A stretch of 64,000 bases of DNA from Lachnospiraceae bacterium. GTDB taxonomy: Bacteria; Bacillota; Clostridia; Lachnospirales; Lachnospiraceae. Made by a program: the position numbers and the translations under genes. Below the pieces are notes generated by a model. The model did not search any database, had not been told where the DNA came from, and worked only from the letters and a program-made list of their open reading frames with translations. Location of the stretch: assembly GCA_024693845.1 (NCBI GenBank), contig JAILKJ010000016.1, forward strand, positions 1 through 64,000. Reading direction: 5' to 3'. Shown here in pieces: positions 1-64,000 of this stretch. Within the stretch, counting starts at the first letter, position 1; each line of letters starts with the position of its first letter.

Positions 1-1
1 T

Positions 2-955
2 AAGGATGTACTGGGAACTTTTACCACCAGCTTTTCCACCTCCAGCGGCAACCGCAGCGGCAATCTGGCCAACGGTGCTTCGAAGATCAACGGAACCCTG
101 CTTTACCCGGGGGACTCTTTTTCCCTGTATGAGACCGTCAGTCCCTTTACAGTGGATAACGGTTATTTCCTGGCGGGCGCTTACAGCGGCGGTCTGGTCA
201 TCGATTCTCTCGGTGGCGGTATCTGCCAGGTTTCCACCACGCTGTACAATGCGGCCCTGCGTGCGGAGCTGGAGATCACCCAAAGATCCTGCCATTCCAT
301 GATCGTGGGTTATGTGGAGCCCAGTGAGGATGCGGCCATCTCGGGTACCGAGAAGGATATGTGTTTTGTGAACAATCAGGATTATCCTATCTATATAGAA
401 GGCTTTACCACCCCGGACAAGCATATCACCTTTACCATCTACGGTAAGGAGACAAGGCCTGCAAACCGGAAGGTCAGCTTTGAAAGCAAGGTGCTTTCCC
501 GCACCGAGCCCAAGGGCGAGAGAGTTGTGGCAGACGGAGGCCAGAGAGCAGGCTATGTCAGCGTGCAGGCTGCTCATGTGGGTTATACCGCCGAGCTTTG
601 GAAGGTGGTAACGGTAGACGGTAAGGAGACAGAGAGGACCAAGGTCAACGAGAGCCAGTACAACGCTGTTCCCAGAACGGCGGCAGTGGGTACGGCTACC
701 TCAAACCCTGCGGCGGCAGGCGCCATCTCGGCGGCTATCGCTTCGGGATCCATCGACCAGTGCAGGGCTACGGCAGCGGCCATCAACGCCGGAACCTATA
801 ATGATCCCAATCAGGTGGCGGCCATGGAAGCACAGGCAGCACAGGACGCGGCTCTTGCAGCCCAGCAGGCAGCCATTGCGGCCCAGCAGGCAGCCATAGA
901 GCAGCAACAGCAGCAGGCGGCGGCAGCGGCAGCCGCAGCAGCGGGAGCACAGTGA
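2..955 (+). CDS. VanW-family protein, 5' end outside window (partial)
   Basis: The reading frame is open from the first bases of the window, so the gene begins upstream. The visible part carries the VanW core: an N-terminal stretch reading LGTFTTSFSTS, then GTLLYPGDSFSL and the signature GGGICQVSTTLYNAAL. VanW-like proteins in clostridia are usually secreted or membrane-anchored envelope proteins of unknown biochemical role; the name does not imply vancomycin resistance. The last 60 or so residues are an Ala/Gln low-complexity tail with runs of AAQQAAI and poly-Gln/poly-Ala. The stop overlaps the next start (GTGA), so the two genes are translationally coupled. Confidence 0.85.
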   Translation, partial: KDVLGTFTTSFSTSSGNRSGNLANGASKINGTLLYPGDSFSLYETVSPFTVDNGYFLAGAYSGGLVIDSLGGGICQVSTTLYNAALRAELEITQRSCHSMIVGYVEPSEDAAISGTEKDMCFVNNQDYPIYIEGFTTPDKHITFTIYGKETRPANRKVSFESKVLSRTEPKGERVVADGGQRAGYVSVQAAHVGYTAELWKVVTVDGKETERTKVNESQYNAVPRTAAVGTATSNPAAAGAISAAIASGSIDQCRATAAAINAGTYNDPNQVAAMEAQAAQDAALAAQQAAIAAQQAAIEQQQQQAAAAAAAAAGAQ

Positions 956-1611
956 TCATGCAGAACAGACAGGTAGGAAAGGGCGCAGTTTCCAAGAGTT
1001 ACTGCGCTCTTTTTTTGACAAAAGATACGGAAAACGGCTTTGAAAACAGACCGGTCACGGCAGAGGACAGACAGGAGATCAGGCAGATGCTGAAGGCAGG
1101 ACGGCCCGATCTTTTGGCCATCGGAACGCCGGGAGGATATAAGGCCGCAGGATTGATCAAGGAAACGGGGGATAAGAGGGAGGAGATCCTTCCTTCCTGG
1201 CTTTTGGAGGAGGCGGCAGCAGTTCCCTCGGGAAAAGAGCTCCTTCCCGGGATCCTGGAAGCACTGAGGGAGGCGGATACGCAGTCCGCGGTCATTTTTC
1301 CCGCTTCGGATAAGGGAATCTTCGGAGCGCTTTGGGAGATGGGTGAGGCTTTGATGTGCGGGATTGAGGCGGATCTGATGCGCATTCCCATGAAGCAGAG
1401 CGTCATCGAGGTGCTGGAGTGCTACGGTCTCAACCCCTATGAGGAAGACTCTGATGGCGTTTTTCTGCTGGTGTGCAGGGACGGATCGGAGGCAGAGAGA
1501 CTGCTGAAGGAAGCCGGGATACCGGCAGCCCTGATGGGAAAGCTGACGGCAAAGGCCGACAGGGTGTTATATACAACAGAGGGTGTGAGATATCTGAACG
1601 CGGTCAGATGA
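952..1611 (+). CDS. AIR synthase/HypE C-terminal domain-like protein
   Basis: The 219-residue product resembles the C-terminal half of the PurM/HypE superfamily: AVIFPASDKGIFGALWEMGEA near residue 120 fits the glycine-rich region of that fold, and the end (GKLTAKADRVLYTTEGVRYL) fits its terminal strand pair. The N-terminal nucleotide-binding half is absent, so activity as a stand-alone AIR synthase is unlikely. GTG at 952 overlaps the upstream stop and sits 5 to 6 bases after GGGAG; ATG at 958 is an alternative start. It is probably co-transcribed with the VanW-like gene. Family assignment rests on pattern recognition only. Confidence 0.55.
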   Translation: MIMQNRQVGKGAVSKSYCALFLTKDTENGFENRPVTAEDRQEIRQMLKAGRPDLLAIGTPGGYKAAGLIKETGDKREEILPSWLLEEAAAVPSGKELLPGILEALREADTQSAVIFPASDKGIFGALWEMGEALMCGIEADLMRIPMKQSVIEVLECYGLNPYEEDSDGVFLLVCRDGSEAERLLKEAGIPAALMGKLTAKADRVLYTTEGVRYLNAVR

Positions 1612-1628
1612 GCCTTTGTCAGAGCAAA

Positions 1629-1677
1629 GAAAAAAGGCACCGTCCCCATGGCTCATATGTCCACAAAAACAGTGCCT
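1629..1677 (-). terminator. Hairpin terminator of tRNA-Lys, REP-like sequence
   Basis: On the minus strand, AGGCACTGT (1669-1677) pairs with ACGGTGCCT (1635-1643), one pair being G-U, around a 25-base loop, and a run of six T follows. It lies 2 bases beyond the 3' end of the tRNA and fits a factor-independent terminator. The GGGGACGGTGCC text resembles small interspersed repeats linked to RAYT transposases in Firmicutes, which is an inference from memory of that motif. Confidence 0.6.
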
Positions 1678-1679
1678 AG

Positions 1680-1752
1680 TGCGCGATCAGGGGCTCGAAC
1701 CCTGGACACCCTGATTAAGAGTCAGGTGCTCTGCCAACTGAGCTAATCGCGC
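1680..1752 (-). tRNA. tRNA-Lys (anticodon CTT)
   Basis: The minus strand folds as a complete 73-base tRNA: acceptor arm GCGCGAT/ATCGCGC, D arm GCTC/GAGC, anticodon stem CCTGA/TCAGG with loop CTCTTAA (anticodon CTT, reading AAG), and T arm CAGGG/CCCTG with TTCGAGC loop. The discriminator base is A. CCA is not encoded. Confidence 0.97.
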
Positions 1753-1786
1753 TCAAAAGCGTTGTCTTTTCCGCAACGCAAGTGTT

Positions 1787-1815
1787 ATTATAGTATATAG
1801 GCAAACAAAATGCAA
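1787..1815 (-). promoter_or_regulatory. Promoter of tRNA-Lys
   Basis: On the minus strand TTGCAT (1810-1815) and TATAAT (1787-1792) are separated by exactly 17 bases. The expected start of transcription is near 1780, leaving a leader of about 28 bases before the tRNA. Confidence 0.85.
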
Positions 1816-1937
1816 GCACTTTTTTAATTCCCTTTTTTTCTCCGTTTTTTATGCAACGAAAAGGGCTGAAACAGGGTATTACAGACAGATAACAAAACAA
1901 CATTTCGACCACATCGAACAGAAACAGGAGAACGGTT

Positions 1938-4900
1938 ATGCCCAGAAAAAAGCTTTACGATAAAGAAATGATCCGCCGGTACGGAGGAAAGTATGCCCGT
2001 GGTAACGCAGGTTTTTCCCTGAGTATGAATCTTTTCCGCGGTACGGGAATGGCGTCGCTGATCACGCCCCCTATCGACGGGGTTACCGGGCTGGGAAAAC
2101 CCACCAAGGTTGACCATGCCACCTATGTGAACGAACTGTACAGCGAGGTCAGTCAGAGTGCGGAGGTTTTGGAAGAGAAGGTCTACGGAGATCTGCACAT
2201 GTCCTCCGGCAAGTCTGCCATCATCAACGGCTGGGGAGGAGATCCCGAAAGCAAAAACAAGCTCTATGCCGTTATGAAGGAAGACAAACAGAGGGTTGAC
2301 GGGTATGTTAAGGGATTGTTCGGCGATGCCAAGCCCTTTAGCGAATATATTGCCTATAACAATTATTTAGCCATTCCGGAAGGGGATTTTGCGGAAGGAT
2401 ATCTGGATAATCCTTACCTGCATTATCTGAGCAACACCATTATCGGCGGAGGTCCCAAGCTGGGACAGATCGAAGAAAACGGTGAGGTGCTCAAGGATGC
2501 AAACGGTCTTCCCGTCATCGATTTCAAGACGGCCAGAGAGGGGCTTCAGGGTGAGCCTTACAACGGCGCTTTGGGCGTATATAATGAGCTTTGCGCTGCT
2601 TCCCGCCAGCTCTGGGAAAGGGAGTTTGAGAGACAGACGCTGGTAGCGGGCGGTTATACGGCCCAGCAGGAAAAAGCGTATCTGATCCGTCTGCATGATG
2701 ATTTTAATAAGATGCAGACCGCCTATATGCACGCCTGCGAGGTGGAGGAGGCAAATCCCGATAAGTACGATGACACCTTTATGAACAACTCCCTGGCTGA
2801 ACTTACCGGCGTGAAGGTGGGCGAGGACCGGGGTATCTATGGTGTGATGGGCTATATAGAGGGCATGCAGAAGGCCATCGAAAACGGCTGGGGGATCGGC
2901 GAAATGGATCCTCTGGGTTATGTGGGCTATCATGAAAGATACCTGAAAAAGGAGCTGGAGAATAATGCCCACCATATCAGCACCTGTGAAAAAGAGATCC
3001 AAAAATACGAAAAGGAGCTGGAAACCCTTCAGGATCCTGCCCGGATCGAGACCACCAATGCAAGGCTGACAGAAAGCCGCAATAAGCTGGAGGCTTATAA
3101 GGGGATCAAATCCAATCTGGAGCTGATGCAGACCGGCTTGCAGGACCTGAAAAAAGAGGTATGGGATAAGAAAGTCACCAATGCCGCAGAGAAGCTGGAA
3201 GTTTTTCAGAAGATCGAACAGTATCGTGAGTCTATCCGAAATATCAAGATCGCTGACAAGCTCACCAACGATAAGGAACTTTTTTACGGATCTGACACCG
3301 GCAAGATGCATCAGACCCTTCTGGACAACTGCAAGGATCGTCTATTGGCAGGTGTTGGGGCGTCCAATGAGCAGGAACTGGTGACCACCAGGAAAAACAG
3401 TTTTATTGCCCAGGGACAGGAGGCAGCCGGCCGCCTTGCCGAGCTGGATCAGAAGGAAGAGGAGCGTCTGGCCGAAAAGAGAGAAGAGTTCGGGGCCGAC
3501 TATGATCCTGTAAAAAGTGAAGCCGATCCGGAAGATCGTGCCGATTATTATGCCTATATGGAAGAGGCACAGTATCAGGAATACAGAGTGGTACTGGGCA
3601 AACTGGCCGAGCGTTTTGATGAGATCTATGATGTGAAGGATGCCCAAAAGTTCATGGACAGCCTGATCGATAAGTATGACCTGACCGTGGAAGACGGTGT
3701 CCTGAAAGCAGACGGCAGGGAGGTTGCGCCGGGCAGCAGGATCGACAGGCAGATGACAGAGGAGATCGCCACATTCACACAGCAGCAGAAGGAAAAGAGC
3801 CATCAGAGGGATCTGCAGGATCAGTCGGATATCAGCCGCGGTCTGGCACCGAATCCCCTGTATGCACAGAATCCGCAAAATGCCGTGGAGGCGCCGGATG
3901 CAGAGAACATCAGAGCCTATATTGACCTGAAATTTGAGGCACAGAGACTGGCGGACCGGCAGAAAGCCGGAGATTTTACCGCGGATGCGGATCCCATCAA
4001 CCATCCGGGAAGGATCGAAGGGGGAGAGGAAAAGGATCCCTTCGCCTATGTAAAGCAGCTGGAGGAGCAGGCCGCCGCAACCGGTAATTTCAAGCCCTTT
4101 GTTAAGGCGTTCAACGAGCTGACTTTGCAGTATACGGAAGGAAGAATGAATCCGGAGCAGGAGGAAGCCTTCGAAAACTACAGAGACAGCGTGCTTCAAA
4201 AGGGCGGAGATTTTCTCAAAGGCTTCATTACGGAACAGACGGCTGCTTATCTGGACCAGTCCATCGCACTGGCCCAGAGCACGGAGATTCTGGCGGAAGA
4301 GATCCGAAACGGCAGTGTTTCCGTGGACCCGAAACTGGAGCCCATCAAAGATGATTATCGCGTCAGCAAGACCGTTGCCGGTCTTATGCTCAAGGACGGT
4401 TATCTGAAGCGGATGATGAATGCCGCCATGGAGAACAATCTCCACTTCGGTGAGCATGTTGCCGGGTACGATGAGTTTGTTCTGGCGGCAGAGAAAAACC
4501 TTATGAACAAGGAGGCAGACGGCCTTTCCGTTTCCCAGAGGAAACGCCTGAGGCAAGAGGGAGAGAGGGAGTTTTCCCATAATCTGACTGTCTACGGACT
4601 GGATACGGATGCGCAGCTTCGCATTACCGACAATGTAAATCAGGAAAGTCTTTATGAAGAGTATTTAAAAAGCTTTCAGAAGGCCAGCGCATATGCCGAG
4701 GAGATGGAAAAAATGCGTTCGGAGGCAGCGGTGAAGCTGGATGGTCTCCGGGAACTGGAGAAGCTTCGAAGCAATAATTCGCCCCAGTTTACGGCTATGG
4801 TAAAGGCTCTTGAGAATGTCAGCAAGCTCAGCATGGACAGCACACCGGCCCAGGTGGATGATACTCTTAACGATCTTCGCAAGGCATCCGAAGCATACAA

Positions 4901-5585
4901 GGATAAGATCGATCATCAGTTTATGGCGGGAACCTTCAGTACCGGAAGCCGCCGCTATGCCTTCGCAGATGATCTGATCACTTTTTCAAATGACAGGAGC
5001 CGGACCCTGGGCGAAAAGGGAGCGGGAGCTGTTGCGCAGAATGGAATAATCGGCGATCAGCTGGAGAATACTTATAAACGCATGACGGCCCAGGAAAAGA
5101 AGGTCTGTGATCCCATTAAGCCGGGAAAAGCAGCCAAAGAGGCCCTCAAAGCAAAGCAGGAACAGATCAGGAATCTGAAATTTGATGAAAAGACAACGGT
5201 GGAAGCAGCCAGATATCTGTTGGGGAAGGAGCTTGCCGAGCTGGTAGCCATCAAGACCGTGGCGGACACTTTTAAGGGTCAGGAGCCCGAGAAATTCGTG
5301 GGATTCCAGGATAATAAGCTGGTGACCACCCGTATGAGCAATAACCACGAAAAAACCTTCCTTACGCCGGAGAAGCTGGAAACGGCCAAGGCCAAGGTCA
5401 TGCAGCAGAAGCCCTTCCAGAAGCTGGTCAACTCCGCCAAGACCATGGAGGATCTGAAAACGCTGAAGACCATGGCTTTGGATAAGAACGCCAAAAGCCT
5501 CATGGTGGAGATGAAGAAACATGATAAGGCTCCGGAGATCCAGCAGCAGAAAGACAAGAAAGTGAATCAAGTGAAAGGATTGTAA
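1938..5585 (+). CDS. Large helical protein of unknown function (1215 aa)
   Basis: No known family is recognised. The protein has no signal peptide and no obvious membrane segment, so it should be cytoplasmic. The N-terminal 120 residues contain a Gly-rich stretch (LITPPIDGVTGLGKP, near 41-55). Most of the rest is predicted helical and very rich in Glu, Lys, Gln and Ala, with coiled-coil-like heptads around residues 340-440 (KEIQKYEKELETL) and again near 900-980. The C-terminus is strongly basic. The start follows AGGAGAACGGTT. The next gene starts one base after this stop, so it forms an operon with the YuiD-type gene. Its size and lack of recognisable domains make it a real orphan. Confidence 0.85.
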   Translation: MPRKKLYDKEMIRRYGGKYARGNAGFSLSMNLFRGTGMASLITPPIDGVTGLGKPTKVDHATYVNELYSEVSQSAEVLEEKVYGDLHMSSGKSAIINGWGGDPESKNKLYAVMKEDKQRVDGYVKGLFGDAKPFSEYIAYNNYLAIPEGDFAEGYLDNPYLHYLSNTIIGGGPKLGQIEENGEVLKDANGLPVIDFKTAREGLQGEPYNGALGVYNELCAASRQLWEREFERQTLVAGGYTAQQEKAYLIRLHDDFNKMQTAYMHACEVEEANPDKYDDTFMNNSLAELTGVKVGEDRGIYGVMGYIEGMQKAIENGWGIGEMDPLGYVGYHERYLKKELENNAHHISTCEKEIQKYEKELETLQDPARIETTNARLTESRNKLEAYKGIKSNLELMQTGLQDLKKEVWDKKVTNAAEKLEVFQKIEQYRESIRNIKIADKLTNDKELFYGSDTGKMHQTLLDNCKDRLLAGVGASNEQELVTTRKNSFIAQGQEAAGRLAELDQKEEERLAEKREEFGADYDPVKSEADPEDRADYYAYMEEAQYQEYRVVLGKLAERFDEIYDVKDAQKFMDSLIDKYDLTVEDGVLKADGREVAPGSRIDRQMTEEIATFTQQQKEKSHQRDLQDQSDISRGLAPNPLYAQNPQNAVEAPDAENIRAYIDLKFEAQRLADRQKAGDFTADADPINHPGRIEGGEEKDPFAYVKQLEEQAAATGNFKPFVKAFNELTLQYTEGRMNPEQEEAFENYRDSVLQKGGDFLKGFITEQTAAYLDQSIALAQSTEILAEEIRNGSVSVDPKLEPIKDDYRVSKTVAGLMLKDGYLKRMMNAAMENNLHFGEHVAGYDEFVLAAEKNLMNKEADGLSVSQRKRLRQEGEREFSHNLTVYGLDTDAQLRITDNVNQESLYEEYLKSFQKASAYAEEMEKMRSEAAVKLDGLRELEKLRSNNSPQFTAMVKALENVSKLSMDSTPAQVDDTLNDLRKASEAYKDKIDHQFMAGTFSTGSRRYAFADDLITFSNDRSRTLGEKGAGAVAQNGIIGDQLENTYKRMTAQEKKVCDPIKPGKAAKEALKAKQEQIRNLKFDEKTTVEAARYLLGKELAELVAIKTVADTFKGQEPEKFVGFQDNKLVTTRMSNNHEKTFLTPEKLETAKAKVMQQKPFQKLVNSAKTMEDLKTLKTMALDKNAKSLMVEMKKHDKAPEIQQQKDKKVNQVKGL

Positions 5586-5586
5586 A

Positions 5587-6045
5587 ATGGAATACCTGGA
5601 AGCGATCGTTAACAACAGTATCATCATTACGGCGGCAGGAGGCTGGTGCTGTGCCCAGGTCTTAAAGACCATCACCCATCTGATCGTGCATAAAAAGCTG
5701 GTCTGGGAGAGGCTCCTGGGGGACGGGGGAATGCCCAGCTCCCATTCCGCTACGGTGTGCGGTATGGCGGGAGCGGCATTTTTCACCTGCGGACCTGCGT
5801 CGCCGGAATTCGGCATCGCACTGATCATCGCCATCATCGTGATGCATGATGCGTCCGGCGTCAGACTGGAGACCGGCAAGCAGGCGGTGCTGTTGAACAA
5901 GATGATGGAATCCTTTGCCAGACTGGGGGATCCCGGCATCACTGCCCAGGAGCGGCTGAAGGAATTCGTAGGTCATACCAAGTTGCAGGTTCTGATGGGA
6001 GGACTTTTGGGGATCTTGCTTTCGATACTGATCAACTACCGGTGA
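5587..6045 (+). CDS. Divergent PAP2 family membrane protein (YuiD-like)
   Basis: This 152-residue protein matches the DUF212 / divergent PAP2 family. GMPSSHSAT near residue 43 matches the family's conserved phosphatase-like motif, and the family block IVMHDASGVRLETGKQA lies near residues 82-98. Three to four hydrophobic helices are visible, the last at the C-terminus. Family members are assumed to be membrane lipid or undecaprenyl phosphate phosphatases, but activity is not established. Translation is likely coupled to the giant upstream gene, whose stop is one base away. Confidence 0.9.
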   Translation: MEYLEAIVNNSIIITAAGGWCCAQVLKTITHLIVHKKLVWERLLGDGGMPSSHSATVCGMAGAAFFTCGPASPEFGIALIIAIIVMHDASGVRLETGKQAVLLNKMMESFARLGDPGITAQERLKEFVGHTKLQVLMGGLLGILLSILINYR

Positions 6046-6090
6046 TCACCGGATGATCAGAGAAAAATATCAGCCGGGGAAAGAGACAAA

Positions 6091-6870
6091 ATGGAAGGAA
6101 TCATAGATACCCACGCCCATTATGACGATGAGGCGTTTGATGAAGACAGGCAGATGCTTTTGGCATCTTTGGCGCCCGCCGGGATCAGTAAGGTGATCAA
6201 CGTGGGCGCTTCTCTGCGTGGTTGCCGGGATTCTTTTGATCTGGCAGATAGCCATGATCATATCTATGCCGCACTGGGGGTGCACCCCTCGGAAACCGGA
6301 GATCTGACAGAAGATGACATGGATTGGATCGCCAAAAAAGCGCAGGATAAGAAGGTGGTAGCCATCGGCGAGATCGGTCTGGATTACCATTTTCCCGATG
6401 ATCCCACGCCGGAGCATCAGCAAAAATGGTTCATCCGCCAGCTGGATCTGGCCAGAAATCTCCATCTTCCGGCCATCATCCATTCCAGGGATGCGGCTGC
6501 GGACACCCTGGAGATCTTGAAGCGGGAGGACTTCGGAAGGATCGGCGGAGTCATGCACTGCTATTCCTATTCAAAGGAGCTGGCAGAGGAATACCTTAAG
6601 ATGGGAGTTTTCTTCGGCATCGGCGGAGTGCTGACCTTTAAGAACGGAAAGAAGCTTAAGGAGGCGGTGGCAGCCCTTCCCATGGAGGCACTTTTGCTGG
6701 AAACAGACTGTCCCTATCTGGCTCCCGAGCCCAACCGTGGCAAGCGGAACAGCTCCCTCTATCTTCCGCTGGTGGTGGAGGAGATGTCACGGATCAAGGG
6801 CATTTCCCGGGAGAAGGTCATCCGCATCACCTCGGAGAATGCACAGAGGCTGTTTCATTTTTCCCGATAA
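6091..6870 (+). CDS. tatD: TatD-family metal-dependent deoxyribonuclease
   Basis: The 259-residue protein has the amidohydrolase-fold metal ligands of TatD enzymes: HAH at residues 8-10, GEIGLDYH near 93-100, IHSRDA near 130, HCYSYS near 155 and LLETDCPYLAPEP near 202-214. TatD proteins are 3'-5' exonucleases acting on DNA in repair and degradation. It is followed by rsmA, a common Firmicutes neighbour. The rnmV gene often found between tatD and rsmA is missing here. Confidence 0.95.
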   Translation: MEGIIDTHAHYDDEAFDEDRQMLLASLAPAGISKVINVGASLRGCRDSFDLADSHDHIYAALGVHPSETGDLTEDDMDWIAKKAQDKKVVAIGEIGLDYHFPDDPTPEHQQKWFIRQLDLARNLHLPAIIHSRDAAADTLEILKREDFGRIGGVMHCYSYSKELAEEYLKMGVFFGIGGVLTFKNGKKLKEAVAALPMEALLLETDCPYLAPEPNRGKRNSSLYLPLVVEEMSRIKGISREKVIRITSENAQRLFHFSR

Positions 6871-6906
6871 ACCTGACAAATACTTAGAAAAGCGAGATCA
6901 TTTTAT

Positions 6907-7755
<849 letters not shown>

Positions 7756-7793
7756 GATGCCTTTATAAACTGCCCCGGTAAGAGGGGTTTCCT

Positions 7794-7822
7794 TTGACTT
7801 GACAGGGTGGCTATGGTAAAAT
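7794..7822 (+). promoter_or_regulatory. Promoter of the TPR/AAA-like gene and glgB
   Basis: TTGACT (7794-7799) and TAAAAT (7817-7822) are spaced by 17 bases, and a TGG precedes the -10. A second -35-like TTGACA at 7799-7804 overlaps it. Transcription would begin near 7829, giving a leader of about 43 bases. Confidence 0.8.
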
Positions 7823-7871
7823 AATTTCGTATGTTCATTTAAAGTATTCAGTCAGTTAGGAGAGAAAAACT

Positions 7872-10800
7872 GTGGACAAGTACGAATACAGGATCCGCGC
7901 CGAGGAGATCAATTCACTCATTGAACAGGGAGAGTTTTCCGAAGCGCTCAAGATAGCCGAGACCATTGATTGGAGACGGGTAAGATCCGTCGTGATGCTC
8001 TGCAAGGTCAGCGAGCTTTATAAAATGAACCGTCAGTATGAGGAGAGTAAAGAGATCCTCCTGATGGCTAATGATATCAAACCCAATTCCAGAAAAGTGA
8101 TCTATTCTCTTTGTGAGCTGTCCATCAAGCTGGAGGAGACGGTACAGGCCGTGGAGTACTACAAGCAGTACATCCAGATCGCTCCCAGGGATGCGGATCG
8201 TTTTATTCTTCAGTATCGTCTGTACGAGGCCCAGGATGTATCCCTCGAAGAGAGGATCGCCGTCCTCGAAGAATTCAAGAAACGTGATTATCAGGAAAAA
8301 TGGGCGTATGAGCTTGCCTATCTGTACCACAGGATCGGGCTTGCGACGCGATGTGTAGAGGAGTGCGATGAGCTCATCCTCTGGTTTGTTGACGGCAAAT
8401 ATGTCATCAAGGCCATGGAGCTGAAGATGCTCCACGCACCGCTGACACCGTCCCAGCAGGAAAAATACAATGCCCGCTTCATGGAGCAGCAGGAGGCTAT
8501 CGCCCTTGCCGACGAGACGGTGGAGGAAGAGGATAATGAGCCTGTTCCCGAACCTTCCATGAGCATCAGCGTTAAGAAAGTGGAGCCTACGAAGGCCAAG
8601 ACCACCAGGATCTCCAAGCTTCGCGTCAGGAAGGATCCCGACAGTGAGGAAGAGATCTGGGAGGAAGAAACAAGAGAGCCTGAAGCAGATCAGATACCCG
8701 AGCAGATCCCGCAGGAAGAGCTTCTTTCCGAGGAAGAAGATACAGAGGATGAGGATATCAGGATCGCACCGGATGCCGGAAGAGCACCTACCATCGATCT
8801 CGGCGGTGCCATCAAAAACGTGATCATCCCCCAGCGAAATACGGATGAGCTTTCCAGACAGGCCATGGAGGATGCCCTTGCCTATGAAAGAGCTTATCAG
8901 CAGGCGGAAGCCGTCAGGGATGCATCCGAGGAGGACGAGGATGCGGATATGAAGATCGCGCCGGACCGCAGGGCAGCGGAACCGGTGGAAGATGAGGACA
9001 TGCGCATCATCACTCCGGATGCGGATGAGATCCAGGTTCGCACCATTGATGCGGGCAACCGTTTTGATACCATGAACCTGGAGGAGGAGACTACGAAATA
9101 CCTGGCAGGGGAGATCGTTAAGCTCATGGCTGAGGAGGATATGGAAGCAACCGATGCCACAAGAGCTCTTCCCATGAACTCCATTTTCCATGACAGCATC
9201 GATACCCTTGAGCCCCACATGATCAGCAAGGCCATGGAGATGGCCAAGGAAATGAACGATAAGAGGCTTGCCGAGGAGGCTGCTCAGTCAGTGTCCGATG
9301 AGCAGGCAGGCGAGCAGGATGATACGGCAGTAAATGAGGAGTATCCCGAAGGAACCGTAAGCGATGATCTTGAGGAGATCACCTACGAGGAAGAAGTATC
9401 GGAAGAAGAATATCCTGAGGAGGAGTACCCTGAGGAGGAATATCCTGAAGAAGCCGTAACCGAGGATCTTGAAGAGATCACCTACGAGGAAGAGGCTTCC
9501 GAAGAGGAGTATGAGCAGGAATATCCTGAGGAAGAATATCCCGAGGAGGAGTATCCAGAAGGAGAGTATCCTGAGGAGGGTGTGACCGAGGATCTCGAGG
9601 AGATCACTTACGAAGAAGAGGAAGAGGCCTCCGGAGAGGAGTATGAGCAGAAATATCCTGAGGAAGAATATCCCGAAGAGGAGTATCCCGGAGAAGAGTA
9701 TCCTGAGGAAGCCGTAACCGAGGATCTTGAAGACATGGCCTACGAGATGGACTTCTGGGAGGAAGAAACGTCAGGCGACGATCTTGAGGAGATCACCTAT
9801 GAAGAAGAGATCCCCGAAGAAGAAATTACTGAAGAAGTAACTCAAGAGGAGGAGACAAAAGAGGAATATCCCCAGGAGGCCGTGACTGAAGACCTCGAGG
9901 AGATCACTTACGAAGAAGAGAATCCTGAAGAGATAACGGAAGGGCCCGAAGTAAAGCCCCTTGTATTTTCCCAGAGCAAGCCCCTTCCCAAGGAATTCAT
10001 TGAGGCGGTTCAGATCGTAGCCATGGAGGCAGCCAAGGAGGCAGCGGCAGCAGCGGCTTCGGCAGCGGCAGCGGCGGCAGCCAAGGAGGCGGCATCGGCA
10101 GTGGCACAGGAAGCAGCCACCCAGGCGGCGGAGGTAGCCACCCAGGCAGCAAGACAGGCTGCCATGGAAGCAGCCCATGCGACTGCGGACGCCATCCGTG
10201 AGATCCAGCCTCTGCCCGATGAGAGTGAAGAAGCGGAAGAGGCAGCCGCCGAGATCGAGGAAAAAGAAGAAGCGGCGCCCGAGCAGCCCATGGTGGAGAA
10301 ACAGATCACGGGCCAGCTGAGCTTTAAGGATATCATTGCCGACTGGGAAGATGCCAAGAAGGCCAATGAAGAGAAGCATATCGAAGAAATGAAACAGAGA
10401 GTCAAGGAGCAGACAGGTCCCCTGTTTGCGGATTTTGATGCGGCAAGGGCTTCCAGAGGAAGCGATCTTGACATGTTAAGCCCCGTGCTCGATGTCTTCC
10501 ATGAGACAGAGGATCTGGCTCAGGAGGTAGAGCAGGCTCTCAATGAAGAGATACAGGAATCCGAAGAGGTTTATTACGGTGCGGATCCCGAGGAGGAAGT
10601 TTCGGAAGAACCTGTTGCTACAGCGGAAGAGGCTGAGGCCGGGGCCCCGGAAGCTTCCGGGATCGAAGAAGCAGAAGAATCTGAAGAAGGTTTCGAGGTT
10701 GCGGAAGCTGAAGAAGCTGTATCAGTGGAAGAAGCTGAGGAAGCATCCGCTCTGGCAGATAAGCCCAACAGCTTCAATACCGCCGAGATCAACGGACTGG

Positions 10801-12050
10801 AGGATAAACTCCTTTCCGCCCTGGAAGGCCAGCATTACGACACCTCCAATCTGCAGGCCGAGATCCTTCAGAATATACTGAAGGAGGAGGAGAAGGCAGA
10901 GGAAGAACCGACTGATAAGCCCGTGGCAGAAGAACCGATGGTTGAGTCCGCAGTGGCGGCAGAACCGGTGAACAGCGCGGCAGTGGCATCCTCCGGAGCT
11001 ACCAGTGCAGCAGAGGCAGTAGCCCTTGCCAAGGCTCTGGCCAAGGCGGAAGCCATGAGAAACGCCCGGGAGCAGGAAAGCACCACCCCGGCAGTTGAGA
11101 CAGTGCCCACAGCACAGCCGATAGCAGTAGCTGTTGAAGAACCGGCAGAACCCGCAGTAGCGGCAGAACCGGCATCGGTAGTTACAGCACAGCCGGCAGA
11201 GGAATCCGTGGCCACAGCTGCAGAAGTCCCTGTGGCAGCAGAACCCGCAGTAGCGGCAGAACCGGACCAGGAAGCAGCCCCTGAGACTCAGGTCGAAGAG
11301 GAAGGCAGACTGCTGACCCGGGAGGAAAAAGACAAACTGGGCAGCGTTGCTTCGAATAAGGAGATGCAGCAGAGATTTGCCAGAGCCATCGACAATGTTT
11401 CTCTGGTACCGCTTACCGGCAATATCCTTCTGATGGGAGAAAAAGGAACCGATGCAGAGTTGACCGCAAGGGATCTTTTAAGGATCATCGGAACGGATCA
11501 TCCCTCTGTGCTTGAGGTCATGGGTGCCTTTACGGCGGAAGAGATCTCCGGCAAGGACATCGAGACTACACTGTTCTCCCTTGACAGAGGATCTCTGATC
11601 ATTGAGCAGGCAGGTGATCTTTCCACGGATGTCTGCAACAGGATCTTTGCAAAAGCCCAGACGCTGAGCAGCATCCTGCTGATCTTTGTGGATACGCCGG
11701 AGAACATGGAGAAGCTCTATCGCAGCTATCCCAAGCTGGGGGATTATTTCACGAACCGTGTTCAGATCGATGTGCTGGATAATGATGGCCTTGTGAAGTT
11801 TGCTCAGGCATATGCCAATGAGAAGGAATACTCGATCGACGAGATGGGTAAGCTTGCCCTCTACAACAGGATCGAGGATAAGCAGCGAAGTGATCATGCA
11901 GTGACCGTTGACGAGGTAAAACAGATCGTGGACGAGGCTATCGGAAAGGCTGATAAGAAGAGTGTGGGCCATCTGATGGACATCGTTTTTGCCAAGCGGT
12001 ATGATAAGGAAGACATGATCGTGCTGCGGGAAAAAGATTTTATGGAGTAA
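7872..12050 (+). CDS. TPR / acidic-repeat / Ala-rich / AAA-like protein (1392 aa)
   Basis: Translation starts at GTG after TTAGGAGAG. Residues 1-200 look like TPR-type helical repeats (QYEESKEILLMANDIKP, AVEYYKQYIQIAPRDADR). Residues 200-490 are acidic linker. Residues 490-690 are tandem repeats built from EEYPEEEYPEE and DLEEITYEEE units. Residues 714-780 are an Ala-rich helix. The last 250 residues resemble a degenerate AAA+ domain: LTGNILLMGEKGTDAE is where a Walker A loop would be, but GKT is missing, and SILLIFVDTPENMEKL resembles a Walker B/sensor region. It lies 15 bases before glgB in what looks like a two-gene operon, which hints at a scaffold role in glycogen metabolism; that is inference only. 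Confidence 0.8.
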   Translation: MDKYEYRIRAEEINSLIEQGEFSEALKIAETIDWRRVRSVVMLCKVSELYKMNRQYEESKEILLMANDIKPNSRKVIYSLCELSIKLEETVQAVEYYKQYIQIAPRDADRFILQYRLYEAQDVSLEERIAVLEEFKKRDYQEKWAYELAYLYHRIGLATRCVEECDELILWFVDGKYVIKAMELKMLHAPLTPSQQEKYNARFMEQQEAIALADETVEEEDNEPVPEPSMSISVKKVEPTKAKTTRISKLRVRKDPDSEEEIWEEETREPEADQIPEQIPQEELLSEEEDTEDEDIRIAPDAGRAPTIDLGGAIKNVIIPQRNTDELSRQAMEDALAYERAYQQAEAVRDASEEDEDADMKIAPDRRAAEPVEDEDMRIITPDADEIQVRTIDAGNRFDTMNLEEETTKYLAGEIVKLMAEEDMEATDATRALPMNSIFHDSIDTLEPHMISKAMEMAKEMNDKRLAEEAAQSVSDEQAGEQDDTAVNEEYPEGTVSDDLEEITYEEEVSEEEYPEEEYPEEEYPEEAVTEDLEEITYEEEASEEEYEQEYPEEEYPEEEYPEGEYPEEGVTEDLEEITYEEEEEASGEEYEQKYPEEEYPEEEYPGEEYPEEAVTEDLEDMAYEMDFWEEETSGDDLEEITYEEEIPEEEITEEVTQEEETKEEYPQEAVTEDLEEITYEEENPEEITEGPEVKPLVFSQSKPLPKEFIEAVQIVAMEAAKEAAAAAASAAAAAAAKEAASAVAQEAATQAAEVATQAARQAAMEAAHATADAIREIQPLPDESEEAEEAAAEIEEKEEAAPEQPMVEKQITGQLSFKDIIADWEDAKKANEEKHIEEMKQRVKEQTGPLFADFDAARASRGSDLDMLSPVLDVFHETEDLAQEVEQALNEEIQESEEVYYGADPEEEVSEEPVATAEEAEAGAPEASGIEEAEESEEGFEVAEAEEAVSVEEAEEASALADKPNSFNTAEINGLEDKLLSALEGQHYDTSNLQAEILQNILKEEEKAEEEPTDKPVAEEPMVESAVAAEPVNSAAVASSGATSAAEAVALAKALAKAEAMRNAREQESTTPAVETVPTAQPIAVAVEEPAEPAVAAEPASVVTAQPAEESVATAAEVPVAAEPAVAAEPDQEAAPETQVEEEGRLLTREEKDKLGSVASNKEMQQRFARAIDNVSLVPLTGNILLMGEKGTDAELTARDLLRIIGTDHPSVLEVMGAFTAEEISGKDIETTLFSLDRGSLIIEQAGDLSTDVCNRIFAKAQTLSSILLIFVDTPENMEKLYRSYPKLGDYFTNRVQIDVLDNDGLVKFAQAYANEKEYSIDEMGKLALYNRIEDKQRSDHAVTVDEVKQIVDEAIGKADKKSVGHLMDIVFAKRYDKEDMIVLREKDFME
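9331..9930 (+). repeat. In-gene tandem repeat coding for acidic YPEE/DLEEITYEEE units
   Basis: About 600 bases inside the giant acidic gene repeat the codons for EEYPEEEYPEE followed by VTEDLEEITYEEE, with about six copies of the DLEEITYEEE segment and one diverged copy (DLEDMAYEMD). The copies differ at third positions, so the array is old or under selection at the protein level. Confidence 0.85.
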
Positions 12051-12065
12051 GGAAAGGGGTCAGAC

Positions 12066-13988
12066 ATGGCAAAAAAAGTAGTGAATCCGGTATTTTTGAC
12101 AGATGACGATCAGTATCTGTTCGCCCAGGGAACGCATTATGAGATCTATGAGAAGTTGGGCGCACACGAGACCACGGTAGACGGTCAGAAGGGCGTGTAC
12201 TTCGCTGTCTGGGCACCCAATGCACAGTATGTGAACGTGGTGGGTGATTTCAATGACTGGGATATCTACAAGGATAATATGCAGCGCCTGGGCGGCGGGC
12301 AGATCTTTGCACTGTTCATTCCGGGGGTGAAGAAGGGAGATCTTTACAAGTATGTGATCACGACCATGACCAACGAGAAGATCTACAAGGCCGATCCTTT
12401 TGCCAATTATGCGCAGCTTCGTCCCGAGACCGCTTCCATCGTAACGGACCTGAACGACTTCAAGTGGACCGATGATGCATGGCAGGAGGCCAAGGCAGAC
12501 AGGGATGTGCAGAATTCTCCCATGGCGATCTACGAGTGCCATATCGGTTCCTGGAAAAAGCATCCCGTAAACGATCCCGAAACGGAGGGAAATGGCTTTT
12601 ACAATTACCGCGAGTTTGCGGACAGTTTTGTGGAATACTGCAAGGATATGAAATATACCCATGTGGAGCTGATGGGCATCGCAGAGCATCCCTTTGACGG
12701 CTCCTGGGGCTATCAGGTGACCGGTTACTATGCACCGACTTCCCGTTACGGCGAGCCCACGGATTTCATGTATCTGGTCAATACTCTTCACAGGGCCGGG
12801 ATCGGTGTGATCCTGGACTGGGTGCCTGCCCACTTTCCCAAGGATGAATTCGGTCTTTCCATGTTTGACGGAACGCCGCTTTTTGAGTATGCGGATCCCC
12901 GCAAGGGAGAGCATCCCGACTGGGGTACCAAGGTATTTGACTTCGGTAAAAATGAGGTCAAGGACTTTTTGATCGCAAATGCCATGTTCTGGCTTAAGAA
13001 GTTCCATATTGACGGACTTCGTGTGGATGCCGTTGCTTCCATGCTGTATCTTGACTACGGCAGAAGAGACGGAGAATGGGTTCCCAACCGCTACGGCAAC
13101 AACAAGAACCTGGAAGCCATCGAATTCTTCAAGCATCTGAATTCCATGATCAAGACGGACTTCCCCGGCTGCATGATGATCGCAGAGGAATCCACGGCAT
13201 GGCCGCTGGTGACCGGCGAGCCGAGAGAGGGCGGTCTGGGCTTTACCTTTAAGTGGAACATGGGCTGGATGCATGATTTCTGTGCTTATATGAAGCTGGA
13301 TCCGATCCTCAGAAAGGGAGCTCATTACAATCTGACCTTTGCCATGAGCTATAACGAGGCTGAGAACTATATCCTGCCCATCTCCCATGACGAGGTAGTG
13401 CATCTGAAATGTTCCATGCTCAACAAGATGCCCGGCTTCTATGTGGACAAGTTCGCAAACCTCCGTGTAGGCTACACCTTCATGTTCACCCATTGCGGCA
13501 AGAAGCTTCTGTTCATGGGTCAGGATTTCGGTCAGGACTGCGAGTGGTCCGAAGAAAGAGAGCTGGAGTGGCATTATCTGGCTGATCAGGAGCACGGCAG
13601 CCTGCATAACTACATGAAGAACCTGCTTCAGATCTACAACAAGTATCCGGCTCTGTACGAAAATGACAATAACTGGAAGAGCTTTGAATGGCTGAATCCC
13701 GACGACAAGGAGAACAGTATTTATTCCTACGTCCGCAAGTCATCCAACAATAAGAACAACCTTCTCATCCTTCTTAACATGACGCCGATGGAGAGGAAGA
13801 GCTATCGTGTGGGAGTACCGAAGAAGAAAAAATACAAGCTCCTGCTTAACAGCGATGAGCAGCAGTTCGGCGGAACCGGCATGAAGGTAGCCAAGGAGCT
13901 TTCCGCAAAAGCGGAGGATTGCCACGGCTGGGAGTATTCCATCCTGGTGGATCTGGCTCCCTATGCGGCTCACGTATACGTATACTAA
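12066..13988 (+). CDS. glgB: 1,4-alpha-glucan branching enzyme
   Basis: The 640-residue protein makes alpha-1,6 branches in glycogen. An N-terminal CBM48-like domain (GVYFAVWAPNAQYVNVVGDFNDW) precedes the GH13 barrel. Catalytic positions are visible: the nucleophile Asp in GLRVDAVASM (near 320), the general acid Glu in MIAEES (near 373), and the SHDE motif (LPISHDEVVH) near 440. The C-terminal beta domain ends normally. It follows the TPR/AAA-like gene by 15 bases. Glycogen phosphorylase lies 7 kb downstream, so glycogen turnover is well represented here. Confidence 0.97.
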   Translation: MAKKVVNPVFLTDDDQYLFAQGTHYEIYEKLGAHETTVDGQKGVYFAVWAPNAQYVNVVGDFNDWDIYKDNMQRLGGGQIFALFIPGVKKGDLYKYVITTMTNEKIYKADPFANYAQLRPETASIVTDLNDFKWTDDAWQEAKADRDVQNSPMAIYECHIGSWKKHPVNDPETEGNGFYNYREFADSFVEYCKDMKYTHVELMGIAEHPFDGSWGYQVTGYYAPTSRYGEPTDFMYLVNTLHRAGIGVILDWVPAHFPKDEFGLSMFDGTPLFEYADPRKGEHPDWGTKVFDFGKNEVKDFLIANAMFWLKKFHIDGLRVDAVASMLYLDYGRRDGEWVPNRYGNNKNLEAIEFFKHLNSMIKTDFPGCMMIAEESTAWPLVTGEPREGGLGFTFKWNMGWMHDFCAYMKLDPILRKGAHYNLTFAMSYNEAENYILPISHDEVVHLKCSMLNKMPGFYVDKFANLRVGYTFMFTHCGKKLLFMGQDFGQDCEWSEERELEWHYLADQEHGSLHNYMKNLLQIYNKYPALYENDNNWKSFEWLNPDDKENSIYSYVRKSSNNKNNLLILLNMTPMERKSYRVGVPKKKKYKLLLNSDEQQFGGTGMKVAKELSAKAEDCHGWEYSILVDLAPYAAHVYVY

Positions 13989-14004
13989 AGAATTCAAACG
14001 GAAA

Positions 14005-14039
14005 CACCCCGCCGAAATTGTTTCGGCGGGGTGGTTTTT
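14005..14039 (+). terminator. Terminator after glgB
   Basis: A 13-base-pair perfect stem, CACCCCGCCGAAA (14005-14017) with its complement at 14021-14033, encloses a 3-base loop and is followed by TTTTT. It lies between convergent genes and could also act weakly on the minus strand. Confidence 0.9.
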
Positions 14040-14047
14040 CGGAATCC

Positions 14048-15664
14048 TTACCTGATAGTGATCTTTACATTTTTCTTTATGATCTTTGATTTGTACTTTT
14101 CATTTCCTGCAGCTTTTACCTCGATCTTCAAAGTATATACACCTTTCGGGATCTTTTTCCGGACCGTGATCTTTTTGGAGGAAGAATTGACCTTAAAGAG
14201 CTTTTTGAATGCGGCCTTTTTGCTCTTTCCTTTTTGTACACTTACCAGTCTGTAGGTTACTTTTCCCTTGGCATTTTTAACGGTGATGACCTTTGAAAGC
14301 TTGACATTGACTTTCTTCTTATCCGTTTTGGTTTTTTGCAGGGTGAGCTGTTTTGTTTTAAGCGTTATGGTATTGGCTGCTTTTTCCGTCTTCTGCGTTT
14401 TGGGCGGGGTTACGGTGGGTGTATCCTTGGGGGCCTCCTTCCAGGAAGCATAGACATCCAGGTTCAGCTCACTCTTTGATACATTGGAAGCATCGCCTTC
14501 CCAGTTGGGGCGGCATTTCGTTGTGTTCAGGTTCGTGAAGGGCTGATGTGCCCCCTCTTCATCAATATAATACCAGCCGTCAAAGGTGTAGCCGCTTCTT
14601 AAGGGAGCGGTTTCAAGACCTGCCTTTGAAAAAGTGTTCTCATCCCAATAGGCCTCATAGATCCAGTTCTTCTGTCCCAGGATCGTACCGCCCTCGGCGT
14701 GGTAAGTGATGGTATAGTTATCTTCAAAGTTGGGATAGACGGTAAACTGTGAAACACCGGGTTCCGTAATGGCCCATTTGCCGGGGGTAAAGCTGATGGT
14801 AGTGGTGCTCATGCCGTTGTCACCGAAAACGCGGGCTTCCTTTGGGTTATCAAAACCGAGATAGGGTGTGGCTTCCCAGCAGGTAAAGTGCCTTCCGGCG
14901 GAGACAGGATCGTTGACTACCACCTGATAGGCTTCGTTTCCGTTGTACCAGACCGGACAGGTTTCAGCAGGGCTTTTTGCTCCCTGGAAGGTGATGTCGG
15001 TTACATCTTCATGGCGATGGATATCCCAGTTAATGGTCCATTTTGCGGGATACCAGTAGGCTTTGTAGCGCAGGGTCTTGATCTGGGTCTGGGAGATCAT
15101 GGCGCCTTCGGCATCATAAGTGTTGCCGCTGATGGTCTGATAATCTCCTCTATCGGTCAGGAAGGCGGCATAGTTTTCCGTGTTGTTGGTGAAGGAGGTG
15201 TAGCCTTCCGTTAAGTAGAAGGTTTCATTTTTCTCTTCTCCGGGTTTATAACTGATCTGAGCCGTATTTTCACTGATCTGACCGGAGGCCGTAAACCTGG
15301 GTGTCGCTCCAGGGGTGAAATCATAAATGTCGCTGATCACCATACCGGCGGTCTTCAGCTTTACAGCACACGCTTTGCCAGTGTTTCCGATGGGTTGTGT
15401 GTACTCATCATCAAACACATTAAAGGAAACCGTCTCCCCGGGCATGACCAGGTATCCGTCGACGTTCTTGGGTAGCGACTGGATATAGCTGCCGTAGTTG
15501 TCATGGGTTATGCTCCAAGTCTGTCCCCAGGAAGGGGGATAGGCGGCTTTGACCGAAAGATTGCCGGAAAGCGCACCTGCCGGCAGAAAGGTCGCCAGCA
15601 GAGCCATGATCAGGCACCATGCTATGTGAAGTCGTATTTTGGATAATGCACTTTTTGATCTCAT
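14048..15664 (-). CDS. Secreted surface protein with InlB-type repeat and basic C-terminal domain
   Basis: The 538-residue product starts with a clear signal peptide (positive n-region, then WCLIMALLATFLPAGALS, cleavage likely near VKAA). The middle contains beta-rich segments and at least one Listeria/Bacteroides InlB B-repeat, seen as YTITYHAEGGT with SGYTFDGWYY (near 320-370). After a Pro/Thr linker the last 110 residues form a very Lys-rich domain (TLQKTKTDKKKVNVKL). Such basic tails recur in Lachnospiraceae exported proteins and may bind anionic cell-wall polymers, which is inference. No LPXTG motif is present. It is convergent with glgB and stands alone. Confidence 0.8.
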   Translation of the reverse strand: MRSKSALSKIRLHIAWCLIMALLATFLPAGALSGNLSVKAAYPPSWGQTWSITHDNYGSYIQSLPKNVDGYLVMPGETVSFNVFDDEYTQPIGNTGKACAVKLKTAGMVISDIYDFTPGATPRFTASGQISENTAQISYKPGEEKNETFYLTEGYTSFTNNTENYAAFLTDRGDYQTISGNTYDAEGAMISQTQIKTLRYKAYWYPAKWTINWDIHRHEDVTDITFQGAKSPAETCPVWYNGNEAYQVVVNDPVSAGRHFTCWEATPYLGFDNPKEARVFGDNGMSTTTISFTPGKWAITEPGVSQFTVYPNFEDNYTITYHAEGGTILGQKNWIYEAYWDENTFSKAGLETAPLRSGYTFDGWYYIDEEGAHQPFTNLNTTKCRPNWEGDASNVSKSELNLDVYASWKEAPKDTPTVTPPKTQKTEKAANTITLKTKQLTLQKTKTDKKKVNVKLSKVITVKNAKGKVTYRLVSVQKGKSKKAAFKKLFKVNSSSKKITVRKKIPKGVYTLKIEVKAAGNEKYKSKIIKKNVKITIR

Positions 15665-15967
15665 TGCGTTACCTCCTTTTTAAGATGGATCCTATTGGGT
15701 TTACTATAGCATTTTTCCGGGGATAAAAGCAAGGCGCCTCAAAAAGGCGATTCATGGAGCTTTCCGCCGATATCCCGGGTCTTAAAAAATGAGCTTCTTG
15801 CCAGCAAGGAGTTTAACCGTATGATGAGCGCCATTCAGGCCAAAAACGAGAAGCATAAGCCGGTATTACAGTAATACGGAGCGTTAAGAAAAAAACTTCT
15901 TTCTTCATATGGAAATATTTGTTATACTTATTAGAACAGTGTCAACAAATACGAGGAGGAAACACAG
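15665..15967. other. Intergenic stretch with a short degraded frame and the ileS leader
   Basis: This 303-base gap separates the minus-strand surface gene from ileS. In-frame codons at 15752-15874 spell a peptide ending ISRVLKNELLASKEF and then KHKPVLQ-stop, with no start codon or ribosome site; it looks like the tail of a lost gene. Near 15923-15928 TATACT is a plausible -10 for ileS, but only a weak TTTCTT stands 17 bases upstream. No T-box signature (AGGGTGG) was found. Confidence 0.45.
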
Positions 15968-18900
15968 ATGTACCGCAAGGTTGAAACCAATCTGAATTTT
16001 GTGGAAAGGGAGAAGGAGACCGAGAAGTTCTGGTCGGATAACAGGATCTTCCAGAAAAGTATGGAGATCCGTGAAGGCTGCCCGACCTATACCTTTTATG
16101 ACGGACCGCCGACCGCTAACGGCAAGCCCCATATCGGTCACGTTCTGACCCGTGTTATCAAGGATATGATCCCCAGATATCGTACCATGAAGGGTTACTA
16201 CGTACCCCGTAAGGCAGGCTGGGATACCCACGGACTTCCGGTGGAGCTGGGTGTTGAGCAGCAGCTTGGCATCGACGGAAAGGAGCAGATCGAGGAGTAT
16301 GGTCTGGATCCTTTCATCCGGAAGTGTAAGGAAAGCGTTTGGGAATACAAAGGTATGTGGGAGGACTTTTCCAAGACCGTCGGATTCTGGGCGGATATGG
16401 ATGACCCCTACGTAACCTATCATGATGATTTCATCGAGTCCGAATGGTGGGCCCTTAAGGAGATCTGGAATAAGAAGCTCCTTTACAAGGGATTTAAGAT
16501 CGTGCCCTACTGCCCCCGCTGCGGTACGCCCCTGTCTTCTCACGAGGTTGCCCAGGGCTATAAAGCGGTAAAAGAGCGCTCCGCTACGGTACGGTTCAAG
16601 ATCAAGGGTGAGGATGCTTACTTTCTGGCATGGACCACGACTCCCTGGACCCTTCCTTCCAACGTTGCACTTTGCGTAAACCCGAATGAGACCTATGCAA
16701 AAGTGAAGGCAGCAGACGGCTACACCTATATCATGGCACAGGCTCTGCTGGATACGGTGCTGGGAAAGTTAGCAGAAGCTGACGATGCCAAGGCTTACGA
16801 GGTACTGGAGACCTGCACCGGTAAGGATCTGGAGTATAAGGAATATGAGCCGCTGTTTGCCTGCGCAGGCAGGGAGGCTGAAAAGCAGCACAAGAAAGCA
16901 CATTTTGTAACCTGCGATACCTACGTTACCCTGACCGACGGTACCGGTATCGTTCATATCGCTCCCGCCTTCGGTGAGGATGATGCCAGAGTGGGCCGCA
17001 CCTATGAGCTGCCTCTGGTCCAGTTCGTAAACGAAAAGGGCGAGATGACGGAGGATACCGATTATGCCGGCAAGTTTGTCAAGGATGCGGATAAGGATAT
17101 CCTCATCGATCTGGATAAGGAAGGCAAGCTGTTCGATGCTCCTAAGTTCGAGCATGACTATCCCTTCTGCTGGAGATGTGATACACCGCTGATCTATTAC
17201 GCAAGAGAATCCTGGTTCATCAAGATGACCGCTGTGCGTGATGATCTGGTAAAGAATAACAAGACCGTTAACTGGATCCCGCCTTCCATCGGAGAGGGAC
17301 GTTTCGGCAACTGGCTGGAGAACATTCAGGACTGGGGTATCTCCCGTAACCGTTACTGGGGAACTCCGCTGAATATCTGGCAGTGTGAAGAGTGCGGAGA
17401 GATGGACTGCATCGGTTCCCGGGCAGAGCTGGCTGAGAAGTCCGGCAAAGCGGACGCCGCATCCATCGAGCTTCATCGTCCGTACATCGACGAGGTGACC
17501 ATCACCTGTCCGAAGTGCGGTAAGCCCATGAAGCGTGTGCCCGAGGTTATTGACTGCTGGTTTGATTCCGGGGCCATGCCTTTTGCACAGCATCATTATC
17601 CTTTTGAGAACAAGGATCTGTTTGAGCAGCAGTTCCCGGCAGCCTTCATTTCCGAGGCTGTGGATCAGACCCGCGGATGGTTCTATTCCCTGATGGCGGA
17701 GTCAACCCTGCTGTTTAACAAATCTCCTTATGAGAACGTTATCGTTCTGGGCCTGGTTCTGGATGAGAACGGACAGAAGATGAGTAAGAGCAAGGGCAAT
17801 GCCGTAGATCCCTTTGATGCACTGGCTACCTACGGAGCCGATGCCATCCGCTGGTATTTTTACATCAATTCGGCACCCTGGCTGCCCAACCGTTTCCACG
17901 GTAAGGCCGTACAGGAGGGGCAGCGTAAGTTCATGGGTACCCTTTGGAATACCTATGCCTTCTTCGTACTGTATGCCAACATCGATAACTTCAATGCCAA
18001 TGACTACAAGCTGGAATACGACAAGCTTCCGGTAATGGATAAATGGATCCTGTCCCGCCTTAATACGGTGATCGGAGAGGTGGACAACAATCTGGAGAAT
18101 TACAGGATCCCCGAAGCCGCAAGGGCACTGGATGATTTCGTGGACGAGCTGTCCAACTGGTATGTACGTTCCAGCCGCGAGCGTTTCTGGGCAAAGGGCA
18201 TGGAGCAGGATAAGATCAATGCGTATATAACGCTTTACACCTGCCTTGTGAACCTGGCCAAGTGTGCGGCACCCATGATCCCCTTCATGGCGGATGACAT
18301 TTACAGAAACCTGGTATGCACCAATGATGCAAGTGCGCCCGAGAGTGTTCACCTCTGTGATTTCCCGAAGGCGGATACGGCTGTGATCGATAAGGAGCTT
18401 GAGGTCAACATGGATGAGCTCAGAAAGCTGGTTACCATCGGTCATGCAGCAAGAGAAGAGGCCAGGATCAAGAACCGTCAGCCCATCGCAGAGCTGTTCT
18501 ATCAGGCTGAAAAGGAGCTTCCCGACTTCTATGCGGAGATCCTTGCAGGCGAGCTGAACGTCAAGAAGGTGACCTTTGCTGCGGATACCTCAGCTTTCAT
18601 GGGCTATACCTTCAAGCCGCTCTTAAAGACTCTGGGTCCCAAGTACGGCAAGCAGATCGGTGCCATCAAGGCTTATCTTGAGACCATCGACGGAAGCGCC
18701 GCCATGGATAAGCTCAACGCCGGTGAGAATCTGGAGTTTGATGCAGACGGCGTGGCTGTCAGCCTGGCTAAGGAGGATCTGCTCATCGAAACGGCTCAGA
18801 AGGGCAACTTCGTATCCAAATCTGATAACGGCATGACCGTGATCCTGGATACGGCTCTGACTGACGAACTGATCGAAGAGGGCTATGCGGCCGAGTTCAT

Positions 18901-19126
18901 CAGCAAGGTACAGAATATGAGAAAGGATTCCGGTTTTGAGGTGATGGATCACATCAGGATCGGTATCAAGGGGAATGATAAGATCGCGGATATCGTTGAG
19001 AAGAACCGCGCTCTGATGACCGAGAAGCTCCTGGCTGACGAGATCGCAAGAGAGACCTCTTTTGCCAACGAGAAGGAGTGGAAGGTCAATGATCAGACCG
19101 TGACGATCTCCGTAGAGAAGGTCTGA
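15968..19126 (+). CDS. ileS: Isoleucyl-tRNA synthetase, eukaryal-type (IleRS2-like)
   Basis: The 1052-residue enzyme charges tRNA-Ile. The HIGH motif is in DGPPTANGKPHIGH (near 45-58), the editing domain carries TTTPWTLPSN (near 222), and the KMSKS loop is LDENGQKMSKSKG (near 600). The length, the sequence WDTHGLPVELGVEQ and the block YCPRCGTPLSSHEVAQGY point to the longer eukaryal-like class rather than the roughly 930-residue bacterial class. Cys pairs CEECG and CPKCG lie around 475-520. The ribosome site is GAGGAGG. It stands alone with a strong terminator. Confidence 0.97.
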   Translation: MYRKVETNLNFVEREKETEKFWSDNRIFQKSMEIREGCPTYTFYDGPPTANGKPHIGHVLTRVIKDMIPRYRTMKGYYVPRKAGWDTHGLPVELGVEQQLGIDGKEQIEEYGLDPFIRKCKESVWEYKGMWEDFSKTVGFWADMDDPYVTYHDDFIESEWWALKEIWNKKLLYKGFKIVPYCPRCGTPLSSHEVAQGYKAVKERSATVRFKIKGEDAYFLAWTTTPWTLPSNVALCVNPNETYAKVKAADGYTYIMAQALLDTVLGKLAEADDAKAYEVLETCTGKDLEYKEYEPLFACAGREAEKQHKKAHFVTCDTYVTLTDGTGIVHIAPAFGEDDARVGRTYELPLVQFVNEKGEMTEDTDYAGKFVKDADKDILIDLDKEGKLFDAPKFEHDYPFCWRCDTPLIYYARESWFIKMTAVRDDLVKNNKTVNWIPPSIGEGRFGNWLENIQDWGISRNRYWGTPLNIWQCEECGEMDCIGSRAELAEKSGKADAASIELHRPYIDEVTITCPKCGKPMKRVPEVIDCWFDSGAMPFAQHHYPFENKDLFEQQFPAAFISEAVDQTRGWFYSLMAESTLLFNKSPYENVIVLGLVLDENGQKMSKSKGNAVDPFDALATYGADAIRWYFYINSAPWLPNRFHGKAVQEGQRKFMGTLWNTYAFFVLYANIDNFNANDYKLEYDKLPVMDKWILSRLNTVIGEVDNNLENYRIPEAARALDDFVDELSNWYVRSSRERFWAKGMEQDKINAYITLYTCLVNLAKCAAPMIPFMADDIYRNLVCTNDASAPESVHLCDFPKADTAVIDKELEVNMDELRKLVTIGHAAREEARIKNRQPIAELFYQAEKELPDFYAEILAGELNVKKVTFAADTSAFMGYTFKPLLKTLGPKYGKQIGAIKAYLETIDGSAAMDKLNAGENLEFDADGVAVSLAKEDLLIETAQKGNFVSKSDNGMTVILDTALTDELIEEGYAAEFISKVQNMRKDSGFEVMDHIRIGIKGNDKIADIVEKNRALMTEKLLADEIARETSFANEKEWKVNDQTVTISVEKV

Positions 19127-19166
19127 AGCCGGAAATCATTAAGAAAAAATAAAATTTGTCTGACGG

Positions 19167-19210
19167 CAGGCCGGAATTGTTCGAAATAGTTGACAATTCC
19201 GGCCTGTTTT
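19167..19210 (+). terminator. Terminator after ileS
   Basis: A 14-base-pair perfect stem, CAGGCCGGAATTGT (19167-19180) with its complement at 19193-19206, has a 12-base loop and is followed by TTTT. Confidence 0.9.
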
Positions 19211-19220
19211 GTGGTAAAAT
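19190..19220 (+). promoter_or_regulatory. Candidate promoter of the chemoreceptor gene, overlapping the ileS terminator
   Basis: TTGACA (19190-19195) lies at the start of the descending arm of the ileS terminator. TAAAAT (19215-19220), preceded by TGTGG, follows after 19 bases, which is longer than ideal. The leader to the start codon would be about 65 bases. Confidence 0.5.
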
Positions 19221-19292
19221 ATTGTTTTAAGGGGATTGAACAAATGTGTCGAAACGGAATTTGACATGTATCAAATGTAATGGAGGCAGGTT

Positions 19293-21008
19293 ATGGACAA
19301 GAAGAAGCAATTTAAACTGATGTTCAGGATGATGGTGGTATCACTGGTACCGCTGGGTGTATTGGCACTCATTGTGCTGATCATGACGGGCAGAGGTGTT
19401 CAGCAGGGTGTTTACGATGAGTTCCTCGGAGGACTTCGCAATGATACCCACATGCTGGAAGCTTTCTATCAGGGTGTTGCCGAGGGGGATTATTACCTGA
19501 ATGACGATGGAGACCTGATGAAGGGAGACCTGAACGTTACCCAGAATCTGGATCTGATCGATTCCTGTGTAAAGGATACGGACATTGCCCTGACACTGTT
19601 CTACGGGGATACGAGAAAAGCTACCACGCTGATCAGTGTGGAGAACGGACAGAGAATGATAGATACCCAGGCTTCTCCGCAGGTAGCAGAGAAGGTGCTT
19701 GGCGGCGGTGAATATCAGGCCACGGATCTGGTGATCAATACCATGCCTTATATGGCATATTATATTCCCATGAAGAATTCCGACGGCAGCATCGTTGGCA
19801 TGTATTTTGCAGGCGCACCCAGCAGCAACGTCAAGGCTTACATCCGCAACCGCATTATCCGCGTGGTTATCGTGGGAGCGATCCTGTTCATCGTGGGTAC
19901 GGTGCTGGTGATCTATTCTTCCAACAAGATCATCCTTTCCGTTAATGAAACCAGCCTGGCTCTTGAGAAGCTTTCAAACGGTGATCTTTCGGTTGATATC
20001 AATGAAAGACTGCTCAACAGGAACGATGAGATCGGAGATATGGGACGGTCGCTGCAGTCGACGCTGGAGAAGCTCAGATCGACGATCGCGGACGTTACTT
20101 CATCCGTTACCGAGCTTCGGCATGCTGGAGAGGATCTGACCGAGGTGGCATCCCAGAGTACCAGTACCACAGAGGATATCAGTTCTTCGGTGGAGGGTAT
20201 TTCCAACGGAGCGGTTTCCCAGGCCGAGGAAGTGGAAAAGGCAACCATGCTCATCTCCAACATGGGAGATCTGATCGGACAGATGGTGTCCAATATCGAG
20301 GCACTTTACGAGGCTTCCCAGGAGATGGACAGAGCCGGCGGACAGGCCAGAGAGAATATGCAGAAGCTTCGTGAGTATAACGACAATACCACAAGAGCCA
20401 TTGAGAGAGTTTCCGAGAATGTCCAGAAGACGGATAAGTCCGTAGAAGCCATTTCCGTGGCACTGGAGATGATCACCGACATCGCGGATGAGACCAATCT
20501 TCTGTCCCTGAATGCTTCCATCGAGGCAGCAAGAGCCGGAGATGCGGGCCGTGGTTTTGCGGTAGTTGCCGCTCAGATCCAGAAGCTGGCCGAGGAGTCT
20601 TCCATCAGTGCAAGCCGGATCGCAGAGATCATCCAGACTTTGTCAAGGGATTCTTCCGATACCCTGACCGTGATGGAGCAGGTACAGTCGGATGTGGCCC
20701 GTCAGTCGGAGGTTATGAACACCACCATCGATCAGTTCGCTGTAGTGACCGAAGGTATTGAGGCGGCCAATTCCCATACCGGTCAGATCAATACCGATGC
20801 CAAGAGCTGCGACAAAGCAAGAGAGGGCGTTGTGGATATCATCCAGAATCTGTCGGCCCTTTCCGAAGAAAATGCAGCCTCCAGCGAGGAGACCACGGCA
20901 GCCATGGTGGAAATGGATGCCACCATCGAAGGGTTGTCCAAATCGGCCAAAGTCCTGCAGTCTCTTGCCCAGGAGCTTGAGGAGGACATGGGATTTTTCA
21001 AGGTCTGA
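19293..21008 (+). CDS. Methyl-accepting chemotaxis protein with Cache-like sensor
   Basis: The 571-residue protein has an N-terminal membrane helix (near 12-33), an extracellular single-Cache-like sensor ([34 protein letters not shown]), a second helix near 190-210, a HAMP region, and the conserved receptor hairpin [20 protein letters not shown] near 400. It would signal to CheA/CheW at the cell pole. No other chemotaxis gene is nearby, so it is an orphan receptor. The ligand cannot be read from sequence. The start follows GGAGGCAGGTT. Confidence 0.95.
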
Positions 21009-21056
21009 GACCGGATGAAACGGTAAGATATCAATATATTGTATAAAACAAGCATG

Positions 21057-21103
21057 AAAAGAGCGGAAATGACCAAAGTTTGATTGTATTTCCGCTCTTT
21101 TTT
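21057..21103 (+). terminator. Terminator after the chemoreceptor gene
   Basis: AAGAGCGGAAAT (21059-21070) pairs with its complement at 21088-21099, with a 17-base loop, and the stem runs into a T tract. A preceding A tract is present. Confidence 0.88.
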
Positions 21104-21112
21104 GTGTATAAT
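21084..21112 (+). promoter_or_regulatory. Promoter of glgP
   Basis: TTGTAT (21084-21089) and TATAAT (21107-21112) are spaced by 17 bases. The -35 lies in the loop and descending arm of the upstream terminator. The leader before glgP is about 72 bases. Confidence 0.75.
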
Positions 21113-21190
21113 TAGCAGTGTGTGTGTCAATGATCTGCCGCAACGAGGGGGCAGAGCAGATAAATCTATCCACCCACTAAGGAGGAAACT

Positions 21191-23698
21191 ATGGCAGCAA
21201 AGAAAACTACCGTACCTGCGTCATCTACCTTTGACAAGGAACTGTTTAAGCGAAGTGTGCTTTACAATGTACGTACCCTGTACCGTAAGACCATGGAAGA
21301 GGCTACACCCCAGCAGATCTTTCAGGCGGTTGCTTACGCAGTAAAGGACCAGATCGTTGAGAACTGGATGGAAACACAGAAGCAGTACGAGAAGAAGGAT
21401 CCCAAGACCGTTTACTATCTGTCGATGGAGTTTTTGATGGGCCGTGCTTTGGGTAATGACCTTATCAACATGCAGGCTTATCAGCAGGTGAAGGAAGCTC
21501 TTGAGGAGCTGGGATGCGATATCAACATGGTTGAGGATCAGGAGCCCGATGCAGCTCTGGGAAACGGCGGTCTCGGAAGACTTGCAGCCTGCTTTTTGGA
21601 TTCCCTGGCAACCCTCGGTTATTCCGCTTACGGCTGCGGTATCCGTTATCGCTACGGTATGTTCAAGCAGAAGATCGTGGACGGCTTCCAGGTTGAGGTT
21701 CCCGATAACTGGCTGGTAGACGGCAATCCCTTGGAGCTTCGTCGTCCCGAGTATGCCAAGGAGGTTAAGTTCGGAGGCTATGTTTCCGTACATCAGGATG
21801 AGACCGGCAGAAGCCACTTCCGTCAGGAGGGTTATCAGTCGGTAACTGCCATCCCTTATGATATGCCTATCGTCGGCTATGGCAACGGTATCGTAAATAC
21901 CCTGAGGATCTGGGATGCACAGCCGGTTGAGTGCTTCCAGCTGGATTCCTTCGATAAGGGTGATTACCATAAGGCTGTTGAGCAGGAGAACCTGGCTCGC
22001 AACATCGTTGAGGTCCTTTACCCCAATGATAACCACTATGCAGGTAAGGAGCTTCGCTTAAAGCAGCAGTACTTCTTCATTTCCGCTTCCGTACAGGAGG
22101 CAGTTGCCAAGTACATGAGAAATCATGATGATATCAAGAAGTTCCATGAGAAGGTAACCTTCCAGCTCAATGATACCCATCCCACCGTGGCAGTGGCAGA
22201 GCTGATGCGTATCCTGATGGATGAGTACTTCCTTACCTGGGACGAAGCATGGGCGGTAACCACCAAGACCTGTGCATATACCAACCACACCATCATGTCC
22301 GAGGCACTTGAGAAATGGCCTATCGAGCTGTTCTCCCGCCTGCTTCCCCGTATCTATCAGATCGTTGAGGAGATCAACCGCCGCTTTGTTCTGGAGATCG
22401 AGACGAAGTATCCCGGCAACCAGGAGAAGATCCGCAAGATGGCCATCATCTATGACGGACAGGTGAAGATGGCTCACCTTGCCATCGCAGCAGGCTATTC
22501 CGTAAACGGTGTGGCAAGACTGCATACCGAGATCCTGAAGAATCAGGAGCTTCGTGATTTCTACGAGATGATGCCCGAGAAGTTCAACAACAAGACCAAC
22601 GGTATCACCCAGCGTCGTTTCCTTCTCCACGGCAATCCGCTTCTGGCAGAGTGGGTAACCGCTCATGTGGGTGCAGACTGGATCACCGATCTTCCCAAGA
22701 TCAAGAAGCTGGCCGTTTATGCGGATGATGCCAAGGCACAGCATGAATTTTTGAATATCAAGTATCAGAACAAGGTTCGTCTTGCAGAGTATATCCTTGA
22801 GCACAACGGTATTGAAGTGGATCCCAGATCCATCTTCGATGTTCAGGTCAAGAGACTGCATGAGTACAAGAGACAGCTTCTGAACATCCTTCATATCATG
22901 TATCTGTACAATGAGCTGAAGGAGAACCCCGAGATGGACTTCTATCCCAGAACCTTCATCTTCGGTGCAAAGGCAGCGGCAGGATATAAGAACGCCAAGC
23001 TGACCATCAAGCTGATCAACTCCGTAGCGGACGTGATCAACAATGACGAGTCCATCCACGGTAAGATCAAGGTGGTATTCATCGAGAACTACAGAGTTTC
23101 CAATGCAGAGTGGATCTTCGCGGCAGCTGATGTTTCCGAGCAGATCTCTACCGCATCCAAGGAAGCTTCCGGAACCGGTAACATGAAGTTCATGCTCAAC
23201 GGTGCCATCACCCTGGGAACCATGGACGGTGCTAACGTAGAGATCGTGGAAGAGGTCGGCGAGGATAACGCATTCATCTTCGGACTTACCTCCGATAAGG
23301 TCATCAACTATGAGAATAACGGCGGATACGATCCTATGGAAATCTTCAACAACGATCCGGATATCCGCAAGGTACTGATGCAGCTGATCAACGGTACATA
23401 CGCTGCAGATACAGAGCTGTTCAGGGATCTTTACAACTCACTGCTGAACACCCTGTCCACCTCCAAGGCAGATACCTACTTCATTCTGAAGGACTTCAAG
23501 CCCTATGCAAATGCACAGAAGGAAGTGGAGAAGGCTTACAGAGACGAGAAGGGCTGGGCAAGATCCGCGATCCTGAATATCGCACACAGCGGCAAGTTCA
23601 CTTCCGACCGTACGATCCAGCAGTATGTGGATGAGATCTGGCATCTGGACAAGGTTAGCCTGCCTAAGAAGAGAGCACCCAAGAAGACTGCTGAATAA
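21191..23698 (+). CDS. glgP: Glycogen/starch phosphorylase
   Basis: The 835-residue enzyme releases glucose 1-phosphate from alpha-1,4-glucans using pyridoxal phosphate. Family blocks are clear: YYLSMEFLMGRALGND (near 75), ALGNGGLGRLAACFLDS (near 120), QLNDTHPTVAVAELMR (near 320), and the cofactor site EASGTGNMKFMLNGA with its Lys near 666. Length is typical of the bacterial family. Strong AAGGAGG lies 5 bases before ATG. It has its own promoter and is followed by the DHH phosphoesterase gene, perhaps in one transcript. Confidence 0.97.
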   Translation: MAAKKTTVPASSTFDKELFKRSVLYNVRTLYRKTMEEATPQQIFQAVAYAVKDQIVENWMETQKQYEKKDPKTVYYLSMEFLMGRALGNDLINMQAYQQVKEALEELGCDINMVEDQEPDAALGNGGLGRLAACFLDSLATLGYSAYGCGIRYRYGMFKQKIVDGFQVEVPDNWLVDGNPLELRRPEYAKEVKFGGYVSVHQDETGRSHFRQEGYQSVTAIPYDMPIVGYGNGIVNTLRIWDAQPVECFQLDSFDKGDYHKAVEQENLARNIVEVLYPNDNHYAGKELRLKQQYFFISASVQEAVAKYMRNHDDIKKFHEKVTFQLNDTHPTVAVAELMRILMDEYFLTWDEAWAVTTKTCAYTNHTIMSEALEKWPIELFSRLLPRIYQIVEEINRRFVLEIETKYPGNQEKIRKMAIIYDGQVKMAHLAIAAGYSVNGVARLHTEILKNQELRDFYEMMPEKFNNKTNGITQRRFLLHGNPLLAEWVTAHVGADWITDLPKIKKLAVYADDAKAQHEFLNIKYQNKVRLAEYILEHNGIEVDPRSIFDVQVKRLHEYKRQLLNILHIMYLYNELKENPEMDFYPRTFIFGAKAAAGYKNAKLTIKLINSVADVINNDESIHGKIKVVFIENYRVSNAEWIFAAADVSEQISTASKEASGTGNMKFMLNGAITLGTMDGANVEIVEEVGEDNAFIFGLTSDKVINYENNGGYDPMEIFNNDPDIRKVLMQLINGTYAADTELFRDLYNSLLNTLSTSKADTYFILKDFKPYANAQKEVEKAYRDEKGWARSAILNIAHSGKFTSDRTIQQYVDEIWHLDKVSLPKKRAPKKTAE

Positions 23699-23765
23699 AA
23701 ACGTAACCAAGTAAGAGGTCAGAGGGGATATCCAAATACCCTAAAGGGCATAAAGGAGGATACGG

Positions 23766-24701
23766 ATGAAAAAAAGACTGGTAACGCGAAGCGATTTTGA
23801 CGGACTGGTTTGTGCCATGCTTTTAAAGGAGCTGGACATCATTGATGAGATCAAATTTGTTCATCCCAAGGATGTTCAGGACGGCAAGATCGAAATTACC
23901 GAGAATGATATCACCACGAACCTCCCCTTTGACGAAAGAGTGGGTCTGGCTTTTGACCATCATGAAAGTGAGCTGACCCGCAACCAGCAGAAAAAGAATC
24001 TGGACAGATTCATCATCGACGGAGATGCCAAATCCGCAGCCCGTGTGGTTTACGACTACTATGGCGGCAAGGAGAAGTTCAAGAGGGTTTCCGAGGAGAT
24101 CATGACGGCTGTGGATATCGGTGATTCCGCAGGCTTTACCCGGGAAGAGATCCTGGATCCCAAGGGCTGGGTATTGATCAATTTCCTGATGGATCCCAGA
24201 ACCGGTCTCGGAAGATTCCATAATTTCAGGATCTCCAACTACGATCTGATGATGGAGCTCATCGATTACTGCGTGAACCACAGTATCGATCAGATCATGG
24301 AGCTTCCGGATGTAAAGGAGAGGGTGGACCTGTACTTTGAACAGCAGGAGCTGTTCAAAAAGCAGCTGCAGGAGATCGTGAAGATCCACGACAAAGTAGC
24401 TGTCATCGATCTGAGGGATCTGGATACGATCTATGCCGGCAACCGTTTCATGGTATATGCTATGTGGCCCGAGATCGAGATGAGCGTTCATGTGGCCTGG
24501 GGATTCAAGAAACAGAATACCGCAGTCATGATCGGTAAATCCATCATCAACAAGGCTTCTCAGGTGAACATCGGAGACCTGTGTCTTTCCTACGGCGGCG
24601 GCGGACACGCCAATGCAGGTACCTGCCAGCTGGATAACGACAAGGTGGATGAATGCCTTCCCCACATCATTGATGTATTAAACGGGGTGGCTGAGATCTG
24701 A
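23766..24701 (+). CDS. DHH-family phosphoesterase
   Basis: The 311-residue protein has the DHH signature (RSDFDGLVCAMLLKE at the start and AFDHHESE near 60) and the C-terminal DHHA1 motif GGGHANAGTCQL (near 278). Relatives are nanoRNases, cyclic-dinucleotide phosphodiesterases or exopolyphosphatase-like enzymes; which substrate applies here is not clear. It has no PAS, GGDEF or membrane part, so it is not of the GdpP type. AAGGAGGATACGG precedes the start. It lies 67 bases after glgP. Confidence 0.88.
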   Translation: MKKRLVTRSDFDGLVCAMLLKELDIIDEIKFVHPKDVQDGKIEITENDITTNLPFDERVGLAFDHHESELTRNQQKKNLDRFIIDGDAKSAARVVYDYYGGKEKFKRVSEEIMTAVDIGDSAGFTREEILDPKGWVLINFLMDPRTGLGRFHNFRISNYDLMMELIDYCVNHSIDQIMELPDVKERVDLYFEQQELFKKQLQEIVKIHDKVAVIDLRDLDTIYAGNRFMVYAMWPEIEMSVHVAWGFKKQNTAVMIGKSIINKASQVNIGDLCLSYGGGGHANAGTCQLDNDKVDECLPHIIDVLNGVAEI

Positions 24702-24753
24702 GAATCGAATTTTTACGATTTGAGACCTCTGAACCGAAATTGAGATCAGAAAC

Positions 24754-24781
24754 ACGGCTTCGTGATGAAGCCGTTTTTTTT
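24754..24781 (+). terminator. Terminator after the DHH phosphoesterase gene
   Basis: ACGGCTTC (24754-24761) pairs with GAAGCCGT (24767-24774) over a 5-base loop, followed by seven further T. Confidence 0.9.
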
Positions 24782-24861
24782 GCTGAGAAGACCCGTGAAA
24801 AAATGCGATCATCATACATAGTTTCCAAAACCATGTTTGATGGTTTTTGATATGGTTTTCG

Positions 24862-24890
24862 TTGACTTTTATTTTTTTCTGATATATAGT
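24862..24890 (+). promoter_or_regulatory. Promoter of the degV gene
   Basis: TTGACT (24862-24867) and TATAGT (24885-24890) are 17 bases apart in an AT-rich stretch. Confidence 0.85.
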
Positions 24891-24925
24891 AACAGGGAAA
24901 GATTCTTACAGAGAAAGGAAAGATC

Positions 24926-25813
24926 ATGGCCGATTATGTATTGAGTGCCTGCTCCACAGCGGACCTTACCAAAGAACATTTTCAAAGAAGGAAGATCAGT
25001 TACATATGTTTCCATTATGAGCTGGACGGAAAACAATATCCCGATGACCTGGGAGAGACAATGTCTTTCAGCGATTTCTACGACGCCATGCGGGCCGGTG
25101 CCATGACCAAGACCAGTCAGGTGGGACTGGGGGAATATATCGACTACTTTGAGCCCATGCTGAAGGAAGGTAAGGATATCCTTCATGTATCGCTGTCCTC
25201 CGGTATCTCCGGTACGGTGAATTCCGCAAGGCTGGCCCAGGAGGAACTTCTGGAGAAGTATCCCGAAAGGAAGATCTTCATCATCGATTCCCTGGCGGCC
25301 TCCTCAGGCTACGGCCTTTTGCTGGACAAGCTTGCCGATCTGCGGGACGAGGGCATGAGCATCGACGATCTGGCTGTTTGGACCGAGGAACACAAGCTGG
25401 AGCTGCATCACTGGTTCTTTACTTCGGATCTGACCTATCTGATCCGGGGCGGCAGAGTATCCAAGGCAGCCGGTGTCGTGGGAGGTCTTTTGAATATCTG
25501 TCCTCTTCTGAATGTGGATCTGCTGGGAAGACTGATCTCCCGCGCCAAGCTTCGCGGTAAAAGTAAAGTTATCCAGGCAGCCTGGCAGAAGATGCAGGAG
25601 CATGCTGTTGACGGCCTGAATTACTCCGGTAAATGTTATATTTCCAGTTCCGACTGTATGGAAGACGCCAAGGCTCTTTCCGATCTGATCGAAGCCGGTA
25701 TGCCGAATCTGGACGGCAAGGTTCAGCATTACTCCATCGGAACCACCATCGGTGCCCACACCGGTCCGGGAACCGTGGCCCTGTTTTTCTGGGGTGACAA
25801 GAGAGCCGACTGA
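24926..25813 (+). CDS. DegV family fatty-acid-binding protein
   Basis: The 295-residue protein fits the DegV (FakB-type) family. STADL near residue 11 and the central TKTSQVGLGEY (near 57) and SLSSGISGTVNSA (near 91) match the ligand-binding loops, and the block LTYLIRGGRVSKAAG (near 170) is highly conserved. In Firmicutes such proteins present fatty acids to the FakA kinase for acyl-phosphate formation. No fakA is nearby. It has its own promoter and terminator. Confidence 0.93.
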   Translation: MADYVLSACSTADLTKEHFQRRKISYICFHYELDGKQYPDDLGETMSFSDFYDAMRAGAMTKTSQVGLGEYIDYFEPMLKEGKDILHVSLSSGISGTVNSARLAQEELLEKYPERKIFIIDSLAASSGYGLLLDKLADLRDEGMSIDDLAVWTEEHKLELHHWFFTSDLTYLIRGGRVSKAAGVVGGLLNICPLLNVDLLGRLISRAKLRGKSKVIQAAWQKMQEHAVDGLNYSGKCYISSSDCMEDAKALSDLIEAGMPNLDGKVQHYSIGTTIGAHTGPGTVALFFWGDKRAD

Positions 25814-25837
25814 GTACATTTTTCATCGATGACCCAA

Positions 25838-25870
25838 AGGCATCTGTTTTTATAAAGCAGATGTCTTTTT
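25838..25870 (+). terminator. Terminator after the degV gene
   Basis: AGGCATCTG (25838-25846) pairs with CAGATGTCT (25858-25866), one pair being G-U, and is followed by T residues. Confidence 0.8.
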
Positions 25871-25884
25871 ATGTAGAAAAAAAT

Positions 25885-25900
25885 CCTAATTGTGGTACAA
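25885..25900 (+). promoter_or_regulatory. Extended -10 promoter element of the GGDEF gene
   Basis: TGTGGTACAAT occurs about 60 bases before the chosen start. No good -35 is seen. The same TGGTACAAT core stands before the htrA-like gene and the second YdjG-like gene, so it looks like a local promoter style. A TTG codon in this element opens a longer frame but has no ribosome site. Confidence 0.5.
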
Positions 25901-25958
25901 TGGTAAACGGGTGGTTGCGTCTTGGCAACTAAGTATTTTTTCGGATGGTAAGATACAA

Positions 25959-27023
25959 ATGAACAGAAATAAAAGAATCATGATGGCAGTTTATGCCTCT
26001 TCCCTCGGTAACTCCACTGTCGCATTGTTTCTCGTTGCGGCCATGGAGATCTTTATGCTGTGCTACTCAGTCATAAATGTAGACCTGTACGGATCCTATC
26101 TGCACAGATACCGTTTATTCTACATTGCACTTCTTTCCGTGGCGCTGATCAATATCGCTCTGAACCGGTATGTGAAAAAGGATATCGAGAAGCGTTATAC
26201 GATCCTGAATATATCCAATCCTCTCTGTGCGATCTTTTTCTATGTGTGGACGCTGGGGATTACCTATTCCGACGTGCGGATCGGCGGGGTGATCGAACCG
26301 ACGGTATATATGACATCCTCTCTCATCGTTCCGCTGAGTTTCTATCTGTATCCCGCTGTCTATGCGATAGCCGTGCTGATCACGGATCTGATCATGCTGT
26401 ATATGTCGGTCACCATAACGGGCTCCGAGGCGCAGATCATCAACCTGAGCATTTTCTTTGTTTTCCAGATGATCCTCGGCGTTGTATTCCTGCGGACCAA
26501 AACCCGTCTGGCAGAGAAGATCGTCACCGAGATGGATAATGCGGATACGGATGCCCTGACCGGAAGACCCAACAGACGGGCTTATGAAACGGAGATCAAG
26601 AAGCTGTCCAAGTCAAGGCTTGCGGACGAGCTTGTTTATATGACCATTGATATCAATGCACTGAAGAATACCAACGACACTCTCGGTCATGAAAAGGGCG
26701 ATAAGCTGATCATCGGTGTGGCGGAGTGTATTGAGGAAAGCCTTTGTGAAAAAGGAAAGATGTTCAGGGTCGGCGGCGATGAATTTGCGGTCATCCTGCA
26801 TGCCACCCCCAGTCAGCTCAAGGAGCTTATGGGAGCCTATGAGGTCCGTGTCAAGAACTGGGCCGATAAGAACAAACTCCCTTTAAGTACCTCTTACGGA
26901 TATGTATGTCATCTTGAATTCCCGGACAAGACCATTACGGATCTGGCCAAGATCGCCGATGATCGGATGTACGAGAACAAGAACCGCTTTTATCAGATGC
27001 ATGAGAATATCCGGAGAAGATAA
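25959..27023 (+). CDS. Membrane-bound GGDEF-domain protein (putative diguanylate cyclase)
   Basis: The first 190 residues hold about six hydrophobic helices, and the rest is a GGDEF domain with [14 protein letters not shown] at its start and [11 protein letters not shown] at the catalytic site (near 271). The intact GGDEF motif suggests it makes cyclic di-GMP. The ATG at 25959 is preferred over an upstream TTG that overlaps the promoter; the ribosome site is weak (GGATGGTAAG). It lacks a recognisable RxxD inhibitory site just upstream of GGDEF. The next gene starts 20 bases on. Confidence 0.9.
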
Positions 27024-27043
27024 GTAACAGGAAGGAGAACAGA

Positions 27044-29353
27044 ATGATCCAATTATACGAGGAAGGCATTTATCTGGTAAAAGGAGAGAAGATCATACCC
27101 GACGGACCTTCGGCAGCGGAATTGCTGAAAGCCGAGACCGGTAAGGCGCCTTCAAAACAGGAAGCGGCAGAGGGGACCATCGCCTACGGGATCTTAAAAA
27201 GCCATAATACCTCCGGCAACATGGAAAAGCTTAAGATCAAATTTGACAAGCTGACCAGCCACGACATTACCTTTGTGGGTATCATCCAGACCGCAAGGGC
27301 ATCAGGTCTTGAGAAATTCCCCATCCCTTACGTGCTGACCAACTGCCATAACTCCCTTTGTGCGGTGGGCGGAACCATCAACGAAGATGACCATATGTTT
27401 GGCCTTACCTGTGCCAAGAAATACGGCGGTGTTTATGTTCCGCCTCATCAGGCTGTCATTCATCAGTTTGCAAGGGAGATGCTTGCAGGCGGCGGCAGGA
27501 TGATCCTGGGTTCCGATTCTCACACCCGCTACGGCGCACTGGGTACCATGGCCATGGGAGAAGGCGGACCGGAGCTGGTTAAGCAGCTGCTTTCCCAGAC
27601 CTATGATATCAACATGCCCGGCGTTGTAGCCGTATATCTGGAAGGCGAGCCTGCCTTCGGCGTAGGCCCTCAGGATGTGGCTCTGGCCATCATCGGCGTC
27701 GTATTTGAGAAAGGCTATGTAAAAAATAAAGTCATGGAGTTCGTAGGCCCCGGCGTAGCAAGCCTGTCGGCTGATTTCAGGATCGGCATTGACGTAATGA
27801 CCACCGAGACCACCTGCCTGTCTTCCATCTGGGAGACCGATGAGAAGATCAAAGAGTTTTATGATATCCACGGCAGGAGCGCTGACTTCGGCAGCGAGCT
27901 TCATCCCGCAGACGTTACCTACTATGACGGCTGCATAAAGATCGATCTTTCCAAGATCAAACCCATGATCGCAATGCCCTTCCATCCCAGCAACACCTAT
28001 ACCATCGATGAGGTGAATGCCAATCTTACCGATATCCTTGCCGATGTGGAGAAAAGAGCCCTTGTCAGCTTAGACGGAGCCGTAGAGTACTCTCTCCGGG
28101 ACAAGGTAAGAGACGGCGCTTTCTATGTGGATCAGGGCATCATTGCAGGTTGTGCCGGCGGCGGCTTCGAAAATATCTGTGCCGCAGCGGACATCCTGAA
28201 GGGAGAGTATATCGGCTCTGACGGCTTTACACTGAGTGTTTATCCGGCTTCCATGCCCGTCTATATGGAATTGATCCGCAACGGCTGCGCAGCTACGCTG
28301 ATGGAGACAGGTGCGGTATTGAAGACCGCCTTCTGCGGTCCCTGCTTCGGAGCAGGCGATACTCCCGCAAACAATGCTTTCTCCATCCGTCATTCCACGA
28401 GAAACTTCCCCAACAGAGAAGGTTCCAAGCTTCAGAGCGGACAGATCGCATCGGTAGCCCTGATGGATGCAAGATCCATAGCGGCCACCGCGGCCAACAA
28501 AGGAAAGCTTACTCCCGCAACCGCCTTTGGCGGAAGCTTCACCGGATATCAGTATCACTTTGACGAGAAGATCTATGCCAACCGTGTCTTTGATTCCAAG
28601 GGCGTTGCAGATCCGGATGTGGAGATCCAGTTTGGTCCCAACATCAAGGACTGGCCGAAGATGGTGGCATTGACGGATAATCTGGTCCTTCGTGTCGTAT
28701 CCGAGATCCATGATCCCGTGACCACCACGGATGAGCTGATCCCCTCCGGGGAGACCTCTTCCTACAGGTCCAACCCTCTGGGACTTGCGGAGTTCACCCT
28801 TTCCCGTAAGGATCCTGCTTATGTGGGACGCGCCAAGGAGATCCAGAAGGTTGAGAAGGCAAGAGAAGCTTATCTGGCAGGAGAAAGCGATGAAAAGCCC
28901 TGTCAGGCGCTGGAAGGCTTCCATGATATCATGCAGACCATCAAGGCATCCTTCCCGGAGGTTTCTTCGAAGAACACCGGTATGGGATCCACGATCTTTG
29001 CGGTGAAGCCCGGAGACGGTTCCGCCAGAGAGCAGGCGGCAAGCTGTCAGAAGGTACTGGGCGGCTGGGCCAACATCGCCAATGAATATGCAACCAAGAG
29101 ATACCGTTCCAATCTGATCAACTGGGGTATGCTTCCTCTGCTGATCCCCGAAGGAGAGTTGCCTTTTGCTAACCTGGACTACATCTTCCTTCCGGGCATC
29201 CGTGAGGAGGTTGAGAAGAAGGCGGATAAGATCAAAGCCTTTGCAGTGAAAGGCAGTGAGCTCAAAGAGTTTGAGATGACACTGGGCGAGCTTACGGATG
29301 AAGAAAGACAGATCATCCTGAAGGGATGTCTGATCAATTATAACCGGGTATAA
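27044..29353 (+). CDS. Aconitase-family hydratase
   Basis: The 769-residue protein belongs to the aconitase superfamily. Candidate iron-sulfur ligands are the Cys in [13 protein letters not shown] (near 370) and the pair in [10 protein letters not shown] (near 432-435). The active-site-like [20 protein letters not shown] (near 160-180) is clear. Its order of blocks and size resemble the poorly characterised YbhJ-type hydratases rather than AcnA or AcnB, so the substrate is uncertain. No citrate synthase or isocitrate dehydrogenase gene is adjacent. AAGGAGAACAGA precedes the start. It lies between a GGDEF gene and a YdjG-like gene, which does not reveal a pathway. Confidence 0.88.
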
Positions 29354-29375
29354 AACAAACCAGGAGGGTATAACT

Positions 29376-30671
29376 ATGGGAGATGTATTGAGCTTCAAAT
29401 GCCCCTGTTGTGTGGCACCGCTGGAGTTTAACGGGGATCAGGGACAGATGACCTGCGAGTACTGCGGATCCAGCTTTACGATGGAGCAGGTGAAGGCAGC
29501 GCAGCAGGCAGATGCACTGGAGGGAGATGCGTCCGAGATGACCTGGTCATCCTCCGAGCCGGAGATGATTCAGGATGCGGACGGCAAGGTCGAGGGATAC
29601 CTTTGCCCTTCCTGCAGCGGCGAGATCATCGCAGACGAGAATACGGCTGCAACGGAATGTCCTTTCTGCGGCAACCAGACCATCATTCCCCAGTCCTTTG
29701 AAGGAATGTACAAGCCGGACGGCATCATTCCCTTTGCCATCGACAAGAGCCATGCCGAGGAGAAGCTGCGTGAATTCTATAAAGGCAAGAAGCTTCTGCC
29801 CAACAGCTTTACGGACAACAATCATATCAAGGCCATCAGCGGCGTATACGTACCCTTCTGGCTGGCTAGTGCTACCGCAAACGGTACGGTGGTCTTCGAC
29901 GGTGTGAAGAACAAGACCGAGAAAAAAGCCAACGAGACCGTTACGATCCAGGATCACTACAATGTGACCAGAGCCGGAAGTCTGGACTTCAAACGGGTTC
30001 CCGCGGACGCATCCTCCAAGATGGACGATGCACTGATGGATTCCCTTGAGCCCTACGATATGGACAAGATCGTGGATTATGACGCGGCATATTTTTCCGG
30101 TTATATGGCTGACAAGTACGATGTTAAGGCGGAGGATATCAAGGATCGCGTGAACAAACGTATCCGCACCACCTTCATCAATGAGATGCGTTCCACCGTT
30201 TCCGGCTATGACAGCGTGGTGAGCAAGAACGATTCGGTGAAGGTCAACGACGGAAAGACGGAATATGCTTTCCTGCCGGTATGGATGCTCAGCACCAAAT
30301 ACAACGACGAAGTGTACACCTTTGCCATGAACGGACAGACCGGTAAGATCTCCGGTTCGCTTCCCATCGATCAGGGAAAATATTGGAAAAATGTTGTCAT
30401 CACCCTTGCCATCGTAGCGGCGGTCATCATGGCCCTGTTCTATTTCGGCGTGATCGGTGCTGGCGGTTTTGCTCTTAAGAGCCTTTGCATCTCCGTAGTG
30501 ATCGGCGCTATCGTAGGTTTCATCCGGGGCGCTATCCTGAAGGGCTCCATGAGCAACGTACATGAACAGAGTGCAGCTGCCCGGTATGCGGTGGAGAACT
30601 CACTTAAGATCAAGACCAAGACCGATACCTTCATGTACTCCAAGAGAGAAGTTAAACCCAACAATAATTAG
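29376..30671 (+). CDS. YdjG-like zinc-ribbon membrane protein (copy 1)
   Basis: The 431-residue protein has two N-terminal zinc ribbons (CPCC with CEYCG, then CPSC with CPFCG, residues 9-110). A conserved body follows (GIIPFAIDKSHAEEKLREFY, VYVPFWLAS, DDALMDSLEPYD), then the block TFAMNGQTGKISGSLP and two C-terminal membrane helices (near 345-395). From memory this is the family of Bacillus subtilis YdjG, which is encoded with PspA- and SPFH-type envelope-stress proteins. A second copy is at 62845-63933. It lies 41 bases before atpB. AGGAGGG lies 9 bases before the ATG. Confidence 0.8.
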   Translation: MGDVLSFKCPCCVAPLEFNGDQGQMTCEYCGSSFTMEQVKAAQQADALEGDASEMTWSSSEPEMIQDADGKVEGYLCPSCSGEIIADENTAATECPFCGNQTIIPQSFEGMYKPDGIIPFAIDKSHAEEKLREFYKGKKLLPNSFTDNNHIKAISGVYVPFWLASATANGTVVFDGVKNKTEKKANETVTIQDHYNVTRAGSLDFKRVPADASSKMDDALMDSLEPYDMDKIVDYDAAYFSGYMADKYDVKAEDIKDRVNKRIRTTFINEMRSTVSGYDSVVSKNDSVKVNDGKTEYAFLPVWMLSTKYNDEVYTFAMNGQTGKISGSLPIDQGKYWKNVVITLAIVAAVIMALFYFGVIGAGGFALKSLCISVVIGAIVGFIRGAILKGSMSNVHEQSAAARYAVENSLKIKTKTDTFMYSKREVKPNNN

Positions 30672-30711
30672 CATTGCCTTACCATAAGCATTTCGGAAGG
30701 GAGATGGTATT

Positions 30712-31398
30712 TTGGAAGCAGTTGCGGAGCATATTCAGGAAGAGCTGAATGTGCAGACTGTCTTTACCATACCGATCGGCGGCGGCTTGCCCGTGGCGGA
30801 ATCCGTGGTGGTCACCTGGATCATCATGGGAGTACTGATCCTGCTGGCATTTTTCCTGACCAGGGGATTTAAGACCAGAAATATCAGCAAAAGACAGGCA
30901 GCCGTGGAGGTTGTCGTGACCAAACTTACGGGTTTGGTGGGCGGTATGCTGGGAGAAGAGGGAGAAAGCTATACCACTTATCTGACAACCGTCCTTTTGT
31001 ATATCGGTATTGCAAACATCATCGGGATCTTCGGGTTCAAATCCCCAACCAAGGATCTGAACGTGACACTGGCTCTGGCGCTGATGAGTATCATCCTGGT
31101 GCAGATCGCCGGGATCCGGGCCAAGGGAGTCAAAGGATGGCTTAAAGCGTTTACACAGCCCATAGCTATTGTGACACCCTTCAATATCCTGGATCTGGTG
31201 ACCAGACCGCTCTCGCTCTGCATGCGACTGTTTGGTAACGTGCTGGGTGCTTTCGTGATCATGAAGCTCATCGAGCAGGTACTGCCTGTTTTCCTGCCGG
31301 CGGTATTTTCGGTGTACTTCGATCTGTTTGACGGTCTGCTGCAGGCATATGTGTTTGTCTTTCTGACCAGTCTCTACATCAAAGAGGCTGTGGAATAA
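30712..31398 (+). CDS. atpB: F-type ATP synthase subunit a
   Basis: The 228-residue integral membrane subunit forms the proton half-channels of Fo. The essential Arg is in MRLFGNVLGAFV (near 173). Five to six helices are visible. It starts at TTG after AAGGGAGATGGTATT. No atpI is present upstream. The operon order is a-c-b-(delta-alpha)-gamma-beta-epsilon. Confidence 0.95.
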   Translation: MEAVAEHIQEELNVQTVFTIPIGGGLPVAESVVVTWIIMGVLILLAFFLTRGFKTRNISKRQAAVEVVVTKLTGLVGGMLGEEGESYTTYLTTVLLYIGIANIIGIFGFKSPTKDLNVTLALALMSIILVQIAGIRAKGVKGWLKAFTQPIAIVTPFNILDLVTRPLSLCMRLFGNVLGAFVIMKLIEQVLPVFLPAVFSVYFDLFDGLLQAYVFVFLTSLYIKEAVE

Positions 31399-31449
31399 GG
31401 GTAAGAAGTAAAATATCTACGAAGAATCATAAGGATAGGAGGAAACAAC

Positions 31450-31674
31450 ATGAACTCACTCATTGCAATTGGTGCAGGTATCGCAGTATTCGGTGCTCTC
31501 GGTGCCGGTGTCGGAATCGGTATCGCTACGGGAAAGGCCGTTGAAGCGGTTGCCCGTCAGCCGGAAGCCGACAGCAAGATCATGAAGAACCTGATCCTGG
31601 GTTGTGCACTGGCAGAGGCTACCGCTATCTATTGTTTCGTTATTGCGATCATGATCATCATGTTCTTTAAATGA
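31450..31674 (+). CDS. atpE: F-type ATP synthase subunit c
   Basis: The 74-residue hairpin forms the rotor ring. The polar loop is ARQPEA, and the ion-binding Glu is in CALAEATAIY in the second helix (residue 58). In the first helix the Gln used by Na+-type rings is Ile (GVGIGIATGK), and the Ser after the Glu is Ala, so a proton-type ring is inferred. AGGAGGAAACAAC lies just before ATG. Confidence 0.96.
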   Translation: MNSLIAIGAGIAVFGALGAGVGIGIATGKAVEAVARQPEADSKIMKNLILGCALAEATAIYCFVIAIMIIMFFK

Positions 31675-31696
31675 TAGACGTTGAAAGGATTCAACT

Positions 31697-32185
31697 ATGT
31701 TAAGAATTGATATCAATCTGATCTTTACCGTTATCAATATCCTGGTCCTGGCCATTGCCATGAAGATCTTTCTGTTCAAACCCGTTAAGGATATCATCGA
31801 CAAGAGACAGAAGGAAGCCGACGAGGAGTATGAGAAGGCGACGGTTGCCAAAAACAAGGCGGATGAGCTCAGACAGCAGTATGATGACTCGCTTTTGAAG
31901 CTGGAGGAAGAGAAGAAGGAAACGCTGCGCACCGCCCGTAAAAACGCGGACTCGGAGTATCAGCGCATCATCGGCCTGGCGGAATCCAAAGCGGCCACGA
32001 TCAAATCCGATGCCCAGATCCAGGCAGAGTCCACCCGTCAGCAGGTGCTCAAGCGTGCCGAGCGTGAGATCGCCGACATGGTCCTTAACGCTACGGAGAA
32101 GATGACCGGCGAAGCGGTAGGCGGCAAAGAGATCAACAGCAGTCTGTATGATGAATTCTTGAGTAAGGCAGGTGAGGAGCAGTGA
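31697..32185 (+). CDS. atpF: F-type ATP synthase subunit b
   Basis: The 162-residue protein has one N-terminal membrane helix (LIFTVINILVLAIAMKIFLF) followed by a long charged coiled coil and forms the peripheral stalk. The stop overlaps the start of the next gene (GTGA at 32182), so translation is coupled to the delta-alpha fusion. Confidence 0.94.
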   Translation: MLRIDINLIFTVINILVLAIAMKIFLFKPVKDIIDKRQKEADEEYEKATVAKNKADELRQQYDDSLLKLEEEKKETLRTARKNADSEYQRIIGLAESKAATIKSDAQIQAESTRQQVLKRAEREIADMVLNATEKMTGEAVGGKEINSSLYDEFLSKAGEEQ

Positions 32186-34284
32186 CGGATAAGGTAAAAT
32201 ATTATGCCCAGATGCTGATCACCAACGGCATTCCCAAGTCTCTGATGCAGCAGACCACGGAGATCCTCGAGGCCGTACCCGAGATCCGGCTTGAGTTCGA
32301 GAACCCGGCGGTTTCCATCGAAAAGAAACATACGGTGATCGACAAGGTCTTTCCCAAGCCGGCCCGCAACTCCTTAAAGCTGCTCTGCGACAACGGAGAT
32401 TTTTCTCTGTACGACGATGTGCTGGAGGCATATGATGAGCTGATGGAAAAGCCGTCCAAAACGGTGACAAAGGCTTATCTTACCTATGTGGACAAGCCCT
32501 CCGACGAGCAGATCGAAAGGATCCGCTCCTTTGTGGAAAAGGAGACCAATTCCGAGAATATCGAGATCGTTCTGCGCAAGGATGATTCCCTGGGCAGCGG
32601 TTTTGTTCTCAAGATTGGGGCCAAGGAATACGACTGGAGTGAGAGCGGCAGACTGGACCAGCTCAAGGAAAACCTGATCCGTTCCGTTTTCCGGATCAGT
32701 AAACATAGCTTTTCCGAGGAGGGTATCATTTCGATCCTCCGCAGCAGCGTGGAAGATTTCGAGCTGCAGGCCCAGGATATGGAAGTGGGCCTTGTGACCT
32801 GGGTGGGAGACGGTATCGCCAACGTAGACGGTATCGACCACGCGGCATACGGCGAGATCGTCATTTTTGACTGCGGTATCAAGGGTATGGTACAGGATGT
32901 CAGACGTGACGACATCGGCGTTATCCTGTTCGGACCCGATACAGAGCTGTACGAAGGCAGCAGAGTGGTACGAAGCGGACGTATGGGCGGTGTCCCCGTG
33001 GGAAAAGAGTTCCTGGGGCGTATCGTCAATGCTCTGGGTGATCCCATCGACGGACTGGGTGAGATCGACTCCGACGGATTCCGCAGAATGGAGAATCCCG
33101 CACCCTCCATCGCAGATCGTAAATCAGTATCCGTTCCCATGGAAACGGGTATCCTTTCCATAGATTCCATGTTCCCCATCGGACGTGGTCAGAGAGAGTT
33201 GATCATCGGTGACAGGCAGACCGGTAAGACGTCCATCGCCATCGATACGATCTTAAACCAGAAGGGCAAGGATGTGGTATGTATTTATGTGGCCATCGGC
33301 CAGAAGGCTTCCACCATTGCCCAGCTGGTCAATACCCTGAAGCAGCATGATGCCCTTTCCTATACCACTGTGTATTGTGCTACGGCGTCGGATCCGGCTC
33401 CCATGCAGTACGTGGTACCCTACAGTGCAACGGCGCTGGCAGAGTACTTCATGCTCCGCGGCCGGGACGTACTGATCGTTTATGATGATCTTTCCAAGCA
33501 TGCGGTGGCTTACAGGGCCATCTCCCTTTTACTGGAGCGTCCTCCGGGACGTGAGGCATATCCGGGAGATGTATTCTATCTGCATTCGAGACTCCTGGAG
33601 CGTTCGGCCAGGCTTTCACCGGCAGCGGGCGGTGGTTCCATCACGGCGTTGCCCATCATTGAGACCCAGGCCGGAGATGTATCCGCATACATCCCCACCA
33701 ACGTGATCTCCATCACGGACGGGCAGATCTATCTGGAAAGCGAACTGTTCAATGCGGGACAACGTCCTGCCGTGAACGTAGGTCTTTCCGTATCCCGTGT
33801 AGGTGGTGCCGCACAGTGGCCGGCTATGAAAAAAGCAGCCGGTTCGGTACGTATCGATCTGGCGCAGTATCGGGAGATGGAGGTCTTCACCCAGTTTTCT
33901 TCCGATCTGGACGAGAGCACCAAGAAGCAGCTGGCACACGGACGTGCCCTGATGGAGCTTTTGAAGCAGCCCATCGGAAAGCCTCTTTCCATGCCCCAGC
34001 AGGTGATCCTTCTGGTGTCCGCAGGGATCGGGGTCTTCGATAAGATCCCCGTGGAAAACATCTCCGTTTTCAGGGAGGAGCTGCTGGAATACTTTGCGGA
34101 GAATCACTCCGATATCATAAACGAACTGGAAAACCAGGGTGTTTTAAACGACGATCTTCGGGCAGCCATTGAAGAGGGAGCAACTACCCTTGCCGAAGAC
34201 ATCAGCGCTGAGGATGTGCCTCCCGCTGAAGAGGTCTCGACGACCCTTCCCGAGACGGAGGCCGTATTTGTAAAGAACAACTAA
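32182..34284 (+). CDS. Fused ATP synthase delta-alpha subunit (700 aa)
   Basis: One uninterrupted frame encodes both subunits. Residues 1 to about 175 match the delta (OSCP) subunit: an N-terminal helical bundle and then SLGSGFVLKIGAKEYDWS and RLDQLKENL near its normal end. From about 176 the alpha subunit follows with its usual N-terminal helix (EEGIISILRSSVEDFE), then VGDGIANVDGID, Walker A GDRQTGKT (near 346) and VGLSVSRVGGAAQ with the Arg finger. The C-terminus has an acidic 30-residue extension (AEDVPPAEEVSTT). Since the delta N-terminal domain normally grips the alpha N-terminus, fusion would tether the stator to one or all three alpha chains. It starts at GTG. Confidence 0.93.
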   Translation: MTDKVKYYAQMLITNGIPKSLMQQTTEILEAVPEIRLEFENPAVSIEKKHTVIDKVFPKPARNSLKLLCDNGDFSLYDDVLEAYDELMEKPSKTVTKAYLTYVDKPSDEQIERIRSFVEKETNSENIEIVLRKDDSLGSGFVLKIGAKEYDWSESGRLDQLKENLIRSVFRISKHSFSEEGIISILRSSVEDFELQAQDMEVGLVTWVGDGIANVDGIDHAAYGEIVIFDCGIKGMVQDVRRDDIGVILFGPDTELYEGSRVVRSGRMGGVPVGKEFLGRIVNALGDPIDGLGEIDSDGFRRMENPAPSIADRKSVSVPMETGILSIDSMFPIGRGQRELIIGDRQTGKTSIAIDTILNQKGKDVVCIYVAIGQKASTIAQLVNTLKQHDALSYTTVYCATASDPAPMQYVVPYSATALAEYFMLRGRDVLIVYDDLSKHAVAYRAISLLLERPPGREAYPGDVFYLHSRLLERSARLSPAAGGGSITALPIIETQAGDVSAYIPTNVISITDGQIYLESELFNAGQRPAVNVGLSVSRVGGAAQWPAMKKAAGSVRIDLAQYREMEVFTQFSSDLDESTKKQLAHGRALMELLKQPIGKPLSMPQQVILLVSAGIGVFDKIPVENISVFREELLEYFAENHSDIINELENQGVLNDDLRAAIEEGATTLAEDISAEDVPPAEEVSTTLPETEAVFVKNN

Positions 34285-34305
34285 ACCTGATACGGGATAA
34301 CGACA

Positions 34306-35280
34306 TTGGCTAATGCGAAAGAGATTCAAAACCGCATAAAGAGTATTCAGGATACCATGAAGATCACCAAGGCCATGTACCTGATGAGCTCCATGAAGCT
34401 TCGAAAAGCCAGACAGAAGCTATCGGATACGGAGCCCTATTTCTTCGCCCTGGAAGAGGAGATCACGGATATCCTGCTGCATTTTCCCGCACTGGAGGAT
34501 GTGTTCTTCGATAACCGGAGTGAGGATAAGCGGGAGACCGTTAAGCATCGTGCCTACATCGTCATGACGGCCGATAAGGGAATGGCAGGGGCCTATAACC
34601 ACAACGTGCTCAAACGGACCCAGCAGCTGCTTAACACGCTGAAGCAGCAGTACGGCGATGACAAGGAGAGAGAGAACAGACTCTTTGTTGTCGGAGAGCT
34701 GGGGCGGGCATTTTTCCGGGGACAGGGTTACCCCATAGAGCCGGATTTCTTCTTCTCTGCCAACAATCCCACTATGCACAGGGCAAGGCAGATCACGGGA
34801 CGGATCATGGATCTGTATGTGGGAGAGGAACTGGACGAGGTCTTTTTGATCTACACGAGAATGGTCAACTCCATGAAGGAGACCGTAGAGGTAGAAAGAC
34901 TTCTCCCCCTGAAGACAAGTGAGTTCGTCCGTAAGGAGATCCAGGATAAGATCGATCAGGGCCTTCTGAATCCGGAGGTCATCGACGAGAAGGACGACTG
35001 GTATCTGTTCTATCCCACTCCCCGGGCCATCCTGGAGAAGCTGGTGCTCAACTACCTGACGGGCTTTATCTACGGTGCCATGGTAGAGGCTCATGCCAGT
35101 GAGGAAAACGCCCGGATGATGGCGATGCAGTCAGCAACGGATAACGCACAGCTCATGCTCAATGAGCTGTCGGTGGAATACAACAGGGTCAGACAGGCGG
35201 CGATCACCCAGGAGATCACGGAGGTCATCAGCGGTGCCAAGGCCCTGAAGAAAAAGAAAGAAGCTATGAAGAAAGGATAG
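34306..35280 (+). CDS. atpG: F-type ATP synthase subunit gamma
   Basis: The 324-residue central-stalk subunit starts at TTG and reads LANAKEIQNRIKSIQDTMKITKAM. The C-terminal helix (NARMMAMQSATDNAQ and RQAAITQEITEVISGA) is conserved. It is longer than the usual 285-290 residues, with an extra segment near 225-245 (NPEVIDEKDDWYLFYPTPRA) and additional residues near 60-80. These lie in the globular Rossmann part, outside the coiled coil. Confidence 0.94.
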   Translation: MANAKEIQNRIKSIQDTMKITKAMYLMSSMKLRKARQKLSDTEPYFFALEEEITDILLHFPALEDVFFDNRSEDKRETVKHRAYIVMTADKGMAGAYNHNVLKRTQQLLNTLKQQYGDDKERENRLFVVGELGRAFFRGQGYPIEPDFFFSANNPTMHRARQITGRIMDLYVGEELDEVFLIYTRMVNSMKETVEVERLLPLKTSEFVRKEIQDKIDQGLLNPEVIDEKDDWYLFYPTPRAILEKLVLNYLTGFIYGAMVEAHASEENARMMAMQSATDNAQLMLNELSVEYNRVRQAAITQEITEVISGAKALKKKKEAMKKG

Positions 35281-36678
<1,398 letters not shown>

Positions 36679-36682
36679 GGAT

Positions 36683-37099
36683 ATGAAAACATTCAGGCTG
36701 AGAGTCCTGGCCTGTGACAGGGTATTTTACGACGGAGAGTGTCGTATGCTGATCTTTCCTTCCTTCGACGGAGAGATGGCTGTCATGGCGGGACATGAAA
36801 GAATGAGTACGGCCATAGAAGTGGGGGAGATCCGCTTTCAGGATGAAAAGGGAGAGTGGCAGTCCGCCATAGTTTCCGACGGTCTTTTGAAGGTTGAAAA
36901 GACCAAGGTAAGCCTTTTGGTCTATTCAGCGGAACGTCCCGACGAGATCGATGCCTTCCGGGCGGAGGCGGCGATGGAGCGGGCAAAGGAGCAGCTTTCC
37001 CAGCAGCAGAGCATTGTGGAATATCATATTTCGAGAGCCAACCTGGCAAGGGCCATGGCAAGGCTCCGCGGCGCAGGCAAACACATGCCTGATGCCTGA
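36683..37099 (+). CDS. atpC: F-type ATP synthase subunit epsilon
   Basis: The 138-residue subunit has the N-terminal beta sandwich (RVLACDRVFYDGECRMLIFPS, DGEMAVMAGHERM) and a C-terminal helical pair (EAAMERAKEQLSQQQ) that can inhibit rotation in other bacteria. It is the last ATP synthase gene. The Mrp module begins 14 bases later with no terminator between. Confidence 0.94.
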   Translation: MKTFRLRVLACDRVFYDGECRMLIFPSFDGEMAVMAGHERMSTAIEVGEIRFQDEKGEWQSAIVSDGLLKVEKTKVSLLVYSAERPDEIDAFRAEAAMERAKEQLSQQQSIVEYHISRANLARAMARLRGAGKHMPDA

Positions 37100-37113
37100 C
37101 AGAGGCGATTTAC

Positions 37114-37566
37114 ATGTATTTGGGTATCATACTGTTGTGGATCATATTGAACGGCCGGATCACGGGAGAGATCCTGATCTTCGGGATCATGATCAGTGTG
37201 GCAGTCTCGCTGTTCTCCATAAAGGTCATGGGTTATTCTATGAAAAGTGACGAGAGGTTCCTTCGGAATCTGCCGCTTTTCATAGGATATATTTTTGTGC
37301 TGATCTGGGAGATCATAAAGGCAGCACTGGCGGTGGCATTTTTATCCCTGGGAAGGACAAAGCCGGATCCCCAGATCATGGAGTTTCACTCGGGACTTAC
37401 AAGCGATCTGCAGAACGTGATGCTGGCCAATTCCATCACCCTGACGCCGGGGACCATCACCGTGTTCCAGGAGGGTGACCGTTTTGTGGTACACTGCCTT
37501 CGAAAGGAATACGGCGAAGGCCTTGAGGACTGCATTTTTGTAAGGATGCTCAGGAAGTTTAAGTAG
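37114..37566 (+). CDS. mrpE: Mrp antiporter subunit E (MbhA-like)
   Basis: The 150-residue protein has three membrane helices and the family pattern of MrpE: ILLWIILNGRITGEILIFG, then the conserved RNLPLFIGYIFVLIWEIIKA and ANSITLTPGTITVFQ (near 107). MrpE is an accessory part of the multisubunit Na+(K+)/H+ antiporter. It is the first gene of the antiporter unit and is probably co-transcribed with the ATP synthase genes. Confidence 0.92.
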   Translation: MYLGIILLWIILNGRITGEILIFGIMISVAVSLFSIKVMGYSMKSDERFLRNLPLFIGYIFVLIWEIIKAALAVAFLSLGRTKPDPQIMEFHSGLTSDLQNVMLANSITLTPGTITVFQEGDRFVVHCLRKEYGEGLEDCIFVRMLRKFK

Positions 37567-37590
37567 AACATAAGGAAAGGAAACTGCGAA

Positions 37591-37950
37591 ATGTCAGTTG
37601 AAGCAGCTTACCATTATCTTTATATGACGGTGCTGATCCTGTTTGCGCTGCTTGCCACGGTCATGATGATCCGTGCCATCATCGGACCGCGGATCACGGA
37701 CAGGGTGTTGTCGGTGAACATGATAGGTACCATTGTGATCAGCTGTATCGCCGTGCTTTCGGTGATGCTGAAGGAAAGCTATCTGGTGGACGTGGCGCTG
37801 ATCTATGCCATGATCAGCTTTATATCCGTGCTGATCCTGATCTCGGTCTATCTGCCCAACAGACAGCTTCGTGACAGCAGTCTGAAGGAGCAGACCGGTA
37901 AGCAGTCGGGCCGCGGATCCGGCAAAAGAAAGCGGGGGAAGAGCAAATGA
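37591..37950 (+). CDS. mrpF: Mrp antiporter subunit F (MbhB-like)
   Basis: The 119-residue protein has three helices, the motif IIGPRITDRVLSVNMIG near 30-45 and VDVALIYAMISFISV near 68. A basic 25-residue tail (QTGKQSGRGSGKRKRGKSK) extends beyond the usual family length. The stop overlaps the next start (ATGA). Confidence 0.92.
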   Translation: MSVEAAYHYLYMTVLILFALLATVMMIRAIIGPRITDRVLSVNMIGTIVISCIAVLSVMLKESYLVDVALIYAMISFISVLILISVYLPNRQLRDSSLKEQTGKQSGRGSGKRKRGKSK

Positions 37951-38276
37951 CGGCAGAATGGATCAGATTTATCATTACGGCTGTCCTGATGGCAGTGGGG
38001 CTCTTCTTTTTTGCAACGGCCGTTCTGGGTGCCAACCGTTTCGGCTTTGTGATGAACAGAATGCATGCTGCCGGCATCGGTGATACTGCGGGATTGTTTT
38101 TCGTGATCCTCGCGCTCTTTGTGGCATCGGGGGTTCATGCGGACACTCTCAAGCTTTCGCTGATCGTGTTCTTCATGTGGTTCACTTCTCCCGTATCGTC
38201 TCATTTTCTGAGTCAGATCGAGTATTATACGAACCCGGAGTTATATCGTTTTATGAAAAGAAAGGAAGAGCCTTAA
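37947..38276 (+). CDS. mrpG: Mrp antiporter subunit G (MbhC-like)
   Basis: The 109-residue protein has three helices and the family blocks FFFATAVLGANRFGFVMNRMHAAGIGDT (near 22-49) and FFMWFTSPVSSHFLS (near 75). Its stop shares a base with the next start (TAATG). Confidence 0.92.
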   Translation: MTAEWIRFIITAVLMAVGLFFFATAVLGANRFGFVMNRMHAAGIGDTAGLFFVILALFVASGVHADTLKLSLIVFFMWFTSPVSSHFLSQIEYYTNPELYRFMKRKEEP

Positions 38277-38566
38277 TGGGAACAACTGAGATCTTCAGGA
38301 TCGTGCTTCTGGTGCTGCTGATCGCCTGCGCCGTGGCGGTGAACCTGACGAAAAACCTGATGCAGGCCGTGATCATCTTCATGTCCTACAGCTCCATCAT
38401 GTGCATCCTCTGGATCCTGATGCAGTCACCCGATCTGGCCATCACGGAGGCGGCTGTGGGTGCCGGTATCAGCGGGACCCTGTTTTTGATGACGCTGAAA
38501 AAAATAGAAGCCGAGGATGCCGGCGAGAAAAAGAGGAAAAAGAAAAGGGCGGGAAAACGATCATGA
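38276..38566 (+). CDS. DUF4040 / MbhD-like antiporter subunit
   Basis: The 96-residue protein matches the DUF4040 (MbhD) family, which equals part of the C-terminal region of MrpA in classical Mrp antiporters. The signature is SPDLAITEAAVGAGISGTLF (near 50). It has three helices and a basic tail. The true start is the ATG at 38276 in the TAATG overlap; a longer upstream frame lies inside mrpG. The stop overlaps the next start (ATGA). Confidence 0.88.
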   Translation: MGTTEIFRIVLLVLLIACAVAVNLTKNLMQAVIIFMSYSSIMCILWILMQSPDLAITEAAVGAGISGTLFLMTLKKIEAEDAGEKKRKKKRAGKRS

Positions 38567-39360
38567 AAAAGGCCTTTCACAGATTTTACAACCTGATCGC
38601 CGTGATCTGCTGTCTTTTGCTCATCGGCGTGCTGCTCTATGCGGTATCCATGCTCCCCCACTACGGGCAGGAGAATCCCCGCAGTGTAGAAGTGGTGGAG
38701 CGGTATGTTCATGACGGTCTTGAGGAGACCGGCGCCACCAATATTGTGGCGGGCATGATCCTGGATTACCGTGCCTTTGATACTCTGGGAGAATCCCATG
38801 TCCTCTTCACGGCTCTGATCTGCGTGATCATCCTGCTGGGGAAGGACGTCAAGAACATGCGTCGGGAATATGACGGATACTACACCGTGGAATATGAAAG
38901 CTATCATAAGCTGGCGGATGATAAGATCCTGCGGCTTGTGGGTTATATCCTGCTGCCCTGTCTGTTTCTGTTCGGGATCTATATCCTGTTGAACGGACAG
39001 CTGTCTCCCGGAGGAGGTTTCTCCGGCGGGGCCATCATGGGTGCGGCTCTGATCATTTTTGCCGCGGCCTTCGGATTTGAAACCGTGGATAAGGTCTTTA
39101 CGGAAAAAGTGCTGAAGGGCGTGACTTTTGTTTCCCTGGCCTTCTACAGCTTTGCCAAGGGCTATGTATTTTTCACCGGAGCCAACGGCCTGGAAAACCA
39201 CGTACCGAAGGGAGAGCCGGGGATGATCCTGTCAGGCGGGCTGATCCTGCCGCTGGATATTGCGGTGGGTATGGTGGTAGCCTGCACGATGTACGGTTTC
39301 TACAGTTTGTTCAGAAGAGGGAGTATCGGACATGATCACACATTTATGGATCAACAATGA
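38563..39360 (+). CDS. mrpB: MbhE::MrpB fusion antiporter subunit
   Basis: The 265-residue product has two parts. Residues 1-100 match MbhE, again an MrpA C-terminal element: NPRSVEVVERYVHDGLEETG and then NIVAGMILDYRAFDTLGE. Residues 120-265 match MrpB, with ILLNGQLSPGGGFSGGAIM and a C-terminal block LILPLDIAVGMVVACTMYGFY. The ATG overlaps the stop of the MbhD-like gene. The frame continues upstream, but that part lies within the previous gene and has coding sense only in the other frame. Confidence 0.9.
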   Translation: MKKAFHRFYNLIAVICCLLLIGVLLYAVSMLPHYGQENPRSVEVVERYVHDGLEETGATNIVAGMILDYRAFDTLGESHVLFTALICVIILLGKDVKNMRREYDGYYTVEYESYHKLADDKILRLVGYILLPCLFLFGIYILLNGQLSPGGGFSGGAIMGAALIIFAAAFGFETVDKVFTEKVLKGVTFVSLAFYSFAKGYVFFTGANGLENHVPKGEPGMILSGGLILPLDIAVGMVVACTMYGFYSLFRRGSIGHDHTFMDQQ

Positions 39361-39712
39361 AGAAGCGGTAGCCATCATCCTGTTCGGCATCGGTTTTACC
39401 ATGCTGCTTTTTCAGAAGAATCTGCTCAAGAAGCTGATCGGCATGAACATCATGGATACGGGAACCTTTCTGTTCCTGGCTTCCATGGGATATATCGAGG
39501 GCCGCAGACCGCCCATCGTGGAAAACGGTGTGCTGGAAAGATCGGCCTATATCAACCCCGTGCCTGCGGGGCTGGTGCTGACCGGTATCGTGGTATCGGT
39601 GTCGGTGACGGCCATCATGCTTTCCCTTACGGTGCGGCTCTATAAACGGTACCACACCCTGGACATCGACGAGATGTACGAAAGATCAAAACACGCGGCG
39701 GAGGACAGATAA
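39332..39712 (+). CDS. mrpC: Mrp antiporter subunit C (NuoK/MbhG-like)
   Basis: The 126-residue three-helix protein is NuoK-like: GFTMLLFQKNLLKKLIGMNIMD (near 20) and PVPAGLVLTGIVVSVSVTA (near 72). The conserved Glu of NuoK helix 2 is not obvious at the usual place. It overlaps the end of the mrpB frame by 29 bases and ends one base before the next gene. Confidence 0.9.
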   Translation: MITHLWINNEEAVAIILFGIGFTMLLFQKNLLKKLIGMNIMDTGTFLFLASMGYIEGRRPPIVENGVLERSAYINPVPAGLVLTGIVVSVSVTAIMLSLTVRLYKRYHTLDIDEMYERSKHAAEDR

Positions 39713-39713
39713 A

Positions 39714-41210
39714 TTGGAATTCATTACGAATTTTCCGCTATTTACCATAGTGCTGAGCCTCTTTTCCGGAGTGCTCTGTTATATGCTCAAGCCCAGAGTG
39801 GCCAAGATCTATACCTTGGTCTATGAAGGATTCCTGATCCTTCTTGTCAGTGCTGTTCTGTATTATGTGCTGGCTACGGGACAGGCCTTTACCTACGTGA
39901 TGGGTGAGTTTCCCGCACCCTGGGGAAATGAGATCCGGGCAGGTGTGCTGGAGGCCATGATCGCCCTCTGCTTTCTGATCGTAATGATCTGCTCGGTCAG
40001 TGCAGGCTTCCGTTTTTTGAAAACGGATATGGACGAAAGTAAGCTGAACCTGTATTTCACCCTGGTGAACCTGATGACGGCGGCTCTCATGTCTCTGGTG
40101 TGGACCAACGATCTTTTCACGGGATACGTTTTTCTGGAGATCCTGACGCTGACCAGCTGCGGCGTTCTGATCGTACGGGAGATCGGAAGGACCTCCCTGG
40201 CGGCAGTGCGCTACATGATCCTGAACCTTCTGGGTTCCGGACTCTTTTTGCTGGGCGTTGTGCTGTTGTATGATCTGACGGGGCATCTTCTGATGGTGCC
40301 CATGAAGGAGACCATCGCCGAGCTGGCCACGGATCCTGCCGTCCTGCCGGTGATCGGTGTCGCGGTGGGGATCCTTACCATCGGTCTTTCCATCAAGAGC
40401 GGTCTGTTTCCCTTCCATTTCTGGATGCCGGATACCTACGGCTGGGCCACGCCAACTTCGGCGGCACTTTTGTCCTCCCTGGTTTCCAAGGCATATATCT
40501 TCCTGCTGTTTAAGACCTACTACAGAGCCATCGGCATTGATGTCCTGCAGCAACTTCCCATCCGTCATGTACTGCTGGTGCTGGGGGCCATGGGTATCGT
40601 GGTGGGCTCGCTACAGGCGATCCATACCAACAACTTAAACCACATGGTGGCCTATTCCTCGGCAGCCCAGATCGGATATATCTACATGGGTATCGGACTG
40701 GGCGGTGTTGCAGGATACACGGCAGCCATGTTCCATGTTATGGCCCATGCCATCACCAAATCCCAGCTGTTTCTGACTACACCCCGCCTGGCTGAGGTAG
40801 CGGGGGGGAACCTGAAATTCCAGGATCTGCAGGGAAGCGCGTTAAAGACCAGAGTCGCCGGTTTTTATTTTACCATCGGTGCCTTTTCCATGATCGGTAT
40901 TCCCATTTTTGCCGGCTTTTCCTCCAAGCTCCAGTTTGCCTTAGCGGCTGTGACAGGAGCCGGGATCAAAAGGATCCTGATCGTTATGTTGGCCCTGGCT
41001 GTCAGCTCCATGCTGAACGCCCTGTATTTTGTCATGACCCTGATCCGGATCTATACACCGGACGGAGATAATAACAGAAGTGTGATGACCCATCATCACA
41101 TCAATTACCATCTGCCCATGCTGCTGTTAACGGCGGCTAACCTTTTGCTGGGCCTTCGCTGTGATCTGATCGTGGATCTGATCGGAAAAGGCCTTGCCAT
41201 GTTCGGGTAG
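39714..41210 (+). CDS. mrpD: Proton-conducting antiporter subunit 1 (MrpD/MbhH-like)
   Basis: The 498-residue protein has about 14 membrane helices of the ND2/ND4/ND5 family. The pumping residues are visible: Glu in YVFLEILTLTS (helix 5), Lys in SIKSGLFPFHFWMPD (helix 7), Lys in LLSSLVSKAYIFLLF (helix 8) and a His-rich segment MFHVMAHAITKSQLF. It occupies the MbhH/MrpD position right after mrpC. The TTG start follows GGAGGACAGATAAA. Confidence 0.9.
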   Translation: MEFITNFPLFTIVLSLFSGVLCYMLKPRVAKIYTLVYEGFLILLVSAVLYYVLATGQAFTYVMGEFPAPWGNEIRAGVLEAMIALCFLIVMICSVSAGFRFLKTDMDESKLNLYFTLVNLMTAALMSLVWTNDLFTGYVFLEILTLTSCGVLIVREIGRTSLAAVRYMILNLLGSGLFLLGVVLLYDLTGHLLMVPMKETIAELATDPAVLPVIGVAVGILTIGLSIKSGLFPFHFWMPDTYGWATPTSAALLSSLVSKAYIFLLFKTYYRAIGIDVLQQLPIRHVLLVLGAMGIVVGSLQAIHTNNLNHMVAYSSAAQIGYIYMGIGLGGVAGYTAAMFHVMAHAITKSQLFLTTPRLAEVAGGNLKFQDLQGSALKTRVAGFYFTIGAFSMIGIPIFAGFSSKLQFALAAVTGAGIKRILIVMLALAVSSMLNALYFVMTLIRIYTPDGDNNRSVMTHHHINYHLPMLLLTAANLLLGLRCDLIVDLIGKGLAMFG

Positions 41211-41225
41211 GAGGAGGAAAGAAAG

Positions 41226-42683
41226 ATGCTCCAAGTGTTCGCCATCCTTTTTCCGGCCATATGCGGGATCGCCATCAGTGTGTTTTTAAATGACGACCGT
41301 CTGACGGATGAAGGGATCAAAGCGGAAAGAATGAAAATAAGAAACCGCCTCTACACGGCGGTGATCCTCATATGTGATCTTCTGGGTATCCTGCTGGTCT
41401 GCACTCCGCAAAAGACCGTTTCCTGGGATATCGTAGGGGGCGCAGGGATCCTTTTATCCCCGGACAGCTTCGGGAAGCTCTGCCTTTGTGTGGTGCTGAT
41501 CCTGTATACGGCAGTCTGCTTTTACAGCTTCGAATACATGAAAAAAGAAGAGCGCCACGAATATTTCTTCGCCTTCTTCTTCGTTTCCCTGGGAGCATTG
41601 CAGGCAGTCTGTCTGTCCGGCAGTCTGGTCTGTTTGTATGCTTTCTTCGAGCTGGCCACCTTATCTTCCATGCCTCTGGTGCTGCATGAGATGACCAGGG
41701 AATCCGTTGCCGCCGGTAAAAAATACTTGTTTTACTCCATCGGCGGTGCCCTGATGGGTCTTTGCGCTGTGCTCTTTGTGTGCAGCCTGACGGAGGGCGG
41801 AGCCGGCTTTGTTGAAGGGGGCTTTATGACAAGTGCCATGATAAGCGGCCGGGAGAGCATGTTCCTGGCGGCTGCTTTTCTCGGGATCCTGGGCTTCGGT
41901 ACGAAGGCCGGTATCTATCCCATGCACGGATGGCTCCCTACGGCGCATCCCATTGCGCCCGCGCCCGCTTCGGCCCTGATGAGCGGTATCATCGCCAAGG
42001 CCGGTGTCATCGCTCTGGTAAGGCTGGTTTATTACAGCATCGGTCCCTCCCTTCTTCGGGGAACCTGGGTGCAGAGAGGCTGGATGCTGCTTTCCATGAT
42101 CACGATCCTGGTGGGATCTTCCATGGCCTTTTTGGAAAAAGAACTGAAAAAACGACTGGCCTATTCTACGGTCAGCCAGATCTCCTATATCCTGCTGGGT
42201 CTGTCCCTTTTGTCCGAAGAAGGACTTCGGGGAGGCCTGCTGCAGCTGATGTCCCATGCGGCATCCAAGGGGTGTCTCTTCCTCTGTGCCGGGGCCATGA
42301 TCTACCTGACCGGAAAGCGTCAGGTTAAGGATCTGCGGGGCATCGGAAAAGAGCTCCCCGTGACCCTATGGTGCTTCACACTGGCGTCCCTGTCCCTGGT
42401 GGGTATCCCGCCCATGGGCGGTTTTATCGCCAAGTGGACCCTGTCCGGAGCGGCACTTTCCGAAGAGATGGGCGTCTGGTCCGTTGCACCCGTAGTCGTA
42501 CTTCTGATCTCCGCCATGCTGACGGCAGGTTATCTGCTGCCCATAGTGATCGACGGATTTTTCCCGGGCAGGGAGTTTGCCGCGCAGCCGAGGCGTAAGG
42601 AACCCCTGTATCTTACCATCCCCATGCTCTTTCTTTCCGGGGCGGCACTGCTTGTGGGGATCCTGGGAGGGTATATACCATGA
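41226..42683 (+). CDS. Proton-conducting antiporter subunit 2
   Basis: The 485-residue ND4/ND5-type membrane protein keeps YAFFELATLSS (helix 5 Glu), FGTKAGIYPMHGWLPTAHP (helix 7 Lys), MSGIIAKAGVIALVR (helix 8 Lys), LKKRLAYSTVSQISYI, LMSHAASKGCLFLCAG and MGGFIAKW (helix 12 Lys). It is preceded by GGAGGAAAG and overlaps the next gene by 4 bases (ATGA). It is an additional antiporter-like subunit beyond those in classical Mrp. Confidence 0.9.
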   Translation: MLQVFAILFPAICGIAISVFLNDDRLTDEGIKAERMKIRNRLYTAVILICDLLGILLVCTPQKTVSWDIVGGAGILLSPDSFGKLCLCVVLILYTAVCFYSFEYMKKEERHEYFFAFFFVSLGALQAVCLSGSLVCLYAFFELATLSSMPLVLHEMTRESVAAGKKYLFYSIGGALMGLCAVLFVCSLTEGGAGFVEGGFMTSAMISGRESMFLAAAFLGILGFGTKAGIYPMHGWLPTAHPIAPAPASALMSGIIAKAGVIALVRLVYYSIGPSLLRGTWVQRGWMLLSMITILVGSSMAFLEKELKKRLAYSTVSQISYILLGLSLLSEEGLRGGLLQLMSHAASKGCLFLCAGAMIYLTGKRQVKDLRGIGKELPVTLWCFTLASLSLVGIPPMGGFIAKWTLSGAALSEEMGVWSVAPVVVLLISAMLTAGYLLPIVIDGFFPGREFAAQPRRKEPLYLTIPMLFLSGAALLVGILGGYIP

Positions 42684-44146
42684 GTCCACTGTTTTTGCTT
42701 TTGCCCATCTTAATACCCGTGATCGGCGGCTTTTTGCTGATCCCCCTGAAGCCGAAGACCAGCCGCGTCAGAAACATCTACAGCGAGTGTGTTGTGGTGC
42801 TGACCAGCATCCTGGTATGGGTGGCGATCTTTACCCTCGATCGGGAATCCGTGGAGCTGTACAGCTTTACGAGAGGCTTTTCCATCGACTTCATGCTGGA
42901 CGGCGCCGGTATGCTCTTTGCCGGTATGGTGTCCCTTATGTGGCCGCTGGTAATGCTCTATGCCTTTGATTACATGGAAAACACAGGCAGGAAAAATGTC
43001 TTCTTTGCCTTTTACATCATGACCTACGGTATCACCCTGGGTATCGCATTTGCCTCCAACATGACGACGATGTATACCTTCTTTGAGATGCTGACTCTGG
43101 TCACCATTCCGCTGGTCAGCTATTATGAGAGCCGGGAGTCACGCTATGCGGGAAGAAAATACGCGGCCTTTTGTATCGGCGGCGCATCCCTGGGCTTCTT
43201 TGCCGTCATTATGACAACCCTGTACGGAAAGGGAGGCAACTTCATCCTGGGGGGTTCCCTGATCGAGGGATTCGATCCCGTGCTGATGCAGCTGGCCTTT
43301 CTGTTCGGCTTCTTCGGCTTTGGCGTAAAGGCGGCCGTTGTGCCATTGCATGACTGGCTTCCCACGGCCTCCGTGGCTCCTACCCCCGTAACAGCCCTGC
43401 TGCACGCCGTGGCAGTGGTCAATTCCGGTGTCTTTGCCATCGTACGTCTGACCTATTATACCTTCGGAACGGAGTTTCTGGATCATTCACCCGCCGGGGA
43501 TCTGGCACTTTACGTCAGCATTTTTTCCCTGCTGTTTTCCGCCTGGATGGCGCTGGGAGAAGGACACTTTAAGCGTCGACTGGCCTATTCCACCGTCAGT
43601 AACCTGTCCTATATGCTCATGGGTCTGATGCTGATGAGCAGCGCGGGTCTGGAAGCCGGACTTTTGCACATGTTGTTCCACGGCATCATCAAGATGTCCC
43701 TTTTCCTCTGCGCCGGCGCTTTCATGCATGTGACGGGGAAGGAATATGTGAAGGATACGGTGGGCGTCGGTAGAAAAATGCCCGTCACCTTTGCTTTTTA
43801 TACCATGGGAGGCATCTCCCTTACCGGTGTGCCGCTGTTCTGCGGCTTTGTGTCGAAATGGAAGCTTCTCTCCGCAGCTTTTGAGAGGGGAGATATCGGC
43901 GGCTATGCCGGGATCCTTGCGCTTCTCATATCGGCGCTGCTTTGTGCGATCTACACGCTGGGTATCAGCATGCGGGCCTTTTTTGCTCCCAAGGGAGAGG
44001 ATCTCTATGAAAGATCTGACATTAAAGAAGCCCATGCACTGATGCAGATCCCCATTATCGTATTCGGGATCATCAATGTGGTCCTGGGAATCTATCCCGC
44101 ACCGATCCTTAAGTTTGTTGAAAAGATCGTCGTGGGACTGATCTGA
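42680..44146 (+). CDS. Proton-conducting antiporter subunit 3, helix-8 Lys replaced
   Basis: The 488-residue ND4/ND5-type protein has MYTFFEMLTLVT (helix 5 Glu), FGVKAAVVPLHDWLPTASV (helix 7 Lys), FKRRLAYSTVSNLSYM and LFHGIIKMSLFLCAGA. At helix 8, where relatives carry Lys (VVKAG), it reads LLHAVAVVNSGVFAIVR with Asn. The helix-12-like segment is CGFVSKWKLL. The substitution may alter proton translocation in this subunit. Confidence 0.9.
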   Translation: MSPLFLLLPILIPVIGGFLLIPLKPKTSRVRNIYSECVVVLTSILVWVAIFTLDRESVELYSFTRGFSIDFMLDGAGMLFAGMVSLMWPLVMLYAFDYMENTGRKNVFFAFYIMTYGITLGIAFASNMTTMYTFFEMLTLVTIPLVSYYESRESRYAGRKYAAFCIGGASLGFFAVIMTTLYGKGGNFILGGSLIEGFDPVLMQLAFLFGFFGFGVKAAVVPLHDWLPTASVAPTPVTALLHAVAVVNSGVFAIVRLTYYTFGTEFLDHSPAGDLALYVSIFSLLFSAWMALGEGHFKRRLAYSTVSNLSYMLMGLMLMSSAGLEAGLLHMLFHGIIKMSLFLCAGAFMHVTGKEYVKDTVGVGRKMPVTFAFYTMGGISLTGVPLFCGFVSKWKLLSAAFERGDIGGYAGILALLISALLCAIYTLGISMRAFFAPKGEDLYERSDIKEAHALMQIPIIVFGIINVVLGIYPAPILKFVEKIVVGLI

Positions 44147-44175
44147 AGGGAAAGCTGACAGAAAGCAGGTTTAAA

Positions 44176-46134
44176 ATGAGTCTGATTCTACTGATCATCA
44201 TCATACCGATCCTTACCGCCCCGGTGGCTTATCTCATCGGGCGAAAAGAAGAGTCTCGGCCGGAGTATCTTGCCACCGGTGTATGCACACTTATTCTGGC
44301 GGCGGTGATCGCCCTTGCCATCCGAAGGCCACAGGCAGCCCTCTGCCTGATCCCCCGGACTTTCTTTTCCTTTGATCCTTCCAAGCTTCATCTGCTTTAC
44401 GGTCTGATCACGGCATTTATGTGGTTTGCAACGGCTATTTTTTCCCGGGAGTATTTTGCAAAGGAAAGAGAGCATCTGGGTAGATACTGGATGTTCATGC
44501 TCATCACCCTTTCGGCCACGGAGGGAGTGATGCTTTCGGCGGATTTCATGACCGCCTTTGTCTTCTTTGAGATCCTTTCGTTTACGTCCTTTACCTGGGT
44601 CATCCACGAAGAGACAGGGGAGGCGGTCAGAGCGGCCTATACCTATCTGTTCATTGCGGTATTCGGAGGCATGGTCCTGTTTGCGGGGCTGGCACTTTTG
44701 CAGCATGCGGCAGGAACCCTGTCCTTTGCAAAACTTCCTTCGGCCATCGCAGCCTGCTCTCATCCCGGCTATGTGATGGCAGCCGGCATATGCATCCTCT
44801 TTGGTTTCGGTGCCAAGGCAGGTATGTTTCCGCTGCACGTATGGCTTCCCATGGCTCATCCCGTTGCACCTTCTCCGGCTTCGGCCCTTCTGTCCGGTAT
44901 CCTGACCAAGGTGGGTATCTACGGTATCCTGATGGCGGTGAGATATGTGCTTTGTGACAGCGAAGAATTTGCGATTCTGATCTTTGTCCTGGCGCTGATC
45001 ACCATGGCAACAGGTGCGCTTCTGGCGCTGTTTTCCGTGAACCTTAAGCGGACACTGGCCTGCTCCTCCATGTCCCAGATTGGATTCATTCTGTCCGGTA
45101 TCGCCATGATGGAGTTTTTCGGATCTGCGGGAGAGACGAAGAAAGTGGAAGCTGCTTTTGCGGGTGTGGCCCTTCATATGATCAACCACTCTATGATCAA
45201 GCTGGTTTTGTTCATGGCTGCCGGCGTGGTAGTCATGAGACTGGGAGCCCTCAGACTTGACGAGATCAGGGGATGGGGCAGGAACAAAAAGGCGCTGAAG
45301 CTGGCCTTTGGCCTGGGTGCCCTGGGCATCAGCGGTGTGCCGCTGTTTGGCGGATATGTCAGCAAGACTCTGCTCCATGAAGCCATTACCGAAGGATCCC
45401 ATGTTCTGCCCGGCGTTGCAGCGCTTCTGAAGACGGGAGAGTGGGTGTTCATCGTCAGCGGAGGACTTACCTTTGCCTACATGCTCAAGCTTTTCATCTG
45501 TCTGTTTTGTGAAAGCAACAGTGATGCCCAAAAACAGGAAAGCTTTAACAAAGATGCTTCCTGCATGAATAACTGTTCGGCCGCTGTGATCCTGTTTACA
45601 GCCCTTCTGATGCCTCTGCTGGGACAGCCGCCCATAGCGGGATTCCTTGCAGGGATCTGCGGTGATCCCGGAGTCCGGGTTGCCTACGGCAGTATCTTTT
45701 CTCTTGAAAGTCTGCTGGGCGGAGGACTATCTCTTCTCATCGGAGCGGGAGTCTACCTTTTGATCGTAAGAAAGCTGCTGATCAAAGACGGCAGCTATGT
45801 GACGCTGCGTCAGGCCCTCGGCAGGGCGGATAAGGAAAGCGCAGCTGCAAAAATGTTTGCCGGCTTTTTCAAGGGTGCAGGCACAGTACTTTCCGAGGCG
45901 GTAAAGCTCATTGCCTACGGACTGGATGCGCCGGTGGATCTTTTGAAATACTTCTTATCTGCCGAGCAGAATAAAAACGACCGGCATACGCCGGTCTACG
46001 GATTGTTCAGTGCAACTCTGACTTCCAGCAGGGATGAAGCACATCCCATCTCGGAGGGCTTTTCCTTTGCTCTCATGATGACCTGTATCGGAATTCTGAT
46101 CATCCTGTTCGTGCTGGTATTTACGGTTCTATAA
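44176..46134 (+). CDS. Proton-conducting antiporter subunit 4 (HyfB/MrpA-N-like)
   Basis: The 652-residue protein is the longest of the four. The core has FVFFEILSFTSFTWV (helix 5 Glu), FGAKAGMFPLHVWLPMAHP (helix 7 Lys), LLSGILTKVGIYGIL (helix 8 Lys), NLKRTLACSSMSQIGFI and FGGYVSKTLL (helix 12 Lys). After about residue 450 there is a soluble loop, two or three more helices and a last helix at the C-terminus, reminiscent of HyfB and NuoL extensions. It lacks the MrpA C-terminal DUF4040/MbhE region, which is encoded separately upstream. It ends the module and faces a convergent kinase gene. Confidence 0.9.
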   Translation: MSLILLIIIIPILTAPVAYLIGRKEESRPEYLATGVCTLILAAVIALAIRRPQAALCLIPRTFFSFDPSKLHLLYGLITAFMWFATAIFSREYFAKEREHLGRYWMFMLITLSATEGVMLSADFMTAFVFFEILSFTSFTWVIHEETGEAVRAAYTYLFIAVFGGMVLFAGLALLQHAAGTLSFAKLPSAIAACSHPGYVMAAGICILFGFGAKAGMFPLHVWLPMAHPVAPSPASALLSGILTKVGIYGILMAVRYVLCDSEEFAILIFVLALITMATGALLALFSVNLKRTLACSSMSQIGFILSGIAMMEFFGSAGETKKVEAAFAGVALHMINHSMIKLVLFMAAGVVVMRLGALRLDEIRGWGRNKKALKLAFGLGALGISGVPLFGGYVSKTLLHEAITEGSHVLPGVAALLKTGEWVFIVSGGLTFAYMLKLFICLFCESNSDAQKQESFNKDASCMNNCSAAVILFTALLMPLLGQPPIAGFLAGICGDPGVRVAYGSIFSLESLLGGGLSLLIGAGVYLLIVRKLLIKDGSYVTLRQALGRADKESAAAKMFAGFFKGAGTVLSEAVKLIAYGLDAPVDLLKYFLSAEQNKNDRHTPVYGLFSATLTSSRDEAHPISEGFSFALMMTCIGILIILFVLVFTVL

Positions 46135-46148
46135 AAGTAAGCATATGC

Positions 46149-47591
46149 TTACTCCTCATCCTCCTCGGTTTCCGGTTCGTCCTCATCTGCCATGGCAACG
46201 GTAAAGGTGAACTCGGTGCCGACGTCCTCGGTGCTGATCACGTTGATGTTCTCGTTATGGGAGCGGATGATCTCACGGACTATGGCAAGTCCCAGGCCGG
46301 TGCCTTTCTTATCCTTACCGCGGGAGCTGTCGCTCTTATAGAAGCGGTCAAAGATAAGGCCGAGGCTTTCCTTGGGAATGCCGATACCGGTATCCTTAAC
46401 GGAAACCAGAAGTTTATTCTTTTTCACAGAGGTCTCAATAGTGATCACGGAATCCTGATGGGAAAACTTGATCGCATTGTCAAGCAGGTTGTAAAGGACC
46501 TGCTTTAATTTTTCCTTGTCGCCGTTGACCACCATTGTATCACCCACGAGGACCAGATCGATCCGGATCCCCTTTTGCAGGCAGGTACCTTCGAAGGTGG
46601 CGATGGTGTCGCGGATCACCGCATTGATATCAAAATCGCTCCGGTCCAAGGCCATGCCTTTGGTGTTAAGATTGTTCAGCTGCAGAAGCGAGTTGGTGAG
46701 CTTGGTCAGACGCTCCGTCTCGTTAAGAACGATCTGCAGATATTTTTCATGCATTTCCGGAGGGATCGTTCCGTCCAGCATGGCACGAAGATAACCTCTG
46801 ATGGAGGTCAGGGGGGAACGGAAATCGTGGGAAACGTTGGCAATGAATTTTTTCTGTACGTCTTCCGACTGGGCGATCTTGCCGGCGATGAAGCTCAGGG
46901 TCCCCGCCAGATATCCCATCTCATCATAGGAGTCCACCGAGAATTCATAGTGCATGTTGCCATCGGCATACTGTTCGGTGGCATAGATGATCTTGCGGAG
47001 CGGGCGGTAAAACATCTCCGTAAAGAACAGAAGGATGATCAGGGACAGAAGAAAGATCAGTCCCATGGTAATGTAAACGATGGTAAGGAAGCTGTTACTG
47101 CGCTCCGTAAGAGAGGAAAGGGGTTTTAAAAAGATCACGTATCCCTGGATCCTGTAACCGGAGGTGATGGGTGAAAAGACAATGAGCTGCTTTTCCTTAA
47201 AACGTCGGAAAAAGTAACCGGTGGTGTAATAGGTATTCTGAGTGATCTGGGGTGTGAAATCCTCGATGACCTGAGGCTGTGAAAGATCGGAGATACCTTT
47301 ATCCGTCAAAAGAACGGTGCCGGAAGGGTTGACGATCCAGATGGAGGCACCCATGTATACGGAAAGACTTTTCAGTTGATCGTAAACGGCCTCGATGGTG
47401 GTCTCGGACTGATAAAGGGAAGCGGCATAGCTTTGGGATATCATTCCTGCTTCCGCATACAGACTGGCCGCCTCTTCCCGAAGGACCCGCTCCCGGATGA
47501 GCATGTCGGAAAAGGTGGCTACCACAAGAAAACTGAACAGACCGAAGATCACATAGGCCAGAAGAAATTTCAGATATAATACTTTTTTCAA
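46149..47591 (-). CDS. Sensor histidine kinase
   Basis: The 480-residue protein has a helix at 10-30, an extracellular region of about 140 residues with a possible Cache/PAS-like fold (LSVYMGASIWIVNPSGTVLL), a second helix near 175-195, HAMP, HisKA with FIANVSHDFRSPLTSIRGYL, and HATPase with NLLDNAIKFS, DTGIGIP and GTGLGLAIV. The tail is acidic. The order and family resemble PhoR/ResE/WalK kinases. It follows its regulator with a 4-base overlap. The stimulus is unknown; its convergent position to the antiporter genes does not show linkage. Confidence 0.95.
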   Translation of the reverse strand: MKKVLYLKFLLAYVIFGLFSFLVVATFSDMLIRERVLREEAASLYAEAGMISQSYAASLYQSETTIEAVYDQLKSLSVYMGASIWIVNPSGTVLLTDKGISDLSQPQVIEDFTPQITQNTYYTTGYFFRRFKEKQLIVFSPITSGYRIQGYVIFLKPLSSLTERSNSFLTIVYITMGLIFLLSLIILLFFTEMFYRPLRKIIYATEQYADGNMHYEFSVDSYDEMGYLAGTLSFIAGKIAQSEDVQKKFIANVSHDFRSPLTSIRGYLRAMLDGTIPPEMHEKYLQIVLNETERLTKLTNSLLQLNNLNTKGMALDRSDFDINAVIRDTIATFEGTCLQKGIRIDLVLVGDTMVVNGDKEKLKQVLYNLLDNAIKFSHQDSVITIETSVKKNKLLVSVKDTGIGIPKESLGLIFDRFYKSDSSRGKDKKGTGLGLAIVREIIRSHNENINVISTEDVGTEFTFTVAMADEDEPETEEDEE

Positions 47592-48292
47592 CGCAGTACC
47601 TCGAATTTATAGCCGATGCCCCATACGGTGGAGAGCCGCCATGCGGGATGATCGCTGATCTTTTCGCGAAGGCGCTTGATGTGGACATCCACGGTACGGG
47701 TGTCGCCGATGTACTCGTAGCCCCAGATTTGATCCAGCAGCTGTTCTCTGGTGAACACCTGATTGGGAGAGGAGGCAAGGAAGTACAAAAGCTCCAGCTC
47801 CTTCGGAGGCATATCCACTACATTATCCTTATAGACGACGGAGTAGTTCGTCAGATTGATCTCCAGATCTTCAAGGGTGACCTTCTTGACGCCATCGCCC
47901 TCAGCAGGTGAATCAGTGCCGGGTTTATAGCGGCGGAGCACTGCCTTGACCCTGGCAACCAGCTCCTTGGAATCGAAGGGTTTTTCCATATAGTCATCGG
48001 CACCCAGTTCCAGACCCAGCACCTTGTCAAAGATCTCGCCCTTGGCCGAGAGCATGATGATAGGCGTTGAGCTGTCCTTTCGGATCTGCCGGCATACCTC
48101 GTATCCGTCGATCCCGGGCAGCATCAGATCCAGCAGGATCAGGTTCGGCTGAAAGGTTTTGACACATGTCAGAGCAGATTCTCCGTCAGGAGCAATCTGG
48201 GTCTCAAAGCATTCCTTAACCAGATAAAGGGAGATCAACTCTGCGATATTCTCATCATCATCCACGATCAGGATCTTTTGTTTGGTAGCCAT
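47588..48292 (-). CDS. OmpR/PhoB-type response regulator
   Basis: The 234-residue regulator has an N-terminal receiver with acidic pocket DDD at 11-13, phospho-acceptor Asp55 in LILLDLMLPG and the conserved Lys in MEKPF. A C-terminal winged helix follows (LELLYFLASSPNQVFTREQL, TRTVDVHIKRLREKI). It is the first gene of the two-component unit. AGGAGG lies 5 to 6 bases before ATG on the minus strand. Confidence 0.96.
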   Translation of the reverse strand: MATKQKILIVDDDENIAELISLYLVKECFETQIAPDGESALTCVKTFQPNLILLDLMLPGIDGYEVCRQIRKDSSTPIIMLSAKGEIFDKVLGLELGADDYMEKPFDSKELVARVKAVLRRYKPGTDSPAEGDGVKKVTLEDLEINLTNYSVVYKDNVVDMPPKELELLYFLASSPNQVFTREQLLDQIWGYEYIGDTRTVDVHIKRLREKISDHPAWRLSTVWGIGYKFEVLR

Positions 48293-48312
48293 ATGAGGTC
48301 CTCCTGTTGCCT

Positions 48313-50721
48313 TTATTTAAACGTTACGATCGTAACGCCCGCATCGCCCTCGCCGAATTCGCCGAGGCGGTATTCCTTGACATGTTTCTGTCTTCTGAGA
48401 TGATCATGGACGGCCTTACGAAGGGCGCCCGTTCCCTTTCCGTGCACGATCCTGACCATCGGGATATGAGCCATGTAGGCATCGTCGAGGTATTTATCCA
48501 GCTCATTCACGGCTTCATCCGTGGTCCGTCCGAGGAGGTTCAGCTCCATGGGAACGTTACGGGCTTTGTTCATCGCTATGCGGCCGACACTGCTTTTGCC
48601 GGCAGGTTTAACGTTAGCCGTTTCCTCGGCGATCATGATCAGGTCATCGATATGCACCTTCGAGCGGATCACGCCGCAGGTAACAAACAGATAACCCTTC
48701 GGATCCGGTTTGGAGGAAACATGTCCTTCCAGATTCATGGATAACACTTTTACCGGATCGCCGGGAGCGATGGTGGCAGGATCCGGCTTCTGCCCCTCCC
48801 GCGAGCGGGTCTTTTTCTCCCCGGCCGAAAGAGCCGCATTGCGGTCGTTGATCTTCTCGCGGAGAGCGCTGCGCTGCTGCTCCATTTCCCGCATGGAAGT
48901 ATTCTCACCGTACTTGCGGAAAGACCGGATCGTATCGTCAGCCACTTCCTTGGCATTCTGCAAAATATCCCTGGCCTGTTCGTTGGCCTGTTGCAGGATA
49001 TGTTCCTTCTGCTTTTCCAGACTTTTCTCTCTTTTTTCGAGATCCTCCAGACGCCGCTTGATCTCTTCATCCTGCAAACTGATCTGCAGGGTCTGTTCTT
49101 CCATTGTGATGCGTTTGTGCTCAAGCTGCGAGAGAACATCCTCGAACTGTTCCTGATCACGGCTCATGCGCTTCCGGGCGGAATCGATGATGTCATCGGA
49201 AAGACCGAGACGTTTGGAGATCGCAAAGGCGTTACTTTTGCCCGGGATCCCGATCAGCAGCCGGTAGGTGGGCATCAGGCTTGCCACGTCGAACTCGCAG
49301 CAGGCATTGATCACGCCGGGGGTCTGCAGCGCATACATCTTGATCTCGCTGTAATGCGTAGTGGCGATACAGAGAGCCCCGCGCTTATGCAGCTTCTCGA
49401 GGATCGAGATCGCAAGGGAGGCACCCTCGTCGGGATCGGTCCCGCTGCAAAGCTCGTCAAACAGACAGAGCGTACCCGGCGCCGCCTGCTTGAGGATATC
49501 CACGATATTCGTCATATGCGAAGAAAAAGTGGACAGATTCTGTTCTATGCTCTGTTCATCACCGATATCCGCATAGATCTTCTTGAAAACAGGCAGAATG
49601 CTGTGATCCAGGGCGGGGATGAAAAGCCCCGCCTGCGCCATAAGGCAGAACAGACCGATGGTCTTGAGGGAAACGGTTTTGCCTCCCGTATTCGGTCCGG
49701 TGATGATCATCTGTCTGATATCAGAAGAAAGCTGAACATCGATGGGCACAACCCGATCCTGCGGAAGGAGGGGATGACGGCCCTTCTTGATATGCATCTG
49801 TCCGTCTTCGGAAAAGTCCGGGCAGGAGGCCTTCATGGAAAGGGCCAGAGCTGCTTTGGCAAAAATGAAATCCAGCATTGTCATGAGCTCGCAGTTGCGT
49901 TTCAACGCCTCCACCTGATCAGACAGATCGGCGGAAAGGAGAGCCAGAAGCTTTTCGATCTCTTCCTTTTCCTCCTGCTGCAGCTCACGGATCTTATTGT
50001 TGAAATCGACGATGGCCGACGGCTCTATGAACAGCGTCGAGCCGCTGCCGCTTCTCTCATGTACGATACCCGGAATGCTGGCCTTATGCTCGGCCTTGAC
50101 CGGGATACAGTAGCGTCCGTTCTTCTGTGTGATGACGGGATCCATCAGATAGGTCCGCGCGGAGCCGTTGACAAGCGAGGACAGATGGTTGTGGATCTTG
50201 TCCTGCAGCGAAGACATCTGACGGCGGATCTGCCGGATCGCCGGAGTGGCGTCATCCGCGATCTCTTCCTCGGATAAAATGCACCTGCGGATCTCCGCAG
50301 CGCTCGGGGTCAGCGGCATCAGTTCTTCGAAAAAGCCGCTTAAGGAATCGGTTTTCACATCCTCATCGGAAACCTCCTGCAGGTCGGGACCGGCGGATCT
50401 TCCGAAGGCCTTGACGCGGGCTACGTTCTCCAGAAAGGAGGCCAGCGCCAGGAGCTCGCCTGCCTGCAGCACGCCGCCGATGGAAAGACGGGAAAGCTGC
50501 AGGGAAAAGTCCCTGTTATTGCCGAAGGAAGGGCTGTTCGGCCCGGAAAGGAGTCTCGAAACCGCATCCTGCGTCTGCTCACGGCGGAGCAGGATCTGGG
50601 AAAGCGAATCAGCAGGCTTTAAGGATCTGCAGAGATTCCGTCCCGGAACGCTGTCCGCCTCGGCCTCCAGCCGGGCCAGTATCTTATCAAATTCGAGTAT
50701 CCGAAGTGCTTTTGCGTTCAT
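48313..50721 (-). CDS. mutS2: MutS2 ATPase/endonuclease with Smr domain
   Basis: The 802-residue protein has the MutS core with Walker A TGPNTGGKTVSLKT (near 340), CLFDELCSGTDPDEGASL (near 415), a long coiled coil (near 530-600) and a C-terminal Smr domain (LNLLGRTTDEAVNELDKYL, VRIVHGKGTGALR). In Bacillus MutS2 acts on recombination intermediates and on collided ribosomes. The start at 50721 matches the conserved beginning MNAKALRILEFDKI; a longer frame to 50838 runs through the promoter. There is no ribosome binding site before this ATG and a TATACT lies only 7 bases upstream, which suggests a leaderless mRNA. Confidence 0.95.
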   Translation of the reverse strand: MNAKALRILEFDKILARLEAEADSVPGRNLCRSLKPADSLSQILLRREQTQDAVSRLLSGPNSPSFGNNRDFSLQLSRLSIGGVLQAGELLALASFLENVARVKAFGRSAGPDLQEVSDEDVKTDSLSGFFEELMPLTPSAAEIRRCILSEEEIADDATPAIRQIRRQMSSLQDKIHNHLSSLVNGSARTYLMDPVITQKNGRYCIPVKAEHKASIPGIVHERSGSGSTLFIEPSAIVDFNNKIRELQQEEKEEIEKLLALLSADLSDQVEALKRNCELMTMLDFIFAKAALALSMKASCPDFSEDGQMHIKKGRHPLLPQDRVVPIDVQLSSDIRQMIITGPNTGGKTVSLKTIGLFCLMAQAGLFIPALDHSILPVFKKIYADIGDEQSIEQNLSTFSSHMTNIVDILKQAAPGTLCLFDELCSGTDPDEGASLAISILEKLHKRGALCIATTHYSEIKMYALQTPGVINACCEFDVASLMPTYRLLIGIPGKSNAFAISKRLGLSDDIIDSARKRMSRDQEQFEDVLSQLEHKRITMEEQTLQISLQDEEIKRRLEDLEKREKSLEKQKEHILQQANEQARDILQNAKEVADDTIRSFRKYGENTSMREMEQQRSALREKINDRNAALSAGEKKTRSREGQKPDPATIAPGDPVKVLSMNLEGHVSSKPDPKGYLFVTCGVIRSKVHIDDLIMIAEETANVKPAGKSSVGRIAMNKARNVPMELNLLGRTTDEAVNELDKYLDDAYMAHIPMVRIVHGKGTGALRKAVHDHLRRQKHVKEYRLGEFGEGDAGVTIVTFK

Positions 50722-50728
50722 AGGAATA

Positions 50729-50734
50729 AGTATA
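50729..50734 (-). promoter_or_regulatory. Putative -10 of mutS2, seven bases before the start codon
   Basis: On the minus strand TATACT ends 7 bases before the mutS2 ATG. A TTGTAC at 50755-50760 is a poor -35 at 20 bases. If used, the transcript would begin at or next to the start codon. Confidence 0.5.
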
Positions 50735-50750
50735 GCATAATAGCTGGAAA

Positions 50751-50761
50751 AATGGTACAAT
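50751..50761 (+). promoter_or_regulatory. Extended -10 of the htrA-like gene
   Basis: TGGTACAAT (-10 TACAAT at 50756-50761) precedes the gene by 35 bases. It overlaps the divergent mutS2 promoter region. No clear -35 is visible. Confidence 0.5.
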
Positions 50762-50795
50762 GGGATCACGTGAGCCAAAAGAAAAGGGTGATCAA

Positions 50796-52118
50796 ATGGA
50801 TCAGGATTATAACAGACCGGAGTTCGTCCGGGAAACAATAAAGAAAAAACCCGTAAACATGAATAAGCTGCTGCGCCGCACGTTTCTGACCATCGCCATG
50901 GCGGTGATCTTCGGCGCCTTTGCCTGCCTCACCTTCCTTTTGATGGAGCCGGTCATCGGCAACATCATCAATCCCAAGGAGATCCCCAAGGTTTCCTTCC
51001 CCGAGGAAGAGGTTCCCGTGGATCAGCTTCTGACGGAGGAGAGCAAGGCACAGAAGGATAAAGAGGACCAGCAGGCGGTTTTGGCAGAGGCCAAGGAGGT
51101 AGCGCGAAAGACGGCAGAGGAAAGCCGCCAGTACGAAGAGGAAGAGACCTCTCTTCAGCGCTATGCGAACATATATGAGGAGCTCAGCAATCTGGCAGCC
51201 AATGCCAGAGGCTATCTTGTTACGGTGGTTTCCTCCCAGGAGAGAGAGGACTGGCTCATGGGCAGCTACGAATCCCAGAAGAGCTTTTCCGGCCTCATCG
51301 TGGCGGATAACTCACAGTCGATTTTCATCCTGGCGGATATGCAGGGAGAGAACGCGGACAAGTATTCCATCGTCTTCCAGGACGGCAGCTACGTGGAGAG
51401 CCAGATCCTGCAGTTTGACAGTCAGACGGATCTTGCTGTTTTTGCCATTGATAAAAGTGCCCTCCCCTCATCCATCCGCTCCTCGGTCATGCCGGCGCCC
51501 CTCGGGAATTCCTATGATACCAACCTGCTGGGTAAACCCGTGATCGCGGTGGGCTCTCCCCAGGGTATTTCCAATTCCCTTGCTTACGGAGTCATCACTT
51601 CAAATACCGCCAAGTTGCAGCTGACGGATGCGGACTATGGAGTGATCCTTACGGATATAGCAGCCTATCCTTCCGCCAGCGGATATCTTCTGGATCTGAA
51701 GGGAAATGTGGTAGGCGTTGTGCTGCAGAAGGCTCAGAACGAATCCTACGGCGGACTTGCCGTAGTGGGGATCTCGGAGCTCAAGGCGCTGATCGCCAAG
51801 CTGTCCAATAATGAACCGAGAGCCTATCTGGGTGTCAGGGGAAACAGTGTTACCCGTCTGATCCACGAACAGATGAATGTACCCTACGGCGTTTTTGTTA
51901 CGGAGGTCGAAGCAGGTTCTCCCGCCATGCAGGCCGGGATCCGGAACGGAGATATCATCGTTCAGGCAGGGAACATCTCGGTGTCCTCCTTCACGGAGCT
52001 GAGGACGGCACTTTTATCCTGTGATCCGCAGGATACTCTGCAGGTTAAGCTGCTTCGCCAGACCGGCAACGAGTATCAGGAGATCTCAACAGAGGTATTT
52101 ATCACAACAACGGAATAG
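50796..52118 (+). CDS. HtrA/DegP-like protein with PDZ domain, catalytic His apparently lost
   Basis: The 440-residue protein has a cytoplasmic N-terminus, one membrane helix (TFLTIAMAVIFGAFACLTFLL, near 28-48), an acidic/Gln-rich helical linker, a trypsin-like domain and a C-terminal PDZ (GVFVTEVEAGSPAMQAGIRNGD). Aligned by eye with HtrA, the NNHVV position reads LADMQ, so His is Asp. The Asp is kept in DSQTDLAVFAIDK. The GNSGGP motif reads PSASGYLL, keeping a Ser but altering the oxyanion loop. It is probably an inactive scaffold or sensor. The ATG at 50796 follows AAGGGTG; it shares a likely operon with yhaM, 8 bases on. Confidence 0.85.
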   Translation: MDQDYNRPEFVRETIKKKPVNMNKLLRRTFLTIAMAVIFGAFACLTFLLMEPVIGNIINPKEIPKVSFPEEEVPVDQLLTEESKAQKDKEDQQAVLAEAKEVARKTAEESRQYEEEETSLQRYANIYEELSNLAANARGYLVTVVSSQEREDWLMGSYESQKSFSGLIVADNSQSIFILADMQGENADKYSIVFQDGSYVESQILQFDSQTDLAVFAIDKSALPSSIRSSVMPAPLGNSYDTNLLGKPVIAVGSPQGISNSLAYGVITSNTAKLQLTDADYGVILTDIAAYPSASGYLLDLKGNVVGVVLQKAQNESYGGLAVVGISELKALIAKLSNNEPRAYLGVRGNSVTRLIHEQMNVPYGVFVTEVEAGSPAMQAGIRNGDIIVQAGNISVSSFTELRTALLSCDPQDTLQVKLLRQTGNEYQEISTEVFITTTE

Positions 52119-52126
52119 GAGGAGTT

Positions 52127-53071
52127 ATGAAATATATCAGCGATTATAAGGAAGGGGACCGGATCGGAGGCGTTTATCTTTGCAAAAGTAAACACTCCGC
52201 GGTAGCCAAGAACGGTAAGCCTTATGAAACCCTTACGCTTCAGGATAAGACAGGCTGCGTTGACGGCAAGATCTGGGATCCCAGCAGCGCGGGCATTTCC
52301 GATTATGAATGCTTTGACTATGTGGAGCTTGCCGGAGAGGTTACCGTTTTCCAGGGCGCGATCCAGTTCAATATCAAGCGGCTGAGAGTAGCCGGTGAAG
52401 GCGAGTTCGATCCGGCGGATTATCTTCCGGTCAGCAAAAAGGACATCGGACAGATGTTTGACGAGCTCAAGGGGATCATCGATACGATCAAAAACCCGTA
52501 TTTAAATAAGCTTCTGAATTCCTTCTTCCGGGAGGATGAGGCTTTTGCCAAAGCATTCTGCAATTCCTCAGCGGCCAAAAGCGTTCATCACAGCTTCGTG
52601 GGAGGATTGCTGGAGCATACGCTTTCCGTCACCAAGCTCTGTGACTATTATTGCAGCAGCTATCCGGTTCTGAAGAGGGATCTTCTGCTGACAACGGCGA
52701 TGCTGCATGATATCGGCAAGATCCGCGAGCTGTCCGCTTTTCCCCAGAACGATTATACCGATGAGGGAAATCTGATGGGACATATCGTGATGGGCTCCGA
52801 GATGGTTTCCGCAAAAGCTGCCGCTATCGAGGGATTTCCCAAGACGCTGCTGGGGGAAGTAAAGCACTGCATCCTGGCGCATCACGGCGAGCTGGAATTC
52901 GGATCGCCCAAGAAGCCTTCCCTGGCGGAGGCCATGGCACTTCACATGGCAGATAACACCGATGCCAAGATGGAGACCTTTACGGAGCTGTTTGAGCAGA
53001 CCTATGAGAAGGGCTGGCTCGGATTCAACAGACTGCTGGACAGCAACGTCAGAAAAACAGGAGAGGTATGA
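52127..53071 (+). CDS. yhaM: 3'-5' exoribonuclease YhaM
   Basis: The 314-residue protein has an N-terminal OB-fold (TLTLQDKTGCVDGKIWD, near 35) and an HD domain with HSFVGGLLEHTLSV (near 153), AMLHDIGKIREL (near 191) and a later CILAHHGELE (near 248). YhaM enzymes trim RNA or single-stranded DNA from the 3' end in Gram-positive bacteria. GGAGGAGTT precedes ATG. Confidence 0.95.
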   Translation: MKYISDYKEGDRIGGVYLCKSKHSAVAKNGKPYETLTLQDKTGCVDGKIWDPSSAGISDYECFDYVELAGEVTVFQGAIQFNIKRLRVAGEGEFDPADYLPVSKKDIGQMFDELKGIIDTIKNPYLNKLLNSFFREDEAFAKAFCNSSAAKSVHHSFVGGLLEHTLSVTKLCDYYCSSYPVLKRDLLLTTAMLHDIGKIRELSAFPQNDYTDEGNLMGHIVMGSEMVSAKAAAIEGFPKTLLGEVKHCILAHHGELEFGSPKKPSLAEAMALHMADNTDAKMETFTELFEQTYEKGWLGFNRLLDSNVRKTGEV

Positions 53072-53108
53072 AAACCCGAAAGGAAATAAAGATAAAGGAG
53101 TAAGGAAA

Positions 53109-54386
53109 ATGAGTGATTACAAGCTGAATACCAAATGTGTACAGGCAGGCTACAGGCCGGGAAACGGGGAGCCCAGACAGATCCCCATCATCCAGTCCAC
53201 CACCTTTAAGTATGACACCAGCGAGGATATGGGAAAGCTGTTTGACTTAGAGGCAAGCGGATACTTCTATACCAGACTGCAGAATCCGACCAACGATTAT
53301 GTGGCTGCAAAGATCGCAGAGCTGGAAGGCGGCTGTGCCGCAATGCTCACCTCCTCCGGACAGGCTGCTAACTTTTTTGCCCTGTTCAATATCTGTGAGT
53401 GCGGCAGTCATATCGTATCTTCTTCTTCGATCTACGGAGGCACTTTTAACCTGATCGCCGTAACGATGGCAAAGATGGGGATCGAGGTAACCTTCGTTTC
53501 TCCCGACTGCACCGAGGAAGAGCTCAACGCGGCATTCAAGGATAACACCAGAGCGGTCTTCGGAGAGACCATTGCCAATCCCGCACTTACGGTTTTGGAT
53601 ATCGAAAAGTTTGCAAAAGCTGCCCATGATCACGGTGTACCTCTGATCGTAGACAACACCTTCCCTACTCCCGTGGGCTGCCGTCCCATCGAGTGGGGTG
53701 CCGATATCGTAACCCATTCCACCACCAAATACATGGACGGTCACGGAGCCGCTGTCGGCGGTGTGGTAGTGGATTCCGGTAACTTTGACTGGATGGCACA
53801 TGCAGATAAGTTCCCCGGTCTGACGACGCCCGATGATTCCTATCATGGTATCACCTATGCGGAGAAGTTCGGTAAGGAGGGCGCTTTTATCACAAAGGCA
53901 ACCGCCCAGCTGATGCGTGACTTCGGCTGTATCCAGTCTCCCCAGAATGCCTTCATCCTGAATCTCGGTCTGGAATCTCTCCATGTGAGAATGCCCAGAC
54001 ATGTGGAGAACGGACAGGCTGTCGCTGAGTTCCTTGAGAAGCACCCGAAGGTAAAGAAGGTAAGTTATTCCGGACTTCCCTCGGACAAGTATTATGAGCT
54101 TGCCCAAAAATACCTTCCCAACGGCGGCTGCGGCGTAGTTTCCTTCGAGCTGGAGGGAGGAAGAGCTGCGGCAGAAGCCTTCATGAAAAAGCTGAAACTG
54201 GCAGCGATCGAGACCCACGTGGCAGATGCCAGAACCTGCTGCCTGAATCCTGCCACCTCCACCCACAGACAGATGACGGACGAGCAGCTTGAGCAGGCAG
54301 GTATCCCTGCCGGATTGGTACGTATGTCCTGCGGTCTTGAGGACAAAGAGGATCTGATCGCAGACCTTAAACAGGCGCTGGAGTAA
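53109..54386 (+). CDS. O-acetylhomoserine sulfhydrylase (MetY-like)
   Basis: The 425-residue protein belongs to the Cys/Met-metabolism PLP family. It has TKCVQAGYRPGNGEPRQIPI at the start, SGYFYTRLQNPTNDYVAAKI (near 50), LTSSGQAANFFALF (near 80), VDNTFPTPVGCRPIEWGADI (near 180) and the cofactor Lys in HSTTKYMDGHG (near 206). It is expected to make homocysteine from O-acetylhomoserine and sulfide. The ATG at 53109 follows GGAGTAAGGAAA; a longer frame overlapping yhaM is not coding. No SAM riboswitch fits in the 37-base gap upstream. Confidence 0.93.
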   Translation: MSDYKLNTKCVQAGYRPGNGEPRQIPIIQSTTFKYDTSEDMGKLFDLEASGYFYTRLQNPTNDYVAAKIAELEGGCAAMLTSSGQAANFFALFNICECGSHIVSSSSIYGGTFNLIAVTMAKMGIEVTFVSPDCTEEELNAAFKDNTRAVFGETIANPALTVLDIEKFAKAAHDHGVPLIVDNTFPTPVGCRPIEWGADIVTHSTTKYMDGHGAAVGGVVVDSGNFDWMAHADKFPGLTTPDDSYHGITYAEKFGKEGAFITKATAQLMRDFGCIQSPQNAFILNLGLESLHVRMPRHVENGQAVAEFLEKHPKVKKVSYSGLPSDKYYELAQKYLPNGGCGVVSFELEGGRAAAEAFMKKLKLAAIETHVADARTCCLNPATSTHRQMTDEQLEQAGIPAGLVRMSCGLEDKEDLIADLKQALE

Positions 54387-54506
54387 GATAACCGTTTGAC
54401 CGAATAGACATTTGAAACGACCGAATAAACCGGATGCATTGTTTTTCTTCCGCCGGCGTGGGAGAATGAAAATGGATCCGGTTCGGTCTGAAAAGGAGGG
54501 AAACCT

Positions 54507-54983
54507 ATGGCTGAAATGGTGGATATTGAAGTCATCCTGGATGACCATTATCTGGATCCCAAGATTTCGATCTATACCAAGAGTGAAACAAAACAGGTTG
54601 AAAATATCATCTATGCCATTGAGAATACGTCCTACCATCAGTATCCTCCGCTTCCCGTACACAGGGATAAGAGCTACAAGGTCATATCCCAGAGGGATAT
54701 TTACAGGATCCGTACGCAGGGGCGTGATGTTATGGTGGATACCAGGGATGAGTCCTATCTTCTGAAGGGCTCCATGTCTGCCGCCGAAGAGATCCTGGAT
54801 GAAGAGCGTTTTTTCAGGATCTCCCAATCGGAGATCATCAACCTGTACAAGGTAGATACCTTCAGCTTTGACCAGACGGGTACGGTGGGAGTTGTATTTG
54901 ATAATGCTGTGACAAGCTGGGCGTCAAGAAGATGTGTGAAACCGCTTCGTGACAAACTGGCCAAACGGTTCGGCCGGATCTAG
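54507..54983 (+). CDS. LytTR-domain DNA-binding regulator
   Basis: The 158-residue protein has a short N-terminal region and a LytTR DNA-binding domain from about residue 55 (SQRDIYRIRTQGRDVMVDTR, EERFFRISQSEIINLYKVDT, SRRCVKPLRDKL). There is no receiver domain. In many Firmicutes such regulators pair with a small membrane protein that restrains them; here a DUF3021 gene follows after 17 bases. Upstream lies a 120-base gap. Confidence 0.93.
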   Translation: MAEMVDIEVILDDHYLDPKISIYTKSETKQVENIIYAIENTSYHQYPPLPVHRDKSYKVISQRDIYRIRTQGRDVMVDTRDESYLLKGSMSAAEEILDEERFFRISQSEIINLYKVDTFSFDQTGTVGVVFDNAVTSWASRRCVKPLRDKLAKRFGRI

Positions 54984-55000
54984 CGAAAGGAGGACCTGAG

Positions 55001-55459
55001 ATGAGTCTGAAACAAAGATTTATATATAAGGCTTCGATCGGTTTTGCGCTGGGTGTATTTGTCACGATCATGTTTTATCTGATCCATCTTTTATCCGGTG
55101 GTTATTCCGAGAATATAGTAGCAAAGGATTTTCTGTCTGAGCTGGTGATCCAACTGTTTTCCGGCGGGATGATGGGCGTTATCGGCAACGGAGGGTCTGT
55201 GATCTACGAGATCGATCACTGGAGCATTATCCGGACAACCGTAACGCATTTCTGTCTGGCCTTCTTTACCTTCCTTGTACTCGGCCTTCTGAACGGATGG
55301 CTGGAGCCCGGGCTTACTCTGTTCAATATCATTATGATCCTTAGCTGGATCACGGTGTATTTCATGATCTGGATGATACAGTATCTGATCTACAAAAAGG
55401 AAGTCGATCAGATCAACCGCGGCGTAAAACTGCTCAAAGAAAGCAAAGAAGCGTCATAA
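55001..55459 (+). CDS. DUF3021 membrane protein, partner of the LytTR regulator
   Basis: The 152-residue protein has four membrane helices (near 12-30, 42-62, 78-98 and 104-128) and a charged C-terminal tail. It matches the DUF3021 family, typically encoded beside a LytTR regulator. A role in membrane control of that regulator is likely by analogy with LytTR-inhibitor pairs. AAAGGAGGACCTGAG precedes ATG. Confidence 0.88.
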   Translation: MSLKQRFIYKASIGFALGVFVTIMFYLIHLLSGGYSENIVAKDFLSELVIQLFSGGMMGVIGNGGSVIYEIDHWSIIRTTVTHFCLAFFTFLVLGLLNGWLEPGLTLFNIIMILSWITVYFMIWMIQYLIYKKEVDQINRGVKLLKESKEAS

Positions 55460-55483
55460 GTTTTATCATGTATATGTTAAACA

Positions 55484-55514
55484 ACACCCCGGCCTGTGAA
55501 AGGCCGGGGTGGTT
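55484..55514. terminator. Bidirectional terminator between DUF3021 and Rpn-like genes
   Basis: An 11-base-pair stem, CACCCCGGCCT (55484-55494) with its complement at 55500-55510, has loop GTGAA. It lies between convergent genes and has T-rich flanks on both sides. The same hairpin recurs at 62178-62204. Confidence 0.85.
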
Positions 55515-55517
55515 ATA

Positions 55518-56471
55518 TTATAGCATTGCCGTACTTCCTCCCAAGCGGATGATTTCTTGCTTGAGCTTTTCGATCATGATTGTATTATTCTTTTCCATTT
55601 GCTTCATCTCTTCGCTGAGGGCTTTGATCTCCTCATTCTTTTCTCTTTCCTTTTCTGCTATCGCAGCATTCACAGCCTCTTCTTTTTCTTTTTCAAACAG
55701 CATACCCACTCTGGTCATGGCGATCCTCCTTCTGATCATGGTTATCATTTCATCCGTAAATACTTTGTTTCCCCATATGGCCATTCCTGACAGAAGAAAC
55801 TTTCTTTGATCATCATCTTTTATCTTATCCGTTAGTGCTAGCATCCTTTTGCCGAGAATCCTTTTTTCTTTAGAGCTCGGTGCGGAAAGCGGAACAATTA
55901 TGTACTTCATCAGTTCCTCCTCATTCAGCACCTCCCCGGCAAAAACCTTTTTCTCAATTGTTTCTACTATCTCATCCTTGGGAAGGTCCGACAGAAATGC
56001 TTCTTCAGTCTCAAGACGGATGCCCCCGATATCAAGGACCGGTTTCGTCCGGCCTCTTTTCACGTCACCGGTATATACTACAATGATTCTCACCTTAGAC
56101 GGAATCCTGCCCTTCCATTTCTTTCGCAGCTGATTCAAGTGTTCCTGTGCTTCCGAGGATAATCTGTCATCTGCCTTCATCCCGGCATAATAGGTAAGGA
56201 TCTGTGTGACATACCGAAGATACTTGATCTTATTATAGCGGTCATATTTGCTTTCGTTATCCAATACACAGATGGAAGCGTCTTCCAGCAGATAGATATT
56301 GTCTGCAAACTGGTCTCTTGCCAGAACCTCCGGCAGCTCCACATTCAGAGGCCGGCTGATCCTCGGAATCTGAATACCGTATACAGCCAGTGATTTCCCA
56401 GCCATGCTCTGTGCAAAATACTTGGACAAAATGTCCCTGTTGTGATGCGATACGCCTTCCTGCATAAACAT
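55518..56471 (-). CDS. Rpn-family (PD-(D/E)XK nuclease-like) protein
   Basis: The 317-residue protein resembles the Rpn recombination-promoting nuclease/transposase-like family. An N-terminal nuclease-like part has DNIYLLEDASICVLDNESKYD (near 57), where the ESK could be the E-x-K of a PD-(D/E)XK site, and then YLRYVTQILTYYAG. A C-terminal coiled coil rich in Glu/Lys follows (EKEREKNEEIKALSEEMKQM). AAAGGGGCG lies directly before the ATG. It is monocistronic. Assignment is by motif memory. Confidence 0.65.
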   Translation of the reverse strand: MFMQEGVSHHNRDILSKYFAQSMAGKSLAVYGIQIPRISRPLNVELPEVLARDQFADNIYLLEDASICVLDNESKYDRYNKIKYLRYVTQILTYYAGMKADDRLSSEAQEHLNQLRKKWKGRIPSKVRIIVVYTGDVKRGRTKPVLDIGGIRLETEEAFLSDLPKDEIVETIEKKVFAGEVLNEEELMKYIIVPLSAPSSKEKRILGKRMLALTDKIKDDDQRKFLLSGMAIWGNKVFTDEMITMIRRRIAMTRVGMLFEKEKEEAVNAAIAEKEREKNEEIKALSEEMKQMEKNNTIMIEKLKQEIIRLGGSTAML

Positions 56472-56576
56472 CGCCCCTTTCCTTTGATGTACGGGAAAGA
56501 TGCGACATCAATTTATCTCTCCCGCCTGCATTGTTACTTTGGAATCTGCAGCGAGAGAATTAGAACATTAAAAGAA

Positions 56577-56604
56577 TGTCAGAATATAAATGAATTGTCA
56601 GAAT
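56577..56604. repeat. Direct repeat TGTCAGAAT upstream of the Rpn-like gene
   Basis: TGTCAGAAT occurs at 56577-56585 and 56596-56604, a spacing of 19 bases, in an AT-rich gap between the Rpn-like and XRE genes. It could be an operator or part of tandem promoters on the minus strand (each gives a CTGACA). Confidence 0.4.
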
Positions 56605-56700
56605 TTCCTTCGCTGTGACTGTAGAATAGCATAGTCTGAGGGTTGATACAAGAGGAAATACCTCATATAGATAGCAGTACGCCGAAAAGATTACTTTTTA

Positions 56701-57042
56701 TTATTTGCGGTAGCCGCGTATCTTCAAAAAAAGATTGATGTATTCCAACAGCAGATATGCTTCCTGCTGGTCTTTCTTTTGTAAGATTTCGATTATCGTA
56801 TTTGGGATATAAGCGATAGAATCATCGATTTGTTTTCCGCGAATCAGATAGTCCAAGGAACAGTCAAGTATATCGCAGATGTGAACAAGCTTGGGAATTG
56901 AAAAGGAAGATCGCCCACTTTCAACGGCGCTTATATGTTTTACAGTTACATCAAGTAATTCTGCAAATTCTTCCTGTGTCATACCGCGGTCATGTCTAAG
57001 AAGACTGATGCGGTCACCGATATCTTTGTAGATTTGATCCAT
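56701..57042 (-). CDS. XRE-family transcriptional regulator
   Basis: The 113-residue protein has an N-terminal helix-turn-helix of the Cro/CI type: GDRISLLRHDRGMTQEEFAE, then LLDVTVKHISAVESGRSS. It has a short helical C-terminal half. The ATG at 57042 lies 13 bases after AAGGAGG; a TTG at 57054 is too close to that site. It is divergent from the SPFH gene cluster, with 227 bases between start codons, and is the obvious candidate regulator of that cluster. Confidence 0.88.
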   Translation of the reverse strand: MDQIYKDIGDRISLLRHDRGMTQEEFAELLDVTVKHISAVESGRSSFSIPKLVHICDILDCSLDYLIRGKQIDDSIAYIPNTIIEILQKKDQQEAYLLLEYINLFLKIRGYRK

Positions 57043-57142
57043 ATCGTAATACAAACCTCCTTAAAACGGTTACAAAAACTGCAGTTGTCTGATCCGTTCT
57101 ATTCCTTTATTTTACGGACGAAAACTTCTTTCAAAAACTATA

Positions 57143-57179
57143 AATACGTATTGTGAGGGAAACCTCGTAGGTGTATAAT
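57143..57179 (+). promoter_or_regulatory. Promoter of the SPFH cluster with overlapping palindrome
   Basis: TTGTGA (57151-57156) and TATAAT (57174-57179) are 17 bases apart. The perfect palindrome AATACGTATT (57143-57152) overlaps the -35, and GAGGGAAACCTC sits in the spacer. Both could be operators for the divergent XRE protein. The leader is about 85 bases. Confidence 0.75.
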
Positions 57180-57269
57180 AAATAGCGTAGTTGTGTATGA
57201 TTTTTGAACATAGTAATAGTTCGGATTGATTGTTTTGAATATTTGAATATTTTCATAAGGAGGTCAGCG

Positions 57270-58640
57270 ATGGGATTACTACACAGCGATAATCCAAAAG
57301 AAAAGGATCACAAAGGTGTTTTAGGTGCTTTTTCAGTCGATGTCATCAAGTGGGAACCGGAAGACGATGTGCAGGCTGGGATTGTGGCGCATAAGTTTGA
57401 GTATGAGGATTTTCCCAACGGCTCTTATTTGATCGTCAATCAGTCACAGATGGCTGTTTTCACCAATAACATGACCGCCGGCAATTCCCTATCGGCAAAC
57501 GGAGAGGGACAGGCGCAGGTATCCACCTTCATCGGACCGTGCAAGATCAAGCTCGAGACGGGTGACAGCAGGTTTGCTCCATTCCGCAACATTTCACATT
57601 CCCTGACTGGCGGAGAGTCCGCATTCCACAGCACGGTCTACTTTATCAACACGACATTCATGAATGAACTCAACTGGGGCACGCAGGCGCCGGTTGTATT
57701 GCAGGATCCGGAGGAAGAGGTCAATGTTCATGTAAGGGCCTTCGGTCTTTTTGGCGTGCATATCGAGCAAGTGGATACGAATGAAGCCGTGATCGATGCG
57801 AGGAAATTCCTGCAGAAGATCGTCGGTACCAGGGCAGACTATACCCGTTCGGAACTGGTGGATTTTATGCGCGCCAAGATTCTCGAATATGTACCCGACC
57901 TTCTGGCAAAGAACATGATCAATGAAGGGATAGGCATTTTGCGAATCAGCACCAAGCTCAAGGAATTTTCGGAGACGATCTACAGCGAGCTGAAGGACCA
58001 CTTCAAGGAGTTCGGCCTGACGCTTGATAATTTCTCCTTCCATAATATCAATGTTCCGGATTCCGATCTCAATGCGCTCAATGAAGCGAAGATCAAACGG
58101 AAAACAGCCCGTCTTGAAGCTGAGGGCACTGCGGCAAAAATGGATATCGAGTCCGCTGCAAGAGCCAGGATGCGAGAGCGCGAAGGTTATACTTATCAGC
58201 AGGAGCAGGCATACGGCGTTATGCAAAATGCCGCTTCTAATACCGGCTCTGCCGGGGGCTTCATGGGAATGGGCATGGGCCTTGGTATGGGCGTCGGAGT
58301 CGGCGGTGCCATGGGAATGGGAATGAATGACATCACCCGCAGTACCATGTCTGCCATACAATCTCCTGGCGGTATGCAGGGGATGCAGCCTGCGCAAAGC
58401 GGTGGCATTACCTGCAGCAAATGCGGCAAGATCAATCCCGATGGAGCACGTTTCTGTTTGGAGTGCGGCGAGAGCTTTGCACCGGCAGGTGCAGTTTGTC
58501 CTTCCTGCGGGAAAGAACTGGTTCCTGGTGCCAAGTTCTGTTTAAACTGCGGCGCGAAACTGGTGCTTCAGTGTCCGAGCTGCGGCGAGGAGCTGCCGGC
58601 AGGTGCGAAATTCTGTCATAAATGCGGCGGGCAGATCTGA
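57270..58640 (+). CDS. YdjI-like SPFH-domain protein with C-terminal zinc ribbons
   Basis: The 456-residue protein has an SPFH/Band-7 domain (about 40-240; NGSYLIVNQSQMAVFTNNM, VNVHVRAFGLFGVHIEQ) and a coiled stalk (about 260-320). A Gly/Met-rich linker (GFMGMGMGLGMGVGVGG) leads to three zinc ribbons at the C-terminus (CSKCG/CLECG, CPSCG/CLNCG, CPSCG/CHKCG). Databases often call this type virion core protein, but B. subtilis YdjI is its bacterial counterpart. The family is thought to assemble on membranes under stress. The ATG at 57270 has AAGGAGG 6 bases upstream. It leads a five-gene unit. Confidence 0.88.
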   Translation: MGLLHSDNPKEKDHKGVLGAFSVDVIKWEPEDDVQAGIVAHKFEYEDFPNGSYLIVNQSQMAVFTNNMTAGNSLSANGEGQAQVSTFIGPCKIKLETGDSRFAPFRNISHSLTGGESAFHSTVYFINTTFMNELNWGTQAPVVLQDPEEEVNVHVRAFGLFGVHIEQVDTNEAVIDARKFLQKIVGTRADYTRSELVDFMRAKILEYVPDLLAKNMINEGIGILRISTKLKEFSETIYSELKDHFKEFGLTLDNFSFHNINVPDSDLNALNEAKIKRKTARLEAEGTAAKMDIESAARARMREREGYTYQQEQAYGVMQNAASNTGSAGGFMGMGMGLGMGVGVGGAMGMGMNDITRSTMSAIQSPGGMQGMQPAQSGGITCSKCGKINPDGARFCLECGESFAPAGAVCPSCGKELVPGAKFCLNCGAKLVLQCPSCGEELPAGAKFCHKCGGQI

Positions 58641-58680
58641 GGCTGCGGAAACTGAGCCTGTTTGAAAGGAGAGATAGTCC

Positions 58681-59382
58681 ATGAAAAATCAAAAGTTTTT
58701 TTTGTTCGGAGAGATCATGCTGGGTGTGATCTGGTTGATCGCAGGTCTGATCTTTGCACATTTTGAGACGTTCGGAAATTCCGAGGGACTTTACTGGACG
58801 GGGTATGTCTGTGGGATCGTTGCGATCGCGGTTGTCTGCCTTGTCACCTATCTTTGGGAGGTGCGGACCAATGCCGCAGTCGTGGAAGTCGGCTTCATGT
58901 CTGTTTACTTCGGTTTTATTTATCTGTTCCTTGCCCTTGCCTGCAATATCGTTTGCATGGCAAAGCGTTATGACCAAGGCATCAAGGTTGCGCTTTTCAT
59001 CAATCTCGTTTTACTGATCCTGTACATTGTCATGGTCTTTTATGCAAATAAGAACGTTACGCGGGTGACCGGGCAGCTTGAAGTGATGGCCGAAAAGACT
59101 GAGGCTTCCGGAAACATCAAGAGCATGATGGCAACGGTGCTTGGACTAGCGCAGAGTGAGACAGTAAAACAGAGACTCCGTGCATTGAAGGAAAAAACGG
59201 ATTATTCCGACAATCTTTCCCAGTTTTTTTCCGCTGATAAGGAAGACGAGTTTTATGACTGCATGACAGGGATCAAGCAGGCTCTTTTAGAGGACAGGAG
59301 TGATGATGAGATCTTGTCCATGATCGATGCGGCAGAAAAGATCTGGATCCAGCGTAATTCCCTGGTTTCATCTGCCAAGTAA
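58681..59382 (+). CDS. Four-helix membrane protein of unknown function
   Basis: No family is recognised. The 233-residue protein has four membrane helices (near 9-28, 38-58, 68-91 and 101-121) and a cytoplasmic helical domain of about 110 residues (LGLAQSETVKQRLRALKEKT, EDEFYDCMTGIKQALLEDRS). AAAGGAGAGATAGTCC precedes ATG. It lies 40 bases after the SPFH gene and 14 before the zinc-ribbon gene, so it belongs to the unit and may be its membrane anchor. Confidence 0.8.
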   Translation: MKNQKFFLFGEIMLGVIWLIAGLIFAHFETFGNSEGLYWTGYVCGIVAIAVVCLVTYLWEVRTNAAVVEVGFMSVYFGFIYLFLALACNIVCMAKRYDQGIKVALFINLVLLILYIVMVFYANKNVTRVTGQLEVMAEKTEASGNIKSMMATVLGLAQSETVKQRLRALKEKTDYSDNLSQFFSADKEDEFYDCMTGIKQALLEDRSDDEILSMIDAAEKIWIQRNSLVSSAK

Positions 59383-59396
59383 ACGGAGATTGCCCT

Positions 59397-60203
59397 ATGG
59401 ATATGCTAGCATTAGAGTGCCCCGGATGCGGCAGCACGAACATACAATTTGATGCAAAATCCCGCAGGGTCATCTGCAACCAGTGCGGAGCGACAAATAC
59501 CTATTCCCGTACAAGTTTGAATGCGAGCGGAAAGGTCGTCTACGGCAAACGGAACGCAGTCACCAATTTCCTGGATGCCAAGTTTGACCTTGCAAGGCAT
59601 TATGCCTTAGATGTACTCAACATTTCCCTTGATCATGTGCCTTCTCTATTCATTGTGGCTTATTGCGATGAGTTCCGTGAAGGACGAAATGGAGAGATGC
59701 AGCGTTTTTTTTCCCAGATTCAGAACGTCCAGATTGAATATGATGAGTTGGTTGATCTAAGGCAGCTTTTTATGTCTTCCATCCAGCGGATGCAGGAATA
59801 TGAGGATGAGGTGCTCGGACTGCTCGGAAAGAACATGCAGGCGCCGGAGGATGAGCAGGAGCTGATGGAGTTTCTGGATATATTCTGTCCCTATCTGATT
59901 AGCAAGCGCACGTCGTCCTCTTTTCTTGGCGGGGAACTTTTAAAGCAGTATAAGGAAGCGGTACAACGTTACGGGATTCCGAAGACCTGTTTTGCGTTGC
60001 TTAAATCTATCGAAACCAACCCGGAATCGCCTTATGTGGGAAACACCTTTTATCTTCGGGCAAAGGCAGAATACTTTTTTGAGCATTATGTAAAGACAGT
60101 GGGAGAGGTACTTTCCCTGATGCCGGAAGGGGCATATAAGGAAAAATTCCTGCGGGCCTATCAACAGAAGGTATCTCAGTATCAACAGTCTATGAATGTA
60201 TAA
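59397..60203 (+). CDS. Zinc-ribbon helical protein of unknown function
   Basis: The 268-residue protein opens with one zinc ribbon (CPGCGSTN and CNQCGATN, residues 8-36). The rest looks all-helical and TPR-like (AKFDLARHYALDVLNISLDH, YLRAKAEYFFEHYVKTVGEV). No membrane segment is seen. The zinc-ribbon start resembles those of the SPFH and YdjG-like proteins nearby, which suggests a shared docking partner; that is inference. Confidence 0.78.
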   Translation: MDMLALECPGCGSTNIQFDAKSRRVICNQCGATNTYSRTSLNASGKVVYGKRNAVTNFLDAKFDLARHYALDVLNISLDHVPSLFIVAYCDEFREGRNGEMQRFFSQIQNVQIEYDELVDLRQLFMSSIQRMQEYEDEVLGLLGKNMQAPEDEQELMEFLDIFCPYLISKRTSSSFLGGELLKQYKEAVQRYGIPKTCFALLKSIETNPESPYVGNTFYLRAKAEYFFEHYVKTVGEVLSLMPEGAYKEKFLRAYQQKVSQYQQSMNV

Positions 60204-60218
60204 GAAGGGAGGATTATT

Positions 60219-61889
60219 ATGAGTGGAGTTGTTGATTCTGCAGCGATCAACGCTTTGAATTCGCGAGTTAAAAAAGTGGAGGACCGTACCACCAAGTTGG
60301 AAGGTATGATGGGGGACGTTAATGAAAATCTCCGGGAGATGAAGGGCTCGCTTCGGAATGTAGATACATCCTTAAAGCAGTTGATCGACGGCTTTAATCG
60401 AATGATGAACGAGCAGAAACGCACGGCCGACCTGCAGGGAGCTTTGACAGAGCTTGTCCGCGTGCGTCAGGAGATTGAGCAGCGGTTTGGCAATTACAAG
60501 ATCGTCCGGGAAAATATGCTCGGTATCCTGCAGGCAACAGATGTGGCTCTTGTCAAAAAGACAACAATCTCAAGGATCTCGGAAGAACTCATGCTTTCCA
60601 CCCCTGATTATTGGTTGGCACCCTGCCTGGTGGCGGTGGCTGCTTGGATCGGAAATGACAGGGATCTGGCAGATCGCGCGATCCGGGAGGCAATTAAACG
60701 TGATGAGGAAAAGACAGCCCTGACGATGGCGTTGATCTGCCGGCGTAATAACAGGGTGGATACCTGTTTTGAATGGCTTTCCATTTATTTCAGAAATCAG
60801 AGTGCTGCGAATTTTTCAGAGGGCAGTTTTGCCTATATCGATGCCTATGTGAATGGCATCTTCGGTGATGATGACAAACATATGTGTGATGATTACATCA
60901 CAAGATGGATCAATGAAATCCGCGGTAACAGCTCTAACTTCGAATCGGAGCAGGAGGAAATGTGGAAATCCTACTGCGAACGTTTTAAGATGCGGATAGG
61001 TGACCAGTATCCGCTTCTTGCACAAAATATCGTGGAGTTTCCGCAGATTGATGCCTATCTCGGTCGTATCGAATCGGTGGATTCTATCGCCGGCACCTTT
61101 ACGGGGATCCGCGAGGCTTACGTTGATCAGGATAACCTCAAGAAAAAAATTGACAGTAACCTGATCTCACTGATCAATCGTTTTGACGGCAATGAGATTC
61201 CGCTTCGAAATGAGGAAAGATTCCTATTGAGGGTAAAGGAGTTTAATGGAGATGTTGAACGAGCAAGGGCAGTCTGCGAGCAGGAAGAACGTGACCGGAA
61301 GGAACATACCCTTAATCTTGTGGAGCAGATGACCCATGCAATCATCTCTGACGATGATACGATCCCTTCCCAGAAAAAAACAGCCGTATCGTTTCTGAGC
61401 GGTTATATCAAGAAGGGATTTGATACCTATATCAATGAAAATAAGCAGAGCTTCCCCGAGCAGGTAACCATCAAGATGGGCGACTGGTCCGGACAGACTA
61501 CAGACGGTTCAAACATTCCTGCTCTGACGTCCCAGTATGAATCATACCTTCGTCAGTCCTGTGAACGGGAAAAGGCAGCGGCAACGACAAATAAGCCTCA
61601 AGGTCTAATGATCGGAGCGATCGTTGTAGGCGTGATTTCCTTGCTTCTTTTGTTTGGGGTTCCGTTCCTCGGAATCGTGGGCCTGATCGTAGCCGGCGTG
61701 CTTGCCTTTAACATGAACAAGGAAAAGAAAGAAATGGCACAAAAGATTCTTGACATTAATGCGAAGTATGAAGTCTTGATTGAGGACGGAAAAAAGACAA
61801 TTGCCCAAACCGCAACGCAATGGGTAGAGGCAAAAGAAGCCGTCGATCGATTTAATAATTCGCCGACAAGAGAGATCATTGCTTCTTGA
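60219..61889 (+). CDS. Coiled-coil protein with C-terminal membrane hairpin, unknown function
   Basis: The 556-residue protein is not recognised. It begins with a coiled coil (about 8-75; LNSRVKKVEDRTTKLEGMMG), continues as a helical domain with TPR-like features (ADRAIREAIKRDEEKTALTM, CFEWLSIYFRN), has two adjacent hydrophobic helices (about 463-500; GLMIGAIVVGVISLLLLFG) and ends with a charged helix. GGGAGG precedes ATG by 8 bases. It may hold the complex at the membrane. Confidence 0.8.
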   Translation: MSGVVDSAAINALNSRVKKVEDRTTKLEGMMGDVNENLREMKGSLRNVDTSLKQLIDGFNRMMNEQKRTADLQGALTELVRVRQEIEQRFGNYKIVRENMLGILQATDVALVKKTTISRISEELMLSTPDYWLAPCLVAVAAWIGNDRDLADRAIREAIKRDEEKTALTMALICRRNNRVDTCFEWLSIYFRNQSAANFSEGSFAYIDAYVNGIFGDDDKHMCDDYITRWINEIRGNSSNFESEQEEMWKSYCERFKMRIGDQYPLLAQNIVEFPQIDAYLGRIESVDSIAGTFTGIREAYVDQDNLKKKIDSNLISLINRFDGNEIPLRNEERFLLRVKEFNGDVERARAVCEQEERDRKEHTLNLVEQMTHAIISDDDTIPSQKKTAVSFLSGYIKKGFDTYINENKQSFPEQVTIKMGDWSGQTTDGSNIPALTSQYESYLRQSCEREKAAATTNKPQGLMIGAIVVGVISLLLLFGVPFLGIVGLIVAGVLAFNMNKEKKEMAQKILDINAKYEVLIEDGKKTIAQTATQWVEAKEAVDRFNNSPTREIIAS

Positions 61890-61938
61890 TCCGAAGCATC
61901 AAACTCGACAGATTAGCAGAAAATAAGGGGGTTTATCA

Positions 61939-62115
61939 ATGGACAACATGGGAGAAATAACGGAAATGAACGAACTGGATGAGCTTGAGTCAATGTTCGG
62001 CCAGAGTGAAGCGGATGTGGCAAAGGTGGAACAGGCCGTACTGAGCCAGAATGATGCAGTGCTTGAAGGGTTTGCAAGCTGTTTTCCTGAATGGGATCTG
62101 CACCCGCCGGTATAG
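61939..62115 (+). CDS. Small acidic protein (58 aa) ending PEWDLHPPV
   Basis: This short frame reads MDNMGEITEMNELDELESMF, continues as an acidic helix, and ends CFPEWDLHPPV. TAAGGGGGTTT lies just before the ATG. It is the last gene of the SPFH unit, 49 bases after the coiled-coil gene, and a strong terminator follows at 62178. The sharply different Pro/Trp-rich end looks like a binding or recognition tail. It could be an adaptor, inhibitor or signal peptide; no family is recognised. Confidence 0.7.
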   Translation: MDNMGEITEMNELDELESMFGQSEADVAKVEQAVLSQNDAVLEGFASCFPEWDLHPPV

Positions 62116-62177
62116 TAATAGGGAAGTGGACTTCCATCCGATAGAAGTGCGCTCCACCGGGTATATTTATATATAAA

Positions 62178-62208
62178 CACCCCGGCCTGTGACAGGCCGG
62201 GGTGATTT
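62178..62208. terminator. Terminator after the SPFH unit
   Basis: CACCCCGGCCT (62178-62188) pairs with its complement at 62194-62204 around loop GTGAC; two further pairs are possible. It sits between convergent genes and differs from the hairpin at 55484 by one loop base. Confidence 0.87.
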
Positions 62209-62216
62209 AGTTTCTA

Positions 62217-62660
62217 TCAGGTTTCTTCCTTGGGGCGGCGGTAGAACATCTTGTACTCCGTTTCCCCGAGGTCTTCATTTATCTCTTCATCGATCTTTAA
62301 GAAGCGCCGGTTCTCATAGAAGCGGACGGCGCCGAAATTGTTCTCAAATACGTGGAGCTCTATCACATCGTACAGCTCGGCAACATAGGCAAGCAGCCTG
62401 GTGCCGATCCCCTGTCCCCGGTAATCCTTTTCAACAAAGATCCCGCTGATATAACCCTCGTCCACACCGACGAAACCAACCACTTTTCCGTCGATCTCAT
62501 AGACATAGGTTTCGGTCTGGGGAATGAGACGGGAGACATATCCGAAATTCCTGTCCCAATAAGAGGCGGGGATGAAATCATGAGCCTCGATATTGCCGTC
62601 ATACCAGATCCGCATGACCTTTTTAAGATCAGGTTCGTAGTACTTTCTGATGATATCCAT
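62217..62660 (-). CDS. GNAT-family N-acetyltransferase
   Basis: The 147-residue protein has the GNAT acetyl-CoA loop in GIFVEKDYRGQGIGTRLL (near 73-90) and the later ELHVFENNFGAVRFYENRRF. Sequence around KYYEPDLKKVMRIWYDGNIE recalls the YjaB-like branch. The substrate is unknown. A TATAAT at 62729-62734 on the minus strand is a likely -10. It is convergent with the SPFH unit and divergent from the YdjG-like gene. Confidence 0.9.
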   Translation of the reverse strand: MDIIRKYYEPDLKKVMRIWYDGNIEAHDFIPASYWDRNFGYVSRLIPQTETYVYEIDGKVVGFVGVDEGYISGIFVEKDYRGQGIGTRLLAYVAELYDVIELHVFENNFGAVRFYENRRFLKIDEEINEDLGETEYKMFYRRPKEET

Positions 62661-62764
62661 ATGACCTCCGCATTATCCTTTGGAAAGCCGGCCGGCATGG
62701 GCCCGGCAGCGTGGGTATCTTACGAATGATTATAGCATCTGCGGAGAGGAAAGAACAGACCTAT

Positions 62765-62793
62765 TTTATATAGCTTTCGATCTGTGGTACAAT
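62765..62793 (+). promoter_or_regulatory. Promoter of the second YdjG-like gene
   Basis: TTTATA (62765-62770) and TACAAT (62788-62793) are 17 bases apart, with TGTGG directly before the -10. Confidence 0.6.
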
Positions 62794-62844
62794 GAAAAAG
62801 TGTTGTACGGGCAACATTAAGAGAGATATCGAAAGGGGTATCAT

Positions 62845-63933
62845 ATGGCTAAAACAGTGGAATACAGATGTCCTTCCTGTGAAGGTCTGATGCGGTTTCT
62901 GCCGGGAAGTGAAACGCTGGTGTGCGAATACTGCGGCACGAAGATGACCGTTGAGGAGATGGAGGAGAGTCAGAAGGGCGATAAAAAGGTGCAGCTCGAG
63001 GGCTTTGATTTTGCTTCTCTCAAGGATCAGGCAACGGATGAAAACGCCATGGCCCTTCCCGTATGCTATTGCGAATCCTGCGCCGCAGAGCTGATCGCAG
63101 ACCTTGAACAGGTGGCCATCAGCTGTCCCTATTGCGGCAGCAGGGTGATGCTGTCGGACAAGGTATCGGGGCCGCTTCGGCCGGACGGTATCATTCCGTT
63201 TCAGTACGAATCTTCAGCACTGCCGGATGCCGTGAAAAAATATTACAAAGGTAAAAAACTCCTCCCCAAAGACTTTTTTTCAGCCAGCCGTATCGGCCAG
63301 GTGACGGGGATCTATGTTCCTTTCTGGATCTTTGATGGAAAGCTTAAGGGGAGCCTTCGGTACAAAGGGACCAAGACATCCTCAAGCCGGAGCGGGGATT
63401 ATATCGAGACCAGAACGGACTATTACCGGATCACAAGGGATGTTTCAATGGAGTTTGCCAATCTCCCGGTGGATACCAGTAAGAAAGTGGACGATGCGCT
63501 GATGGACAGCCTGGAACCCTTTGACCTGACCAAGGCCGTTCCCTTTGATATGGCTTATCTGGCAGGGTTTGCAGCGGACCGTTTTGATACGCCCAAAAGC
63601 ACTACGACCCGGCGGGCACAAAACAGGATGACAACTTCGGCGGCCTCCCTGGCCCAGGCCCAGGCAGGAGCCGGATACGGTAACGTGACCCGGGAAGGCG
63701 GCAGCCTGAAGACGGATCTGAAAGCAAAATACATGCTGTTCCCCGTCTATCTGTTTGATGTGAAATATAATGATGAGACCTACAGCTTTGCCTTTAACGG
63801 GCAGACGGGAAAGGTGGTAGGAAAGCTTCCGGTGGATAAAAAAGTAAGCCGAAGCTACTTTTTGACCAGGATGCTGATCCCGGCGGGACTCATTTTTCTG
63901 TGGTCATTGCTTACTTACTTTGTGGGATATTAA
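62845..63933 (+). CDS. YdjG-like zinc-ribbon membrane protein (copy 2)
   Basis: The 362-residue protein shares the layout of the protein at 29376: ribbons CPSC/CEYCG and CESC/CPYCG (residues 9-110), then RPDGIIPFQYESSALPDAVK, YKGKKLLPKDFF, GIYVPFWIFD, DDALMDSLEPFDL, SFAFNGQTGKVVGKLPV and a C-terminal membrane helix (LIPAGLIFLWSLLTYFVGY). It has one terminal helix where copy 1 has two, and a Ser/Thr/Ala-rich loop (near 255-275). In Bacillus, YdjG is encoded with a YdjI-type SPFH protein, and here the SPFH unit is 4 kb upstream. AAGGGGTATC precedes ATG. Confidence 0.85.
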   Translation: MAKTVEYRCPSCEGLMRFLPGSETLVCEYCGTKMTVEEMEESQKGDKKVQLEGFDFASLKDQATDENAMALPVCYCESCAAELIADLEQVAISCPYCGSRVMLSDKVSGPLRPDGIIPFQYESSALPDAVKKYYKGKKLLPKDFFSASRIGQVTGIYVPFWIFDGKLKGSLRYKGTKTSSSRSGDYIETRTDYYRITRDVSMEFANLPVDTSKKVDDALMDSLEPFDLTKAVPFDMAYLAGFAADRFDTPKSTTTRRAQNRMTTSAASLAQAQAGAGYGNVTREGGSLKTDLKAKYMLFPVYLFDVKYNDETYSFAFNGQTGKVVGKLPVDKKVSRSYFLTRMLIPAGLIFLWSLLTYFVGY

Positions 63934-63954
63934 GGGTTGTCTGAGGGATACGGG

Positions 63955-64000
63955 ATGAGAGCGAAGAAAGAACGCAAAAATATACGATATGGCATGGTTT
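63955..64000 (+). CDS. Start of a further gene (partial, runs off window)
   Basis: ATG at 63955 follows GAGGG by about 7 bases and opens MRAKKERKNIRYGMV, a basic beginning that would suit a membrane or exported protein. It starts 21 bases after the YdjG-like stop. Too little is visible to name it; in Bacillus the gene after ydjG encodes the TPM-domain membrane protein YdjH. Confidence 0.45.
   Translation, partial: MRAKKERKNIRYGMV

Follow-up and report, generated by a model that had tools for sequence, protein, structure and literature searches.

The gene that precedes glgB in the 64,000-nucleotide Lachnospiraceae stretch analyzed here (the window) encodes a member of a little-known protein family spanning nearly all sampled Lachnospiraceae genera, which we refer to as protein X. 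The family derives from a TPR protein with an AAA domain of the CbbX/SpoVK/EccA type. We propose, with a probability of roughly 0.4, that X serves in the window's lineage as a dedicated adaptor or scaffold, and not as a motor, for alpha-glucan enzymes, a role that we infer, and that an older core task of the family was wider. The X head was found in 212 of 220 Lachnospiraceae genomes (one per genus, ∼96% of sampled genera) and is single copy in most. X itself gave zero matches of any kind to Pfam, and a literature search found no paper on the family.

Parts of protein X

The open reading frame is real, and its parts follow each other in the order claimed in the earlier note: TPR head, acidic repeats, Ala-rich stretch, and AAA-like tail (Table 1). 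An AGGAGAG lies just 5′ of the GTG start, whose position is the same in relatives (V/L-D-K..), and a purine-rich stretch stands ahead of the glgB start. The promoter-like site upstream of X is weak alone, as 11 such sites were found in the region versus 8.1 expected in shuffles. The features of X go beyond chance, since the head, the tail, and an inner motif recur in conserved form throughout the family.

Table 1. Features of the protein X locus, with positions in the window
Feature	Position	Strand	Details or basis
Promoter-like site	7794..7822	+	TTGACT-17-TAAAAT, TG ahead of second hexamer (extended -10)
Protein X ORF	7872..12050	+	1,392 aa, GTG start; TPR head, then an acidic middle that looks disordered, then a CbbX-type AAA tail
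TPR head	7875..8489	+	Residues 2-206, most conserved part of X; profile, fold
C161-V-E-E-C165 in head	8352..8366	+	Both Cys conserved in 219/222 heads covering the site
Acidic tandem repeat	9405..9746	+	Period 132 nt, 2.7 copies, score 449 (EEYPEEEYPEE..TEDLEEITYEE)
Ala-rich stretch	10020..10175	+	Residues 717-768
Conserved inner module of middle	10290..10430	+	Core motif KQITGQLSFKDIIADWED at 10299-10352
AAA tail	11301..12047	+	Residues 1144-1392, fold closest to CbbX; profile, structure search
Walker A position	11436..11459	+	GEKGTDAE, no GK[T/S]
Walker B position	11589..11621	+	GSLIIEQAGDL; CbbX-type FIDEAY replaced by IIEQAG
glgB	12066..13988	+	1,4-alpha-glucan branching enzyme, 640 aa; 15 nt after X stop
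Terminator-like stem 3′ of glgB	14005..14033	+	13 pairs (9 GC)

The head is a TPR domain by profile as well as by fold search, and its AlphaFold model (residues 2-206) comprises 12 helices at a pLDDT of 90.3. Among natural TPR proteins, the magnetosome scaffold MamA came first in the fold search (TMq 0.59-0.61), and it was also a weak profile match to X, below the model cut-off; this similarity is generic to TPRs, and X, unlike MamA, has no magnetosome context.

The middle of the protein (residues 207-1143) is 31% D+E and 6% K+R. The earlier note suggested an elongated scaffold that perhaps organizes glycogen granules. X could on this view be a structural protein of the granule, with the acidic repeats and an Ala-rich helix setting granule spacing, and the elongated layout and the link to glgB do fit that picture. 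Neither element is conserved, however: the acidic repeat differs in length and sequence among relatives, the Ala-rich pattern occurs in 7 of 26 full-length homologues, and homologue lengths range from 469 to 2262 (n = 129; the shortest include split or contig-cut ones). No carbohydrate-binding module was found (no Pfam match), and X is present in genomes where glycogen genes were not found, so that we regard a granule spacer as quite improbable.

What is kept among relatives, despite the highly variable middle around it, is the inner motif KQITGQLSFKDIIADWE. A position-specific scoring matrix (PSSM) scan, used instead of an earlier strict regular expression that gave 25/98, outscored all shuffles at 59 of 65 glgB-linked genus-spread loci and at 76 of 78 named loci; as the matrix was trained on the X family itself, these counts measure conservation and are not an independent test, and the enrichment of the motif with glgB is confounded by ancestry. 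An hmmsearch with the motif returned no matches, and a second copy elsewhere in the genome was ruled out by a search that matched only X itself (E ≤ 10).

A CbbX-type AAA tail and its ATPase motifs

The AlphaFold model of the tail adopts an AAA fold (pLDDT 91) with CbbX, the activase of red-type Rubisco, as its top structural match (Foldseek E 9e-9; VIA Z 15.3, VIA-align 2). A profile of 29 tails searched against the PDB likewise placed CbbX best (3zuh, 7.4e-21), with EccA1 (9lur) at 7.4e-13, and spore_V_K was the best NCBIfam model for 28 of the 29. Scores stayed below the NCBIfam cut-offs, with 24.4 bits for whole X and 28.0 for the tail against 422.95 for SpoVK, and 18.2 for X against 459.25 for CbbX. 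X shares the AAA fold and the similarity to CbbX by which the SpoVK/CbbX/EccA clade is recognized. The further signatures of this clade (PMC10659427) include Walker A G4xGK[T/S], Walker B DE, sensor-1 GY, and a second arginine finger in sensor-2.

GKT is indeed missing from the tail in the window, as the earlier note observed, and GK[T/S] occurs in 0 of 72 close named tails. Its absence does not extend to the family, as 68 of 129 genus-spread homologues retain a canonical P-loop, so the loss is local; the count depends on the sample, being 15/103 in a set made up mostly of close relatives (72). The Walker B DE pair was present in 0/103 tails and is absent from the pairs listed for 123 tails (6 of 129 rows were dropped for gaps at the sites), 15 of which carry EE. 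At the sensor-1 position 72/123 have ED, and the clade's GY is not among the pairs listed. The arginine-finger region reads YPKLGDYF in the window, and across the 123 tails the CbbX Arg column is R in 13 and the Asn column N in 51. Judged from these alignments, the Walker B pair, the sensor-1 signature, and the arginine finger are eroded almost throughout the family. Some members combine a P-loop with EE at Walker B and may still be ATPases. The earlier note would have counted close homologues with an intact AAA+ fold and a known function against its own proposal. Half of this holds, as the fold is intact and no family homologue of known function was found.

It is conceivable that X remains an ATP-driven chaperone of the activase type, with its pseudo-AAA tail joining mixed rings in which an intact SpoVK-like partner, encoded elsewhere, would supply the nucleotide. 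The window's genome encodes such a partner (L257, with GNPGTGKT, FIDEAY, and NPGFRSRF), and the P-loops retained in the family would suit an active ring. We nevertheless consider this improbable: 12 genomes had any match in a tail-profile search, 6 of which (G079, G097, G112, G219, G243, and G249) yielded only X itself, and no linkage was seen between the genes for X and the intact paralogue.

The earlier note knew of no described protein with this order of parts, but EccA, an AAA chaperone of type VII secretion, already joins TPRs to a CbbX-type AAA domain (PMC10659427). The likeness is one of part order and does not imply homology of the TPR heads. A long acidic middle is not described for EccA in the available part of that source, and the motifs of X are degenerate. 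EccA acts with the T7SS. The named neighbors of X, within a few genes, included no T7SS gene; they were matched to a reference set that held no T7SS protein, with Pfam run on some of them. CbbX differs in having intact Walker A and B motifs and arginine fingers, no TPR, and no acidic linker, while X has lost these motifs and adjoins glgB. According to PMC10659427, those members of the clade that have been characterized each serve a single target as a narrow chaperone, CbbX for Rubisco and SpoVK for the glycosyltransferase MurG, and SpoVK is an active ATPase specific to sporulating Firmicutes. SpoVK is a clade precedent for a dedicated enzyme chaperone.

The best NCBIfam match could also be taken to place X in the sporulation program, a role akin to the sporulation-like structures that the earlier note had in mind. 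The distribution of SpoIVA contradicts this: no SpoIVA was matched in the window's genome, the X head is present in 75 of the 76 sampled genomes that lack SpoIVA (the window's included), and 7 of the 8 genomes where the X head went unmatched possess SpoIVA. We have rejected a sporulation role as extremely improbable.

Neighbor genes and distribution of the family

The link to glgB was borne out in relatives, and the lack of linkage that the earlier note named as a refutation did not occur. Among close relatives, all 71 loci that had room carry glgB directly downstream of X (gap lengths in these are based on the longest possible glgB ORF and do not speak for a start-stop overlap), and glgB follows X in 61 of 127 genus-spread loci. 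The latter set comprises the 136 loci read minus 9 without room on one side; some loci are pieces of one genome (G004, G006, and G010, two each), and neighbor naming passed over unannotated ORFs of <135 aa. Overall, glgB, glgP, or alpha-amylase adjoins X in 72/127 loci and falls within four downstream genes in 78/127, in varied arrangements: besides the 61 loci with glgB, glgP precedes X in 8 and follows it in 1, and amylase follows it in 2. ksgA is upstream in only 14 of the 61 glgB-linked loci, so that glgB is constant where the upstream neighbor shifts.

Much of the glgB linkage is common ancestry, as glgB adjacency changes 7 times on the X tree versus 42.7 times when shuffled; this quick tree follows X itself, not the species, and two long branches in it were flagged. 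In a separate clade, accounting for 23/127 loci, X sits behind recR with no adjacent alpha-glucan gene, and other neighbors include ksgA (25/127), an SMC-like gene, and a DHH-CBS gene. All 9 genomes in which searches found no glgB retain X, and all 8 without an X-head match retain glgB, and there is therefore no co-loss. In two of the 220 genomes these searches turned up neither glgB nor phosphorylase nor GT5 synthase, yet head and tail are both kept, which speaks against a purely glycogen-related role.

It is quite possible that X has a general cytoplasmic role, such as assembly or quality control of a core complex, and that its neighbors are no more than convenient transcription partners, kept because gene order drifts slowly. 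The near-universal head, the retention of X where glycogen genes were not found, the mixture of recR, ksgA, SMC-like, and DHH-CBS neighbors, and the few adjacency changes on the tree all favor this. Chance or drift accounts poorly, however, for alpha-glucan genes of several kinds (glgB, glgP, amylase) appearing again and again next to X, in more than one arrangement and, for glgP, also in the distant L048 clade.

Across 117 genomes of the wider order, the head matched in 34, 14 from the same family and 20 from other families. The latter matches are weak (best 1.9e-13), and we rejected order-wide occurrence of X homologues as a broad fact; 3 of the 20 were inspected (G288, G323, and G042). One of these three, L283, also has CbbX-type AAA domains, two with intact Walker motifs, and looks like an outgroup form. 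In a split homologue (L287) head and tail are neighboring genes, which suggests that the two act together.

A candidate adaptor for alpha-glucan enzymes

In the adaptor role that we propose, one partner would dock on the TPR head and another on the long acidic linker, held there by the conserved QITGQ(L/M)S..DI(L/M)..WE motif, with the AAA-fold tail, predicted to be unable to cycle ATP in the window's X, serving as a binding or assembly platform. In the window's lineage X would mainly serve alpha-glucan enzymes, above all GlgB, which would share a transcript with X, and the older core task of the family would be broader than glycogen. Motif erosion, the recurrent alpha-glucan neighbors, the precedent of one-target chaperones in the clade, and the split homologue support an adaptor. 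The persistence of X without glycogen genes, the lack of co-loss, the recR clade, shared ancestry, and possible remaining ATPases weaken it. A bolder version, in which X is the signature protein of the whole Lachnospiraceae family, an activase-type AAA protein that became an ATP-independent tether at least twice independently (in the window's glgB clade and the recR clade), with a quickly evolving acidic part that bears a single conserved docking motif, and is in most lineages an undescribed alpha-glucan adaptor, seems to us rather unlikely.

In the gut and the rumen, Lachnospiraceae rank with the main fermenters, and a protein in ∼96% of sampled genera without a Pfam match marks a clear gap in their cell biology. 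Judging by its sequence and gene neighborhood, X may anchor or adjust glycogen enzymes. Should the alpha-glucan link prove functional, X would offer a handle on the control of storage glycogen in Lachnospiraceae, and would show that an enzyme-activating AAA protein can lose its motor stepwise and remain useful, with forms that have kept and lost the P-loop coexisting today, where they can be compared side by side.

Domain architecture of X

X, the protein encoded directly ahead of glgB, had been proposed to begin with a TPR head, and this was borne out both by a profile of 29 heads, which matched TPR structures, and by a structure model of 12 helices (pLDDT 90.3) whose fold search returned designed TPRs, MamA and the TPR domain of O-GlcNAc transferase. 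X itself gave no match of any kind in Pfam and only weak NCBIfam matches, with spore_V_K and CbbX falling on the tail and MamA on the head. Both C161 and C165 are present in 219 of the 222 heads covering the site, the exceptions being S-C (n = 2) and A-A (n = 1); in both genomes with an S-C head (loci L269 and L270), no glgB match was found.

The tail, described earlier as AAA-like, proved closest to CbbX by profile, Foldseek and VIA-align 2. Its 29-row profile matched CbbX (7e-21) and EccA1 (7e-13), and NCBIfam searches of 29 tails gave spore_V_K in 28 and EccA in 18. For the tail model (pLDDT 90.8), CbbX was nearest by both Foldseek (9.3e-9, TM about 0.46) and VIA-align 2 (Z 15.3); because the latter alignment has an rmsd of 8.4 over 233 residues, the AAA subdomains of the model are probably turned relative to those of CbbX. 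RuvB scores little lower in VIA-align 2 (Z 14.3), and the CbbX assignment therefore rests on the sequence profile.

The middle varies greatly in length and composition, and homologues span 469 to 2262 aa (median 917, n = 129, the shortest including split or contig-cut proteins); the longest homologue seen at any locus, 2473 aa at L289, has recR in front. One stretch of the middle is conserved, (V/I)EKQITGQ(L/M)S(I/F)xD(I/V)(L/M)AEWE, which occurs once in the window's genome. In PSSM scans this inner motif exceeded all shuffled scores in 76/78 named close relatives and, in the set of one Lachnospiraceae genome per genus (the genus-spread set), in 59/65 glgB-linked loci, 3/8 with amylase, 2/9 with glgP, 2/5 with an SMC-like gene, 3/23 with recR and 11/20 with other neighbours.

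Features of the window and of loci around X homologues or related genes
Feature	Sequence	Position	Strand	Remark
Large ORF	window	1938-5585	+	1215 aa
Extended -10 promoter-like site	window	7794-7822	+	5' of X
Ribosome-binding-like AGGAGAG	window		+	5' of X start
X ORF	window	7872-12050	+	1392 aa, GTG start
C-x3-C of X head	window	8352-8366
Acidic repeat array, X middle	window			132-nt tandem repeat, 2.7 copies
Ala-rich run in X	window	residues 717-768
Terminator-like stem	window	14005-14033	+	3' of glgB
ORF between glgB and ileS	window	14048-15664	-	538 aa, signal-like start, repeats
SpoVK-like AAA gene	L257 (G000:C32)	2515-3978	-	488 aa
TPR and two AAA domains	L283	4141-6402	-	start lost at contig end
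X as two genes	L287	286-5888	-	Lachnospiraceae
Longest X homologue	L289	5131-12549		2473 aa
Gene adjoining X	L042	1770-6221		about 1470-1490 aa
DUF6240 gene	L148	9899-14204
DUF6240 gene	L194	4329-7418

Loss of ATPase motifs

The absence of GKT noted earlier holds for the window's X but not as a family trait, as 68 of 129 genus-spread homologues retain G4xGK[T/S]. On the X tree, P-loop loss forms two separate groups, the window's clade (27 members) and the recR clade, the direction of gain or loss being an interpretation of a tree without an inferred root. A Walker B DE pair occurs in 0/103 tails; among 123 tails EK is commonest (45) and EE occurs in 15. Eleven tails combine G4xG[K/R][T/S] with E at the second Walker B position, and nine of these have no Arg near the finger position. 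Given these P-loop, Walker B and finger-position counts, the window's tail is almost surely incapable of ATP hydrolysis, while some homologues might be capable of it. The signatures used for the SpoVK/CbbX/EccA clade were a sensor-1 GY and an Asn preceding the arginine finger (PMC10659427). Apart from X, the genome of the window carries a SpoVK-like AAA gene (L257) whose product is intact.

Distribution and gene neighborhood

A first survey with whole X matched 34 of 37 genomes of the same family, counting that of the window, and none of 24 belonging to the order's other families. The head profile was positive at E<=0.001 in 212 of the 220 Lachnospiraceae genomes sampled at one per genus (G239 only at 1.8e-4), and two of the eight others, G079 and G136, have the tail. 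At L283, from another family, a TPR head precedes a tandem pair of CbbX-type AAA domains, both intact; the ancestral protein may plausibly have looked like this. L287 carries X as two adjoining genes, the first with the TPR head and acidic repeats and the second with a Lys/Ala/Glu-rich stretch and the AAA tail.

The proposed link to glgB, which starts 15 nt past the X stop in the window, recurs among relatives: glgB is next downstream in 71/71 loci with room (80 named close relatives) and follows X in 61 of the 127 genus-spread loci with room on both sides (136 in all). At these 127 loci glgP precedes X in 8 and follows it in 1, and amylase follows in 2; an alpha-glucan gene adjoins X in 72, or 78 if four genes downstream are included. 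recR precedes X in 23 and ksgA lies on either side in 25. ksgA is directly upstream in 64/80 named close relatives and in just 14 of the 61 loci with glgB after X; proximity to glgB thus outlasts proximity to ksgA. Mapped on the X tree, adjacency to glgB requires 7 changes (shuffled mean 42.7) and adjacency to any alpha-glucan gene 13, so shared descent weighs heavily in the linkage and independent events are modest in number.

Other neighbors recur. The L042 gene, in a distant clade, has counterparts upstream of X at L048, L049, L051, L058, L196, L240 and L286; the type has no Pfam match at 1e-5 and a weak SMC-related NCBIfam match. A DUF6240 gene lies downstream of X-glgB at L148, followed by flagellin, and directly after X at L194, and ORFs of comparable size follow glgB at many X loci; a motility-linked neighborhood is possible. 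In the window, the 1215-aa ORF matched nothing in Pfam or NCBIfam, nor by BLAST any ORF at the loci of 36 relatives, and the repeats of the ORF between glgB and ileS may resemble InlB-type B repeats.

Glycogen, sporulation and a proposed role

The earlier note suggested a scaffold organizing glycogen granules or sporulation-like structures. glgB is present in 211/220 Lachnospiraceae genomes, including 8/8 without an X-head match, and X is present in 9/9 genomes without a glgB match. In two of these nine, G219 (1.5 Mb, 95% complete) and G249 (99% complete), searches for phosphorylase and GT5 synthase found neither, yet X is there with both its head and its tail. Unless the absent genes sit in regions that were not sequenced, X cannot serve glycogen alone. 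The glgB linkage favors the glycogen proposal; retention of X in G219 and G249 counts against it. Besides the glgB next to X, the window's genome carries another on contig C31, which is longer. The sporulation proposal fails: SpoIVA occurs in 144/220 genomes, and the X head is present in 75 of the 76 without it, the window's genome among the SpoIVA-less.

Characterized members of the CbbX/SpoVK/EccA clade are described as narrow chaperones with one target each (PMC10659427). Beyond the domain assignment, we infer the mechanism throughout: X would retain this one-target logic and, in the window's lineage, act as a motorless adaptor whose head and inner motif grip partners and whose AAA-fold tail supplies an assembly surface. 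GlgB would be the favored client there because it shares a transcript with X. Nearly as likely, X has a general role and its neighbors are convenient transcription partners.

Our literature searches found no paper on the X family. The order of parts is not without precedent, although the earlier note knew of none: EccA already joins TPR to a CbbX-type AAA domain, and each part of X is already known singly. What is new is the combination of a long acidic tether in which a single motif is conserved, ATPase motifs lost step by step, near-universal presence in one family and linkage to alpha-glucan genes.

Follow-up and report, generated by a model that had tools for sequence, protein, structure and literature searches.

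Five closely spaced genes in the 64,000-nucleotide stretch of DNA from a gut bacterium analysed here (the window) encode a flotillin-like SPFH protein and four companions (Table 1); four of these gene families had no match to anything described. This raises the question of whether the genes form one system and, if so, what this system may do.

Structure and conservation of the five-gene unit

The genes lie on the + strand at the positions given by the first-pass annotation. They are separated by 40, 14, 15 and 49 bp and preceded by plausible ribosome-binding sites, the start codon of P0001 being the ATG at 57270 rather than the TTG at 57204. The promoter scan of the region was confined to the sigma-70-like consensus. 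The ORF of the small acidic peptide is real, as its dN/dS between close relatives is 0.03–0.06, and purifying selection acts on each of the five genes.

Table 1. Features of the unit and its surroundings (window coordinates).
Feature	Position	Strand	Remarks
Lineage-specific insertion: LytTR and DUF3021-like genes, P0008, XRE gene, five-gene unit	54389..62223		comparison with G004, G001, G005
P0007, XRE-family regulator, divergent; local, not conserved with the unit	56701..57042	-	HTH_3 E=5e-12
Candidate sigma-70-like promoter TTGTGA-17-TATAAT	57151..57179	+	consensus scan only; site count in region not above shuffled expectation
P0001, soluble SPFH/Band-7 protein with three C-terminal zinc ribbons (about 58413-58628)	57270..58640	+	Band_7_1 E=2e-29; three Zn_Ribbon_1 stretches
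P0002, four-TM protein, conserved cytosolic tail LKExxDYSxN ... IWxxRN	58681..59382	+	four hydrophobic segments
P0003, N-terminal zinc ribbon (59418-59486) and TPR-like helical repeat	59397..60203	+	predicted model, pLDDT 88
P0004, coiled coil, helical repeat, TM hairpin (about 61593-61709), long C-terminal helix	60219..61889	+	
P0005, acidic 58-residue protein	61939..62115	+	net charge -13
C-terminal tail of P0005, FPEWDLHPP(V), common to AAA-type systems	62083..62112	+	
Terminator-like stem, bidirectional, closing the unit	62178..62204		12-pair stem, both strands
YdjG-like gene (62845-63933), then start of TPM-domain (YdjH-like) gene	62845..64000	+	TPM E=4e-45

The five genes occur in the same order in about 15 Lachnospiraceae and Oscillospiraceae loci with different flanks, the identity of the SPFH protein, P0003, P0004 and P0005 being 41–70%. 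The divergence of all five proteins is correlated (r 0.70–0.91). In a sample of approximately 395 Lachnospiraceae, three genomes contain the SPFH clade, and exactly the same three contain the zinc-ribbon/TPR family and the coiled-coil protein in its present form; the unit is sporadic, at about 1% of the sampled family. The gene set and its order recur far more than expected by chance. The families are individually unannotated, as in an operon of unrelated neighbours, but this explanation has a negligible probability, being refuted by the co-conservation: the retained order, the exact co-occurrence, the correlated divergence and the strong purifying selection. Since the homologues are strictly co-conserved, the initial proposal of an undescribed membrane assembly survived the refutation test that came with it. 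No relatives were found in viral contigs, and a literature search, with subscription journals mostly outside it, yielded no published description of the unit, of the PxWDL motif considered below, or of SPFH–TIR operons.

The encoded proteins

P0001 is of the YdjI type, combining an SPFH domain and C-terminal zinc ribbons with the absence of a TM segment. It has no hydrophobic segment at all, hence no N-terminal membrane anchor of the flotillin (FloA/FloT) type. Thus, of the five proteins, three of which were credited by the first-pass annotation with membrane or membrane-assembly features, only two contain TM segments, the SPFH protein having none. Similarly, P0001 and P0003 indeed both carry zinc ribbons, but of different types.

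P0003 has no match to the TIR domain, its model being all-helical after the zinc ribbon. Its kinship with P0004 and with the 160-residue protein of the AAA-type systems (see below) was considered and rejected, as there is no similarity in either case. P0004 features an N-terminal helix of about 100 residues and the TM hairpin near residues 459–497. PDB searches with P0003 and P0004 produced only coiled-coil proteins, generic TPRs or designed repeats.

No DO-GTPase, GAP1, tubulin or HSP70 domains were matched in P0001–P0009, and P0001–P0005 have no convincing defence-model match in PADLOC-DB 2.0.0. The matches of the XRE protein P0007 in the same database reflect its HTH.

Acquisition and neighbourhood

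The unit has been acquired recently, by an insertion-type event. The island is missing from the same site in three congeners, where the gene ending at window position 54386 is followed, within about 35–125 bp, by the GNAT gene that ends at 62217 in the window. The control by the XRE regulator, suggested initially, is not supported as a trait of the system, since at no other locus does the regulator lie next to the unit (no match to P0007 in L013–L029). The neighbour P0008, described as Rpn-like, has no match to any Rpn family at the thresholds applied to Pfam, NCBIfam and PADLOC, and no homologue of P0006 adjoins the unit in other carriers.

A defence-enriched neighbourhood was not borne out either: no island is visible, the flanks consisting mostly of ordinary chromosome genes. 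At the 15 carrier loci alone, the 95 flanking proteins come chiefly from two-component, ABC and metabolic families (25 of 55 families listed). The PADLOC matches in the flanks are mostly generic folds, with single instances of PDC-S01, PDC-S15 and PD-T4-6 among the matches listed. Guilt by association with a defence island was rejected, as the flanks of the 15 loci are mainly housekeeping.

The YdjG-like and TPM-domain genes, 0.7 kb downstream of the unit, the second extending past the window to contig position 65931, bring in a different explanation. In B. subtilis, YdjI, YdjG and YdjH cooperate at the membrane (PMC8581546), and P0001 is a YdjI-like SPFH–zinc-ribbon protein. The unit could then be a PspA-independent envelope-stress system, the Lachnospiraceae equivalent of YdjGHI, repairing or fluidising the membrane under antibiotic or alkaline stress and having no role in conflict. 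We find this doubtful. The pair lies past the GNAT gene as an insertion of its own, outside the conserved unit; it is absent from this site in the congeners, present elsewhere in their genomes, and not found beside the unit in other loci. Within the unit itself, neither YdjG (zinc ribbons, TM) nor YdjH (TPM) is encoded. Moreover, the sporadic distribution of the unit is more in keeping with accessory conflict genes than with a core stress response.

In B. subtilis, YdjI works through its partner PspA. No PspA/IM30 was found in the genome carrying the unit, while the B. subtilis and E. coli controls were detected, and PspA is present in only four of 15 carriers and, where the contigs of both are known, at a distance from the unit. 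The recruitment of PspA as the mechanism is rejected for this genome, given the absence of PspA; this counts against dependence on PspA and not against stress itself.

Related operons and shared modules

The unit belongs to a wider class of operons, defined here as the SPFH–4TM–zinc-ribbon triad, in which an SPFH gene is followed by a homologue of P0002 and then by a gene for a protein with an N-terminal zinc ribbon. The third gene often encodes a zinc-ribbon–TPR–TIR protein: in the cousin operons, TIR_2 (E-values to 2e-12) occurs together with TPRs. P0003 resembles the zinc-ribbon/TPR head of these proteins (hhalign 58%, E=1e-4).

The second class defined in the present analysis is the P0004–PxWDL module, in which a homologue of P0004 precedes, or is fused to, a protein with the C-terminal motif [FL]PxW[DN][LI]xP. 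The fusion was seen in one case (G085). The C-terminal FPxWDLxPP tail of P0005 is near-invariant, and the motif had no other match in 671 kb of retrieved loci. In the scan of genome contigs, P0004 alone produced no matches, and an alignment of two sequences did. Distant homologues of P0004, with a PxWDL protein after them, recur without SPFH next to a p97-like AAA ATPase gene in Fusobacterium, Comamonas, Komagataeibacter, several Lachnospiraceae and the Streptococcus satellite phage Javan368; in the Proteobacteria Komagataeibacter and Comamonas these systems reside on plasmids. P0004 and P0005 form a mobile module. The AAA gene was also considered as IetA, but these matches reflect the common AAA fold.

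In one operon (G589), SPFH, a zinc-ribbon protein and a homologue of P0002 (hhalign 97%, E=6e-11) occur together with three homologues of P0004, a HerA-like ATPase and the AAA gene. In another (L068/L102), the P0004 homologue adjoins DO-GTPase2, Tubulin_2 and VWA genes, an arrangement of the conflict-system type (PMC7159879).

The AAA genes are relevant to yet another possibility, a protein-quality or macromolecular-assembly machine, where an SPFH scaffold and a TPR adaptor would collect clients at the membrane, to be passed by the PxWDL tail to a host ATPase or protease. SPFH/Band-7 proteins have been proposed to be chaperone-like scaffolds (PMC11237479), relatives of P0004–P0005 adjoin the p97-like gene, and the G589 operon contains both SPFH and AAA parts. 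Such a machine is nonetheless improbable, as the unit has no ATPase and the 160-residue companion of the AAA gene is absent in all 15 carrier genomes searched.

Proposed mechanism

The explanation that we prefer, with a probability of about one half, is an SPFH-scaffolded sub-membrane complex acting in conflict, likeliest with phages or mobile elements, and possibly in envelope stress, with P0005 as its docking tail. P0001, having no membrane segment of its own, would oligomerise as the scaffold. The membrane location of YdjI requires YdjG/H (PMC8581546), and P0002, with its four TM segments and cytosolic tail, most likely tethers P0001 in the same manner. P0003 may be a zinc-ribbon/TPR adaptor recruited to the scaffold, in the position of the cousins' zinc-ribbon–TPR–TIR protein. 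P0004, a putative membrane-anchored coiled-coil/solenoid, would make up the other half of the system, mobile in its own right, with P0005 as its dedicated docking subunit, whose FPxWDLxPP tail would connect P0004 with a partner. The assembly, probably formed at the inner surface of the cell membrane, would respond to membrane perturbation, most likely caused by phage or mobile-element attack, possibly by antibiotic envelope stress, and would do its work at the membrane with neither PspA nor the AAA ATPase found in the related systems.

The anti-phage option has indirect support from TIR in the cousins, the P0004 module on the satellite phage and the insertion-type acquisition; against it speak the mostly housekeeping flanks of the carrier loci, the absence of a convincing PADLOC match and the lack of relatives in viral contigs. 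Further, the TIR link runs to the cousins, with SPFH scores of at most 225 bits, as opposed to 815–890 for the unit, and P0003 is without TIR. Finally, an abortive effector is not evident, because none of the five proteins has a recognised enzyme or toxin domain.

A broader generalisation seems possible rather than probable: a new class of bacterial membrane immune platform, in which zinc-ribbon/TPR effectors (TIR in the cousins) are interchangeable and are recruited by an SPFH scaffold tethered through a four-TM protein, and a transferable coiled-coil/PxWDL module links the same output to SPFH or AAA ATPase engines, across phyla and in a phage satellite. The role of SPFH scaffolds in bacteria is poorly understood, and they are now linked via two small conserved modules to TIR-carrying operons and AAA-containing conflict-type systems, and the near-invariant tail offers a single-residue handle on the action of the assembly.

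Comparison with known systems

In the TIR-carrying operons (L121, L122, L126), the first two genes are homologous to those of the unit and the third one likewise begins with a zinc ribbon and TPR, but TIR and a variable C-terminal domain stand where P0003 has its helical domain, and, unlike the unit, these operons contain neither P0004 nor P0005. The AAA-type systems share with the unit the P0004 homologue followed by a small PxWDL-tail protein, whereas SPFH, P0002 and P0003 are replaced by a 150–190-residue protein, the p97-like AAA ATPase and, often, a protein of about 165 residues. Of the DO-GTPase/GAP1-N2 tubulin–vWA conflict systems (PMC7159879), one operon (L068/L102) holds a P0004 homologue, with no PxWDL tail within the stretch read; the unit, in turn, has no GTPase, tubulin or vWA gene.

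The flotillins FloA/FloT have the same SPFH domain as P0001, which differs in the absence of the TM segment and the presence of C-terminal zinc ribbons. The pspA-ydjGHI (ydjFGHI) system of B. subtilis also combines a soluble SPFH protein ending in zinc ribbons with membrane partners dedicated to it and, presumably, a sub-membrane assembly. However, the unit has no PspA, its partners in the membrane, P0002 and P0004, are neither YdjG nor YdjH, and it additionally encodes a zinc-ribbon/TPR protein and a protein with the PxWDL tail.

The five-gene unit and its conservation

Each of the genes P0001–P0005 is preceded by a plausible ribosome-binding site. P0001 is an SPFH protein (Band_7_1, E=2e-29) with three zinc ribbons at the C-terminus, in which no TM segment was found; P0002 has four TM-like segments. 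P0003 combines a TFIIB-like zinc ribbon with a TPR-like repeat (model pLDDT 88), and its model yields nothing in Foldseek at E<=0.001 and generic TPR matches with VIA-align. In P0004 a coiled coil of 100 residues leads into a helical repeat, which is followed by a TM hairpin and a long C-terminal helix (pLDDT 80). P0005 is an acidic protein of 58 residues. None of P0002–P0005 reaches a Pfam or NCBIfam cut-off, their PHROGs matches are not meaningful, and the unit contains no recognisable enzyme.

Coordinates of the unit, its surroundings and related genes
Feature	Position	Strand	Remark
Five-gene unit P0001–P0005	57270-62115	+	intergenic gaps 40, 14, 15, 49 bp
Strong terminator-like stem	62178-62204		closes the unit
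Island	54389-62223		
YdjG-like and TPM-domain (YdjH-like) pair	62845-64000, on to contig position 65931 (L012 2845-5931)		inserted beside the unit
Second SPFH-zinc-ribbon gene, source genome	G000:C79:8006-9199 (L002)		28% identity
P0004 homologue fused with P0005 tail, G085	L006 975; L010 9135-10745	- (L006)	ends ...NFPPWDIKPL
Protein with acidic N-terminus	L067 13076-14260		papain-fold glutamine-deamidase toxin domain at end
Protein with acidic N-terminus	L070 2-625		
Protein with acidic N-terminus	L101 14209-14952		weak match to metallopeptidase family

Scanning the genome collection with a profile gave 17 loci from Lachnospiraceae, Oscillospiraceae and other Clostridia MAGs, two being near-duplicates (L016 of L014, L023 of L022) and many being MAG contigs. 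P0005 directly follows P0004 in all 17. The order SPFH, P0002, P0003, P0004 holds wherever the contig extends far enough, with four exceptions. L013 lacks a detectable SPFH gene and P0002, and BLAST scored no P0002 match in L014, L016 and L026. P0002 diverges fastest of the five (21–29% identity, dN/dS 0.22–0.37, compared with 0.03–0.12 for the others), which may explain the miss at L026, as the profile finds P0002 on the same contig (L104, E=1e-43). In L014 and L016 the SPFH gene abuts that of P0003, hence P0002 is truly absent there.

Among 394–397 sampled Lachnospiraceae, three genomes stand out: there the SPFH profile scores 815–890 bits, against a maximum of 225 in all others, and P0003 exceeds 400 bits, against a maximum of 23. 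Unit-type P0004 is confined to these three as well; the chance for one such set to coincide in three genomes is about 1e-7. Pairwise distances among the five proteins correlate at 0.70–0.91, owing in part to shared ancestry. The co-occurrence that the first-pass annotation had asked about is thus borne out by common loci, the same three genomes and correlated distances, and P0001–P0005 form a real unit.

P0004–P0005 as a transferable module

P0004 has homologues (25–32% identity) in a Fusobacterium genome, on plasmids of Comamonas and Komagataeibacter and on a satellite phage of Streptococcus. In all of these the next gene encodes a small protein with C-terminal [FL]PxW[DN][LI]xP; after it come genes for a protein of 150–190 residues, a p97-like AAA ATPase and, in many cases, a protein of about 165 residues. 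This AAA-type system, devoid of SPFH, is also seen in further Lachnospiraceae loci, adjoining HerA-like ATPases, a glutamine-deamidase toxin domain or a TIR gene. A 160-residue companion is present in 7/7 AAA-type or hybrid genomes versus 0/15 carriers of the window-type unit. All fetched loci, 671 kb in total, were scanned in six frames for the tail motif, which turned up only as the P0005 equivalent and once at the very end of the G085 P0004 homologue; since the motif was derived from these loci, the scan measures specificity and is not an independent discovery. The G085 protein is a natural fusion, and the fused stretch is present on two contigs, C34 and C40.

Three proteins with acidic N-termini (L067, L070, L101) are possible variable effectors of the AAA-type systems. 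At L068/L102 one operon holds a P0004 homologue together with VWA, Tubulin_2 and DO-GTPase2 genes, the 160-residue companion lying about 17 kb further along on the same strand. The AAA-type match on C31, a 5.9-kb contig of G287 (L064), a genome of another phylum, has an AAA gene that shares 90% identity with the Comamonas one; it may be contamination and was left out of the evidence.

Relatives of the front half

In the next-best SPFH clade a P0002 homologue mostly comes after the SPFH gene (hmmsearch E 8e-20 at best, weak in some), and the gene after that encodes a protein with a zinc ribbon at its N-terminus, several being zinc-ribbon-TPR-TIR proteins with variable C-termini. P0003 aligns with the zinc-ribbon/TPR head of these cousins with modest confidence (hhalign 58%, E=1e-4). 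In G589, SPFH, a clear P0002 homologue and a zinc-ribbon protein share one long operon with a HerA-like ATPase, P0004 homologues, the AAA gene and its 160-residue companion. As the front half and P0004–P0005 are also found apart, and G589 combines them, the unit in the window seems to be put together from two separately occurring modules.

At four loci (L121, L122, L125, L126) SPFH genes accompany zinc-ribbon-TPR-TIR genes, whose variable ends are in some cases of the DUF6273 or C-type-lectin kind; a P0002-like gene lies between SPFH and TIR in three of the four. This candidate SPFH-TIR system was not found in the open-access papers searched.

Acquisition of the island

The island was acquired: it is missing from three congeners, where the flanking genes are adjacent. 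The XRE gene, the P0008 gene (the 'Rpn-like' neighbour) and a LytTR/DUF3021 pair are limited to the window's island, and hence the earlier proposal of XRE control does not extend to the unit at large. Across a GNAT gene from the island there is a second insertion, which holds the YdjG-like and TPM genes, and the joining of the SPFH unit with YdjG/H may be recent. The congeners hold the YdjG-like/TPM pair elsewhere in the genome. The source genome also has a second, distant SPFH-zinc-ribbon gene.

Proposed working and place among known systems

In B. subtilis, YdjI is soluble, is kept at the membrane by YdjG/H and gathers PspA there (PMC8581546). By analogy, P0001 would be tethered by P0002. 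PspA is absent from the source genome and from 11 of 15 carriers, therefore the client should be something else; candidate clients of the P0001 scaffold are P0003, and P0004 via P0005. Trigger and output we infer. Towards a conflict role lean the TIR domains of the cousin operons, the DO-GTPase/tubulin/vWA company of one P0004 homologue, satellite-phage carriage and the sporadic, insertion-type distribution; towards envelope stress lean the SPFH family history and the adjoining YdjG/H genes.

The unit fails the membership tests for the phage-shock PspA branch, flotillins, DO-GTPase systems and PADLOC models. In its proposed working it is nevertheless closest to a known kind, the SPFH sub-membrane assembly.
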